A stretch of DNA of 64,000 nt from Beroe forskalii (taxonomy: Eukaryota; Ctenophora; Nuda; Beroida; Beroidae): NCBI GenBank assembly GCA_011033025.1, contig WFMF01000115.1:62001-126000 (forward strand). The letters are read 5' to 3'. Position 1 is the first letter of the stretch. Every line of letters starts with the position of its first letter. The notes beneath the pieces were generated by a model. It was not told the origin of the DNA. It ran no database searches and saw only the letters and a list, made by a program, of their open reading frames with translations. Positions 1 through 64,000 of the stretch are shown here, one piece after another. Both the position numbers and the translations under genes were made by a program.

Positions 1-1181
1 TGTTTTATCAATCATTAACGTTCAAAAGTTCAAAGTTTACTGTTAATGGCATTATCATTAACTACTTGACTAATTCACTACGACACTACCACAAAAAGAG
101 ATGAAAAGAGCATAATATATGTTAATATGCAGGTGCCGTTTGACAAAGACAGAACAATTAACCTCGTGGTCGCTTCCTTTCTGTCTAAGTGTCTAGACCG
201 ATGGTCTAAGATTTAAAACACGCCTAAACGACACAAAGCATATAAGCGTTAAAACCTCACGTCATTGTCAGGGCTTAGAATGGGATATTGCTGACGAGAA
301 ATCGTCTGTTTTCTGTAAGCAACAGTTATTACCACTCGAATCTGCTTTGAGCTTTCAACAGTTTTTCAGACGATGTGTCTGTAGGCTTTGCAGATTATAT
401 ATTCACACGGTACGAATATGTGCTTAAAAAGAATTACTTTTCATTGAAGTGCCAGAAAAATTGACAGCTTTGTAAATTACTGCTTTACTGTAACGACAAA
501 GGCAAAGAGCGGTGACTGGTGCCAATCTGGAACAAACTAACGTGGAAACTTTACGACCGATGCAAACTGGTCTAACAGAATAATAAACATTATGCATGCA
601 AACGAAAACATAATATTCATGTTAAAAGTGATTGGGACAGTCATTTTGCAAATCCTGTACAGAAAGTCAGGTAAATGTGTCATCGGGAGGGGTTGTTAAA
701 ACCAACTTCACTCTAAGGACCTAGACACCTCCTAAAGAGGGAAGTAGGAAGGAAGGGTTTGTCTCAGGAGCATCTGTAGAAAGTGTAGAAGCTACATCTC
801 ATCACTATTTTTAGTAATTTGAAGGAAGCTATCTGAACACTATTTGATAGGTAGATAACGAGATGATCACACCAGGATGGCATACTGAGTGATTGCATAC
901 TGACTGATGCCATACTGAATGATGGCATATGTAACAAGGTGAAGAAGTGACCGTTTATCAACATCCGCAACTTGTATGGCCATATGGTCGCTATAACGAC
1001 CCCTGGAGCATAAAGACCCTTGGAGTATAATATGCATTAGCACTGCTCAGGAATCCTAATCACTAATTGAATAAGAAAGCTAAAATGCATTGGATACGCG
1101 CCTGCTAAGTGTTAGACAATGGATTAGAATGAATGAGATAATCAAACAAATTGTCGGTTTTCTCTATGACACAGCTTACTA

Positions 1182-1306
1182 TTTCTACTAGAAGGGGGAT
1201 GGGCCAGCGAGGATCCGGGCGGCACCACGGAGAGGGAGTTGCAGGCCGAGGCAAGCGCTCTCGTGCTCCCGGATGGGACGAGAGTCCCGTTCCTCCCAAG
1301 CTAACT
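1182..1306. other. GC-rich island, possible degraded coding relic
   Basis: This roughly 125-bp patch is far richer in G and C than its surroundings. On the plus strand it reads open as a peptide containing ERELQAEASALV and ending LPDGTRVPFLPS before a stop. Base composition unlike its neighbours suggests a foreign or formerly coding fragment. I do not recognise the family. Confidence 0.3.
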
Positions 1307-1564
1307 ATTAGGCCAGTTATTTAAAAGAAAGGCATTTTCAAGAGATAAACGACACTAAATCAAGGGCAGCTGAGTCAACAGGAAATGATCAGCACCCACT
1401 AAATCACTTTTTAATAGGTAATAACCGTACTGAGGCAACAAAACCCTGTGACATGTTCCATCTGTCAAATTAAATGGCGTACAGCAATCACCACCACGCC
1501 TTCAGGATGCATTATCATCATGCTGAACCAGCTAATTAACACCTCCCCTGGTGATATCTCCACA

Positions 1565-1640
1565 CAAGATACTATCATCTGGACACGAGATACTATCATC
1601 TGGACACGAGATACTATCATCTGGACACGAGATACTACCC
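1565..1640. repeat. 21-bp tandem repeat, about 3.5 copies
   Basis: The unit ACTATCATCTGGACACGAGA plus T is repeated head to tail about three and a half times with almost no variation. The 21-bp period keeps a frame open, but nothing else suggests coding. Confidence 0.9.
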
Positions 1641-2580
1641 TCCCGGAGGATTCTATCAGGATATCATCTTGTTGCTGCCACTGTCGTCACACCGAGAAAA
1701 CAGTGTGACTGTAGCGATAAAACGAAGAGTTATGAGACCTTTTGAATAGAAGAGTGTTATTAAAGGGACCTTGGGCAGGCTGAGGGATTCATCTGAGGAT
1801 CTATATGAGTAGGCTAATAGAAAAGAGACAGATGAGAGGGAAAACAGAATCAAAATGGAGGTCAGAAGTAGAGGATCTAGCAGGAGAGGAGATTATAAAG
1901 GATCTCAAGGAAGTAGGAACCACTAATACATCTGGTAATGAGCTACTAAAAGTGAGAGAGTGAGGACCCAGAGGGAGGAATGGCAGGAGTAATGGCAGGA
2001 GGAATGGATTACTGGGAAAGACTGGGAGACACTACGCCCTCTGGTAGAAGGATAGGAAGCAGATAACAATATCAGATGTGATAAATTGTAACGAATATTA
2101 GCAAGGTGTGGTTCGTGAGTTTGTAATACTCCCCTCTAGCTATCTGACCTACTGGCCTCCACCGATAAGACTTCCCTACACTCTCTTATCTGCAACATGC
2201 TCGAGCGGACAAGACACTAATATAGATCTTACATGAGACTCATGGGATTCTCTTTCTAGATGGTACTTATCAAACACAACCAAAACAATATATCAGCAAA
2301 AACAATTTACAAATATATATCAGCTGAAACGTTCTATTTCGAATACCTCAGAAGATATCTGGGGAGAAGAAGCATGTTAATTGGAAGATGACATGAAGTG
2401 ACATGATGAGCAGTAGTAGCAGCTCGTTGACATGATAATATGTGATAAGAGTGCCGGGGTGGTCGTAGGACTTCCTGCGCAACAGAGGTGGTCTACAGTC
2501 AGCTGGAAGAAGCAAATCTCACACCATCTCTTTGATATGAGGGGAGATGTGGGGGTTGTGAGCATTTAATTGGAGGGTGA

Positions 2581-2625
2581 GAGTGACGTCATTATCATAG
2601 GTTAAAATGGAGAATTGTTGTCGCC
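2581..2625 (-). repeat. CRE-bearing palindromic MITE, partial copy
   Basis: This is a copy, reversed relative to the consensus used here, of the dispersed element whose core reads CATGATAATGACGTCA. The TGACGTCA palindrome is preserved, followed by TTATCATAGGTT and a TGGAGAA block corresponding to the reversed core. Confidence 0.6.
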
Positions 2626-3058
2626 GGAGCGCGAATATTCCTCAATCCTAACACAGCTGATATTATATCTGGAACTGATCGGAACAGTGGATGATGTCTA
2701 AAGATACACATGCTATAATATATGCTAAGGTGTGAAGAATTCGCTCGATATAGAGTTGCTATAGGTGTGTGAGAGAGAAGTATAAGGTGTACGTGTTATA
2801 TTTTGTTTGCTGGTGGAAGTGTGGTGGTACTGAATGAGGACTGTGGCCGAAAGTAACGCGTGAGTGGAAACGCGTGATATATTTTATAGAACGGAAGTCT
2901 CCTCACTTGGAGAAGGAAAATTAATAAATCTCTGGTATAATTTAATAAACGTAACTTACAACTTGCTCGGACTGTAAAAACGACAAACATTTAGCGAAAA
3001 GAGTGGACATAATTAGAGCAACAGAATGAAAAGCAATCTAAATTCGATATTGTATTAA

Positions 3059-3153
3059 GGGGGGGGGGCCAACGCTCTTTTAGGCTCTTTTAGGCCCCAC
3101 TTTCTAGGGCTCTTTTCAAATTTTTTCTATCCTCTGGAGCCTAAAAGAGCCCC
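3059..3153 (+). repeat. Left terminal palindromic element of the composite
   Basis: The unit has an outer inverted repeat (G-run, CCAACGCTCTTTTAGG), a central TTTCTAGGGCTCTTTT block, and an inner GGAGCCTAAAAGAGC that should pair with the outer arm. The inner end reads CCCCAGAC in place of the GTTGG/C-run expected for an intact copy. Confidence 0.75.
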
Positions 3154-3496
3154 AGACTAAGTTAATTGAATTTGGTCCATGCTGCGAAAACAGCAAGGTT
3201 ATTTCGATACCTAGGAATATCAAAGCTATAAAATGTTATTCCAAACATTATATGACATAATATATTGTGATACACGAGGTTCTTCACATTCTGTCCTCAG
3301 ATGGCACACTTTTCAAGCGCCTCATTGTACTTACTGTCCTACAGGTGACCTTAATGATGGCTCCTAAAAAAGTTGGTGGGAAAATAAACAGCAGGAAATC
3401 TTCAAGTAGCAAACGTTAATTTATATTCATTGATTGTAGTACAAATAATAAAATAGTTGTTTGATTTTAAAATAGTTGTTTGATTAACTCACTGAA

Positions 3497-5453
3497 AATG
3501 AAGAGGAGAAAGCTCAACAGGAAGATAGATGACTTGAATGTGAACAATCCCTCCTCTATGCTCATTCCTGGGCTTGAAAAAGAAGTCAGTCTGATATCTT
3601 AGGCAATTAAGGACGAAATTTTTGCCCAACTAAACCAGCGGGAGTCCTATGCAGTCAGCACTATCAAGAACAACCCAAGTACTTTTTCAGCTACGCGAAA
3701 AAGTATGCTAAATGCAAGTCGAGTGTTGCACCACTAAGGAAGACAATATGTGGATCCCTCAGCACAGATCCAGTGGAAAAAGCAGAGATCCTTCAATATC
3801 AATATACCAGTGTGTTCAGTGACCCAGCCAATGTGGATCCCCGAGCATGTGTAGCAGCACTAGGTGACCCGTCATCTGCAACTTTGTGTGACATTGAGTT
3901 CTCAGTCGAGGACATGCATGCAGCTATAGGTGAGCTAGATCCTTACTCGGCAGCACCAGATGAAGATTGAAGACATCCCAGCTAAGATTCTATGCAGCTG
4001 TAAAGACACCCTCTCTCTCACTCTGGCTGTTATGAACCGCCCTGTTTCTATTACATCCCACTTAGTCAAGGTCTTTGAAAGGTTCATCCGCAACTTGCAA
4101 GTGAATCATCTTAAAACTAATGGGATTCTCCCGGACAGCCAACATGGTTTTAGAAAAACTATAGGAGCTGCTTGACTCAACTACTTGAACATGAGGACTA
4201 CGTACTCAAGAGCCTTAACGAGGGTAAAGAGGTTGATGTCATTTATCTGGATTACAGTTAAGCTTTTGACAGGTAGACCATCGCTTACTTCTAGCCAAAT
4301 TGGAGCATTACGGCATCAAAGGCAAGCTCTTAAAGTGGATAGAAGACTTCCTATCAAACAGACGCCAAGCTGTGGTGGTTGATGGTAATAAATCACAGTT
4401 CGCTAACGTGGAAAGTGGTGTCCCTCAGGGCACTTTACTCGGGCCAATATTTTTCATTCTCTACGTGGTGGACATGATCATTAAACTGGCCTCTTCAAAA
4501 CCGCTTGCTTTTGCCGATGACAGCAAGCTTCTGCACCAGATTATTACCATGTTATGCAAGGTTTTGCTTCAAAATGATCTGGATCAAGTTGTCAGTTGGT
4601 CACTGAACAACAATATGGTGCTCCACCAGGATAAGTTCGAGGTCATGAACTTCTGCCTCAACAACTCATACCTCCTGAGAAACCTGCCCTTCTGCAGAGC
4701 TGAGGTGGTACACAACGCCTGACGGTAGCATTCTCCAACCAACATCATCTGTAAGAGATCTTGGTGTCCTAATATCAGATGATTGTGGCTGGACTCTGCA
4801 GATCAACAATGTCGTCACAGACTCCTGTAAAATGGCATCGTGGGTCCTAAGGACTTTCCGGGATAGATCGGAACTAACAATGCTGACCCTTTAAGTCCTT
4901 AGTGAGGAGCAGACTGGAGTATTGTTGCCCGTCTGGGATCCTCATCTGATCAAAAGACATCCAAGCAGTAGAATCAATCCAGCAATATTTCACCAAACGC
5001 ATTGCTGGGACAAAGGATATGGACTACTGGGACCGTCTGAAAAAGATGAAACTGATGTCTCTCCAGCGTAGAAGAGAACGGTACACCATAATCCATACAT
5101 GGAAGATTCTGCAGGAAAAGGCCCCGAACAGCACATGTTTAGAGTTCTACAACAATGAACGTCTTGGTGTCCGAGCGAAAATTCTTCCATTCAACTACAA
5201 GGCACAGCGCTCAGTGTCTACTGCCTACGACAATTCATTTGGGGTTAAATTTGCTCGTCTTTGGAAGTTGCTCCCCAAGCAAGTCAACTCAGTTTTAAAG
5301 GAGCTTGAGGCATTCAAAGTATCCCTTGGAGACTTCCTCGCACACCGGTTACGGGTTACACAACGCCAAACAGCAACTCCTTACTCGACTGGAGCTGCGA
5401 ACGAGGAGATGGAGTACGTGGACATCACTGATCCCAGCTGCGATCCCTGCTAA
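3497..5453 (+). pseudogene. LINE (CR1/jockey-like) ORF2 relic: reverse transcriptase and C-terminal domain
   Basis: This is a decayed non-LTR retrotransposon ORF2 with several frameshifts and stops. It begins after the endonuclease with a linker typical of these enzymes (STIKNNPS, then KKYAKCKSS in a second frame). It continues through QYTSVFSDP at about 3800, an ILPDSQHGFRK block near 4130, YLDYS-AFD near 4250, SGVPQGTLLGPIFF near 4420, and the catalytic FADD at 4510-4521. The C-terminal region (4990-5453) is a clean 144-residue frame with YWDRLKKMKLMSLQRRRERY, the usual post-RT domain. No endonuclease or ORF1 is visible upstream, so it is 5'-truncated. It is a different and older lineage from the LINE at 55-64 kb. 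Confidence 0.88.
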
Positions 5454-5610
5454 ACCCTTCAAAATGTATCAAAAATGTATGTTTGCAGCTTGTTGCTTTG
5501 TTGCTGACCTCGCGCAATTTACTGAAATGTGGGGCTGCACAGGCAGATGCCTGCAACCTCCTTTTCATTTTAACCTTCACCTTCTAGTTTTAGTAGCTTT
5601 ATATTCAGAT

Positions 5611-7280
5611 CGGGGGATATCAGTGAGTAAGTGCACAGACCTTATGCCCACTTACTCACGTGGTGAATAAATGCTCAAAATTCAGAAATGCAGTTACTCA
5701 TTGCAGTTACTCATAGGAATTCTTGGAAAAAGGGTGGTGTCCTAAGGTCATGGCGAATATCACTTACTCATTTGTGAGTAAGTGCAGCAAAAACCGCAAT
5801 ATTTGTAGCTTTGTCGGGATGAAAATAGGTATTTCAAAGCATTTCGATGAGGTATATGATTTATCTCAAATTGAAGTCACAACTAATTATATCTTAAACT
5901 ATATTATCTATCCAGTTCATTTAGATATTGATTACGATGAGTGATTACAGCATATCATACATACCAGCATTACTAGCTCTATACAGTCTACTTGGCGCGG
6001 ATAATGATCGTGTACTGAGCCGGTCTGGAGACAAAATACTGAATAGTACTGAAGCATAAGAGTAACTTTAATGAGATTAGAATGTTTTTCGTATCCCAGC
6101 CAATCTTGAATAGATACTTTGATAGGGCTTTCTGTCGTCTACACGTCTACTAGTCCATAGCAATTCTATACTGTAGTAGATAAAAATACCTACTGAGTCT
6201 GACTTTCTATTTGTCACCATGTGAAGTTGTGCGTGTACTTTTTCGTTGTAAAATTTAAATTTTCGACAGTCAACAGTTTTCCCATAATAAAATCAAACGG
6301 TTGGGTTATCAAATATTCATAATTTGCAATTATTATTGTCTTGTGCAGATCCATACAATCATTGTTATGGTTGAGATTTAACGTATGTAATACGCTCTGG
6401 TTTATGATAAAAGCTTGTCGTGACTCGTGAATAATATTTTTCATAATTTCTCCCATGAACTATAGAAAACAAATTAACCGTTCCTAACATGATAAAGGAT
6501 CACATTGCTATCAATACATAGGTAATACATATATATATAATATATATTAAGTATCCCTATCCCTACCACTATTTTATAGTTTATGCGGGTCTATTAGGCA
6601 ACCAATAGAAAGCCATATTTTTATTATTATACCCCTCCCAAGCTTGTTTTAGCGACCGTGTAAGTTTGGTTATACGGTCTCCACTGAATAACAGTACAAA
6701 AAAGCTTAAAATGAAATTTGATTTTATAAAGGAGCACTCAAAAATCTACTTAAGCGTTGAATCCGAACGAGGGTCGTCAGGCCAGTGGAAAAAATACTGT
6801 TGTTTGGTCAGAGAATAGTCGGTCCCAGCTGTTTCCGGTCGGGGTTTAATCGGTTCCATGATCTCAGCTGTGACCGTATACCTTCGATAATGAACTCGGC
6901 ACGCCTCGTCCATTATCCAACACACAGTCTCGGCTGTCGCCTCGACCATGTAAGTTGCGGTATACGGTCACCACTTCGACATGTAACCACTTATTATATC
7001 AAAGGTAGAAATTTGTATTAAAGTGATCTGATCTAGCGTGTAAAATCTACCATTCATCAAAATGTTGCATTTTGTTGGAATAAAATTCTGTCATAACTGT
7101 CTAAAAAGACATATTAGCCGATATTTTGGGGTGGTGCCTGAAAAAATTTTGCAAAAATCACTTAGTATTAATTGGATTATTGTGAGTAACTGCAATATGG
7201 GGTGGGTGGTATCTCTGAAATTTGGCTAAATGCACTTTCTCACCATATATGTCTGTGCACTTACTCACTGATATCCCCCG
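5611..7280. mobile_element. Non-autonomous TIR DNA transposon, 1670 bp, 7-bp target duplication
   Basis: Positions 5611-5640 and 7251-7280 are perfect 30-bp inverted repeats starting CGGGGGATATCAGTGAGTAA. TTCAGAT lies directly outside both ends (5604-5610 and 7281-7287), a 7-bp target duplication. Subterminal GAGTAAGTG/CACTTACTCA motifs recur at about 5647, 5693, 5763 and 7180, as expected for transposase-binding repeats. No transposase-like frame is present, so the copy is non-autonomous. A 7-8-bp duplication is compatible with hAT or P-like families; I cannot choose between them. It sits in the 3' flank of the LINE relic. Confidence 0.92.
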
Positions 7281-7699
7281 TTCAGATATATCACACGGTT
7301 TTAACACTCATTGATCTTTTACCTCTGGCTCTATTGAACTCTTTCTCTTTTCTCTTGCTTTCCTCTAAACTGTGTTGCTCGGGAATCCGGGTCCTGGGTG
7401 GCCCAACCTTGCAGTTGTAAGAGCTGTGAGAGGTACATGGGCCGAAACCCTCCGTTTCTCTTAACAACTGTAGGTTAACCGCTGATGATCCACAGTTAAG
7501 TATCTCCCCGCCTCTTATGTCAATCCTTGAATTAGAAAATTGATTACACTATTTTGTTATGTTTGTGGTATACCCATAGCTGCCAACCCTTGAAAATTCT
7601 TTGGGAGGGCACTTTTAGTTTTACCCCTTTTGGAGGCAAATTATACCGTTGAATGGAGGGCAAATTTCGTAGGTATACTCTTGGAATTTATGTGGCGAC

Positions 7700-8115
7700 C
7701 CTTTTTTGGACGACTCTGAGATAATGCTTATTAGGTAAATTTTCACATTTGTAGACCGTAAATTTTCAGGACTTTAGGTACATTTTTTGACCTTTGAGTA
7801 GGTAAATTTTTAAAATTTATTCTAGATAGTGCTTGATAGATAAATTTTCAAAATTGATCCGAGATAGTGCTTAGTAGGTAGATTTTCAAAAATTGGCGAC
7901 CATTTTGAGGAACGACCGAACGACTAAAAATGTGATCGAGATAGTGCTTATTATTTGGTAAATTTTCAGAATTTTGAGTAAATTTTCAGATTCGCTCTCC
8001 AAAAAGGTGGGCAAGGTCCGAAGACCGAAAGGGAACTAGATAGTGCTTGATAGGTAAATTCTCAAAATTGATCCGAGATGGTGCTTGGTACTTTAGTAGG
8101 TAGATTTTCAAGGCT
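7700..8115. repeat. Degenerate repeat built on GATAGTGCTT and GGTAAATTTTCA
   Basis: About six irregularly spaced units contain GAGATAGTGCTT followed by a variant of GATAGGTAAATTTTCAAAA. Spacing varies from about 30 to 100 bp. No coding signal is seen. Confidence 0.6.
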
Positions 8116-8831
8116 GAATCAATTGTAACGTCTATTGGCTCATACGCCCTTTTGCAACCATATGGATTGGGTCAATTCTAGAATATAGGGTCGGTCAGAC
8201 CCTATATTACCCTCTACTAATGGATAATACCTAGCATCTTGTATAGCGACCATATATATATTATATGGTTATACTTAAAAAGAACACATGAAATTAATTG
8301 CACGAATAACATTGTACATTATACAATAGGCAACCGAAATTACTGGAGCATATACCCCAAGACCTCAACAATGAACAGCACATAGTAAAATATCAGCAAA
8401 TTGTGTGTGAAAATGAAATTCAAACAAAGATATTCAGCAAAAAATCATCGACCTTCTTAACTGTGAAATAAAGTAAGAAAGTAGAGCTTTTTTCATTTTA
8501 TGGATAAGATGCCGGCAAATTAGGGATTACCAGGAAATAATGGTAATGATACTACCAGATTACCAGATTACTGTTGGGCATGAAATTGGAAATTTGGAAA
8601 AGCAACAAAAGCCACAAAGGATGAAACAAAATCATTGTGGATCGTTGCTTGTCTATATTTCATTGAAATTGGATTAATTTGATATCATCACCTTCAATTC
8701 TACAGTGTTTTGTGTGTGTGTGTGTACTTACGGCAAGTACACAGTACTAATGATCAGTTAAGATTTCACAATGTACTGTACCTGATCTGTGAAGAAACAT
8801 TATTCTGGGAAAACTCTGATCATTTCACACG

Positions 8832-8924
8832 AATGGCTCTTTTAGGCTCTTTTAGGCCCCAATTTCTAGGGCTCTTTTGAGAATTTTTCTATCCTCGGAG
8901 CCTAAAAGAGCGTTGGCCCCCCCC
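8832..8924 (+). repeat. Right terminal palindromic element of the composite
   Basis: This is a same-orientation copy of the left terminal unit: GGCTCTTTTAGGCTCTTTTA, CCAATTTCTAGGGCTC, then GGAGCCTAAAAGAGCGTTGG and a C-run. Here the outer, right-hand inverted repeat is intact and the inner left border is degraded, mirroring the left copy. Confidence 0.75.
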
Positions 8925-8930
8925 TATTAA

Positions 8931-10857
8931 GTCAGTTGACGGACGGAAGTTTAAATACGTTCGTGACCATGATTGTCAGGGTGTGTCTTGTGACGTGAAA
9001 CAATGAAAAGCACGACAAAAGTTTAGAATTGGCTTGAAAGGAAACATGTAGGAACTTATTTGGCAGGGCAAACGGACAAAAGATTAATCACCATCCCATC
9101 CATTGACTCAATCTATCCCATCTCTTATCCGCCATGCAATTACTGGAACTATTCAGATCTTATTATCACAACAAAAGCCTACGTTTCAACACAAACATGA
9201 ATAGTAATGACTCGTCCAGTCAGCAGGGAAATTCGGTGATTTCGAGTTACGCAAATATCACGGTTAAGAATGGTAGAATAATAAGGTTGTATCGCCTCTT
9301 TTCGTCCACAACACATATTACAATCGGTTGAGTATTGTACCATGGGAATATTTATCAAAGACAGGCTGGGTGAAAGATAATTGCAAGACAATGGCAGACT
9401 AGAGACTCTGTTGTCTGTCTGATTCTGTGGGATACGCCACAGTCACGCGCGGAGGATCGAAGGTTAGACGCCTGGCAAGAAGGAGGCAAAAAGGAGGCAA
9501 AGGGGTGAAAAAAGGAGGCTTAAGAAATAAGAAGGGATTGATGAGGAGCATCGATGGGAAAGTAAATTTGAATCAATTCCATCTTTGCGCGGAAACTGAT
9601 AACGACTGGGTTCCACGCACACATTTTGGACATTATTAAAGATTCTTTCACTGTCATTAAACACTTCGATATTTTAATTCCAAGCAGGACCTGCGTGGAT
9701 ATCTAATTAAGGCTAAGTATGATTCAACTTAAATTTTTGAAGCTGAAGCAACTTACATAACAATTCGGAGACGCGTAGGCCTTAGCTTAATATTAGATAT
9801 GGAAATAAGTGAATTAAATATGCTATATGCACTTGCAGTTTACTAAGTTTCATTCATGAGTAATTACAGCCTCATGGAATTTAAATTTAGTGACTAACAT
9901 ACTTATTAAATAATTGAATTTTATGCAGTCTGAAATTAGACGTAGTTAATTCTTTGGTGAGGCATGTAATGTTATCCAAGGTTAAATTCAAAGATCTATA
10001 ATGACCTCAGACGAACAATTTCAGGCATTTTAGTTCTCAAATTTTCAGAAAGTCACTTTCATAAAGTTTAAATATATTTGGATATTAAATTTTATACCCT
10101 GCGGCCTACGTTCATCTTCAAGCAAAATGGAGAAAATTTAAACTTTGACCGGCAGCTGAGAAAAATCTTAAACTAATTAGTCGAAAAACCATAATTAAAA
10201 TTGAAGACCAGCGAAGGTATATTAGAGGCTTCAAATTTGTAAACCGCGTACACTGCATGTCAAGAATTACGTGTGATGTGGGTGGTGAAATTGTTGTTTT
10301 GACAGAGTTAATCAAAATCAATATTATTTATCATGAGTATTGCGCATAACTCTGTACAGTAAAATTATTGCTGAAAATAAAATAAAATATTGTGGCTCCA
10401 TACATGAAATAAACTGAGTCATACAACTTATTGTAAGCGGCTGTACTTTAAAATCGTCTTGAATCTTGAAGGCAGGCGGTTAAACGTCGTCAACTGACCT
10501 TGACGATATCGTCACTTCCGAACTTCCGAAGGTTTAATTTTTGCGAACAGATGTTTTAAAAAGCATTAAAATATATCAAGCAAAATATATAGGTATTTTT
10601 GCTTTTACCTACTAACTATAGAGACATGGGTTGATCAGATTGCGGTTTCTAGATGAAAATATTCATTTGGGTAACAGTAAATTTTAGTATAATCATGTGG
10701 ATTATACTTAGCGTGCATCCAAATTGATTACAAACAGAATCCGCTAAATCAATAAAAACAGACGAGGGAGAAAACTTACATTTTCTGTTACTTCTTACTT
10801 TCCCCAGACCTTGTGTTTATGGGGGTTAAAGCCTGACAAAAACAACCAACACCCCGA
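8931..10857. other. AT-rich DNA, no gene supported
   Basis: I see only short open frames without family motifs. One basic 70-residue frame at 9427-9639 has no recognisable domain and is probably chance. Confidence 0.5.
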
Positions 10858-10935
10858 GCAAAAATAGGCGGTTCAACTTCATCAATTTGCTGCATTGTGC
10901 TATAATAAAGACGACATCTTAACCGTCTTTGTCTC
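10858..10935 (+). repeat. CRE-MITE copy, degenerate
   Basis: The copy starts AAAATAGGCGGTTCAAC and ends near CATCTTAACCGTCTTTG, the inverted counterpart. The core is worn (CTATAATAAAGACGACAT). Confidence 0.6.
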
Positions 10936-11743
10936 CAGTGAGCATAAAACCAAGGCGATAAGTTGCTAACGGAAAGTAGGCATTTCCTTAATTCCTTAAG
11001 TCATCAACTCCCATTTTATACCCTGATAAAGAAGTCACTGCCAACAGCCTTTCGCTGTTGAAGTGAAAATAAGACAAAGAAGTCCAGCCTTCCAAAGATA
11101 GAGGTTGCATGGTGTTTAAAAATCTGAGGAAAATAATTAAATACCTTCCAGTTTCCTCAACTATGGCTTAGGCTATATACCTGAAAATCTCAGAATTCAA
11201 CATTGACTAGTTATGATCACTAAAACTTTTCACAGAATCGAATTATCTATCCTGTATGATGACCAATCAAATAAACAAATTTTGTCTTGATTTATGTCAA
11301 AAATGCCAATAATCTTCAATCTTTAGGTCGGTTGCTATGGGAACTCGTGTGGTTGCTATGGACGTCATAGCAACCTAAAAATCTCAGAATCCGCCATTCT
11401 TTGGTTGCATTTAAAGAAACTTTTTACAGAATCGAAATATCTGCGGAAATTTTCGAATGATCAAAAAAGTAAAAGGGGACAAGACTTTTGGCGCACCCTG
11501 TATTATAAGTTTTGACGTATATTATGTTAGTTTTACTCATATTGACTTATTACTTATTACTACTTTACTGTGTAACGAGACTTATGGCAGCAGGTGGGCT
11601 GACTGACGTTTGACAAGCAAGTAATATCGATAAAATCGGTATTTATATCGGTACTATAAGTGTAACTACAAAAAGGCTTGCCTGCAGCAGCTGCAAACAA
11701 GATTGTTACTTACTGCATCACAATATCGAACCTAATCGACTAT

Positions 11744-11842
11744 ACGCTGCGCGCGAGAAATAGGCACGTAAGATGACTTCATAATCATATCATGATGTAA
11801 TGAGTTGTAGACGTTGAACCGCCTATTTCTCGTGCGCAGCGT
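11744..11842. repeat. 99-bp MITE with 22-bp terminal inverted repeats
   Basis: The ends pair over 22 bp with one mismatch (CGCTGCGC, then GAGAAATAGGC; the other side GCCTATTTCTC, then GCGCAGCG). The interior holds GTTGAACC and CATGATGTAATGA, relating it to the CRE-MITE family. It shows how the intact family termini look. Confidence 0.85.
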
Positions 11843-12097
11843 TTAATGACTATATTATAATCACTACCAAAGTACCAATAGATAAGAGCTGAACTTTACT
11901 ACGACTTATCTACTGCATGAAATCCCCAAAGTCAGGGAGACGGGCAAAGCTGTCGGTGGTGATATAACATATAAATAGATCTGCAACTATATTAGTATTA
12001 AAACTTCAGGGGAAAGTCATGTTAAAACCAGGACAGACTTTAAATTCTACCTATATTAAGTTGCAAGTCAAGTGCGAATATTAGTAAGTTAGTTCGA

Positions 12098-12155
12098 GGC
12101 AAAAATGGCCATTCTAAACTATGATAATGACGTCATTTTATCATTTTCATTCGCC
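12098..12155 (+). repeat. CRE-MITE copy
   Basis: The core CATTCTAAACTATGATAA is followed by TGACGTCA. The outer arms are poorly preserved. Confidence 0.65.
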
Positions 12156-12513
12156 CTAAACAGTTCTTCCTGTTTACAGAAAGTGAGCTATATGTGACAA
12201 TTCGATGCTCCTCAGTGCGCCAACATCTCTATATTTATATATTTCGATATCTTGCTGATCTCTTACTGAGCTTTTACTGTATCATCGGCGGCAAGTTAGT
12301 TTACCCATCGGACTCGGATATATTTTGCACCGATTTCGCAGGATGGAATGACTCAATAAATCTGGGGTTGTGTTGAGAACGGTGACTACTAGGTATCAAA
12401 AGACGAGCTAAACGTTGACTCTCTGATGGTCAGCTGGGAATTTTCGTCAGCTGAAGATTATTATGAGTGGTTTTTATATAAATTTGTTTGAAAATTGTGA
12501 AAAATCCTGTCAC

Positions 12514-12652
12514 ACACACGAAGCATTCCTCGTGCCAGTACCAGTGACCCTGCTGCTCCCCGTCCTTGCTGGTGATAATAGCGTTCTTCTGGATCTTCTC
12601 CTTGCACAGGAAGCAGTCCTTCTTGCTGAGGTCTTCCTGTGATTCGGCGAAC
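12514..12652 (-). CDS. LIM gene exon: first zinc-binding half of a LIM domain
   Basis: The acceptor ACTCCAG is followed by FAESQEDLSKKDCFLCKEK. The zinc ligands are the CFLC pair and WHEECFVC, spaced 23 residues apart. That long first loop resembles LIM domains of the prickle/testin type more than the usual 16-19 spacing. The donor lies in a GTGTGTGTGA run, so the exact end (12514 or 12520) is uncertain. The remaining zinc ligands must lie in a further exon to the left, which I did not find. Confidence 0.8.
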
Positions 12653-15600
12653 CTGGAGTAGTGTTGAGTCTTGAGTATAATAATCGTGGTTATTATTACG
12701 TATAATAAGAAGGCCCCTCACAAAAGACGTAATTATTACGCAACATTATGTTGCGATAGTTGGGTCTGTACGGAGCCCCTCAGTTTCGATTTCCTGTTTA
12801 GCATGCCGTAAACCAAAGATCTTCACAGAGCTCACCGGGTTAGGCACAGCCATTACTACATTATATACGACAAGGAATAAGTAGGATTTGCGACGTCAAT
12901 TGTCATGATCAAGGGACATTCCGGAACCCAAATTATTCGTTTGTTAACAATGAAAGTAACTCACCCGTCGAATCCGTTGCCGTACCCAGCGCCGTACATG
13001 CCGTTAGTACCGAGAATTTCCTGTCCGGGGTAGAAGGCACTGGCACGTTGCAGACCCGGGGACCTGCCGTCTGGAGTACCTGAGGGTGGTGTCATGGTAA
13101 CGCGTTGTGTTTTCATCGTAACGCGGTATGTTGTCATGGTAACGCGTTATATTGTTGCCATGATAAGTGGTAACGCGTTACTAAATATTCAACTGTCATG
13201 ATATAACGCGTTGCTAACAAGGGGGGTTACCGGGTAGCTTCGATACCGGAATGCAACGCGTTATGTGTAGTGATAGCATCGTGTAAGGGGTAACGCGCTA
13301 CCATCGTGTATACTAGGTGTTACAGTTGGACAAAAATCATCCGATTTATCACGTACACACAAACAGTATACATTGTACTGTAGACAATATACACACAAAC
13401 ATTGTACTGTAGACAATAGACACTTGAAACATTGCGTACGTTTGAAATGAACAGGACTGATCTTGAAAATTCACAACATTCAAGACTCGTTCGAGATTAT
13501 GTCCATGGTCATATAAATCAAACATAAACTTTACAAACAGCTTTATCGTGGCGCTATCAATGCGCATATTGCTGTACTGGCTAGACAAAGGTTACGCTGT
13601 TGTGATACTTACTTTGCTATTTATCAATCAGCTCGTGTGTCCCATTATTAAAGTGTTGTGAAACCTGGCAATTGACAGTGGCATAGTACTTACCCCACTA
13701 CACCAGCAATTGACAAATTATACCAAAGTACTTGACAATATTTAGGGGCTGCACACACGTGGATTATAAGCCATGTCGACTATAGTCTACGCCAAGTTTT
13801 GGGGTGAAGACACACGACGTGGAGTATAAGCCACAAATCCTACGTGTGTCTTGTAGACTATTGTCAACACACGTTATTAACAAAACGCAAACAGTTTCTT
13901 CTGAGTCCCCGAAACATTCAAGACTCGACCTGAGACCCCTCGGATGTCGTAACACAACACAGGAAATATCAAACACTATTTATCGCTTTTCTAGCTTTTG
14001 ATTGGTTAATGACACAGCGTTCTGATTGGCTAGCGTTAATGGCAACTTTTCTCGGAATTATGTACAGTGTTGACTATAGTCTACAAGCCATGTGGACCCC
14101 ATTTAAGACCGGCTAAATGGACTAATCTCCACAAATTCGATACTTTCGACACGTTCTTGATTTATGTAGCTTATATTAGTCCAAAGCCACGAAATGTGCA
14201 CCCCAAACCAATTATTCAATTTGAAACAATCCTGAGTCAACTCTAACCTTTGTTAGGTCGGGGATGGTGAATACTGGGAGCTTCAAGGCATATAGTTTGT
14301 TTTTCCCCACGTTTATTCAAATAATTCTCAACGTAATCATGGTGATGTGTTGGAGCAGGAAACTTTGAGGGTTTCTGGTTTTCAAAACGGGCAAACAAAA
14401 AGTTTCTCAGAGTCAGCATTTCAATAATTTAAACTAAAACTAAAGACGTTGAACAAAAGACGAACGATATGAGTCAGTTACAAAGTTAAAATAATTTAAA
14501 TTCAATAAATAAATTACGACTAAAATATACACGTATGTACACGATTCCAACTATTTATATATAATAGATGCTACATCATTGATTATAGTTGGTATTTCCA
14601 AGTAGGGAGGGAGGGGGTTGCGTCACTGAGATCTCGTCATAAGGAAACCATAAAGCGTATTTACTTAGATATGTTACTAATTTACTAATCGCAACTATAG
14701 AAGGGTTTAGTGATGTAAGTTCCAGGATTTACAAGGTGAATTGATGACGATCACTTGTCAGTTATTTGTACGGGATACATATTGGTTACGTGATAAGTGC
14801 AGACAGGGGTGGATACATCCTTCATAACTTTGGAGTCTCTTATTCATGGGAGCAGGGTCAACCCCCTTTTAGATCTACACCCATTTAGTCAACACCCATT
14901 TGGTCAAAGCTCAATCAATCAAATCGATTTAGTCAACATTCCTTTAGTCAAAACCTATTGCAACATTGATCACAATATTTAATGCAAATTAGTAAACAGT
15001 CAATACTCCTATGTATGCCATTTTCAAAGTTTTTAAAGTTAGTAAAAAATTTACATTCAACCAGTGCAGATTCTAACAGATTCAGCAGTGTTGAAGTTGA
15101 CAGCCAACACCCAAAGAAGGTACATGGAACACAAATTCACCACGCACTAAAAGTTGGCAACGAATGATTGATGTTCATGCCGCGTAATCATCCCAAAAAA
15201 GGAATAATTCTAAAGTGGACGCTTGCATGAATCTACTAAACAAGAAAAGCATTTCATATAATATTTAATCACAGAAAATGATCGTGGAAGCAGGTTGGTC
15301 CGACCCCAAAACACCCCCTACCCCCACCCCCTACCCCCATAACAACAATATTAAAGAGTTGCGAGCTGAGTACACTCCAAGAGATTGGAGGTAAATATAT
15401 TACAGAGGAGGGGGGAGAGGTAAATGTTTCCTTATATTATTAGTTCTGGTGTACACCCAAATAGCAAGGTAAAGAGATCATGCAGCTCAAAGTATAAATA
15501 TCTTAAATTATGTAATTATGCAATGCTTGTATGCCTGCGTATTCTAATATATGCCTTTGGTATGCATTCCATTTTCACGGTCGCGTGCCACCAGCTTTTA

Positions 15601-18600
15601 AAGTATTTTGATTCATGAATTCTACAATGCAATAGAGCAGAATCTAGCGTTTTATTGATGTATCGATTAGCGTTTCAAAATATCAATGCGATGGTTAGGG
15701 ACAAACGCAGTCATCAGTCTAAAGAATTACAAATATTATCTAAGGATTTACTTTTCATTCGCACCATAAACAAAATCGTGAAATTACAGAAGACCTCAAA
15801 ATCTCGATCGCTCCATCTTTAAATCGAACATATAGAAACATATATCACGATAACTGGATTTAGAGGAAGATTCAGCCACTCTAAACCTAACATATCATTT
15901 CAGCCAGATGTCAGGTAAAGGAGTAAAATAAAGGAGCATCAGTCTGATGTCAAAGATATTAACAAAAACTGTCTTAGTTTCCAATCGAATGCAATACAAA
16001 TTCTAAGTATAACGTGCAGGTTTAATACGAAGATGAATATGCAAATTGGAGATACAGCTCCACTGAAGACGGCTTAAATTACCACTGGAGAGCTAAGTAA
16101 CTTAGTATTTAGGTTATGAATAGTGCGCTTCAAGCTAAATGTACACTGTGCTAAATGCAAAGCCCCACGCACTTAGAAATAGCAGGTTCGGCGTCATAAA
16201 CACACCATTCTAAACCATGATAATGACGTCACTACCAAGAATGAATTACTTGACCGTGGAGCGTAATCATGGAGTGCAGATTGCAGAATTATAGTTGAAT
16301 GATTCTCAGATCAACATAAAATAGGAAATTCTGTACGGCGAAACCGTCGGGAAGGATTATGTTATTACTGCTAAATGTTCAAATTCAGAAAGTAATAATC
16401 GATGTGGCATCACCGATATTTCACACTGACAGGAATCGGGATACCAGCCCGTCAATAGGTTGGTGTCAATAGACAAGCGTCAATAAACTGGTGTCAATGA
16501 ACTGGTGTCAATAAACGGGTTTAAACAAAATGGTGTCAATGGACTGGAGCCAATAAACTGGTGTCAATAGGTTGGTTTCAACAGACTGATGTCAATAAAG
16601 AGTCCAGTGTCGAACAACTGCTGTCAATAGGTTGGTGTCAATAGATTGGTGCTAATTGCCAATCATATGCTGGCGTCAAAAACACGAAGTCTAACGTACT
16701 GGTGTCAGTACTCAGTAGATAAACTAAAAGTAGAGCTCAAGACGGAAGATGACAATATGAAATGCCTGAAACCAATCCTTTTGTCAATTTCAAACAAGTA
16801 CAATCTGAAAACCCCACACAATCATATTGTATCTAATAGAGTACATTAATCGTCGGTATACCGAATTTACAGCCAAGTAGTAAAATTATCTGACTACAAA
16901 AAGTTGAGCCATTCAAACGTCAGCAATTCACCAGTCTTAACCCTGATAATGATGTTACCTATTTGTCAGTGAGAGCTAGTGATTAGGGTCAGTAATCAGA
17001 AGCAGGTATTACAGCTGTTTTGGTCATTCGTGCCAAATTACCAGAATTTCAAACATCCAGGGCATTCACCATCCAAATACTGACATAACATACCTCAATA
17101 TTTTCTGCTACATTTAGCATACATTCCTTGATACTGTGAGTGTACGATATTTCTCGATATAATGTAGAAACGGTATGTTTCCCCATACATGTACCATTGT
17201 ACCCACGCGAAAATTCATACACATTTACACCTGCAACTAATGTAAAATTACATTCTCCCTTCTCTCAGTACTCTCTAACGCTACTACACAGGAGATATGC
17301 CCTCTACTCTCCTAGTGTGGATAATACTACCAGTCTCCAGTACACATGATACACATCTCAGATATTTCAATATTTAATTATTTAGGTATTCTCCGGTCAC
17401 GGTTGAGATATTAAGGTTTTAACAAGAAACTCCCTTTTTCGTGATTTCATCACGAGACTGATTTCCGAGATCTATTGATCGTGAGCCCTACTACTAACCA
17501 TGGTGGTACCTCAACAGTGGAGAGTCCGGCACCCAGGCCCGATGGTAGAAGTTAGAACCAGGTCCGGGTGAGTCTGTGGAGGATGTAGACGATACAGACA
17601 GGTTGGAGACAGACAGGTTAGGAGTTGAGATGTTACTCCCAGGAGGAGGGGGAGTGCGAGGGGGAGTAGACCAGGTGGCCCCAGGGTGAGGGGGAATGGA
17701 GGTGGGGGGAGCGAGGGGGGCTCTGCCTTGATGGGTCATTGAGAGAGGGATGCTGGAGTCACCAGGAGTTAGAGGGAGGAAATGAGAGGAAGGGAGAGTA
17801 AACGAGATAATCCGAGAATTAATGAGGGTAAAACGAAATGAGCGAGAGTGAACGAGAGGAATTAGTGAACGAGAGGAAGTCAGCCAAACGAGTGAACAAT
17901 AAGAAAGAAAGCTAAAGCGTGCAGAAAGATTGTGCAGAGTTCAAAGCGTGCACAAAGCGTGTCTCGAAATCTGAAGGAAGAGTGTAAAAAGCGTGTAGGA
18001 AGCGTGTAGAAATATACTCTCGTTGAGTAAGCGAAAATGTTTAAAAAACGGCGACAGGAGAAAGCAAATGAAATTGGAGACTTAGCTTGACGAGTATACA
18101 CGTGTAGTAATGCGATAAAGTGGTGAATGAGCTAATATACAGAAAATAATACGGAGTAGTTCAGTATATTACACTCTTGAGGGGTATATGTTATATGCGA
18201 AAGCTGCTCAAGACAAGAAGGCGGGAGGAAATGACGTCATCATCATGGTTTAGAATGGTGGATGAGTGACGTAGAATCGCCCTTTTTGTGTGTAGTGTCT
18301 GTTATGTTATGATAGAGACATTGCTGATTATCGGTAACACAATTAAATTATCACCCGGGGGAGTGAGAGAATGGGATTTAGGTACTTTGGGTGGACCATT
18401 CCTGGCATTATTGAGAATATTGAGTTTCAAGTGTATTTTATTTCATAACAATGCCAATGTAGATCAGGTGAACCATTATTGCTATCAAAAAATGACGAAA
18501 CTCAATTCATTTGGTGTATATTGTAATGTCTATGAAGATGTCTAGATCGAGGAATAAACGTTACATCATGGCTGGTGGCGCCATTCCCGACATCTTTTTA

Positions 18601-21600
18601 AAAAACCTTCCAGAGTTCGGAGGAAATGAAGTGATAACCAGCCGATTAATTGATGGATATTATTCAGGAATCACCGATGTTTTAAAATAAAGTATTACCT
18701 CATAACCCCTGCATTTTTATGACATAGGTACAGTACAGGGTAAGTTTTTCTCGTATATTGAAAAACAGTGAGGAGATCACGTGGCTTTGCTCTCACGTTT
18801 TCCGCGAGGAAAAATAATAAATATTATTTGTAATTGATGATTTCATTACTGATGAATTCCACGAAATGTTACAAAAAGTTACAAACCACAAATTTCTAAG
18901 GTTTCGCAGATTTATTGGTTAATGGAACTTGGCTGGCGACCCCGGTTCATATCATGACACATACAATATTATCATTATGCGCATAACGTAGAATAAGCAA
19001 CATTCCTTAGACCTTTTGTCAATATCCATGCATAACTAGAACTATGTGTTTAGTACAGTGTAAATAAAGCTGCTGGTCAAGCTTGTTTTATTGAACCAGA
19101 AATATAGTTATCGTCCGGTCAAGTCACTCAGGCTGTAGACTTACTTTGGACTTGAAAAGTAACACTATCAGTCTAATATTATAGTTTCACTGAAAAGATA
19201 AACTGTACAGTGGTATGCAAGACGTCAAGACTAAAGCAATTGCTGTGCTGATAGCCTAAACTCTCCAAAACTCCCTATTGATTTTCGTCAATAAACAAAA
19301 ATGCAAGTATATCGACTTTAAGTACATTGTATACAATTGATAATTTAAAAGAAATTTGTTGTCAGGATTCCACCGTTTCAAATAATCTGACCCGAATCCT
19401 GACGGGGTATAGATTTGCATGCCACTGGCTCGGGCCGGGCTTTTACGCCGGCCTTGTGTCAGTCTAATGCCGGCCGGTGAAGCGCCAGTCTTAAGCCGGT
19501 TCATTTATGCAGGTCCTACGCTGGTTTAATTCAGATTTGTGCCGATTTGGCTCAGCTCCAGCGCCAAGCCAAAGTGGGATACGAATCTAGGCCTTCCCCA
19601 GATGTCCGAGGTGATGTTTTGATTTTGGTCGAACATTCCTGCTTTGAAAAGAAAATTGCTGAAAAAATCCAATCAAAGTTTCTCTAGCACTAATTGTAAT
19701 TCTCGTGCATAAACCATTATCTCAACATCTCAACATACTTAGCTGGCATTTAAGAATGCAGGACTGAAAAGTTAATAAAATATTAAAATTATCCTCCAAT
19801 ACATTTCTTGTGTTATGTTTACTAGACAGATTTCTAAACTACGTCCAGAAACATAAGCAATGCGACGTCACCAATTCACCCCTCTCAACCATGATAGCGA
19901 CATTAAACTCAGCAATCTATTATATTTGGGCGGGTCCTTTAAATTTGAAATGTTATACAGCCTTTGTATACATTCCAAGGAGAGGTAATTGCACTCAATT
20001 AAAGTCGCGTTATTGAATTCTAAAACTTTAATAATTCGTGAGAGAATACTTTTAAAAATATTAAATAAAGCTGAAATTTCAAAATCAGTGCAGTTAAATA
20101 AGTAAATAGTAAAAAATAAACAGAGAGAACGTTTCTAATTTGTGGTCCATACACCTAGTATAGCCCTTCAAAATTCGATTGATGGCATGCTTTTTAAAAA
20201 CCACAATTATTACCTATCAAGGTTATGCCACAAAAATCAAACGATCGTATAATTTTACGGGCCGATAATTCGATCGGGAAAATTTAAATCAGATTTGTGA
20301 ATTTTTCAACTGTTGCACTTGGCATGGGAGCGTTTGGCACTGTCAAATGTAACCAAAGGAGAGGCAACTTATCATGAACCCTGACAATTCATCGAAATGG
20401 GAAAGTTCTGAATGGATGTCGGATGAATCAGTAAACGAATACAGTCGATTGGCTGCAAAATATGAAGAGCATAGAAATACAATAAAGAAAACTAAGATAA
20501 TTGGTCAAGGGACCTACTGAATAACTAACTCACTTATGACTTTGTGACGAAATTAATGCCAAGAATTTTATGAAGAGAATTTCAAAGATGAAACAAAATA
20601 TTTTGTAAAGCCACTTCCTGCTTAGTACCAACATACGCGCGAGATTTACACAGGATCTGTACATTATGTACTAACGATGCACTAACGATAGCATGCTTTG
20701 CCTGGACCATCATTAACACAGGTGCTAATTACGTCACAATAGCACTGTAACATCTGGCAATGATCATGAGTCTTATCGCAAACCCTACAATATTCCGATA
20801 TTACATGTACACTGAACATGCTACTGTTGCGGTCAATATACCACGATTCATATGTACCACGATCGATGAAAGCAAACTTGGCGAGCACAAATACAGCCGA
20901 ACGATCAACTTCTAAAGGATAAATTCGTTTAACAGAACCAATCGTTTTGTTAAACCAATCACAAACATATATTATATGCATACATCAAATTTCCCACGGA
21001 TCAATTCACACTACACTAAGCTCGTCAATGAAGAGTGAAGGTCGTGAAGGAATCTTAGTATAGGCAGATGGAAAGGATCAAATTATCATGGCTTAGAATG
21101 GTTGAATTGATCACATTGAACCGGCTGGTCTTAAAGCGCGGCTGATGTATGAAGCGCGCTTCATACTAAACGTTCAATGTGAGACAATGTTAATCAAAAA
21201 TCAATTAATATTGCAAAACACACCCCTGAATAACTGCACATGATGATGTACAGTGTACACATATACATGCCAAAGTACAGCGCTCTGAAGATCATGTCAC
21301 TAGATTGCGCATCAAATCATCTCGTTAACATAAATAAACCCCAACAATGCCATATATTACACTATATCAAATCCTTGTTTACATTTCATACAGGAACATT
21401 GTACATGTCCACACCTTGTACAATGTTCATTACATATTCTATACCAATACCTTGTATATTACGCATTCTATACCTTGTACATTACACATCTATACCATGT
21501 ACATTACACATTCTACATTCTATACATTCTACATTCTACATTACACACATTACATTCTACACACCTGGAGTGGAAGTTCCTCCCTGACTGTCTGGTGCAC

Positions 21601-24600
21601 TACTCCCTGGTCCCAGGAACATTACACATTCTATACATTGTACATTACACACTCCGTACATTAAACATAACACATTCTACACACCTGGAGTGGAAGTTCC
21701 ACCCTGGCTGTCAGGTGCACTGCTGCCAGGTCCCAGGAACATTACACATTCTATACATTGTACATTACACACTCCGTACATTAAACATAACACATTCTAC
21801 ACCTGGGTTGAAGTTCCTCCCTGACTGTCTGGTACCACCTCGGGTCCCAGGAACATTACACATTCTATACATTGTACATTACACACTCCGTACATTAAAC
21901 ATAACACATTCTACACACCTGGAGTTGAAGTTCCTCCCTAGTCCCTGGCTGTCTGGTGCACTGCTGCCTGGTCCCAGGGACATTACACATTCTATACATT
22001 GTACATTACACTCACATTAAACATAACACATTCTACACCTGGAGTGGAAGTTCCTCCCTGGCTGTCTGGTGCACTACTCCCAGGTCCCAGAACATTACAC
22101 CATACATTGTACATTACACTCCGTACATTAAACATAACACATTCTACACACCTGGGGTGGAAGTCCCACCCTGGCTGTCAGGTGCACTGCTGCCAGGTCC
22201 AGGAACATTACATTCTATACATTGTACATTACACACTCCGTACATTAAACATAACACATTCTACACACCTGGGTTGAAGTTCCTCCCTGACTGTCTAGTG
22301 CACTGCTCCCTGGTCCCAGGAACATTGTACACATTCAACATTATTGTACATTACACACTCTTTGGTACATTGTACATTAAACATAACACATTCTACACAC
22401 CTGGGGTGGAAGTCCCACCCTGGCTGTCAGGTGCACTGCTGCCAGGTCCCAGGAACATTACACATTCTATACATTGTACATTACACACTCCGTACATTAA
22501 ACATAACACATTCTACACACCTGGAGTTGAAGTTCCTCCCTGACTGTCTGTTACTCCCTGGTCCAGGAACATTACACATTCTATACATTGTACATTACAC
22601 ACTCCGTACATTAAACATAACACATTCTACACACCTGGAGTGGAAGTTCCTCCCTGGCTGTCTGGTGCACTGCTGCCTGGTCCCAGAGACATTACACATT
22701 CGACATAACACATTTACACACCTGGAGTGGAAGTTCCTCCCTGGCTGTCTGGTGCACTGCTGCCAGGTCCCAGAGACAGGTTCAACTGGACATTGCTACC
22801 AGGCTGTAACGCAGTACTGGATCCTCCGTACCCGCTACCACCCGTACCAGCTGGCCTGTTCCATGCCAGGTCACCAAGAGATCCTGAAATGGGGTGGTGT
22901 TACCATGGTTACATCTGGAGTAGGGGTGTTACCATGGTTACTAGCTGGCCTGTTCCATGCCAGGTCACCAAGAGATCCTGAAATAGGGTGGTGTTAGGGT
23001 GCTACCATGGTAATGGAATGGTTACCAGGCTGGTCACCCAGAGATATAAAATATATTTATTCTATAATTTTATTGTAAAGGTGCCAAAAAATTGATTAAT
23101 ATTTTGTTTTCCTGATTAATATTTTGGTTTTAGGATACCATGGTTACTACGAGGTGTTACCATACAAGGGGTACCAGGCTAATCAAAGCCTGATCGACTA
23201 GACAACCAGAAATTCAACAAAATGAATCAAATTCAGTTCTAGTTAGTGGTAATGCACGGAGTGTGAATTATATTTTAGCATTAATTAAAACTTTTAGCGA
23301 AAGAATCTAGAACAAGGGCCAAAATTGCTTACTATTTTGAGCAGTAACACGTGTCACGACAACATTATCTTTTCTAACATTTCTTGATACCGGCATCAGC
23401 CTTTGGTACACCTACAACCATATACTTAGGGGGTTCTATTTTCAGATTTCAGCTAAAACTCACTATCATTTTGCTTTACCCATGACGCGTTTAAGTCCGA
23501 CCAATGAGCGCGCGGGCTTAGAACGATACTCCGCGCTGATTGGCCGGGTTATATATAGCTGTGGGTAAACATTGGGCGTCGCCTTTGGTAAATTCTGCAG
23601 AAGTCTGTTCTGCCTAGCCTTCAAGGAACAATTAGCTGGATTCTGTGTTAAATTGCGCGTGCCTGTACGGCAAGCAGCCAAGAAAACAGTCTTCTTTAAT
23701 TATTTATACTCAAGACTCGAATATTAAGATATTGCGTGTTTTAGACTTAGGTAGATTAATGTTTATTACATCGAGAACTCGCTGCATTCATCAAAATCTT
23801 TCTTACATTTTAATTATAGAAATACAAAGTTCTATCTATCATCGGAAAGCTAACAGCTCCAAAAGTCCATCTAGGTCATGGTCAAACAGAATGGCGCTAT
23901 AATATTTATTAAAAAAAACACGGCCCTGGGGTGCCGGCATTTCATGGAATTTCATCGCTCAGAATGACAATTAAACCTAACGTCATATAACTTTTTAATA
24001 ATTAATTTTGAATTTTTGCCGAGACGAAAGTTCGTCTGTGACGACGGGAGCTCGAATAATTATTTTCGACAGTGCTAATTACAGTGTACATTTTACACTG
24101 AACAACTTCGCAAAAAACAAAGGAGGAGATAGAAGAAAATATGTCAGACAAAGTCGAAAGGATGTAGCTTTTAGTCATATCACATAGCCAGTTACAGTGT
24201 CACTTCCTCAGCAACGCTTCCCATTCTAAACCAAAAGAATGTTGTCACTTTCGAATGTTAATCATTTGAAGATATCCACTACAAGAGAGTCTCGGTATGA
24301 ATCTGTGTTTCCCTTTTGGACAAAATCAACGGACCATCCCTGGCAATCCACGACAAATGATATAGCGTAAAACTCAGACAATGCAACGATATCTGTGACA
24401 GCGTAAAACTCAGACAATGCAGCGATCCCAGCGATATCTGTGACAGCGAGATACTTCTCCAACTGATACCAAGCCTACTCTGCTCAGACAATACTCTGAG
24501 ATGAATAGAATCCATTTCGACCAATGACGAAAAGAGATCGCACAGAAGCATAATAATAGAGTATCTTGATATTACATTGTGATGAATAATATTGAATTAT

Positions 24601-27600
24601 AGTTGAACGTACTATAGATATTTGACACATTTATTAATATAGAAAATTATGCTCTACGGAAGGCAGAACAATATATGCACATGATTGTATGTCACAAGAC
24701 TTTAAATATCGACATAATGAATACCGGCTGAGGTAGGCTATTGGTTAAAACAATTGGATATCAGTTCGCAAAATTCAGATCAAAATATAAAATGAGGCAA
24801 ATCTAACTCGAAGTTATTCAGAGATACATGAATATTATGCATTATGCATAGGACAATTTTCCTTTCCGATGTTTCGAAACGGATAATAATGTCTAATGGG
24901 GGCTAATAAGCACGGAATTGGCAAACAATAATCAAATTGTGAAATTAATCAGCTCAAATAGGGCTCGTAAGATTGATTAAGCAGGTGCAGATTAGCAACA
25001 CCATCAGACAATCGGCTCACCGCTCAGGCGAGATAACTATCCACCGTTGGATAATGGATGAATTTATTTTTACTGCACGAATTTTTGACTTTAGAACTGC
25101 TGATGCTCAAAAATTACATGATTCCAAAAATACGATGTAACATTCATGAATCATGACACACAATTCAATGCAAAGAGTTTCAAATTGGCAATAGTTTCAA
25201 ACTCTCGGGAATTTCATGAACATGATCAGAATAAGCTTTATACTTGATACACTCAACATTCCAAACCATCAAAACACGCCTCATCAGATGTTGAATCAAG
25301 GCAGTTCTTATAATTAGCCTAATTGCGGGGACAGACTCAAATCCGGCCGCGTTTATTATTCTCCGTCGTCTGCAAATGATGGAGGATTTCTCAGAATTCT
25401 TCACTCCTCTAGATTGCTGAACAATGCTCACGCCTTAGCTCTGAATTCACTGATGGAGCGAATTGTGTAGAAAACGTATACGGATCAAATCACAGAACTT
25501 CTGTATTGTGCTTTGTAGATTAAATACCTTCTTTTCTTCTTGAATCTATGATCAGCTAGATACAGCTATACACACCGCTCTTTCAAATTTAATAAATTAA
25601 TAATTACACCGCATTACACCGTATGTATAATGTATATATCGGATAGTATCGCAGTACAATAATTACATTGTAATTATTAAGAATGTCATATAATAATGCC
25701 ATTCGATTACCTACACCAGCTAGCAGTGCTAGCGAAAAATAGGCGGTTGGAAGGGTTGAAGTAGCCATGTTCAACCATAGTAAAGTTTACTGCCTATTTT
25801 TCAGGTGCGACATAAAAAACATAAGTTTTTGTACATTAATGAAGCCCCTGTCTTACACTCAGCTGTATACCTGGATAGATTTAGGATTGCCACTTGCCAC
25901 ACAATTCTTTGATAAGAATTTATAAAGACTTTGAGTTCGTTGGAGGGAATTTCAAGCTCTATCATAAATGGTAACAATTTCCTAAATCGACAGTCTTACA
26001 CAGCTTTCATGTACACAAATATTCTGTTGATACAATGACCGTTTGGGGGAAATGCGTAGATACTAATGAGGAATACAATATGTAAACCTACATTCCATGT
26101 TTCTGACATTGCAATACACAATATTATGTTGTGTAAGCTAGTTTGAGACTTCTGCTGCTAGGGTTATTGGTAAGGGCCTATTTTAGGAGTTTAGGGGAAA
26201 AATTGCTTTTGGAATTTGGATGTATTTGGATCCTCTCTCATCAAGAAACTGTTTCCATGAAATGTGATCAAGATCATGTTAATAATGGTAGTCAATAACA
26301 AATGTTTTTGTATACATTCGCCATCAATTGGTGTATTGTACAATGTGAACAGGTGTTAGAGACTTCATGACCAGTGGCTAAGTGCCAGGGTCGCAATTCG
26401 TTATGAATTTCATGTTGTTATTTGGATTGAATTACCACGATACATGAACGGTTTGGACTTTGACCATTCTTTGAGCATAGTATGGGATCGCGATACAAAC
26501 TTCTTTGTGTAGCGATTCACCCGTTTGGATGCTGCCGAATTGCTGGGTCCTTTCTTTGATCTGAGTTCTTGTCCGATTCTGGATTTGATCCTAAGATTAA
26601 GAAAACTAAAGAAAAAACAAATTTCCTGATAACATGATTACTAGATCAATAATTTGGCGATTCTACTGACCTGCATTAGAAAGGGGTCCGTCCACCTCAC
26701 TATCTGCCCTACACAGTCCATCTCTACTTCCCCTACTCCTGATACTGCCAGTACTGCTAGCTGGGGTCAGGAGACCATGTCCGTTATACAGACCAACACT
26801 GAAATGGAGTGGGATTAGACTTCAGTCAGACCAACACTGAAATAGATTGGAATTAGTGAGTTCAGTCAGAGTAAGTTGAAAAAGTATGTTTGTCTAGAGA
26901 AAAAGTAGGGGATTCAGTCAGAGTCTTCATAAGTTGAAACGGTATGTCTGGCTAGAGAAAAAGTGGAATTTCACAAATAGGTATAAAATAGGTATAAAAC
27001 TTTATTAATGTATTCTTTCAGCTTATTCATGAGGAGTGAAATGAGAAGTGATAACAGACTTTATCATTAAGGAGGAAAGTTAAACGAGGAATTTAACACG
27101 ATCACAGACAAACTTCGGCACCCTTCCAGCTTTACTTTGACAGAAGTTCTAGAGCCTATTAGAGTTAGGTATTAGAGTTAGTGTGGGGAAACCCAACATT
27201 TTCCACGCACACAAAGGCTCTCACGTACATTTCTCACGGCTCAAAATTTCCTCCGCATACCGTCGCATCCACTACTACTAACAGTCTCCACACACAGAAT
27301 GCAAACACAGGCACATAGAAAGTTACACTGCTACTGTAGTGTAACAGTCTACATTCATACTTCAAGGATGAGACACAAACACACACTTCTCCAACTCAAA
27401 AGCTCACTCTTCAACTCTCTGATTCGCTTTCAATAGTGCGAAGAGAGGGTAAAAAGAAGGACGAAAGGAGGAGTTTTAAAAGAGATTGAAATGGGGGAAC
27501 CCCTTTTATCTTATGGTGTTTCATCAGTGACGGAGAATATAACACTCTATACCTACTCTGCTTTACTAACCTGTCCTTGTCTGGATTGAGACCGTAGAGA

Positions 27601-30600
27601 AGGATGTTGTCTGCCATCAGAATAGTGCTGTTACCTCGTGCCCGACCCGGGGGCCCTGTTCTCTGCACCTGGAAGAGGAGTGACGTAATTATCAGGATTC
27701 AGAGTGGAGAATTAGTGACTGAGAACTGTCTTCTTTCAGGTGACACTTTCAGTTGTGCTATTAAAGAATCGTCCTGTTAATATTCTACAGCTCGGGGATT
27801 TGTTTATGGAATTTTCAGATAATTTAGAAATTTAGAGCGAAAACTACAAGTTGAGAACAATTTTAATTGTCAACTAGGACAAGCTGTGCTCTGATTGATA
27901 ACAAGGACAAGCTGTACTCTGCCTGGCTCACCTCTCCGACATAGGCATCCAACATGTCGTCATCAGGTCGGTCCAGAGTGACGTAGTCGTCGTCACTGTC
28001 GTACTCAATAACTCCGGGGGGTTGCTGCCCCGACCCAAACATCGTGTACGGCGCGATCTGACCTCCTAGGAAAATAGGGGTGTTAAAATCCGGAGTTAGG
28101 TATAAAGGTCAGATGCTGACAGTTGAAAAGTTGTACAGAGATTGGCTTGGTGTAAATACTTTGGCCAAAAGTTACAGATTTAACTAGAACCAGGCTTCGC
28201 TTCCCAACTAATCCCTGTTAACTTCCTTACCTCCTTACACACAAGTGAATATTTAATGGACAAGAGGAGGTACCCAAAATAAACCTGGTGAGTAGATAAT
28301 TGGAGGTGAAATTAGTCGGCAGGAGAAAAAGAGAATTGTCACCTTAAAGCGAGAATGTGAAAAATGTACAAAGCCATATTAGTAAATTCTACTGCGTTCT
28401 GCTAGCTAGGGGTATATTTAGATTTTAGATTTTAGTAGGTATCTTAATACCCAAAGCTTAATAATACACTGAAACACTATAAAATGAGGAATTTTGAATT
28501 TCTTTCCGATTTACTATTCTGGGAGAACTTTTTATCATTCCCTCAATAAAAGGCGTTAGGGTTCTACACTAAAATTGGGCAGCCGAGAGTAACGCTATGT
28601 TGTTCGAGAGAGTGATGACTTCGAAGCGGCACATTTTTCGAACCAGAAACAGACAAATCCCAGATCACAGGCTTCCCAGGCCGGTTAATTTCAAGTTTGC
28701 AGCAAAATAGAAATGAATGCTTACAGTAGAATCTGAGGAAAGAAGATTAAGAATACCAATTCAGGGGACAGAACGAGAGATCAGGGAACGGAAAAGGGAA
28801 ATAATAAAATTAGCAAAACCAGGTGAGCATTTAATGGGGTATGTAAACGACAGGAAAGAACAGTGTGAAGACCGAAAACGTCATATTTTATTTTCATATC
28901 ACCTTGTTATAAATTATTTTAATGAGCCAGGAAAGAGGAAGCTCATTAATTTTCAAGATCATCCCGCGAGGTGTCAAATACTTGTTCGTGCTCAACGTTC
29001 TCGTGCGAGAAAGAAGACTGTGAATTTCAAGACACATATTATCCATCGTCATTCACATGGACGTGTGCCAAAGGGAACCGTAGCATCATGGTATGATCCA
29101 AGGGTGCACGCAGGAATAGGTCGTTTGACGCCATCACCTTACCATTGAAAACCATGATATGACGTCATCTCAACCACCCAATACTGTTGGTAAGCGGCGT
29201 ATTTCTTGTGTCATGATATGAAATTGTAGGTAGAGTAGTTACTAGTTACTAGTTGCAATTGCATTGAGGTAATCCGTTACGCTTCTTCGTTTGAACTTAG
29301 GTATTTAGAGTTCAGCCTTTTCAGGGTATTTACAAAACTTCTGGTCTTTTCAGGAGGGTTGAGACTGATAATTTCCGAATGATGGTCAGGAGGTCCAATT
29401 TATGCACGTTATTACATTGAGTCATAGGCATGAAATCCTTTTAGCCACATGCTCTTGCCCATCAATCTCCGCAAGGCGTAAAAACAGCCTTATTTCTCAA
29501 AATGCCTGCATCATCGCCAGTTTCTGAACTCCATCCATTAACACTTGTTGGGCACAGCCCGGTGACCTTATATTCACACCCAAAAACTCAGAGTTTAGAG
29601 TGACGTCATTATTAGAGTTGAAAATGTTGAATCGATGACGTTAAAACAACTGTTTTTCGTGGTGTGGAATTAAACTAAAAGTACATCATGTCTCCATGAC
29701 TTCACGCCTTTACGGCGTTTCAAAGGTCCTCTCATCGACTCTCCGATATCTTACAACTTCGCCAGACTTAGATCTAACAGACTCAGATCTAACAGACCTA
29801 GACTGTGTATTTTTGCACTGAGTGCAGCATATCACAATAAATCATGATATTGAGTGCATAGAATATGCCGTCCGATACCTCACCAATCACTATCCTTAAA
29901 ACATGATACTGACGTCACTCTAACCATTCCTCCTTGACATAATCATGCCTGGTGTGTTTTGTGAGGTTTCATAAATATCACATTGCTAAGTCCTGCGCGT
30001 GAAAAAATAGGTGATTCAACGCCATAAACTTAGTGCATTGCGCTATGATAATGACGTCATCTTAACCGCTTATTTCTTCTGTGGGCCTATCAGTAGTGTT
30101 GATAGATGTGACTTTCTGTTTAAAACACAATCAATCACATCTCTCACATTTTACATATTTTACAATGTATTTATCCCTACTTTTCATTATTAAGACACTA
30201 ACACACCAAACTAACACACTTGTTAGGCAATGTTTCGTGCGTGGTAGGAAGAGATGACGTTATTATCATAACGTGAAATGATAAACTGATGACGCTTGTA
30301 TATCTGACACTTGTGGATTTCCCTGAGTTTTGAGTTAAATATTTATATTTTCTCAACTGACTACTTACATTTGAATTATATATATCGCTGATGATAAGCC
30401 GATACATATATTGAGTTGATGACTTGAAAACCTTGAAGTACAAAACGCTATAATAAGAAAGTTCGATAATTGGAGTTATTTGTCTTTATTTCTTTCTCTG
30501 GATTCGGCTGAAGCTATTTTCAAGATACAACAAGTGCTATCTCAGAAATTATAATAGATTTATAGTCTATCTATAGATATATCTAGATAAAATATTACAT

Positions 30601-33600
30601 AGTTCCTCAATAGTTCAGTTAACAACACGCCATGTCAACAAGTCTTTAGATATACCTGGCTCAGCGCGGCACAGAATTTACTACACCTATACCTACCTTA
30701 TATTATATTTAATTTTAAAAAGCATTAAAATTCTGCCTAAATGTTTAACATCTATGAGTATATATGATATGTTAGTGCTCAGAAGTTGGATAATTGGAAC
30801 CATAGACTACAGTAGAAGAGCTAAGCCATGATACTTAGTTGTAGATATAGGAGTCAAGTCAAATATTAAACAAATATATTATTACAATTATAGTGACTAC
30901 CATAGTACTGTCAGCGAATGTGATCCAGGTCAAAAGTCAAAAGTAATGAGTAGGCATTGTTTCTTAATTTAATCCTATTACCAAGATAGTTTGTTAAATG
31001 GTATAACTTATATAGATCACACGGGGCCGACGTAACGTTTGGTTGTGGGTCCTTCATAGACTATTTTAACGAACACTCGTATGATAATCAGCAATGAATC
31101 ATTATACAAGATGTCACTTTTGCTCTGGAATTATTCCAACGAATCCCCTGTCACTAGCATCCTATTGATAAATATAGTTCCTAACCAAGTAATAACCCTG
31201 ACAGTTGTTCCATAATAATGACTTCAAGCTTTCCTCCATGAACCGCCAGCTAAAAAAACGTTCACATGCTGTGGATCAGGGATTCTTAAGCCACTAAGTC
31301 AACAGCGGCCAAAGACAGCCCACGTACTATTCTAATTTAAGCTTAAATGAAAAAAGGAGCATTACCTTTGTTGCCTCGCCCAGGTGTGGGTGATTCTGGA
31401 GACTTGAGAGTGAGAGTTGTAGGAGGACTTTCCGATACGGTAGCTATAGACCGGGGCTCTGCTACTGGCATCGTCTTGGAACCTGGCAAGATAGGAATGA
31501 TAGAACTGGTGTCAGAGCAAAGAGTAAACTGGTTACTGGTATCAAAACTTGTATCTTTATAACGGGCAACAATTGCAATATTCGAAATTTTGCTAGTGTA
31601 GAAAGTCGGGGTTTCACAAAAATCGTCAAACTCAGAACCCCTATCTCCTATATAGGCAACTTTCTTTTTGAATGTTATCACCATATGAATGATATCACTA
31701 TTTGAATGTTATCAACAAAATCATTCACTTACCTGGAGTCTTGTCAATGTCGATATTGAGGTTGACATCTGAAATTGACACCTTGGTGTCCTCTGACGTT
31801 GGGGTGTGGTTGAGGATCTCAACAGATAACGGATCAAGGTACCCTGACTCATCGAGCGAGAAATCTTCCCCAGGCAAAGTAATAAATATTTAAAATTTAA
31901 AGATTCCTGAATTTTCAAAATATTGGCAGTTCTTTATTCTAACCCTTCTAAACAGTAACCACTACATTACTACAATTTACAAACGAACAGGTGTCCAATG
32001 ACAGACAATGAGTTATAATTGGTTAATGAGTTTACTCATTCCTTTCTTCATTGTCCATTGACTTTGCGTCAAAATAATAGGCGTCATTTGCCCAAGCATC
32101 CATAATCTTATCCTCTGCTCCTTCAGAAACTGAACCCATCCTTCCGGTCAACTAATGGAAAACCTGGTGGAGGACCACGCCTTATTTGCTTATCTTTACC
32201 CCCATTCTCTGAGAAGACCTGTAATGTTCTAAACACATCCGTCTGGTTATAATTCTAGCAGCTCTTTAAAATTACATCAACCTGTTGATTTCAAGGTTGA
32301 AGGAAATTCTGAGATATTCCCTTAATATTATGATTCAAATCCATCAGTCCTGAACTCATTCAGTTGATGTGAGGCTGAGGTAGGAGTGGATGAACGCTTA
32401 CAATCAACCAAATGGTCATGATAACTGTCACTCATCAGTTCGTATAATGCCAACAGCAGGGGACAGTAGAGTACTATTTAGACAGTGAAAGAATGCCATA
32501 CAATGTTTAATTATAACTACTAATTATAGACTCTGATATTTAACCGAAATATTTCAGCTCAATCCCAACAACCCAGTATGAATCAGCCTATCATAAGACA
32601 ATGACGTCATTATCAAAGTTCAACATGTTGAGTTGATGACGTTTCTCCGCCTATCTTCCTGCAGCCTCCCCTTGGGCGCGTGACACGTATAAAAACTGTG
32701 TATGTGCTGCCGTATACAACACCCCTCTTGCATAGGAAATATGTTCAACACTCACATATATAACATGAGATTTCAGGAGTTGAGCAGTATTTTATATACT
32801 CGCGGATTTTATATTGCATTATTAGGACTTCCCAACAAGATGCCTGGTCCGGAGGATGCCGGGAGTATTTAATTCAAATCATGCCAGTCGCACACTCCTA
32901 TAATGATAATACTGAAGCTTTTTCAAGTAAAGGTCTGATGTTCATGAGTCGCACTGTTCAACTGATATTTGAAGCAAATTCTAAGCTTCCACTGGTTGCA
33001 ACGTACAAGAGATCCATAATCCTGGTCCCTGAGTTTCTCTTGTATGTCGAAATAACAGGAAAATTAGAATTGGCTTCAACCGAGGCTTTTTATAAGCCTT
33101 GTCTGATGGAAATAGGCGGTTCTATGTCATCAGATGCCATGTCAAACTGTGATAATGACGGCACTCCTTCATGTCTACTGCTAATTATTTTCCTTCTGAT
33201 AGTCTGATGATATGTAGCACTGACTATTTTTGTCGTCAAATATGGGCAAAAGTTTGGATTTGCACTTCAGACTCAAGCTCAGTCTTTGTGCATGGTCAGA
33301 GCCTGCAAACTGTCAAACATTTGAGAGTTGAAGGAACCAATATTTACGTCGGTACTCGGTTTGGCGCCGGTCAATTGAACACTCTTCAATAATCATGAAC
33401 TTCTATTTCAAATATCAACCTGTAGGAATGCCGAAAATACCGATTACATTTCAACGGCAACTACTTCAAAATGATTTTAATACTGTGAATATCACGTTAC
33501 ATCAGGCATAAGTCACGTGACGCACACACCTGTCACTTTATTTACGAGTGTGACAAAATCCTTACATAGCATGTTAATATAAATATCCAGGCACATAATA

Positions 33601-35698
33601 TAATATTCATATGTTATGTGTTCTTTTTAAAAGAAGCTCTTGGTGTGTAGAACAAGGCGGGTGTGATTGATTGACGGGTAGGATTCTGTCATTATTATAC
33701 CTTCAAGTAATACCAACAGATTACGTTGCAACGCCAATTCCTCGCGCAGGGGTGTAAGGGATGCTTTTTATGCTGGTATTACAGGGTTCATACTTTATTA
33801 TATGTGCGACTTCAGCCTTATTGACCTCCGGATATGTGTGTGTGTACTCAGTGTGACAGAATTCCTGATTCCTCCGTGTCAAAATTACAGAACAGGATGT
33901 ACACTATGTGTGCGTGCAGGAAGTTTACAATTTCCGAAAGCCAAAAGTTACCGTCACCTGGTGTTAAAAGATACCCATGTCCCTGCTTCAACCAACTTAT
34001 TAAATAAAACATGCCGATTTCAAGTTAGAATTGTCGAATGATACAAACAAATAAATCAGGTTTCTTGATGTATCATTGGCATGCTGCTTCAGATAGGAAA
34101 ACATATTTGTGCGAATTTACAACTTTGTTTTTGAAAACTTGTACAACGTTAGAATCACATGTCAATTGTCAGTCCAATATAACAAGTCTAGTGAATAAGA
34201 CTTAGCCCTTTGGTTCTAAGAGTTGTTGACTCAAATGCCAGATGACGGATAATGAAAATGAACAACATAATATATTATTCTATAAGTCTATTGTTAGACC
34301 ATGACGTGTTTGACTACACAATTTACGGCGTTTTTGTCAACTTATATATTATACACACTAAATTTTGCATACTACCTACTATATAATGTTTAAACTTGTA
34401 CCCTGATCTCACTGTTAACAAAACACATGTATTAAATTTACACAAAGAAATATACTAAATTATTTAACCGACTGTCAACAGGAAGTTGGACGCTTGTCCG
34501 CGGTTAGGTCACGTGATACGTCACGTGACATCAGCGGAGACCTCCACTTCAGGAAGGTACACAACGTAATGCAGGGCTGGTGAAGGTGACGTCATTTCCA
34601 TGGGTTAGAAGGGTGAACTGATGACGTTTGGCTGGCAGTATTTTGTGTCAAGAGCTTATGTTGAGTTTAACATTCAGAGTGTATGGACTATGGTCTAGCA
34701 GCTAGACGGAGCAATATATACATACATCTCTACAACTTACACCAACTGACGAGTCACGAATGTTAAAACATAATACACACACAAAGAAAATAAGGTTATA
34801 AGATGTTTCAAAATATCTGAATTTCGTTAAAATCTGCACGACAAATTTGAATTTGGTCAATGGTCAAGTAGCATTACATTATTCCAGTCCAATTTAATTT
34901 GCTTAAATTATGAAAACTTCAAAATATAATTAGAAATATCAGATTACTTCAATACTTCATTTAACTAAACTTCACAACTTCACTGTACCAATTTCTTAAA
35001 AACGTACCTACCAACTTTGTTGACCATTATATTTGACTAATGACTGAACTAACTTCACACTCAACCAAACAGTAACAACTCTACTTCATTGGACAAAACC
35101 AAACAATTACACATAAACCCTTACTGATATCAATTGTAGATGAAATTAAACCTACCAGGCACGACTTGCATGACTTTGAGAGGCTGCCCCACCAGCATAG
35201 CAGCACTCCTCCTCTTCAGACTGGTCGGTAGTGTTCCACTCTGGTACTCTGTGGCAGGTTCCGCTTTAGTCGGTGACTCTGCTGCATCCTTGATGTCAAC
35301 TTCTACTTCAGGAACTTCCAGGTTCTTTAGGGTCGTAGCCAGCCTGGTGGGAGTTGGATCTTTAGGGTCTGGTGGGAGAGGTGAGGCGAGGGTTTCTCAA
35401 TGGGTTTAGCAGCCTTGTGGGTAACTGAAGGAGGATTACCTACATCATGATGGAAAGTGCACAATGCTCATTTTACAGGTTCGTTCAGTATTTTTCCCCC
35501 ACTCACCCTTTGACGAGTGTAGGAGACTCTGCCCTCTTATCCACAGTCCTCTGATCGTAGAGCGGTTTCATGTGGAGCCATGTCAGGTCTGCATCCAGGA
35601 GCTGGTCTATGGAGCTGAGCTGCTTCACTTCACTCGTGAGGAGCTCATGGGGCTCTTTCTTGTTGTGAACAGGGGTGGTCGCCCTTTCCACCACCATC
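12514..35698 (-). CDS. Multi-exon gene for a low-complexity LIM-domain protein (partial, 3' end not found)
   Basis: Eleven minus-strand exons (35507-35698, 35156-35368, 31733-31864, 31366-31482, 27932-28065, 27571-27668, 26671-26798, 22722-22850, 17499-about 17753, 12965-13079, about 12514-12652) are flanked by GT/AG splice signals. Reading phase is continuous from 35156 down to 22722 and again across the 17499, 12965 and 12652 borders. Two joins do not fit in phase: first exon to second, and 22722 to the 17.5-kb exon. An exon is missing or a border is wrong there. The product, more than 500 residues, is rich in Ser, Pro, Gly and Thr and looks disordered. It ends in the first zinc knuckle of a LIM domain (CxxC, 23 residues, HxxCFxC). 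LIM domains bind protein partners, often at the cytoskeleton. I cannot name the orthologue. Confidence 0.75.
12965..13079 (-). CDS. LIM gene exon, Gly/Tyr-rich linker
   Basis: The acceptor CACCCTCAG and donor GTGAGTTAC are both good. The exon encodes a segment with SPGLQRASAFYPGQEILG and a Gly/Tyr/Asn-rich end. It joins the LIM exon in frame (2 nt + 1 nt). Confidence 0.8.
13090..13310. repeat. Degenerate tandem repeat containing ACGCGTTA
   Basis: About eight units of GGTAACGCGTTATATTG-like sequence, 20-30 bp apart, lie in the intron directly next to the Gly/Tyr exon. CpG-containing ACGCGT is conserved in most units. Confidence 0.7.
13311..16159. other. Intron of the LIM gene, no exon seen
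   Basis: This AT-rich interval has scattered short repeats: a GACTATAGTCTAC palindrome near 13780 and 14075, and TTTAGTCAACACCCATTT near 14880. I see no supported exon. Confidence 0.45.
16160..16245 (+). repeat. CRE-MITE copy, good core
   Basis: The arm TTAGAAATAGCAGGTTCGGC is followed by CACCATTCTAAACCATGATA and then ATGACGTCAC. This is one of the best-preserved cores. Confidence 0.8.
16445..16700. repeat. Short degenerate tandem repeat of TGGTGTCAATA
   Basis: About thirteen units of 15-20 bp built on CTGGTGTCAATAAA with variable links. It lies within the LIM-gene intron. Confidence 0.75.
16903..16970 (+). repeat. CRE-MITE copy, worn
   Basis: AAACGTCAGCAATTCACCAG, then CCCTGATAATGATGTTACC; the CRE is mutated to TGATGTTA. 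Confidence 0.5.
17499..17753 (-). CDS. LIM gene exon, Pro/Ser-rich segment
   Basis: The frame encodes a Pro/Ser/Thr-rich stretch (PLAPPTSIPPHPGATWSTP, NLSVSNLSVSSTSSTD) and ends PDSPLLRYHH at a GTTAGTAG donor. The reading phase joins the 13.0-kb exon. The upstream border is uncertain: the obvious CTCCAG acceptor at about 17754 is not in phase with the 22.7-kb exon, so another exon or an internal acceptor is likely. Confidence 0.7.
18214..18296 (-). repeat. CRE-MITE copy, reversed
   Basis: AATGACGTCATCATCATGG then TTTAGAATGGTGGATGAG and a second GTGACGTAG, flanked by GGCGGGAGG and CGCCCTTTTT. Both arms are visible. Confidence 0.8.
18568..18690 (+). other. Small 40-residue open frame of unknown status
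   Basis: An ATG in good context (ATCATGGCTGG) opens a frame beginning MAGGAIPDIFLKNLPEFGG and ending GITDVLK at a stop. Nothing marks it as a known family. It lies in the intron of the LIM gene on the opposite strand and may be chance. Confidence 0.2.
18700..21400. other. Intronic AT-rich DNA with two kinase-like fragments and worn MITE pieces
   Basis: No firm exon. Fragments of the CRE-MITE lie near 19857-19905 (ACCATGATAGCGACATT) and 21059-21127 (ATCATGGCTTAGAATGG). Two short glycine-loop-like peptides occur at 20312-20520 and are described as a finding. Confidence 0.4.
21400..22790. repeat. Roughly 120-bp tandem array derived from an exon end plus intron, about 11 copies
   Basis: Each unit holds an AT-rich part (ACATTCTATACATTGTACAT, ACACTCCGTACATTAAACAT) and a GC-rich part. 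On the minus strand the GC-rich part reads as the end of the 22.7-kb LIM-gene exon (GPGSSAPDSQGGTSTPG) followed by a donor-like GTGTGTAG. Unit length varies from about 112 to 130 bp with small indels. The array lies immediately downstream of that exon, so it arose by duplication across the exon/intron border. Confidence 0.9.
22722..22850 (-). CDS. LIM gene exon, Gly/Ser-rich, source of the tandem array
   Basis: The minus-strand acceptor is GGCCAG at 22851 and the donor GTGTGTAAATG. The exon encodes a segment with GTGGSGYGGSSTALQ, NVQLNLSLGPG and SSAPDSQGGTSTP. It joins the 26.7-kb exon in phase (1 nt + 2 nt). Its last third is the part amplified in the adjoining array, so which donor is used is open. 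Confidence 0.7.
22850..23000. repeat. Two-copy direct repeat next to the Gly/Ser exon
   Basis: AGCTGGCCTGTTCCATGCCA and the following 35 or so bases (GGTCACCAAGAGATCCTGAA, then the GGTGGTGTTA block) occur twice, about 100 bp apart, at 22850 and 22942. This duplicates the acceptor side of the exon. Confidence 0.85.
23495..23560 (+). promoter_or_regulatory. Promoter-like CCAAT / inverted CCAAT / TATA cluster
   Basis: ACCAATGAG at about 23500, GATTGGCC at about 23539 and TTATATATAG at about 23550 lie in order within 60 bp, in a locally GC-rich patch. The arrangement resembles compact pol II promoters such as those of replication-dependent histone genes. No intact gene follows on the plus strand. 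A fragment reading GKQPRKQ, close to the histone H3 tail GKAPRKQ, occurs at about 23668-23688. Confidence 0.35.
23890..25724. other. Intronic AT-rich DNA, no exon seen
   Basis: No splice-flanked coding segment was found. A worn MITE fragment (CCCATTCTAAACC) lies near 24220. Confidence 0.4.
25725..25810. repeat. MITE copy with GAAAAATAGGCGGTT arms
   Basis: The left arm GCGAAAAATAGGCGGTT pairs with the right arm ACTGCCTATTTTTC. The interior has GTTCAACCATAGTAAAG in place of the CRE. Confidence 0.75.
26671..26798 (-). CDS. LIM gene exon, Ser/Arg/Gly-rich
   Basis: The acceptor CCATTTCAG and donor GTCAGTAG enclose a frame with GLYNGHGLLTPASSTGS and RSRGSSRDGLCRADSEVDG. Phase fits both neighbours (2+1 nt, then 1+2 nt). 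Confidence 0.82.
27571..27668 (-). CDS. LIM gene exon
   Basis: The acceptor CTCTTCCAG and donor GTTAGT enclose a frame with RTGPPGRARGNSTILM and ADNILLYGLNPDKD. It is in phase with both neighbouring exons. Confidence 0.82.
27675..27720 (-). repeat. CRE-MITE copy, worn
   Basis: GTGACGTAATTATCAGG then TCAGAGTGGAGAATTAG, directly upstream (minus sense) of the exon acceptor. Confidence 0.5.
27932..28065 (-). CDS. LIM gene exon, acidic segment
   Basis: The acceptor TTTCCTAG and donor GTGAGCC enclose a frame with GQIAPYTMFGSGQQPPG, an acidic EYDSDDDYVTLD and RPDDDMLDAYVGE. It ends in phase 0 and continues directly into the next exon. Confidence 0.85.
29106..29212 (+). repeat. CRE-MITE copy
   Basis: GGAATAGGTCGTTTGACGCC, ACCATTGAAAACCATGATAT, GACGTCATCTCAACC and GGCGTATTTCTTG are all present in order. 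Confidence 0.75.
29590..29672 (-). repeat. CRE-MITE copy, reversed
   Basis: AGAGTGACGTCATTATTAG, then GAAAATGTTGAATCGATGAC. The outer arm is weak. Confidence 0.7.
29885..29935 (+). repeat. CRE-MITE copy, short
   Basis: AAAACATGATACTGACGTCA then CTCTAACCATT; the left arm is missing. Confidence 0.6.
29993..30085 (+). repeat. CRE-MITE copy, near full length
   Basis: TGCGCGTGAAAAAATAGGTG, ATTCAACGCC, GTGCATTGCGCTATGATAAT, GACGTCATCTTAACCGC and TTATTTCTTC, in order. It is the best plus-oriented copy with both arms. Confidence 0.85.
30232..30300 (-). repeat. CRE-MITE copy, reversed
   Basis: GATGACGTTATTATCATAAC then GTGAAATGATAAACTGATGA and CG. Confidence 0.65.
31366..31482 (-). CDS. LIM gene exon, Ser/Pro/Thr-rich
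   Basis: The acceptor TCTTGCCAG and donor GTAATG enclose a frame with SKTMPVAEPRSIATVSESP and TTLTLKSPESPTPGRG. Phase is continuous on both sides. Confidence 0.82.
31733..31864 (-). CDS. LIM gene exon, acidic
   Basis: The frame includes FSLDESGYLDPLSVEILN, TPTSEDTKVSISDV and NLNIDIDKTP before a perfect GTAAGTG donor. The acceptor (GGGGAAG) has a poor pyrimidine tract but gives the correct phase with the 35.2-kb exon. Confidence 0.72.
32582..32665 (-). repeat. CRE-MITE copy, reversed, both arms
   Basis: AGCCTATCATAAGAC, AATGACGTCATTATC, TTGAGTTGATGACGTTTC and CGCCTATCTTC. Both TGACGT half-elements are present. Confidence 0.8.
33104..33190 (+). repeat. CRE-MITE copy
   Basis: GGAAATAGGCGGTTCTATGT, CATCAGATGCC, then AACTGTGATAATGACGGCAC. 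The CRE has one substitution. Confidence 0.7.
33400..34570. other. Intronic DNA, no exon seen
   Basis: I found no splice-flanked frame on the minus strand in this interval. Confidence 0.4.
34575..34640 (-). repeat. CRE-MITE copy, reversed
   Basis: GGTGACGTCATTTCCATGGG, then TTAGAAGGGTGAACTGATGA and CGTTTGGC. This is the furthest-right clear copy. Confidence 0.75.
35156..35368 (-). CDS. LIM gene exon, Lys/Glu/Pro-rich
   Basis: The frame includes PKDPTPTRLATTLKNLEVPE, VEVDIKDAAESPTKAEPAT and RRSAAMLVGQPLKVMQVVP before a GTAGGT donor. The acceptor is taken as CTCCCACCAG. A second coding-looking frame just upstream (HKAAKPIEKPSPH, 35369-35420) is offset, so either a 1-nt frameshift or an extra exon exists here. 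Confidence 0.7.
35507..35698 (-). CDS. LIM gene, most upstream exon found
   Basis: The acceptor CCCACTGTAG and donor GTGAGT enclose a 63-codon frame beginning MVVERATTPVHNKKEPHELL and containing DQLLDADLTWLHMKPLYDQ. The first in-exon ATG is one nucleotide after the acceptor and could be the start. Alternatively an upstream exon continues, for example near 37140 where ATGACAGCATTGCTGTTGGC runs to a GTAAAG donor. Confidence 0.75.
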
Positions 35699-35759
35699 CT
35701 ACAGTGGGGTGGGCGTTTAAGATGTTGATATTTAGTGAACAGTATGCAAAGTATTGAGG

Positions 35760-37140
35760 GTTGCTTTATATTCGTAAGTGCAATAGAGCAATACCTCATG
35801 AAACAACAGTGAATGAGGGGGTTATTTACTTGGCCAGAATAGATAGATTTAAAATAAGTTTGGTGGTACATTGTAGATTGCAGCAACGTTTTCTGAATAT
35901 AACATCGTTTTTCACTACCTGATGATCGTATCATGTACAGTGTACACAATGAACATTGTACATTGTGTACATAATGCAATCATTGAACATTACAGTGGAG
36001 GTGTTCTGACAGCTTTCAACGCCCGCACTTAGACTATGGACTGTGTGTAAAGTACCATGACTGATGACACACTTCTGCCAGCAGAACCCACACATCATGA
36101 CGACACGTGCAATGGCACATGTTTGGGGATCACTTGCAACGCAATCAGTAAGGGGCAGGGAGATTCGGGGATTGTTTGATAAGTCTGTCAAATGACAATG
36201 CTGCATTTTAGTCAGTTATTGTAACAGAGAGGGGTTGGTGTTAAATCAAATTTAAGTAGGAAAAGTGAATTTGAATTTGAATATAATGCTTGAATGGATT
36301 GGGCGGATCTTTCAAAATTATTGGTTCAAACTATGAATGGGAAGAGGTTTCCACTCTTATAATCTCTATACTTTAGTGAGTTGTGACAACCAATATTATA
36401 ATACCACTATTGTAAACTTGATGATTGACATACTCTTGATTCATGGTTAGATTAATAAAACACCTGTATTTCAAAACTTATAAAAAATACATGTTTTATA
36501 GGTATTGAACAAACAATGATTTTGATAACAATTTGTATGTGAGCGAATGATCTTCATCAATACTGTACTAAATTTCAGAAATTTATGAATTAAAACTGTG
36601 AAAAGGATAACAAACAAAACCACCCATCAAATTAATTAACCACAGTATAAATCAACATAAATTAAATCACTGAATGAATTTAATAACCCATAAATTTTAT
36701 CAGAATATTAAGTATACGTAATAATTTATGAATATTTGATGAGTTGACAATGGCAATTAAGTTATTATATACAGTGACATCAGAAAATATCATATAGAGT
36801 TGTACATTCAATCGCATGCACTTGAAATTAACATTATAAAAAGTTGAAGAGGGTCACAAAATAAAATGGTTTAAACTAAGCCTACAATGAAATAAAAAGG
36901 GGGTGATAAATTACGTACATACATAAACCCAACATGAAATAAAACGACCGATTCAGCAACGTCCATCAAGCCGAATGTTGTTAAAAGCTCATAGCGCCAC
37001 AAAGGTTTACAGTCACAAGCCAGATCAGCAACATTCTCCAGGTACTACTGTCAATAACAAAATGTACCGTTATACACAACACAATAACATATATAAAAAC
37101 ATGATATGCTGCTTCTACACGCAGTCCACACTTTACCTGC
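35760..37140. other. AT-rich DNA upstream of the LIM gene exons
   Basis: No exon or repeat family that I can support. A short self-complementary GTACAGTGTACA / TGTACATTGTGTACA cluster lies near 35934-35970. Confidence 0.4.
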
Positions 37141-37189
37141 CTTAAAAGCCAACAGCAATGCTGTCATCACGTTTTGCAACGTCACTGAC

Positions 37190-37290
37190 TCTTCGACCAA
37201 TAGGAAGCCACATATCGGTCACGTGAACAAGTTTTAACCAATCAACGGTCGGTTTTATGTGAAACCAGCATTTTTCTGACAAATAGCAGG
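37190..37290 (-). promoter_or_regulatory. Possible promoter region of the LIM gene
   Basis: Two CCAAT boxes (37197-37201 and 37238-37242) flank a CACGTG E-box (37220-37225). They lie just upstream, in the minus-strand sense, of a short ATG-to-GTAAAG candidate first exon at about 37135-37165. This is suggestive only. Confidence 0.3.
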
Positions 37291-37733
37291 TCACTGCACC
37301 ACGTGATTGAAAATGAAGTGACAATGTTACGAATTACGATCCAGCCCAATATAGCAGGCGGGATAAAGTGTAGTGATGTTTGATGTGATTTAACTTGATT
37401 TCAGGTCGTGAATGCATTCCTAATTTTCATTATTGTTGCATCATGATCATACATCCTGGATAGATATATTGCTCCTTCCAGAATCTAGCTTCGGGCAGAA
37501 AACTGGTTTATTATTATTTTACCAAGTGTACCAACAAGGCTATTTCTGAACAGGATCAATAGAGTTCGTCTTGTGGGGGAGATTGATCAGAATATATGAA
37601 TCTGATTATTAGAAACCTACTCTATTGAGTTGGAAATTGATCTTTCCAAAAAATTGTATGGTATCCCTATCAAAACAAAATATATATTGATCTCTGAAAG
37701 TGATTAGGGAAGTGAAATGTTTCATGATCCATG

Positions 37734-39235
37734 CTATTTGATGCGTGGTATTAATCTAATGTTGACACCATCTCGAGGCTTGTTTGTAATTTTAGAAAAT
37801 ACAGGAAAATCTTTAACATCTGGCTGCGGATTAATCACATCAAATGAGTGCATTATTTTAGACAAAATCACTTTTGCTTCCAACATTGCAAATGATTTCC
37901 CAATGCAATTACGGCTGCCAGCAGAAAATGGCATGTATGTATAGTTGGTGATATTTTTAGAGTTAGATAATGCAAATCTCTCAGGATCGAATTGAAGGGG
38001 GTTATCCCAGTATCTTGGGTCCAGTTGGAGCTCATGATAGTTGACAAATACAATGGCTCCCTTGGGGAAGGAAACCTCATCAACAACAACCCCATCTAAC
38101 ATGCACTGCCGGCTCGTGGATTTAACTGGTGGCTTCATTCTCAGACATTCCTTAATTACCATTTCCAAATATCTCAGCTTCCCTATCTCATCAAATCCTA
38201 ATTCCTCATTGGTACCATACACAATATCCACTTCCTCTTGAACCTTCTTGTATATGTCAGGATGTGTTGATAAGTAAAAACATGCAACAGCCATGGTGAT
38301 TGCTGTTGTCTCCATGCCAGCCATAACAAAAACCAGGTACTCATCAATTATATCTTCTACTGTCAGTGCATCTGAGACAGAATTCGCTTTTATGATGTAT
38401 GACAATATATCATCTTTGAGATCACCATCTGCAATTCGTGATTCTAAATGGGCTTTAAGGACTTTTCTCATTGGAATGACTGCATTGTAAAATTCCTTCT
38501 TTGCCTCCTCCAAAGTCCAGGAACTTCAAATGTTCGTGAACTAAACTTTAATGCCATTGTTGATAGGATAACATTGGCCATGTTTAATGCTTCATCAACA
38601 TGTCTTTTAAAAATATCCTCATCCCAAGCAAACCCACATATAGACACAGCCTCCAATGCACTTTTTGCAAGTGGTTCTGATATATCAAATGTTTCCTGAT
38701 ATGATTTGTCACTAAAAGTATTAATGAGATTATTTGCTACTCTATTGAGGTCATCCGTTATGGTCCTGAGAAATGCTTTTTTGAATGCTGTATCCATGAT
38801 TTTCCGTTTTGCAGCCCATAATTCTGTTCCAGGATCATTCAAAATCCCATGATCACCAAATAACCTTATGCCACCAATGCTTGAAAATACCTGCCTGAAC
38901 ATCTCTGTCTTTTTAAATGCATTTCTGTCAGTTAAAATTCTAGATATGATTTGAAGTTTATAGCATGCCACTAAATTCTTCCTTAGAATGGGAACAACAA
39001 AAAGGTCACACCCCAGTTCTGCATGATACTCACTGAACACATTACTTATGTCCTTGCCTTCCCCATCTCGAGTAATTCTTCTTCTAAGGTCCAACATAGC
39101 TCCCAAAAACCAAAGAGCACCATTTGGAATGGGGACTGATGCAAGGTGGCAATAATTTTTACGAATAAGATAGATATAAATGTTGAGACCAAGATAGGAG
39201 AGGAAAATGAGGACTACTATCAAAACCCATAGCAT
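37734..39235 (-). CDS. Cytochrome P450 (CYP4/CYP46-like), single exon with one frameshift
   Basis: Microsomal P450s are haem monooxygenases that oxidise lipophilic substrates using electrons from P450 reductase. This protein starts with a membrane anchor (MLWVLIVVLIFLSYLGLNI) followed by a Pro-containing hinge. The second half carries the I-helix oxygen-binding AGMETT, the K-helix ExxR (ECLR), PERF and the haem loop FSAGSRNCIG; the Cys codon is at 37905-37907. Total length of about 500 residues matches the family. It is split between two frames near 38510: the N-terminal frame runs to EVPGLW and the other resumes EEAKKEF, as if one base were missing. Either the gene is newly inactivated or the base is a consensus error. 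AATAAA lies about 225 nt past the stop. The subfamily is not assignable by eye. Confidence 0.92.
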
Positions 39236-39813
39236 TGCTACAATGGGGCCTAGGAAATAAATTGATTGTAGTCATGATTACTAATACCTAAGTACCTAAT
39301 AAGGGATTGACTAATTCTAAGCTTCATTGCAGGGAATCATAATATCATTCTTAATGAAAATAGATCAATACTAATAGATAATCATGGAATAGTTACAATG
39401 CAAATTGACAACTGTACCTCGAATGAAGTTAATTATAACATCTAATACATAAGTAAATTAAGTTATCAATGACTGGTAAATAATTAACCATGAATGAACA
39501 TACTTTAAATATAGGTTTAGCAAATAAACATGGAATCATAAAGGTATGTATGTAATATTCAAATTCAAGTTCCTATTGAATAAGAATAAATCAAACATAA
39601 TTTTAAGAAAATCAATTTTAAGAATAACAATTCAAAAAGGAGTAGCAATAAAAATAGCATTTAAATCTATTATAAAATAACATAGTCAAGGTTTAATCAC
39701 TTGTTTAAAATCTAAGATCTTAAACAACTCAATAACCATACAGCATAACCCAGGTAAAAATAGCAGCATTATAGGTTAAAATACAGCATCAACAAAATCA
39801 AATCATGCCCAAT

Positions 39814-41576
39814 TCATTCAACAGAATAGTATATCAAAATTGTGTAAAAAGATGAAAATAAATGGTAGTTTATCAAAGTCTTCTCGAATATAGTGTTAAT
39901 AGAATTAGTGGCTTGTTGATAATGAGGTGCAATTGCAAAGTACAATGTCACAGGAGTAAGGATGGAGAGCAGGAGCAGTGGGCTATACATAGGATAGAGC
40001 ATAAAAAATCCAGCAACCTGATAGAATATTGAAGTCATAAGAAAAATGGTAGATAAATTCTGATTGAATGAGACTTGTGCTTAATTAAAAGTTCTGGGTT
40101 GGTAACACAAATGGAGCACCATGCCAAGTAAAAGTTTCCCTGCTAATAATCATTAAAGCTACTTGGTCAATGGTCATACCTACTTATTTATGTTGAATAA
40201 TATTAGCATTAGCAATAAGTACACCTAATGAATGAACTTTAGATTACCTGAACATAAGGAAGGATAAGCAGAAATGAATACATTTTTAGAGCATTGTTTA
40301 ATCCAATTTGATTTGCAATTGTTCTTACACCACACTTCAAATCATGCCCTGAAATATCAGCAAGAGTAAGTACATAACATTCAACTATAGAATCACAAAT
40401 TCAAAATAGCATTTCTTATTTGACCCTTTTAAGCATTCTAATTCTATTAAAATTCAACTAAATGTTGATACAATAACTGTTTAACTTTCAGACATCAATC
40501 TAATCTAAATCGAAATGTCAGATAGCAAAAAGTAAATTACAGGATATTATGAGAAATTAACATTATCAACTTAAAGTGAAACTTACCTGAATCCCTGACA
40601 TTGTTTGCATAAACAAGAGAGGCTGCTGCTAAACCAAGAGGACATGATGCAACCAAAACTAACAAAGATGAAGAACCATTTGATAAGCATGAATAGATAA
40701 AGATTGCTATGATTGGTCCAAATGCTATGAATATGACCAATTCACCAAGGCAATTATATTTGAGTTGATATCCTCCAGTATAATTTATCCCAAAGAATAT
40801 TGCTCCAAAGAAAATGATGTATGGTAAAACATATGCATTGCCAACTAGTGTCACCCCAATACCAAAGAATGTCATTGCCAAAGCTAAGCATATGAATGCA
40901 GCATTATAGACCTCATTTTCATGTAAAACTTTTTTCACTAGAGTATCATCAATGCAGTGCTCTTCATCATCAATCTGAAAAAAGAAATTGATCAGCTACA
41001 TAATATATCTATAGCCCCTTAAAAATGTTTGAATAACCATTATTTGAGTATTTGAGGTTTACTATATTTGGCCCATATCCAGTTGGTTACCTAAGAGATC
41101 TGAAATCAATCAAAAATTTATTCTATCAATAAATAAATTCTATATTATGCTGCATTTGTTTCTGGCTATAACTGCCTAGGCCCCCTAACCAACCTTATAA
41201 AATTCTGGCATCACCTTAATAACAAAATTAAGTTCTATGTTATCAAATACCAAATTAAAGCTTCATTTAATCAAATTTCAATAACTTGTAAATTAAAATA
41301 CTACTATATTATATCATCTATTCAGATGCACTGTAAACATTGAATGAATGGAAGGCATACCTTGTTTTGGAAATCATAATAGGTATTAAAATAATTGGAA
41401 GCAACATGCACAAGCAACACAGAAGAACCAATAAAGAAGAGGATTATAACTTCATGTGAGCTTCTCTGCACTTTTTCTGATACTAAGAAACCAACAATGA
41501 TTGGAAATATACTGCATGGCAGTGAGAAAACTCTGGCAGCATACAAATACTTTCTTATTGAAGAAGCTAATGGCAT
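39814..41576 (-). CDS. UBIAD1: UbiA-family prenyltransferase, UBIAD1-like, four exons
   Basis: UBIAD1 transfers an isoprenoid chain to a quinone-type ring (vitamin K2 and related quinones) in ER/Golgi membranes. Exons 41361-41576, 40587-40974, 40248-40348 and 39814-40017 have GT/AG borders and join without breaking frame to give 302 aa plus stop. The first substrate-Mg motif region is NYFNTYYDFQNK (61-72) followed by the acidic IDDEEHCIDD (73-82). The second is NNVRDSGHDLKCGVRTIA, with DxxxD at 200-204. YTGGYQLKY and GELVIFIAFGP match the family core, and about eight hydrophobic segments are visible. Human UBIAD1 is somewhat longer at the N terminus. The ATG at 41576 follows a CAG, so an upstream exon is possible. 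MenA-type relatives are the alternative; COQ2 or COX10 fit less well. Confidence 0.9.
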
Positions 41577-41639
41577 CTGATCCTGGGTTTGAAGAATTGT
41601 AACTTAATATATCTAATTTCGATTTGTTCAATTTCACAG

Positions 41640-42780
41640 CACATTCAACAAATATATGATTAGCAAATCATTTAACCTGAAGATAATAATAATATAATAT
41701 AAACATAATGATATTGAACCATCTCACTTCACTTCACTAGTAAACAGAAATTAAAAAACATAACATAACATAAATATTATGGTATTCAACCATCACATTT
41801 AAATTGTAATAATACCATCACACCCATTACACATATGTGTGCTCATCAGTCAATAAGACCTCGTCAGTGGGGTAGTAAGAGGGTTATGATACAAACCTTA
41901 CATAGCTTTTTTCATCAGGAAATCTGTTTGTTATCTATTTCGAGTGTTTAGACTACTGCATATCTAATAAGAGTCTTTAAATCATGATTCGGGGGGTTTA
42001 TTCCCTTATAAACTTTCTTTTTACCACCTTATTTATTACTTAACCTCGTTTAGAATGTTTTACATTTCATGAAAAACTGTTTCATATCTTTCTTGAGTGC
42101 TGGACCACAACAAATCCAATAAAGAAGAATCTTGAACTAGAAGTTTAAACCAGAGGATGGATCAGGGATATTCTAAGAATTCAAAATTAAATTGAAAACT
42201 ATAACATAATAGCAACATTGTATATTCACGAGGGAGCAATATTTACCACTACAGATATTATCAGACGTTGTCTGACCATTATTTCAATGAAACAAGGGTC
42301 AGATGAAACTTGGCGCGATATTTTCACGCCGCGCATGATTATGAAATATTTTCGTGCGTGGTGCTTTAACCAGCGCCCTGGTTTCGCACACGGAGTGCGC
42401 GGCGCGGCAAGCCCCTGGTTAAGGTTAGGGGAAGCGTGCGCGGTGAAACGAACGAATTGCAGCATTGCGCGTGCGGTAAACGTTTCCTAAGCCCGCATAG
42501 GTGTGTGAACGCGCGCGGCGCTTCCCTACGCAACGCAGACAGGGATATACGTGTTTAGCAAAGTAGACGTACATAAAGATTGTGACAAAATGTGATGTGA
42601 TAAGAATCAAATTGTTCGTGGACTGGGTATGTCTCCCATATAAACGGCTCTGAGTGACGTCATATTTTTCGCTTCGTATTCTGAATAGGTGCATGTCTTG
42701 ACCTAACCAGGGTCTTGACTTCGCACGAGCCTTGACTTTGCGCATATCGACTCACCTGGATATCGATAGGGAAAGTGCGT
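41640..42780. other. Intergenic DNA with a CpG-rich patch
   Basis: Between the prenyltransferase and the minisatellite there is no gene. Positions about 42310-42540 are dense in CpG and GCGC, unlike the AT-rich surroundings, and could be a promoter-associated island or a worn repeat. Confidence 0.45.
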
Positions 42781-42805
42781 GTCGCATGGGACCACAGGCT
42801 CATGG

Positions 42806-45800
42806 TACAAGGGGCAATAGATCAATGGTACACGGGGGCAGTAGATCAATGGTACACGGGGGCAGTAGATCAATGGTACACGGGGGCAGTAGATCAATGG
42901 TGCACTGGAACACTAGATCAGTGGTGCACGGGAACACTAGATCAGTGGTGCACGGGAACAATGGATCATTGGAACAATGGAGCAGTGGCACACGGGAACA
43001 GTAGATCAGTAGTGCACGGGAACACTGGAACATTGGTGCAATGGAACACTGGTGCAGTGGCACATGGGAACAGTAGATCAGTAGTGCACGGGAACACTGG
43101 AACATTGGTGCAATGGAACACTGGTGCAGTGGCACATGGGAACAGTAGATCAGTAGTGCACGGGAACAGTGGAACAGTGGTGCAATGGAACACTGGTGCA
43201 GTGGCACACGGGAACAGTAGATCATTAGTGCACGGGAACACTGGAACACTGGTGCAATGGAACACTGGTGCAATGGCACACGGGAACACTGGAACACTGG
43301 TGCAATGGAACACTGGTGCAGTGGCACACGAGAACACTGGTGCAGTGGTGCACGGGAACACTGATGCACGGGAACACTGGTGCACGGGAACACTGGAACA
43401 GTGGTGCAATGGAACACTGGTGCAGTGGCACACGGGAACACTGGAACAGTGGTGCAATGGACCACTGGTGCAGTGGCACACGGGAACAGTAGATCAGTAG
43501 TGCACGGGAACAGTGGTGCAATGGAACACTGGTGCAGTGGCACACGGGAACAGTAGATCAGTGGTGCACGGGAACACTGGAACACTGGTGCAATGGAACA
43601 CTGGTGCAATGGCACACGGGAACACTGGAACACTGGTGCAATGGAACACTGGTGCAGTGGCACACTGGTGCAGTGGCACACGAGAACACTGGTGCAGTGG
43701 TGCACGGGAACACTGATGCACGGGAACACTGGTGCATGGGAACACTGGAACAGTGGTGCAATGGAACACTGGTGCAGTGGCACACGGGAACACTGGAACA
43801 GTGGTGCAATGGACCGCACTGGGCAGTGGCACACGGGAACAGAAGATCAGTGGTTCACGGGAACACTGGAACAGTGGTGCAATGAATTGGAACACTGGTG
43901 CAGTGGTACACGAGAACAGTAGATCAGTGGTTCACAGGAACACTGGAACAGTGGTGCAATGGAATTGGAACACTGGTGCAGTGGCCACAGGTTTCGTAGA
44001 TCAGTGGTGCACGGAACAGTGGTGCAATGGAACACTGGTGCAGTGGCACACGGGAACAGTAGATCAGTGGTGCACGGGAACACTGGTGCAATGGAACACT
44101 GGTGCAATGGCACACGGGAACACTGGAACAGTGGTGCAATGGAACACTGGTGCAGTGGCACACGAGAACACTGGTGCAGTGGTGCACGGGAACACTGGTG
44201 CACGGGAACACCGGAACAGTGCAGGTGCAATGGAACACTGGTGCAGTGGCACACGGGAACACTGGAACAGCGATGCAATGGAACACTGGTGCAGTGGCAT
44301 AAGGGAACAGAAGATCAGTGGTGCACGGGAACACTGGAACAGTGGTGCAATGGAATTGGAACATTAGTGCAGTGGTACACGGGAACAGTAGATCAGTGGT
44401 TCACAGGAACACTGGAACAGTGGTGCAATGGAATTGGAACACTGGTGCAGTGGCACACGGGAACAGTAGATCAGTGGTGCACGAGAACACTGGAACAGTG
44501 GTGCAATGGAACACTGGTGCACTGGCACAAGGGAACAGTAGATCAGTGGTGCACGAGAACAGTGGTGCAATGGAACACTGGTTAAGTGACACACGGTAAC
44601 AGTAGATCAGTGGTGCACGAGAACACTGGAACACTGGTGCACTGGAACACTGGTGCAGTGGCACACGGGAACAGTAGATCAGTGGTGCACGGGAGCACTG
44701 GAACAGTGGTGCAATGGAACTCTGGTGCAGTGGCACGCGGGAACAGTAGATCAGTGGTGCACGGGAACACTGGTGCAATGGAACACTGGTGCAGTGGCAC
44801 ACGGGAACAGTAGATCAGTGGTGCACGGGAACACTGGTGCAATGGAACACTGGTGCAATGGCACACGGGAACACTGGTGCAATGGAACACTGGTGCAATG
44901 GCACACGGGAACACTGGAACACTGATGCAATGGAACACTGGTGCAGTGGCACACGAGAACACTGGTGCAGTGGTGCACGGGAACACTGGTGCACGGGAAC
45001 ACCGGAACAGTGCAGGTGCAATGGAACACTGGTGCAGTGGCACACGGGAACACTGGAACAGCGATGCAATGGAACACTGGTGCAGTGGCACAAGGGAACA
45101 GAAGATCAGTGGTGCACGGGAACACTGGAACAGTGGTGCAATGGAATTGGAACATTGGTGCAGTGGTACACGGGAACAGTAGATCAGTGGTTCACAGGAA
45201 CACTGGAACAGTGGTGCAATGGAATTGGAACACTGGTGCAGTGGCTTTTTTGGGAACAGTAGATCAGTGGTGCACGAGAACACTGGAACAGTGGTGCAAT
45301 GGAACACTGGTGCACTGGCACAAGGGAACAGTAGATCAGTGGTGCACGAGAACAGTGGTGCAATGGAACACTGGTTAAGTGACACACGGTAACAGTAGAT
45401 CAGTGGTGCACGAGAACACTGGAACAGTGGTGCACTGGAACACTGGTGCAGTGGCACACGGAACAGGGATCAGTGGTCAGTGGTGCACGGAACACTGGAA
45501 CAGTGGTGCAATGGAACTCTGGTGCAGTGGCACACGGGAACAGTAGATCAGTGGTGCACGGGAACACTGGTGCAATGGAACACTGGTGCAGTGCAGGTGC
45601 ACGGGAAAACTGGAACAGTGGTGCAATGGAACACTGTTGCACGGCAACACTGGAACAGTAGTGTAATGGAACAAGGTGCAATCAGTGGCACACGGAACAG
45701 TAGATCAGTGGTGCATGGGACGGGGAACACTAGGGAACAGTGGTGCAATGGTACAGTGGTGCAGCGGAACACTGGTGCAGTCTGTGGAACACTGGTGCAG

Positions 45801-48670
45801 TGGAACACTGGTGCAGAGAACACTGGTGCACTGGAACGCTGATGCAGTGGTGCACGGGAACACTGGAACAGTGCTGTAAAGGAACACTGGTGCAGTGGCA
45901 TCACTGTTCCAGTGTTCCCGTGCACCATTGATCTATTGTTCCCATGCACCACTGTTCCAGTGTTCCATTGCACCACTGTTCCAGCGTTCCCGCGCACCAC
46001 TGATCTACTGTTCCGTGTGCCACTAACTGCACCTTGTTCCATTGCACCACTGTTCCAGTGTTCCCGTGCACCAGTGTTCCATTGCACCACTGTTCAAGTT
46101 TTCCCGTGCACATGCACTGCACCAGTGTTCCATTGCACCAGTGTTCCATTGCACCAGTGTTCCATTGCTCCAGTGTTCCATTGCACCAGTGTTCCATTGC
46201 ACCAGTGTTCCATTGCACCAGTGTTCCCGTGCACCACTGATCTACTGTTCCCGTGTGCTACTGCACCAGTGTTCCAGTGCACCACTGTTCCAGTGTTCCC
46301 GTGCACCACTGATCTACTGTTCCCGTTTGCCACTGCACCAGTGTTTCAGTGCATCAGTGTTCCATTGCACCAATGTTCTAGTGTTCCCGTGCACCACTGA
46401 TCTACTGTTACCGTGTGTCACTTAACCAGTGTTCCATTGCACCACTGTTCTCGTGCACCACTGATCTACTGTTCCCGTGTACCACTGCACCAGTGTTCCA
46501 ATTCCATTGCACCAGTGTTCCAGTGTTCTCGTGCACCACTGATCTACTGTTCTCGTGTGCCACTGCACCAGTGTTCCAATTCCATTGCACCACTGTTCCA
46601 GTGTTCCCGTGAATCACTGATCTTCTGTTCCCGTGTGCCACTGCACTATGACTAGTGTTCCATTGCACCTGCACTGTTCCAGTGTTCCCGTGCACCAGTG
46701 TTCCCGTGCACCACTGCACCAGTACACCAGTGTTCTCGTGTGCCACTGCACCAGTGTTCCATTGCACCACTGTTCCAGTGTTCCCGTGTGCCACTGCACC
46801 AGTCTTCCATTGCACCGCTGTTCCAGTGTTCCCGTGCACCACTGATCTACTGTTCCCGTGTGCCACTGCACCAGTGTTCCAATTCCATTGCACCACTGTT
46901 CCAGTGTTCCCGTGCACCAGTGCACCAGTGTTCTCGTGTGCCACTGCACCAGTGTTCCATTGCACCACTGTTCCAGTGTTCCCGTGTGCCACTGCACCAG
47001 TCTTCCATTGCACCGCTGTTCCAGTGTTCCCGTGCACCACTGATCTACTGTTCCCGTGTGCCACTGCACCAGTGTTCCAATTCCATTGCACCACTGTTCC
47101 AGTGTTCCTGTGAACCACTGATCTACTGTTCTCGTGTACCTATACCACTGCACCAGTGTTCCAATTCCATTGCACCACTGTTCCAGTGTTCCCGTGAACC
47201 ACTGATCTTCTGTTCCCGTGTGCCACTGCACCAGTGTTCCATTGCACCACTGTTCCAGTGTTCCCGTGTGCCACTGCACCAGTGTTCCACTGTTCCCGTG
47301 CACCAGTGTTCCCGTGCACCACTGCACCAGTGTTCTCGTGTGCCACTGCACCAGTGTTCCAGTGCACCACTGTTCCAGTGTTCCCGTGTGCCACTGCACC
47401 AGTGTTCCATTGCACCACTGTTACAGTGTTCCCGTGCACCAGTGTTCCCGTGCACCACTGCACCAGTGTTCCCGTGCACCACTGCACCAGTGTTCTCGTG
47501 TGCCACTGCACCAGTGTTCCATTGCACCACTGTTCCAGTGTTCTCGTGCACCACTGATCTACTGTTCCCGTGTGCCACTGCACCAGTGTTCCAATTCCAT
47601 TGCACCACTGTTCCAGTGTTCCTGTGAACCACTGATCTACTGTTCTCGTGTACCTATACCACTGCACCAGTGTTCCAATTCCATTGCACCACTGCACCAG
47701 TGTTCCCGTGAACCACTGATCTTCTGTTCCCGTGTGCCACTGCACCAGTGTTCCCACTGTTCCAGTGTTCCCGTGTGCCACTGCACCAGTGTTCCACTGT
47801 TCCCGTGCACCAGTGTTCCCGTGCACCACTGCACCAGTGTTCTCGTGTGCCACTGCACCAGTGTTCCATTGCACCACTGTTCCAGTGTTCCCGTGTGCCA
47901 CTGCACCAGTGTTCCATTGCACCACTGTTCCAGTGTTCCCGTGTGCCACTGCACCAGTGTTCCATTGCACCACTGTTCCAGTTTTCTCGTGTGCCATTGC
48001 ACCAGTGTTCCATTGCACCACTGTTCCAGTGTTCCCGTGTGCCACTGCACCAGTGTTCCACTGTTCCCGTGCACCAGTGTTCCCGTGCACCACTGCACCA
48101 GTGTTCTCGTGTGCCACTGCACCAGTGTTCCATTGCACCACTGTTCCAGTGTTCCCCGTGCCACTGCACCCAGTGTTCCCGTGCACCAGTGTTGTGCACC
48201 ACTGCACCAGTGTTCCGTGTACCACTGCACCAGTGTTCCATTGTACCACCGTTCCAGTGTTCCATTGCACCACTGATCTAATGTTCCCGTGTGCCACTGC
48301 ACCAGTGTTCCATTGCACCAATGTTCCAGTGTTCCGTGCACCACTGATCTGTTCCCGTGTGCCACTGCACCAGTGTTCCATTGCACCACTGTTCCACTGT
48401 TCCGTGCACCACTGATCTAATGTTCCCATTGTGCCACTGCACCAGTGTTCCATTGCGCCAATGTTCCAGTGTTCCCGTGCACTACTGATCTACTGTTCCC
48501 GTGTGCCACTGCTCCATTGTTCCAAAATCCAATGATCCACTGATCCATTGTTCCCGTGCACCACTGATCTAGTGTTCCAGTGCACCATTGATCTACTGCC
48601 CCCGTGTACCATTGATCTACTGCTCCCGTGTACCATTGATCTACTGCCCCCGTGTACCATTGATCTACTG
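42806..48670. repeat. Giant inverted-duplicated minisatellite (palindrome of about 5.9 kb)
   Basis: The left arm (42806 to about 45900) is made of 12-15-bp subunits such as GGAACACTGGTGCA and GGCACACGGGAACA. The right arm (about 45901-48670) is the same material reverse-complemented. The outermost units also mirror each other: GGGGGCAGTAGATCAATGGT repeated at the left edge, and ACCATTGATCTACTGCCCCC at the right edge. The order of variant units next to the edges is conserved. Arms differ in length (about 3.10 and 2.77 kb). Long frames on both strands arise because higher-order periods are multiples of three and lack stops. Confidence 0.95.
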
Positions 48671-48750
48671 GCCGAGGTGGCTCACTTGGGGAAAAATTTT
48701 TGAATTCAATTTTTAGGTCCAAATTGTTTTAAAAGTGAGCCACGTCGGCC
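48671..48750. repeat. 80-bp hairpin element abutting the palindrome
   Basis: GCCGAGGTGGCTCACTT (48671-48687) pairs with AAGTGAGCCACGTCGGC (about 48733-48749) with two mismatches around a 45-bp AT-rich loop. Another partial GGCCGACGAGGCTCA follows at about 48758. It resembles a short foldback element. Confidence 0.7.
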
Positions 48751-48849
48751 AAAATATGGCCGACGAGGCTCATTTCGGGTACCTTGACCACGTTTTCGCG
48801 CATTCAGTGATCGGTGTGCGCGGCGCGCGCGCGGCTCAAAATTGAAAAA

Positions 48850-51800
48850 TTTTAGCAATTATAATATGTTGTAATAAAAATTACACGAATGTTTTGGAAA
48901 AATTTTGTCATTATCAAATATAATAGAATTTTTGTGCTATTCTTGTCTTGGTTTTTGTTTCTGAAAAAATCTGAAATATCATCAGCACAAGATATTTTTT
49001 GATGATGTGTTGTTGAAATTATGGAAATAAAATATATTTACAATCTGTGTTGTAGATCCTTCCTTGTAGATTGTTATTTAAATGATTGGTGAGGCAAAAA
49101 ATGATATGACCATGTTTTAAAAAGCTAACTATGTCACACAGAGTACAGACTAAGAACATGCAAGGTCCAAATAATAAAATGCTTGCAAAAGGTACCTAAC
49201 CTATTAACTTAATGCCCCTACCACAATGGAGTGTGTTTGTTTCATGAGCTGCAGTGTCATAAGTAGGTCCTTGGGCATTATTGGGAATTCTATTATCTTT
49301 ATTGGGAAACTTCATCTGGTCAGACAAGATCAGAGTATCAAGTCAATTGTCACTAGAAATAGAGCCCAATCACACTTTTGAAGGCAAATTTCAAAAATGC
49401 AAATATTTAAATTGATTAGATGGACACCTTAATACTCTTCCTACCACAATTTAGTGTATAGCTTCATAATAAGTTTCATGTTCATTTGGTATCAAAGTTA
49501 TCACTTGTCTTATTTAAAACAATTCAAATATACAAATATCATCTGGTCAGACAAGGAGGAAGTTTTCATGACATCTAGATTTGAGCACAATACATCAATC
49601 AACAAAAGGTTGTACACAGTACAGGGAATCAAATTTTCATTGCCATTATCACAAACTAAACTTTCTATAATTGACAATGAATTACCAGGGAATCTGACAA
49701 ATTTTCATTGCCATTAGTGGCAATGTTGACAGTTAACTAGACACTCGACTACAGTGTAATATTTGTATATCACAAACTAAACTTTCTATAATTGACAATG
49801 AATTACCAGTGTTATCTTTGGGATACAAATACAGTCATCTTTGTACAGTCAAGCCACAAAACTTTCCAACAGCTCTTTCCTTAGTCTTTGACTGGATCCA
49901 AGTGAGATACCTTTATCAGAGATCTAGGCAGATCCAAACAAATGATAATGAGACACCAAAAATGATATGATGTACTGAAAGCTAACACTGTGGCACACTG
50001 ACTTGCGACCGTGTTGTTGGGTTGAATGCATTTTTGGGGGCCCAACGCTCCCCCCAACCACTAGATGGTGTGTTAGTCTCATAATGCTTCAAGTTCATTC
50101 AGGAATTTAAGTTCATCATTAGTCTTTGTCCAGTGTAGGGAATTCAAAGCTCCATCTGGTCAAACTAGATCAAAAGATCAAATCAACTGTCACATAAAGT
50201 GTTATGAGCAGTGTTGACAATGAATTCAATATGATTGTTATTGTCAAAAATGGATCTTTAGTAACGAAAATGAACTTTAACTTATAAATCCAAACCCTAA
50301 ACCCTAAACAAACCCCACACTTCATTCTGGCTTGTGTAAGAGTCCATTGGGGTATGACTCAGGGTTCACTGATTACTATGACAATTTTTTTGCAAAGGCA
50401 GCTTTGATTTTATTGTCAGCAATAGCAATTCATTGAATTGCTATGAGCATTCATTGATGAAAATGGTGAAAATGAATCTATTGCCAATAAGCATGATATG
50501 TTATGGAAGGCAGTGGCTACACTGAATTGTAAGTTATGGCATTATGGCAATTATATCAACAATTAAAGGATAAATCCTTTAAAACACATCGATCTGCAAG
50601 ACTTTTCTCCAACTTTGGACTTGAACTTTATGGCAACAATTTCTTGAGAAATACTATAAGAACAGCCAAATAAATCATCACCTAGATGATTTGTGCAGGC
50701 ATCTTCAGTGCAGGCATCTTCAGTCCATCTTCAATCCATTATGGCAATTAATTGTCAACTGTGAATCTATTTTGGACTATATGGCAACAATGAATTAACA
50801 ATAAATCATCAATAAATTGACACTAAAGCACATTTCGAACTGTTTGAACCATATTTTGATTCTAACAGGGTCAGTTTAAACTGTACTCTGTGTGTCATTC
50901 GTGTGCATGGCATAAGTTTGCATGGTTCATAGACTTAACGTGCTTCAAACTGCAAAGCTTAACCCATTATAAGCCAGGTCCTATAATATATACTAGTACC
51001 ACTATACCAGAGTAGTTGCTGGCATGTAGTGGGATAAGCCATGTACTACAAAAGACACACAAACTGTCTTATCACATGATACCATCTTGATGTCGTGTCA
51101 AATACTTAATGCAACCTTGTGGTATGACTTAATCAAGTCCTGAAACTCAACCTATACATAACATTTGCAGGCATGGATTGCATGCAGAGCATGTGTTATA
51201 CTGATGTTTTCGCCTCTACATCCAGATGTTTTCACCCCTACCTCCATACAATCTACAACTTAGTAAGTACAATCTGAATTGATTTGAATATGGAAGTACC
51301 TAAATTTTCATTATTTTATGCTTTTAACTATCTCTGTCTGTTGAGATGCTGAGATAATAGAAGTCAGATCGAATTAACCTGACTGTAATTTTTTAAAATT
51401 TTCAGTGCAACTAAGGACCTGAGAAGTCCATGAGAAGTCCATGACAAAAGATCGTGATATTAATTGCTATCCTAAAGGAAAATGTCTCCCACAAGACAAG
51501 GTTTGTCCTATGAAATTTCTTTCCTTACATTGATGAACTATGAAGTGTCTATTTACTTTTTTGAAGTAATTCATGACATTTATTCCTGACAATGTAGTTA
51601 TCTAGGCCAACTGTGTACTGAGCCTCTGTACAACAAATGTATGGTGATTTTAGGGCGTGCAAAAGTCTGTTTATCAGTGTGCGTAAAAATACATTAGTAT
51701 TACTAAGGCTCTAGCTAATGCGTCACATCATGCGTCAATTGTTGTAACTAATCTGTAATAGTGACGTGGTGCGTCACGTCACGTTTAGTTGAAACTTTAA

Positions 51801-52340
51801 AACAAGTGATGCGTCACGTCACGATTTCGTGCATTCATTCATTACTTTATTACTGGTTATGTGCGCTCGGGATGGATTATCCGGGTGACTGCACCTAACG
51901 ACGAACCAAGAACTGCAACAGATATCTACCATTTTATATTTTGATTAAAGCTAATTACTCGACGGTAAAATACTACTCACAATTCGTGACACTGGTATAG
52001 AAAAATAATGCTAAAAATTATAGATATTAAGATGGAATAATAATGCTCGGTTATTAAATTTTGTTTACTTTAGTAGCAGGATTGGTGTAGGTTTTTAGTT
52101 CTAATTCGTAACCTTAAGTAATTAGAAACTTTTTCCACGTTTCAGCCTATTGATTCATTATTCTACGATAGTTTTCCAATAGTGTATATGAATTGTTATG
52201 CTTACAGACCTGAAGATGTCGCTGAACGGCAGAATTAATTCTAAGTGAAGAACGTCATAGTTTATCTTGTATACCAGTACAACCTTGTGAAGAGATGATA
52301 AATAAATTATTGAACTATGCGACCGCTATAAAGCGACACA
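48850..52340. other. AT-rich DNA, no gene supported
   Basis: The only features seen are a 42-bp direct repeat and scattered CATCTGGTCAGACAAG motifs near 49310, 49540 and 50140. Open frames are short and motif-free. Confidence 0.5.
49647..49809. repeat. 42-bp direct repeat, two copies 121 bp apart
   Basis: TATCACAAACTAAACTTTCT and the following 22 bases to ATTACCAG occur identically at 49647-49688 and 49768-49809. Confidence 0.9.
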
Positions 52341-53866
52341 ATCCTTGAAACATAGTGAGTAAGTGCAGAGACATATATGGTGAAATACTGCATTAAGCCA
52401 AACTCCTTGGATACCTCCCAGTCTATATTGCACAATGCACATTAATCCAATAACACTAGCTGATAACACTATCTCAAATTTTCGGACTCATTTTTTCCTT
52501 CCCCATTGGCCTTTTTGTGAATACAAAAAGGCAAATGAGAGTGTTGGCAGAGATCGTGGTCTTGGAGGGTGAGAAATAGAATATGTGTAAATCAGGTCCA
52601 GTTTTGCAATACAACTACTGTAATTTCTGGAAAGTGCCCGGATTGCTCCTTTATAATATCAGTCGCGAAAATGTCCCTCCGTCCGTCCCTCCGTCCCCAT
52701 GTCACATAAATCTTCAAAATAACGAATTTCTTAATTCATGGAGCTGTCGATTGTCAAAAGTATAAATCTTATAGGTTGATCTGGCCCATCCGTGCCGCAT
52801 GCTCGAACTCCTATTAAATTATGATAAGTTCTAGATTTAATTAGGCTGTTGAAGAATTCGTGTTTTAAAAAGTTAAAATCTTAGGTGTGAGTTGGGCGGT
52901 AGATTTGAGGAAAAGGCTTCAATTTTGTTCTAGGTTTAGTACAAAATGCATAACTATTAGAGAGTTTCAAGATTCGACTAAGTTTGAAAAATACTATTCG
53001 CTGTGAAAGACGAATATTGCCTTTTGGAACAAGAGAAAGCATTGAAACAGAAAACACAAGAAATTATTTAAAAGTGAAAAACTATCAATAGTTTAATCAT
53101 GTACCAGAAAAACATCTTGTGAATAAAGATGATAAATTTAAATTATTGAACTTATTACCAATTCAACAAAAGCGAAATCACAACGAACTTGAAACACGAA
53201 TGCGCGCAAGAATTTTAGAAGAAATGGCATGGCCAAAATGTTGCGGTGGTAAGCGCAAACTCCTTGGATACCACTCAAATATTGCGTTTTGCATCTTATT
53301 ATGATGCTAAGGTTACATCAAGCACCGCGGGGGAGGGAAATTAAGCACCTGCATACGGCCTACGGGAACAACAATAATTGTGTCGGTGCAGGCGCAATTC
53401 TTGTTTGTCGTTGATATTCATTATGAGTTCAATAAAAAATATGTTCCACAAGCCTTCAAAATGTATGCTTTTCATGTGCACTTTCTCACAATTTGAGTAA
53501 GTGATTTCGCTTCAAATTTTAGATTTAATTCTAAGATTTCGCTTCAAATTTTAAATTTAATTTCTAAGAATTTTCTATGATTAACTACAAATTACATAGA
53601 CACGCGCGGGTCGGGCCCATTTTGGGAAAGCTCCCGAGGGCGCAGCCCGAGGGATCTGTCCGGTTTGACCCGCAGCCCGTGGGGCGAGGTTCTAAAGTTC
53701 TAAACAGATATGGGCCCGATCAGGCAAATGTCTATGTATTATAGACCCGCATGAAAATCCAGAATATCCAGGGAGGCGTCTATAATGCGAGTAACTGCAT
53801 TTTGAAATTTTGGAGCCCGACCATCACGTGAATAAGTGGGCATTAACGGTCTCTGATATCCCCCGC
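52341..53866. mobile_element. Degenerate inverted copy of the 1.67-kb TIR transposon
   Basis: The left end (AGTGAGTAAGTGCAGAGACA) followed by TATATGGTGAAATACTGC matches the reverse complement of the right end of the element at 5611-7280. The right end (GTGAATAAGTGGGCATTAAC then CTCTGATATCCCCCG) matches the reverse complement of its left end. The left terminal CGGGGGATATC is eroded. I cannot define a target duplication. No transposase was found inside. Confidence 0.75.
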
Positions 53867-54650
53867 CTATTCAGAAACTCATAAGCACTAATTCTTAGTT
53901 ATATACCTTAGTGGTAGAAATTAAGAGCCGTTTTAATTATGACAAATGAAATTATGGTCAGTACTAAATTTTATGATCGAGAAATTTTCAGTGATTTTCA
54001 CCAGGAAACGACCAAGTACTCGGCCTCGGCTTCGGTCAAAATCGGCCCTTTTTTCAAACTCGGCCTCGGCAAAATTTTGCTTTATTTTGCCGTGTTCGAT
54101 TCAATACCTAGGTAATTGCCAGAATTTCTTGTGTTATTTCACAACTTATGTTGAATTTTTGAGTGTAACAAACTGAAATTTTCACTGGATTAATATTTAA
54201 CTTAATAAATTTATCAAATTTCACTCGTTCAATTGGCAAAAGATTCTTTCAAAATAGTCTGACAGAAAATCACGGCAAAATAAAATTGTAGCTACAGGAA
54301 CGTTATATGAACTCGGGTGAACTCGGCCTCGGCTAAGAACCTGAACTCGGTCGTTTACTGATTTTCACGATTTTAGTACTATAATGGTAGTATGATATTA
54401 CAGATTGCTCATCACGGAGTTCGGCAATTTTAAACTTTCGTTATTATTTGAGAATATGGCGTACGCCCCAGCTGCTATGACCTATGTCGAGTGTTAACCC
54501 AATACCCACCTCTGTCCCTACTCTCAAATGTCCACATTATCACTATGGACCAATGACTCAATGACCATAAACCATCGATCATCCTTGCCTTAACGTACCT
54601 GTATCTAAAAATAGATGATTTCTGTGAGTGCATAAATTATGACCTGTAGA
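53867..54650. other. AT-rich DNA, no gene supported
   Basis: Contains two CTCGGCCTCGGC patches (about 54018-54070 and 54325) but no recognisable gene. Confidence 0.45.
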
Positions 54651-54665
54651 TATTATGATGCGTAG

Positions 54666-54737
54666 AAAATATGATGCGTACCTAATAATTATGATCATTT
54701 TGTTAAAATTATCATTATTAGTACGCATCATAATTTT
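54666..54737. repeat. Short foldback element, about 30-bp arms
   Basis: AAAATATGATGCGTACCTAA pairs with TTAGTACGCATCATAATTTT across a roughly 10-bp loop. A third ATGATGCGTAGAAAATATG just outside (54656) suggests a worn neighbouring copy. Confidence 0.8.
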
Positions 54738-55052
54738 TACCACTAAGGTGCTGTTGCCATTCACAAAGAAATCATTCATAATCTTTGTGACCAATAATCG
54801 GTATATGAAGTATGAAATACTGCACTTCACCCTTACTGCAAATTTTCAAATTTTTTGTTATGTTTGTAGTATACCCATACACCTCTATAGATAAGAAATT
54901 GGACTCCACTTATTTTATCTTAACTTACATAATGGTCTGATTGGCAAATTCGAAAAAAAATATTTACGAAGACAAATAATATTTTGAGCAGATTATATTT
55001 TGTACTGTGTACCCCCGAAGTGTCCGGCCAAACGGCTCCCAGACTACACAAC

Positions 55053-55132
55053 GCACTTGTCCAATCCTGTATCGATCGGGTTTATCTATACTGCACTTGT
55101 CCAATCCTGTATCGATCGGGTTTATCTATACT
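55053..55132 (+). repeat. Perfect 40-bp tandem duplication in the LINE 5' region
   Basis: GCACTTGTCCAATCCTGTAT and the next 20 bases occur twice head to tail (55053-55092, 55093-55132), about 230 bp before ORF1. Tandem monomers are common in LINE promoter regions. Confidence 0.9.
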
Positions 55133-55361
55133 AAGCTTCTTTGTCTCAAACCCCAAATTATCCCCTCTTGCCTCATTTTTCCTCTCAGGTGCCGTGATTT
55201 GCCTCTCAACTGGTGTGCTCGTGGCTGCTGGTCCCGCTCGCTCCCCTGCATTACCCTGCTCGCATCATGTCATGCTTTTGCGCATACTCCAGTACAGCTA
55301 TCTGCCTGGCTGATCGAGGCGATGCTGTCTTGAACCCCCGACACTCACCCCACTCAACATA

Positions 55362-57341
55362 ATGGAAAGTGAAAACGAAATCTCAACCGACTTAACACCT
55401 GAAGAGAAGACAGAGTTAATTGAAGGTTTTAAGTCCCTTGTCCAAGATAGGACAGTGAAGCTATCCACTTTAGGGAAACTGGAAAACTTCATCAACCAGG
55501 CTGTGGAAAGGCATTCCACATCGAGCTACTCCACGGCTGAGTCAGATCCTGAACCAGATGATGTAGAGGATGACATCCTGGAGCTTGCTCCAATTACATC
55601 GCTGGCAAATGTCTCCACATCTGATGCCATAGAAGAAACTTCGGAAATCTCCCCCATCATGTCAACATGGAGTTTAGCCAAACTAGCTGACCTCATACAC
55701 CATCAAAATAATTACTTCAGTATGAGCGATGTTAAACCCATTAAAGAAGAGCTGAATAGACTTTTCTCCATTGATGTCAGTAAGTATGTCTGGCTAGCTA
55801 CCAACCATAGCACATACAACTTTACTGGGTGGTCACTTGATTCTCGAACTATTGGTGTTTGCCTCAACATCTCAAGTGTCATGGAACACCTAAACCAAGA
55901 CCTGGGACTCCAGCTGGACTCATGCCTCATAACTCGGTATCTCAAGGCTGCCGACCATATACCACTGCACCAGGATAACGAGCCCCTGATAGACCAAGAG
56001 CACCCTATCTGCAACATCTCCATTGGCTCTCCACGTGGTATTGAATTTTGGTCAACCCGCAGTGAGGCAACTGGCGAGTTAGTTAAGAGCATCTTCATGC
56101 AAGAAGGCTCAATTACCCTCATGAAGCCCGGCTGTCAGCATAGACTATGGCACAAGGTCCTACAGGGGCCTGAAGGAACACGTTACTGTCTTTCCTTCCG
56201 TAAAACAACGCCAAGAGACAAGCCACTAACACCAGAATTAGCTGAGCTCAACGTTAGTGCCAGACATAGCGCCAGGAGAAACCTTCCTCTAACATCAACC
56301 CCTGCACGTCCTAGCAGGCCACCTCATCCTAGGACATTGTCACCTTCCTTCGCTCCACCAACCCTTACAGTGGCCCCATCAGCCCCGCCACTATCTCCTC
56401 CAACTCCAACCTCTCCGAAGGTACCATCTGCTCCTCCTGCTCCTGCCTCACCTGCCACTCCTCCACCACTACCTCCACCAGCTCCCTCGGCTCCCCCTGA
56501 GTCCTCACCTCCAGCTACTCCTTCTGCTACTGCTGCACCCTTACCTCCACCTGCAACGGGGGCAGCACCTCCTCCAGCTGTTGAACTGACCCCATTGGCA
56601 AACGGTTTTCTAGTACACCCTGACCGTGCTGCAAGATGCAGTATCCAGCAGCAGTCCCAATCATCATCTCCTCGGACTAACGGCTCGCGTCCCATTCCCC
56701 TCCCAAAGCCCCAACCTCTGAAGAATGGGTTCCCTATCCACCCAGGGTATGACGATACCTTCGTTGCCTCAGCTGCCAGAACCCCGGCCCCAAAACATGT
56801 GATCATCGGTGATTCTATGGTCAAGGGGCTGATGATGCCCGACTCCACTTTGATATGCAAGGGGGGGATTCATCCTGACCAGGTGTTACCTCTCCTCAGG
56901 GCATCATCAAGACTACTCCATCCTGACTCGTATGCTGAGGTAAACACTGTAACAATCATTGTGGGAACCAACGCCCTAAATGTTACTCCCCACCAGAAGC
57001 CGAAGCCCCTCCTAGATGTTATTTCGAACTACAAAGCCTTAGTCCTCGAAATTCGAAGGCTTTTTAAAAATGCAAGACTATGTCTCGTAAATGTAATCCC
57101 TAGGTCGTACCAGTGTAGAGAGACTGTTCATAGGATTGAGCATTTTAATAGTCTTTTTTCCATGCACATTAATGAACTTGTCCCAGGAGTGACATGGTTG
57201 AGGCTCTACTGGGAATTTGTCACATGGAATGGTTTTCTAAGAGAGGATCTTTATGGTAGGGATGGCTTACATTTAAATCTAAAAGGAAAAAAACTCATGT
57301 CTCAAGCCATTTCTAGTTTTCAGAATTCATTTTACCATTGA
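55362..57341 (+). CDS. LINE ORF1 protein: AlkB-like dioxygenase plus SGNH esterase
   Basis: This is an intact 659-residue frame. Residues 1-100 are acidic and unassigned. Residues about 105-282 resemble AlkB 2-oxoglutarate/Fe(II) dioxygenases: TRYLKAADHIPLHQDNEP carries the iron HxD (H203, D205), WHKV gives the second His (H264), and RYCLSFR gives the RxxxxxR 2-oxoglutarate/substrate arginines (R274, R280). Residues about 310-410 are Pro/Ala/Ser-rich. Residues about 478-659 are a SGNH/GDSL hydrolase: IIGDSMVKG (S485), VGTNAL (N537), GRDGLHLN (D634, H637). Esterase domains are known in CR1-like ORF1 proteins; an AlkB domain beside it is unusual. AlkB enzymes oxidatively remove methyl groups from nucleic acids, so a role on the element's RNA or cDNA is an inference. 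All catalytic residues are present. Confidence 0.85.
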   Translation: MESENEISTDLTPEEKTELIEGFKSLVQDRTVKLSTLGKLENFINQAVERHSTSSYSTAESDPEPDDVEDDILELAPITSLANVSTSDAIEETSEISPIMSTWSLAKLADLIHHQNNYFSMSDVKPIKEELNRLFSIDVSKYVWLATNHSTYNFTGWSLDSRTIGVCLNISSVMEHLNQDLGLQLDSCLITRYLKAADHIPLHQDNEPLIDQEHPICNISIGSPRGIEFWSTRSEATGELVKSIFMQEGSITLMKPGCQHRLWHKVLQGPEGTRYCLSFRKTTPRDKPLTPELAELNVSARHSARRNLPLTSTPARPSRPPHPRTLSPSFAPPTLTVAPSAPPLSPPTPTSPKVPSAPPAPASPATPPPLPPPAPSAPPESSPPATPSATAAPLPPPATGAAPPPAVELTPLANGFLVHPDRAARCSIQQQSQSSSPRTNGSRPIPLPKPQPLKNGFPIHPGYDDTFVASAARTPAPKHVIIGDSMVKGLMMPDSTLICKGGIHPDQVLPLLRASSRLLHPDSYAEVNTVTIIVGTNALNVTPHQKPKPLLDVISNYKALVLEIRRLFKNARLCLVNVIPRSYQCRETVHRIEHFNSLFSMHINELVPGVTWLRLYWEFVTWNGFLREDLYGRDGLHLNLKGKKLMSQAISSFQNSFYH

Positions 57342-57481
57342 GAATTTAGGCTTCCTATGTGAATTCCACGATTTGATATACAAGGTTGAGATTTCAGTCA
57401 AATAAATTTTATCACAACATGTCACAGTCACTCCACATCTTACATTCACTTACCCAAGCAGCTTAGCCCAAGAAATTTGTT

Positions 57482-58501
57482 ATGGGAATCAGTGCTACCG
57501 AACACAGAGTGAGGATTGGGTGTTTTCATTCAACAAGGGGCGTAAGTATGAGTTTGGCTTCCAATGTAAGCATCAGGTCAGGTTCCAAATTTAGGTCGGT
57601 GAATTTTAATTATTTTGATAGTTGGTCAAGCTCATATGAGGCTTACCAACCATTGCTGTTATTCCTGGCCTATGGTTATCTGCTTATGATAAGTTTGACT
57701 CTTTCTATGTGTGTACAAGTACCTGGCTATGGCCAATTCATCCATAATATAAACTATCTATCTAATTCAAATTTTCTGACTGTTGAATGTAGGCATCTCA
57801 TTAATTTTGCCCTCATAATTTTGTTATTTTTTAATAAAACCCTTTCAAACCAAAATATTTCAATTTTCAAATCAATGCAAAATAAATCGAATATCAAGCG
57901 GATCAATTTTATAAATTTCTGGTATTTAATGTTTTTGCGCGACAGTAAAACTAGTATGTTTTACCTCATGTCTATCAACCTTTTGTTAATTGTAATAACC
58001 ACACCCAGTATAGTCAACCCAGGCCCAATTAGTGCAACGTTCAGACCACTTAAAGTTTTCTACAATAATGTCCAAGGCTTTGTAAACCCAAATCACCTTA
58101 AGTCTGACTCCCCTCCATTGAATATGAAAAAAGTCCACGAACTTCATGGCTTTATTTTCACTGAAAAACCTGATATTATCATTCTAAATGAAACCTGGCT
58201 AAAGAAATCTATTCTAGACAACGAAATTTTTCCTCCTGATTCTTATAAAATTTATAGAGCCGACAGGTCCGGTGAAACACATCCCTGGGATCCAAGCAAC
58301 CCTAAAAAATACCGTAGGTTTGGTGGTGGTGTTTTAATAGCGCATCGACTTGACATAGCCTTAGAAAGTACCAGAGTTAGTTCGGTGAAAGCATTAGCTG
58401 AAATTTTAACATTGAATTTCAAACTGCCAACAGGTAAAAGGTTAAATCTCTCAACATTCTATCGTGTTGGTAACCTTGGGCTTGAAAATTTTGAATCTGT
58501 A
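57482..58501 (+). pseudogene. LINE ORF2, 5' part: leader with NPGP and first half of AP endonuclease
   Basis: The ORF starts at ATG 57482. Residues 57-80, 105-118 and 158-172 are hydrophobic. Residues 179-182 are NPGP (PSIVNPGP), resembling the end of 2A ribosome-skipping peptides, though the usual DxE before it is absent. From residue 188 the endonuclease begins: VFYNNVQGF (metal-binding Asn), IILNETWL (catalytic Glu), RFGGGVLIAHR, and LSTFYRVGNLGLENFES. The original frame stops being LINE sequence at about 58501, where foreign DNA begins; the frame runs on only to 58519. Confidence 0.85.
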
Positions 58502-58922
58502 AGTTTCATATTTCAATAATACCATACAGCACTACAATAACAATGAGTACATTACACTTCCACCAGTTTTGTTATCATTTTGTGTCGATGTTTCTTGTTT
58601 TCCAGTCGTACAGTTGTCAGTGTTCAATACAATAGTCTAATCGGTCTAATCAAAATTCAAATTACTTATTTATCTGGCATCCTACTAAGAGCCTTGGAGA
58701 GGAGATCATCTTTAGAGGGCTTTTCAGTCATGTGAAAAGTTTTGGGAACTGCTTTCCTAATGTAACGAGACAGATCAAAAGTACAACATCTGTTCTCTCC
58801 AATACAAGTAACAACCTCAGACAAAATGTTCTTCTTCAGTAGCATAGTATCTCTCTGGTTGCTGTTCTTCAGGACGTATATTTTCTGTGCTCGAGAGTAG
58901 GCTGCAACTTTATGAGACGTAG

Positions 58923-60964
58923 CTAGACAGTAAGACCATGATTATGTTCTAGGGCTGTTAGCATTGTCATAAGGATGTGAGTGTCCATTTTATAGGCATT
59001 ACATTTAGGTAGATACTTGAGTTTTGAACTATGAAACGATTCAAGTGGTCCAGTGTGGAGGAACTTCTCACACTTGCGCATATCGTTGCACAGCCTTGTA
59101 TCGGTGAGAATTTTAAAGAGGACAATGAAATCAGCATCTCCGACAGAAAACCACTTCCCTTTACGGTGAACACGCTTAGTGAGAGGCAGATGTAAACATT
59201 TTTGGTTTTTACTGGCTAATGTGGGGGCTTTTGGGTAGGGTTTCTTTCCACGAAGTTCCGCAAAAGTAGTTTTGAGTTTTTTACTTCTCGGCCAAGAATG
59301 AACATTGAGAACGTGAAACAAGCTGAATGGAACAGCTCCAGTAGTAGGTCTGGATTTTCATTACAAGATTGTGCACTCCACCAAAAGTGATTGACGAGAT
59401 CGTTAGTCCAGGCTAAGATTTTGGGTACTTCTTTCCAGCCTTATCTAGTTTTTTCCGAAGTCTCTTAGCAGTGTGCCAGATATCATATCCGTGGTACACA
59501 CTTGGGAACTGCTCTCGTATCATTTTGGCAATTGGGCCATGACAGTCAGAGACAAACGAATTCACAGCCAGACCATCTTCATTGATCAATACATTCAGGA
59601 GTTCCTCACAAGCTTGTTTCTCCAGTTCTCCTTCATACTGGCCTTTCTGGACCACAAAAAAGTCTACAACCTTGTTTGTTACTGATTGCATCATAGTATA
59701 GGTACAAAATTTTGCACTGTACCCTGGACTATCAAATTGTCCATCGCCACTCAATACGATTTCATCTGCAGCTTTCAAGTCAGCGATGGTACCCTCCTTC
59801 ATTGATCGGTATTTCGTGTAAATAACAGGGAAAAGCCATTTCGACCAAGCTGGTAAAAGCTCTTCTTCGTCACTAGTGGTATTTCTAGTAGAGAAAAATG
59901 ATTTCAACTTAAAACCAACACCACTCATCATTGCAGAAGCAGCAAATTTGACATTGACGTGATATTTCTTGTGAAGTAATTCTCCCGAACGCCAGGTATG
60001 GGTATGCCCCATGGCACATACATACTCAACTGCGACAGCAACTCCAGAGTACCGTACAACAGTTGATAGTATTCTACTGCCACACAGGAAACAGTAAATG
60101 AAGAGTAGTTTCAGCTGCTCCATGCCAACAATTACTGCAGAAACTGGTGTCTCCACTACTCGTTTCTTCTTTTTTGAGTAGTACTGCCTTCTATTCCAGG
60201 TATTTTGCGAAGAGGCACTCTCAGCATTCGGCTGTAAATCAAATGAAGGGTCAGTTTCTTCTGAGTCACTAATTCTGAGACACTTACTTCGTCCTCGCCC
60301 ATGAAATTATGTTGATTAACTTCATTCAACGATGGAAAGCATTTGCAATTGAAATCAGTCTGGGTAGTCATTGATTTTGTCCTGTTCACTGAAACTGCTG
60401 GCTCTGGAACATTTAGAAATGATGCTGATTGTGTGTCTTGATCAACACTTATCAAACTTGATTCCATGAACTCTTCGGCTGCAGTCGTTCCAGGGTCGTT
60501 GATACTCTGCTCACCATCACTGTGTTGACCTACTATTGCCTCATTCTCTTCAATTATATCATCAATCCTGCTCAATGCAATGTTTCTTTTCTTCCTTTGT
60601 CTTGAAGGTTGTGTGGCATCCTCTGAGCAAGATGTATGTATCCTCTTTAGTCCTGACGATCTATCAGTGTTAGAATTGCATCATCTTTCAGGGTTATCTT
60701 CAACCCCCTTAGTGCTTTCATTTCTATTGTGCAACTGAAGAGATTGTTGGTACTGTCTGTAATTAAAATCATTTTCCTCAAAGTGGTCAGAACAAACAAC
60801 CATTTTCTTTGCATTGATATCACATGGCCGTCGATCGATTCTTTCCATCCACATCTTTGCCCTTGTTGAGTCTTTGAGGAATGGATAAAATCGCATGAAA
60901 TGACGTAGTGCACTGGTACTTTTCCATGCCTATTTGAGCAGTTACCAGCACAGCAATAGCTCAT
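58923..60964 (-). pseudogene. THAP-domain DDE transposase (Kolobok-like), frameshifted
   Basis: The ATG at 60964 opens a THAP zinc finger, MSYCCAGNCSNRHGK. It continues in a second frame (FMRFYPFLKDSTRAKMWMER, then CSDHFEENDFN) and returns to the first (LKDDAILTLI), giving the C2CH pattern. A Ser/Glu-rich linker (about 60640-60170) follows. The catalytic region (60156-59413, then 59321-58923) has the first Asp in SGDGQFDSPGYSAKFCTYTM, the second in VSDCHGPI, YDIWHTAKRLRKKLDK, and the Glu in TGPLESFHS. These match the Kolobok-type nuclease as I know it. At least four frameshifts occur, one within an A-run near 60170, so no intact product is encoded as read. Confidence 0.82.
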
Positions 60965-61100
60965 GAATATCACCTACTGAAAAATAATAAGATGAATTTG
61001 TTGATTTTGCAATTTGAACCATATACCTATAACCTATTGCTCATACTGAATTGTGTACTAAATCACATTTTTTGTTTCAAGGCTCATCTGTTAACCAAAT
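60965..61100. promoter_or_regulatory. Shared divergent promoter region inside the transposon
   Basis: Only 136 bp separate the start codons of the minus-strand transposase and the plus-strand P2X7-like gene. The interval is AT-rich with no clear TATA box. A bidirectional promoter is inferred from layout only. Confidence 0.45.
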
Positions 61101-61749
61101 ATGGCCGAAAAAGCAGATTCAGATGGCAGCAACGACGGCTTTGAAACAGATTCAAGTTTAGGATCATCCTATGAAAGTCAAGATGAATATGAAAGCGATA
61201 ATGACACTGAAAATACGACCACTCTCATGTTTACTATGGCACTGGTGCCTACCCGAGATGATCTAAGTGATCACAGTAGTGACGATGAAGTGTACGAATG
61301 CGATTCCTCCAGTGACACTGATTCGGATTCTGAGGTAGTAACACAGTGCAAGTGTGATAAGTGCCCACAAGCAGCTGATGATGGATGCTACTGTTGTACC
61401 GGAAATCTCTGTGGCAGAGGATATCAAAGGCCATCGGTGTATTACAGAGGTGGAGCAGTTCGTGGAATGCATTGGTAATGTGACTGTACTAGAAATGGCT
61501 GCATTTTCCGTAAACAAAGGGAGAGTGTTTCCAACAAGAGATGAAGTGGAAAAGTTTAATAGACTGATGCGACACACAGCATACAGGACATTCCTGCATA
61601 TTCTTAATTTTAGAGGTTTGGGCATAGGTAAAAGGTACAGGCTTCCATCCTGCGTTGAGCACGTAATCAGAGGATTATACCCTAGCCCTAGTGGACAATA
61701 CACAGGTTTTCATGGATTAGACCAATTAAATTCACTAAAAGAATTCTAA
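61101..61749 (+). pseudogene. P2X7 C-terminal (ballast)-like zinc-domain protein, one frameshift
   Basis: The ATG at 61101 starts an acidic Ser/Asp/Glu-rich region of about 85 residues, then CKCDKCPQ and CYCCTGN, the Cys pattern of the P2X7 receptor cytoplasmic domain. A shift of frame near 61430 leads to CITEVEQFVECIGN, RLMRHTAYRTFLHILNFRG and RYRLPSCVEHVIRGLYPSP followed by GQYTGF, all typical of that domain's C-terminal half. No receptor transmembrane segments are present. Such stand-alone domains occur in invertebrates. Position inside the transposon suggests it travels with the transposase; its function is unknown. Confidence 0.8.
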
Positions 61750-62280
61750 TTATCACGAAGAACTTGTGGCAATTACAACATTGCCACAACGAGTTAACGA
61801 GTTAGTTGAAAACTATACACTGTTGCCTAACGCATATCAGGGATATCATACATAGATACGTCTTGTTCTTGTTGTACTATGTCTTAAGGAAAATATGTTC
61901 ACATAATATCTAGATTTTGTCATTATTGATTAAAATATTTAATATATAGTGCGTTATTAAACAACAGAAGATTTATTGTTATCAACCAGATTAATGAACA
62001 ACAGAAGTTTTGTGATCTGCATCGAAACAAAACAATAATAGATCAATCAGGTATAGCAACAGAATTAGTGTTTACATAGCGATTTTACATACATGGCGGC
62101 TGTGGGCAGTGATTACAAGGAAGAACTGACGTCACACGATAAGGTATCATGTTTCTAATTTACGCCCATATCTTGCGTTACACACGGAGTAGAGAGGTGG
62201 GACTTTCGTTATTCGATTACTATAATAGTAACTATGATATACTGAATTTTTTGTTATATTTAGAAGAAGTCAATTTTTAA
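61750..62280. other. 3' flank of the transposon, non-coding
   Basis: AT-rich, with two AACAACAGAAG motifs (about 61960 and 61998) and a CTGACGTCACAC CRE-like site near 62127. Near the junction, TTTTTTGTTATATTTAG resembles a splice acceptor and GTAAGT at the left junction resembles a donor. Splicing them would not restore the LINE frame. Confidence 0.5.
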
Positions 62281-64000
62281 GTACACCCGTCCTTTAAAAC
62301 ATATCTCACCACTCTGGCTGCTAAGAAAAAATTAGACAAACATATCCTCATCGGGGACCTAAGTTTCCCTGAAATTTCGTGGCCTGACGAAAGCACCTCC
62401 GTTGAGCTGCATAAAAAGTTTGTTAATTTATTTATGCTTGATCTCAACCACTCTCAACTGATAACTAAACCGACTCATAAAAACGGGAATATGCTTGATT
62501 TACTATTCACCAATGTTCCAGAGTTGATTGAGGATGTTAGTGTAATGGGTTATAAAGAGGCCTGCTCATCAGATCATTTTGGAATTAAATTCTCGCTAAA
62601 AGTTAATATAGCACATAAAAATTTCCAAAGAGATCAATGTATAATTATCATAAAGCTGACTGGAAAAATCTAAATTATGATATGAAGAAATTAGACTGGG
62701 ATAGAATTATTGGCAGTCGACCCATGCGAATCCTGGGGAAATTTTTCAAAACTGTCCTGAGTAAGCTATGTGACAAATATATTCCTAAAAGTCTATCAAA
62801 TATCAATTTCAACCACCATGGTTTGACTCGGACTGTGCAAAGGTACTTCGAGAAAAGGAAAAGTGGAGGGCCAAAGCAAATTCCTCAGAGCTGGTACAGA
62901 GGAGGATCACAAGAAATTTCGACAACTAAGAAGTGATTTTAAGAAAGTTATGGACGAGAAAATGAGATTAAGTGTAGAAGATGATACCGACCCAGCCCTC
63001 GTCTCGAAGAAATTTTGGAGGCATGTCAAATTCAAAACTAAGTCAACAAGAATACCTGAAACTGTACACTACAAAGGTAAGTATCGCACGAAACCTTCTG
63101 ATCAAGCCGACTTATTTAATGCCTTCTTCTGTGACCAGTTCTCTGATAAAAGCAAATACGATATTGACATTGATATGAGTGCCAATAAGTTTTCTAGACC
63201 TAGAATTCCATGTGTTGGATGTCATGTTACTATTGAAAATGTCAACCCGAATAAAGCCGCCGGCCCTGATGGTATCCATGGTATGGTTCTTAAAAACTGT
63301 GCTTCTAGTATAGCCAAACCACTTACGCTGCTTTTTTAATATATCCTTCGTCTCAGAATTATTCCAAACGACTGGAAACTTGCTTCCGTTGTGCCAGTGC
63401 ATAAAAAAGAAGATAAGGGCTGTGTCGGTAATTATAGACCAATTTCTTTAACTTCACTTGTCATGAAAGTTTTTGAGAGGTGCATACACAAGGAACTTTT
63501 ATTGCCTGCGAAAATTCTCTAGATTCTCGACAACATGGTTTTGTCAATTCTAAGTCATGTACAACACACAGATGGTCCCTTTATACATGACCTTAGTCTT
63601 AATATCAATAAAGGGACTACTGCTAATATAATTTACTTCGACTTTGCGAAAGCCTTTGACAGTGTGTCTCATGACATCATCCTACATAAACTGAAGTATG
63701 AATTTAATATCGATGGGCTTATGCTTAGGTTCATCAAAGTCTTATCTGGAAGGTCGACTTCGGCAAAGTGGTCATAGGAGGAGCCCACATCCGACCCCCC
63801 TCCAGTGTAGATTCAGGGTGTGCCGCAGGGTTCCATCCTCGGCCCGCTCCTATTTTGTATTATTTATTAACGACATGTTTTCCTGTATCTCTGAGGGAAC
63901 CCAAATTGTTTTTGTACGCTGACGACACCTAAAATATGGAGGGAAATCATCACATCGGATGATCATTTGCTCTCCAGACTGATATAGATAACCTCCAGGC
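62281..64000 (+). pseudogene. LINE ORF2, 3' part: end of endonuclease and reverse transcriptase, truncated by window
   Basis: The endonuclease resumes with FKTYLTTLAAKKKLDKHIL, GDLSFPEISW (normally GDFN) and SSDHFGI. After frameshifts near 62640 and 62860 come the linker (KKFRQLRSDFKK, KKFWRHVKFK) and RT blocks: NKAAGPDGIHGMVLK at about 63250, WKLASVVPVHKK and NYRPISLTS at about 63380-63450, YFDFAKAFDSVSHDI at about 63632, GVPQGSILGPLLF at about 63815, and the catalytic YADD at 63915-63926. Stops and frameshifts near 63340 and 63520 mean this copy cannot make a full ORF2. The sequence runs off the window. Confidence 0.87.

Follow-up and report, generated by a model that had tools for sequence, protein, structure and literature searches.

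A LINE ORF1 that joins an ALKBH2/3-type dioxygenase domain to an SGNH esterase in Beroe forskalii, and its possible role in template repair

The ORF1 of a LINE (non-LTR retrotransposon) in the genome of Beroe forskalii combines a complete ALKBH2/3-type dioxygenase, a proline-rich linker and an SGNH esterase in one protein, which we consider probably to be a built-in template-repair enzyme of the element. The element lies in a window of 64,000 nucleotides (C154:62001-126000), taken from the assembly that was searched (216 Mb, 1134 contigs). The two domains are evident in the sequence, the predicted fold and the residue sets; they stand upstream of ORF2, recur in several LINE lineages and are under purifying selection. 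For the mechanism, every step past the intact ligand sets and the predicted AlkB fold we infer. That related LINE families carry the same AlkB-esterase pair suggests a clean-up of the element's own RNA or DNA copy ahead of insertion. The features of the window are as follows.

55141..55361, plus strand: 5′ leader of the element; DNA homology with the sister copies L009 and L010 begins at 55141.
55362..57341, plus strand: ORF1, 659 amino acids, intact, with its ATG at 55362, its stop codon at 57339-57341 and zero internal stops.
55362..55661, plus strand: N-terminus of ORF1, residues 1-100, acidic (24 Asp + Glu, 6 Lys + Arg).
55668..56216, plus strand: AlkB-type 2OG-Fe(II) dioxygenase domain, residues 103-285.
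55968..55982, plus strand: HQDNE motif, with H203 and D205 as iron ligands and E207 at the position of ALKBH2 E175.
56151..56153, plus strand: H264, third iron ligand.
56181..56201, plus strand: R274-x5-R280, the 2OG-binding and AlkB-specific arginines.
56217..56795, plus strand: flexible proline-rich linker spanning residues 286-478, 28% Pro, most of it modelled with low confidence.
56796..57338, plus strand: SGNH/GDSL esterase domain, residues 479-659, with S485, N537, D634 and H637.
57482..58500, plus strand: start of ORF2, a hydrophobic N-terminal extension up to NPGP, then the endonuclease (Pfam match below cut-off).
58501..62290, no strand assigned: insert of about 3.8 kb in ORF2, seen as a homology gap.
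59413-60156, minus strand: Mutator-like transposase ORF within the insert (PF20700, 33 bits, cut-off 26.5).
62290..64000, plus strand: remainder of ORF2, comprising the end of the endonuclease and the reverse transcriptase, frames broken, extending beyond the window end.

An earlier note on this DNA had read ORF1 as open over 659 codons and as fusing an AlkB-type domain to an SGNH esterase within a single LINE protein. This reading was borne out. Its functional interpretation, which extended to evasion of host nucleic-acid methylation, is supported in part, as far as the two domains and their ligand sets go. The start and stop codons were located with no stop between them, both ligand sets are complete, and each residue stands at the position claimed for it (H203, D205, H264, R274 and R280 in the AlkB set; S485, N537, D634 and H637 in the SGNH set). 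Structure prediction yields helices at residues 13-29 and 34-53, and a confident model for residues 101-280, with a mean pLDDT of 81-98 per 10-residue block. The fold of this model is that of AlkB, i.e., the double-stranded beta helix on which the claim depended, and its top structural matches are ALKBH2/3. By sequence as well as by fold, the nearest solved structures are ALKBH2 and ALKBH3, not the m6A demethylases, and ALKBH2 ranks above ALKBH5 on both counts. For the esterase, a profile search matched chain 4c1b, the ORF1 esterase of ZfL2-1, with an E value of 1.1e-7. Pfam did not score its AlkB family, PF13532, in the window protein, where it listed GDSL lipase alone, below cut-off. PF13532 was above cut-off in six of the seven other ORF1s scanned from this genome, the exception being L009, a close relative of the window copy; it was also above cut-off in L032 and in P0002, the nearest database relative.

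When the Pfam AlkB model was run against the genome, the best 150 of 189 candidates were scored; all exceeded the cut-off, and 140 of the 150 are free of internal stops. The LINE families described here were sorted from the loci that were fetched, a subset of these matches. L030 and L031, among the best matches, resemble ordinary cellular ALKBH2/3 genes (for L030, by its PDB match). Family A consists of the window copy, L009 and L010, with L011 and L012 more distant; family B of L013-L018 and L020; family C of L021 and L022, with L028 more distant; family D of L024; and family E of L023, L025-L027 and L032. A same-strand ORF2-type match follows ORF1 in 16 of the 20 loci, two of these having short remnants alone. 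In the window and its sister copies, this ORF2 comprises an endonuclease and a reverse transcriptase; in L014, the latter matches RVT_1 with an E value of 2e-31. Both ORFs are long and open in L014, L016 and L024, and both are open in L022, whose ORF1 frame is without the N-terminal part present in L021. Pieces of the reverse transcriptase are 56% identical between families A and B, and 30-41% identical in the remaining between-lineage pairs.

The catalytic residues are retained across this divergence. In an alignment of 12 ORF1s from the same genome and 12 database proteins (A1), H203, D205, E207, H264, R274, R280, S485, G535 and N537 are invariant (24/24) and H637 is conserved in at least 90%, so that Ser, Asn and His of the esterase are those of type IV ORF1s. 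A search with the family-E ORF1 L027 returned 104 proteins, 98 of which carry a precomputed PF13532. Six of the 104 are gapped at the HxD columns. A complete AlkB set is found in 96 of the 98 proteins that span all six of its columns; in the esterase, all 104 have the Ser and Asn, and 102 have the His. Thus the HxD, His and Arg residues, whose loss from other copies would have spoken against the earlier claim, are kept. A profile built from families B, C, D and E brought up 19 proteins, 18 with PF13532; one of them bears a JGI name that combines 'alkylated DNA repair dioxygenase AlkB' with 'lysophospholipase L1-like esterase'. One exception to the residue set is P0023, in which Gln replaces the last Arg. 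The LINRY motif of ALKBH2, whose Asn we take to be a 2OG contact, reads LITRY or LISRY (Thr or Ser for Asn) in many of these proteins, with the Asn kept in L021 and L022. Since fold, profile and conservation concur, we reject a chance resemblance to AlkB. We also reject a fusion confined to one copy or created by the assembly, as many contigs of this genome carry the same two domains together, and so do database proteins of other origin.

Two database proteins deserve separate mention. P0029, which also has a combined AlkB/esterase source name, has tandem AlkB domains ahead of the esterase, the second with an incomplete residue set. P0090, a hypothetical protein of 764 amino acids from the ctenophore Mnemiopsis leidyi, is a gene annotation that looks like such a LINE ORF1; it is 38% identical to the family-E query and is the sole named relative among the matches found.

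The association with ORF2 was also examined from the side of ORF2. With a C-type ORF2 as query, at least 19 of 44 places have an AlkB match on their own strand no more than 4.5 kb upstream, and with a B-type query at least 7 of 33 do; these places are those left from 45 and 51, respectively, once further pieces of the same copies are set aside. The AlkB matches used were the 150 above plus two places, and one of these two (C847) counts towards the 19. Among the matches listed, none lies downstream of an ORF2 place for either query. The gap between AlkB match and ORF2 is 785-945 bases in 18 of 26 cases, space enough for the esterase. ORF2 places without AlkB say little either way, because many may be 5′-truncated and the AlkB matches are those listed.

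A quick tree of 45 AlkB rows, which carries long-branch warnings and includes few cellular and zero viral rows, places families A, B, C and E each on one side of a branch, joins A and B with a support of 99, and has a branch with an SH-aLRT of 98 that leaves 41 LINE-type rows on one side and 4 cellular ALKBH2/3 rows on the other. P0029 (for its two AlkB domains), P0023 (for its Gln), the truncated P0031 and P0032, and the 104 proteins of the L027 search were left out. Given these properties of the tree, a single capture of the AlkB domain by LINEs is a guess only.

The copy in the window is itself defective as an element. Its DNA homology with L009 spans 55141 to about 65512, its final stretch lying past the window, in L029; it is interrupted at 58500 and picks up again at 62294, with no shift in the position on L009. 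ORF2 matches past the insert fall in several frames. The earlier description of ORF2 as ruined is to be corrected: ORF2 is present, but interrupted by the insert with its Mutator-like transposase ORF. Terminal inverted repeats of this insert were sought, and none was clear. We rejected a domesticated host gene as the main reading of the window copy, since it has the 5′ leader, ORF2 and 3′ region in common with L009.

The note had further proposed that ORF1 was recently active or under selection. The intact ORF1 of a single copy is weak ground for this, but purifying selection is found family-wide. By Nei-Gojobori counts, the 15 pairs among six family-B copies give dN/dS values of 0.12-0.20 for ORF1 and 0.08-0.25 for its AlkB part. 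For L009 and L010, dN/dS is 0.16 in the AlkB part, 0.12 in the esterase and 0.51 in the linker, the highest among the ORF1 parts with a computable value. Between the window copy and L009 or L010, whose ORF1 proteins are its nearest in the genome (68-70% identity), the AlkB part is saturated at synonymous sites, with pN/pS of 0.138/0.793 and 0.117/0.787, respectively. Together, these values indicate that the AlkB part of family A is about as strongly conserved as the esterase. Two pairs have a higher dN/dS over the whole ORF1, namely L026/L027 (0.56) and L011/L012 (0.36). Family-B copies differ from L016 by only 0.6-5.4% across ORF1 and ORF2, and this family thus moved recently. Within it, L015 has an ORF2 that is poor as a protein match, and selection on ORF1 alone was considered and rejected: the DNA comparison shows 1.2% mismatches and 70 gap columns in ORF2, with zero in ORF1, which points to frame breaks as the cause. 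Some of these could be sequence errors.

How might such a protein serve the element? In the mechanism we propose, the AlkB domain would be catalytically active, and its substrate would be the element's own RNA and first-strand cDNA inside the ORF1p particle. It would demethylate bases such as m1A and m3C, which would disturb reverse transcription, and the esterase would tether the particle to membranes. The AlkB module would in this way raise the yield of full-length copies. Some findings weigh against this mechanism: the Asn of LINRY is replaced in many of the proteins, the window protein falls short of Pfam's AlkB model, two ORF1 pairs have a less low dN/dS, and the window copy is defective. 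In addition, an ORF1p devoid of known RNA-binding folds may bind RNA loosely, and the AlkB fold by itself points to no one substrate. Element RNA is described as packaged in ORF1p, and the ZfL2-1 esterase as binding acidic phospholipids, a property that led to the proposal of membrane targeting (PMC3905857). Disruption of reverse transcriptase by m1A, and its relief by AlkB treatment ahead of sequencing, are reported in part of PMC7968990. It is possible, if not quite probable, that there is a whole LINE radiation with an ALKBH2/3-type demethylase as a core ORF1 module, which clears m1A/m3C from RNA or single-stranded cDNA while target-primed reverse transcription proceeds and has been retained through deep ORF2 divergence.

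Instead of damage, an active AlkB domain could erase regulatory or silencing marks, i.e., m6A on RNA or methylated adenine in DNA, which has been proposed for the AlkB of orchid Ty3/Gypsy elements. We consider this unlikely. ALKBH2/3 are closest by sequence and fold, and the acidic residue at position 207, kept in 24/24, aligns with ALKBH2 E175, whose mutation E175A is reported to abolish m1A and m3C activity (in the relevant part of PMC12295762). At the matching site of E. coli AlkB, D135 sits near N6 of m1A, and the Ile of D135I brings m6A activity (as described in PMC7968990). The invariant Glu207 therefore favors substrates of the m1A/m3C type and disfavors m6A. A second alternative, which we rate as rather unlikely, is that the domain is the RNA- or ssDNA-binding module of an esterase-type ORF1p that has neither an RRM nor a zinc knuckle, with catalysis secondary. 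Esterase ORF1ps in Repbase are indeed described as having no RRM or other known RNA-binding domain (in passages of PMC3905857). Likewise, Pfam listed neither an RRM nor a CCHC family in the scanned ORF1s at the thresholds used. A pure binder, however, needs no iron or 2OG ligands, yet 24/24 diverged ORF1s and 96/98 of the covering E-type proteins keep them.

Some relatives of AlkB have protein substrates or unknown ones, and for this reason the AlkB fold alone fixes no substrate. The domain might, then, modify a host or element protein and thereby alter host restriction or ORF1p assembly. We regard this as very improbable, since 24/24 retain a Glu as in ALKBH2 and, within RxxxxxR, the second Arg, and we favor template repair.

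Each half of the protein has known parallels. Type IV ORF1s of CR1 and L2 LINEs, such as zebrafish ZfL2-1, likewise have an SGNH esterase in ORF1, with an endonuclease and reverse transcriptase in ORF2. The published type IV is presented as an esterase, sometimes with a zinc finger or leucine zipper, in two vertebrate groups alone, and the main text of that survey of Jockey-superfamily ORF1s contains neither of the words AlkB and oxygenase (PMC4120745). Human ALKBH2 and ALKBH3, which are Fe(II)/2OG m1A/m3C demethylases, are free cellular repair enzymes, whereas here the domain resides in a LINE ORF1 together with an esterase. Orchid Ty3/Gypsy elements also unite a retrotransposon with an AlkB-family demethylase, but as described in PMC9289625 they are plant LTR elements with a recent capture of an ALKBH5-type domain; ours is of ALKBH2/3 type, in several diverged lineages of LINEs, whose ORF2 has a non-LTR-type endonuclease and reverse transcriptase. 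Plant RNA viruses, too, have an AlkB module inside an RNA-based genome, with the same HxD, H and RxxxxxR set (parts of PMC544882 and PMC9289625); the likeness is one of residue set, and the replicon is different. In the literature found, i.e., the titles and abstract starts of the best-ranked papers, with Repbase and preprints outside the scope, AlkB in a LINE ORF1 is absent.

If our reading is correct, a nucleic-acid repair or demethylation enzyme joins the LINE ORF1 toolkit, in an esterase type that had no clear nucleic-acid function. Two questions become testable: whether retrotransposition is limited by chemical methylation of the template RNA, and whether transposons' own erasers have arisen in evolution. 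The family also constitutes a set of natural, diverged ALKBH2/3-type domains, possibly RT-assisting, that could serve in the sequencing of modified RNA.

Some further observations concern other parts of these elements. The family-C ORF1s L021, L028, P0014, P0017 and P0030 have a long stretch ahead of the AlkB domain, and by eye they contain a Cys-rich, PHD-like finger (PF00628 in L021 alone, below cut-off). At L011, a minus-strand family-A ORF1 lies beside a plus-strand ORF2-type match, which is probably a second, separate copy. The ORF2 of families A and B (window 57482-58028, L009, L014) opens with an extension, some 180-205 residues long, that includes three strongly hydrophobic stretches and is absent from the ORF2 of L022 (family C) and L024 (family D). 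The extension is closed by NPGP immediately ahead of the endonuclease. This motif resembles 2A-like peptides, in which D-V/I-E-x usually precedes NPGP, but here that upstream element is missing. Finally, a 40-base unit (GCACTTGTCCAATCCTGTATCGATCGGGTTTATCTATACT) occurs twice, head-to-tail, at window positions 55053-55132, directly upstream of the homologous 5′ leader.
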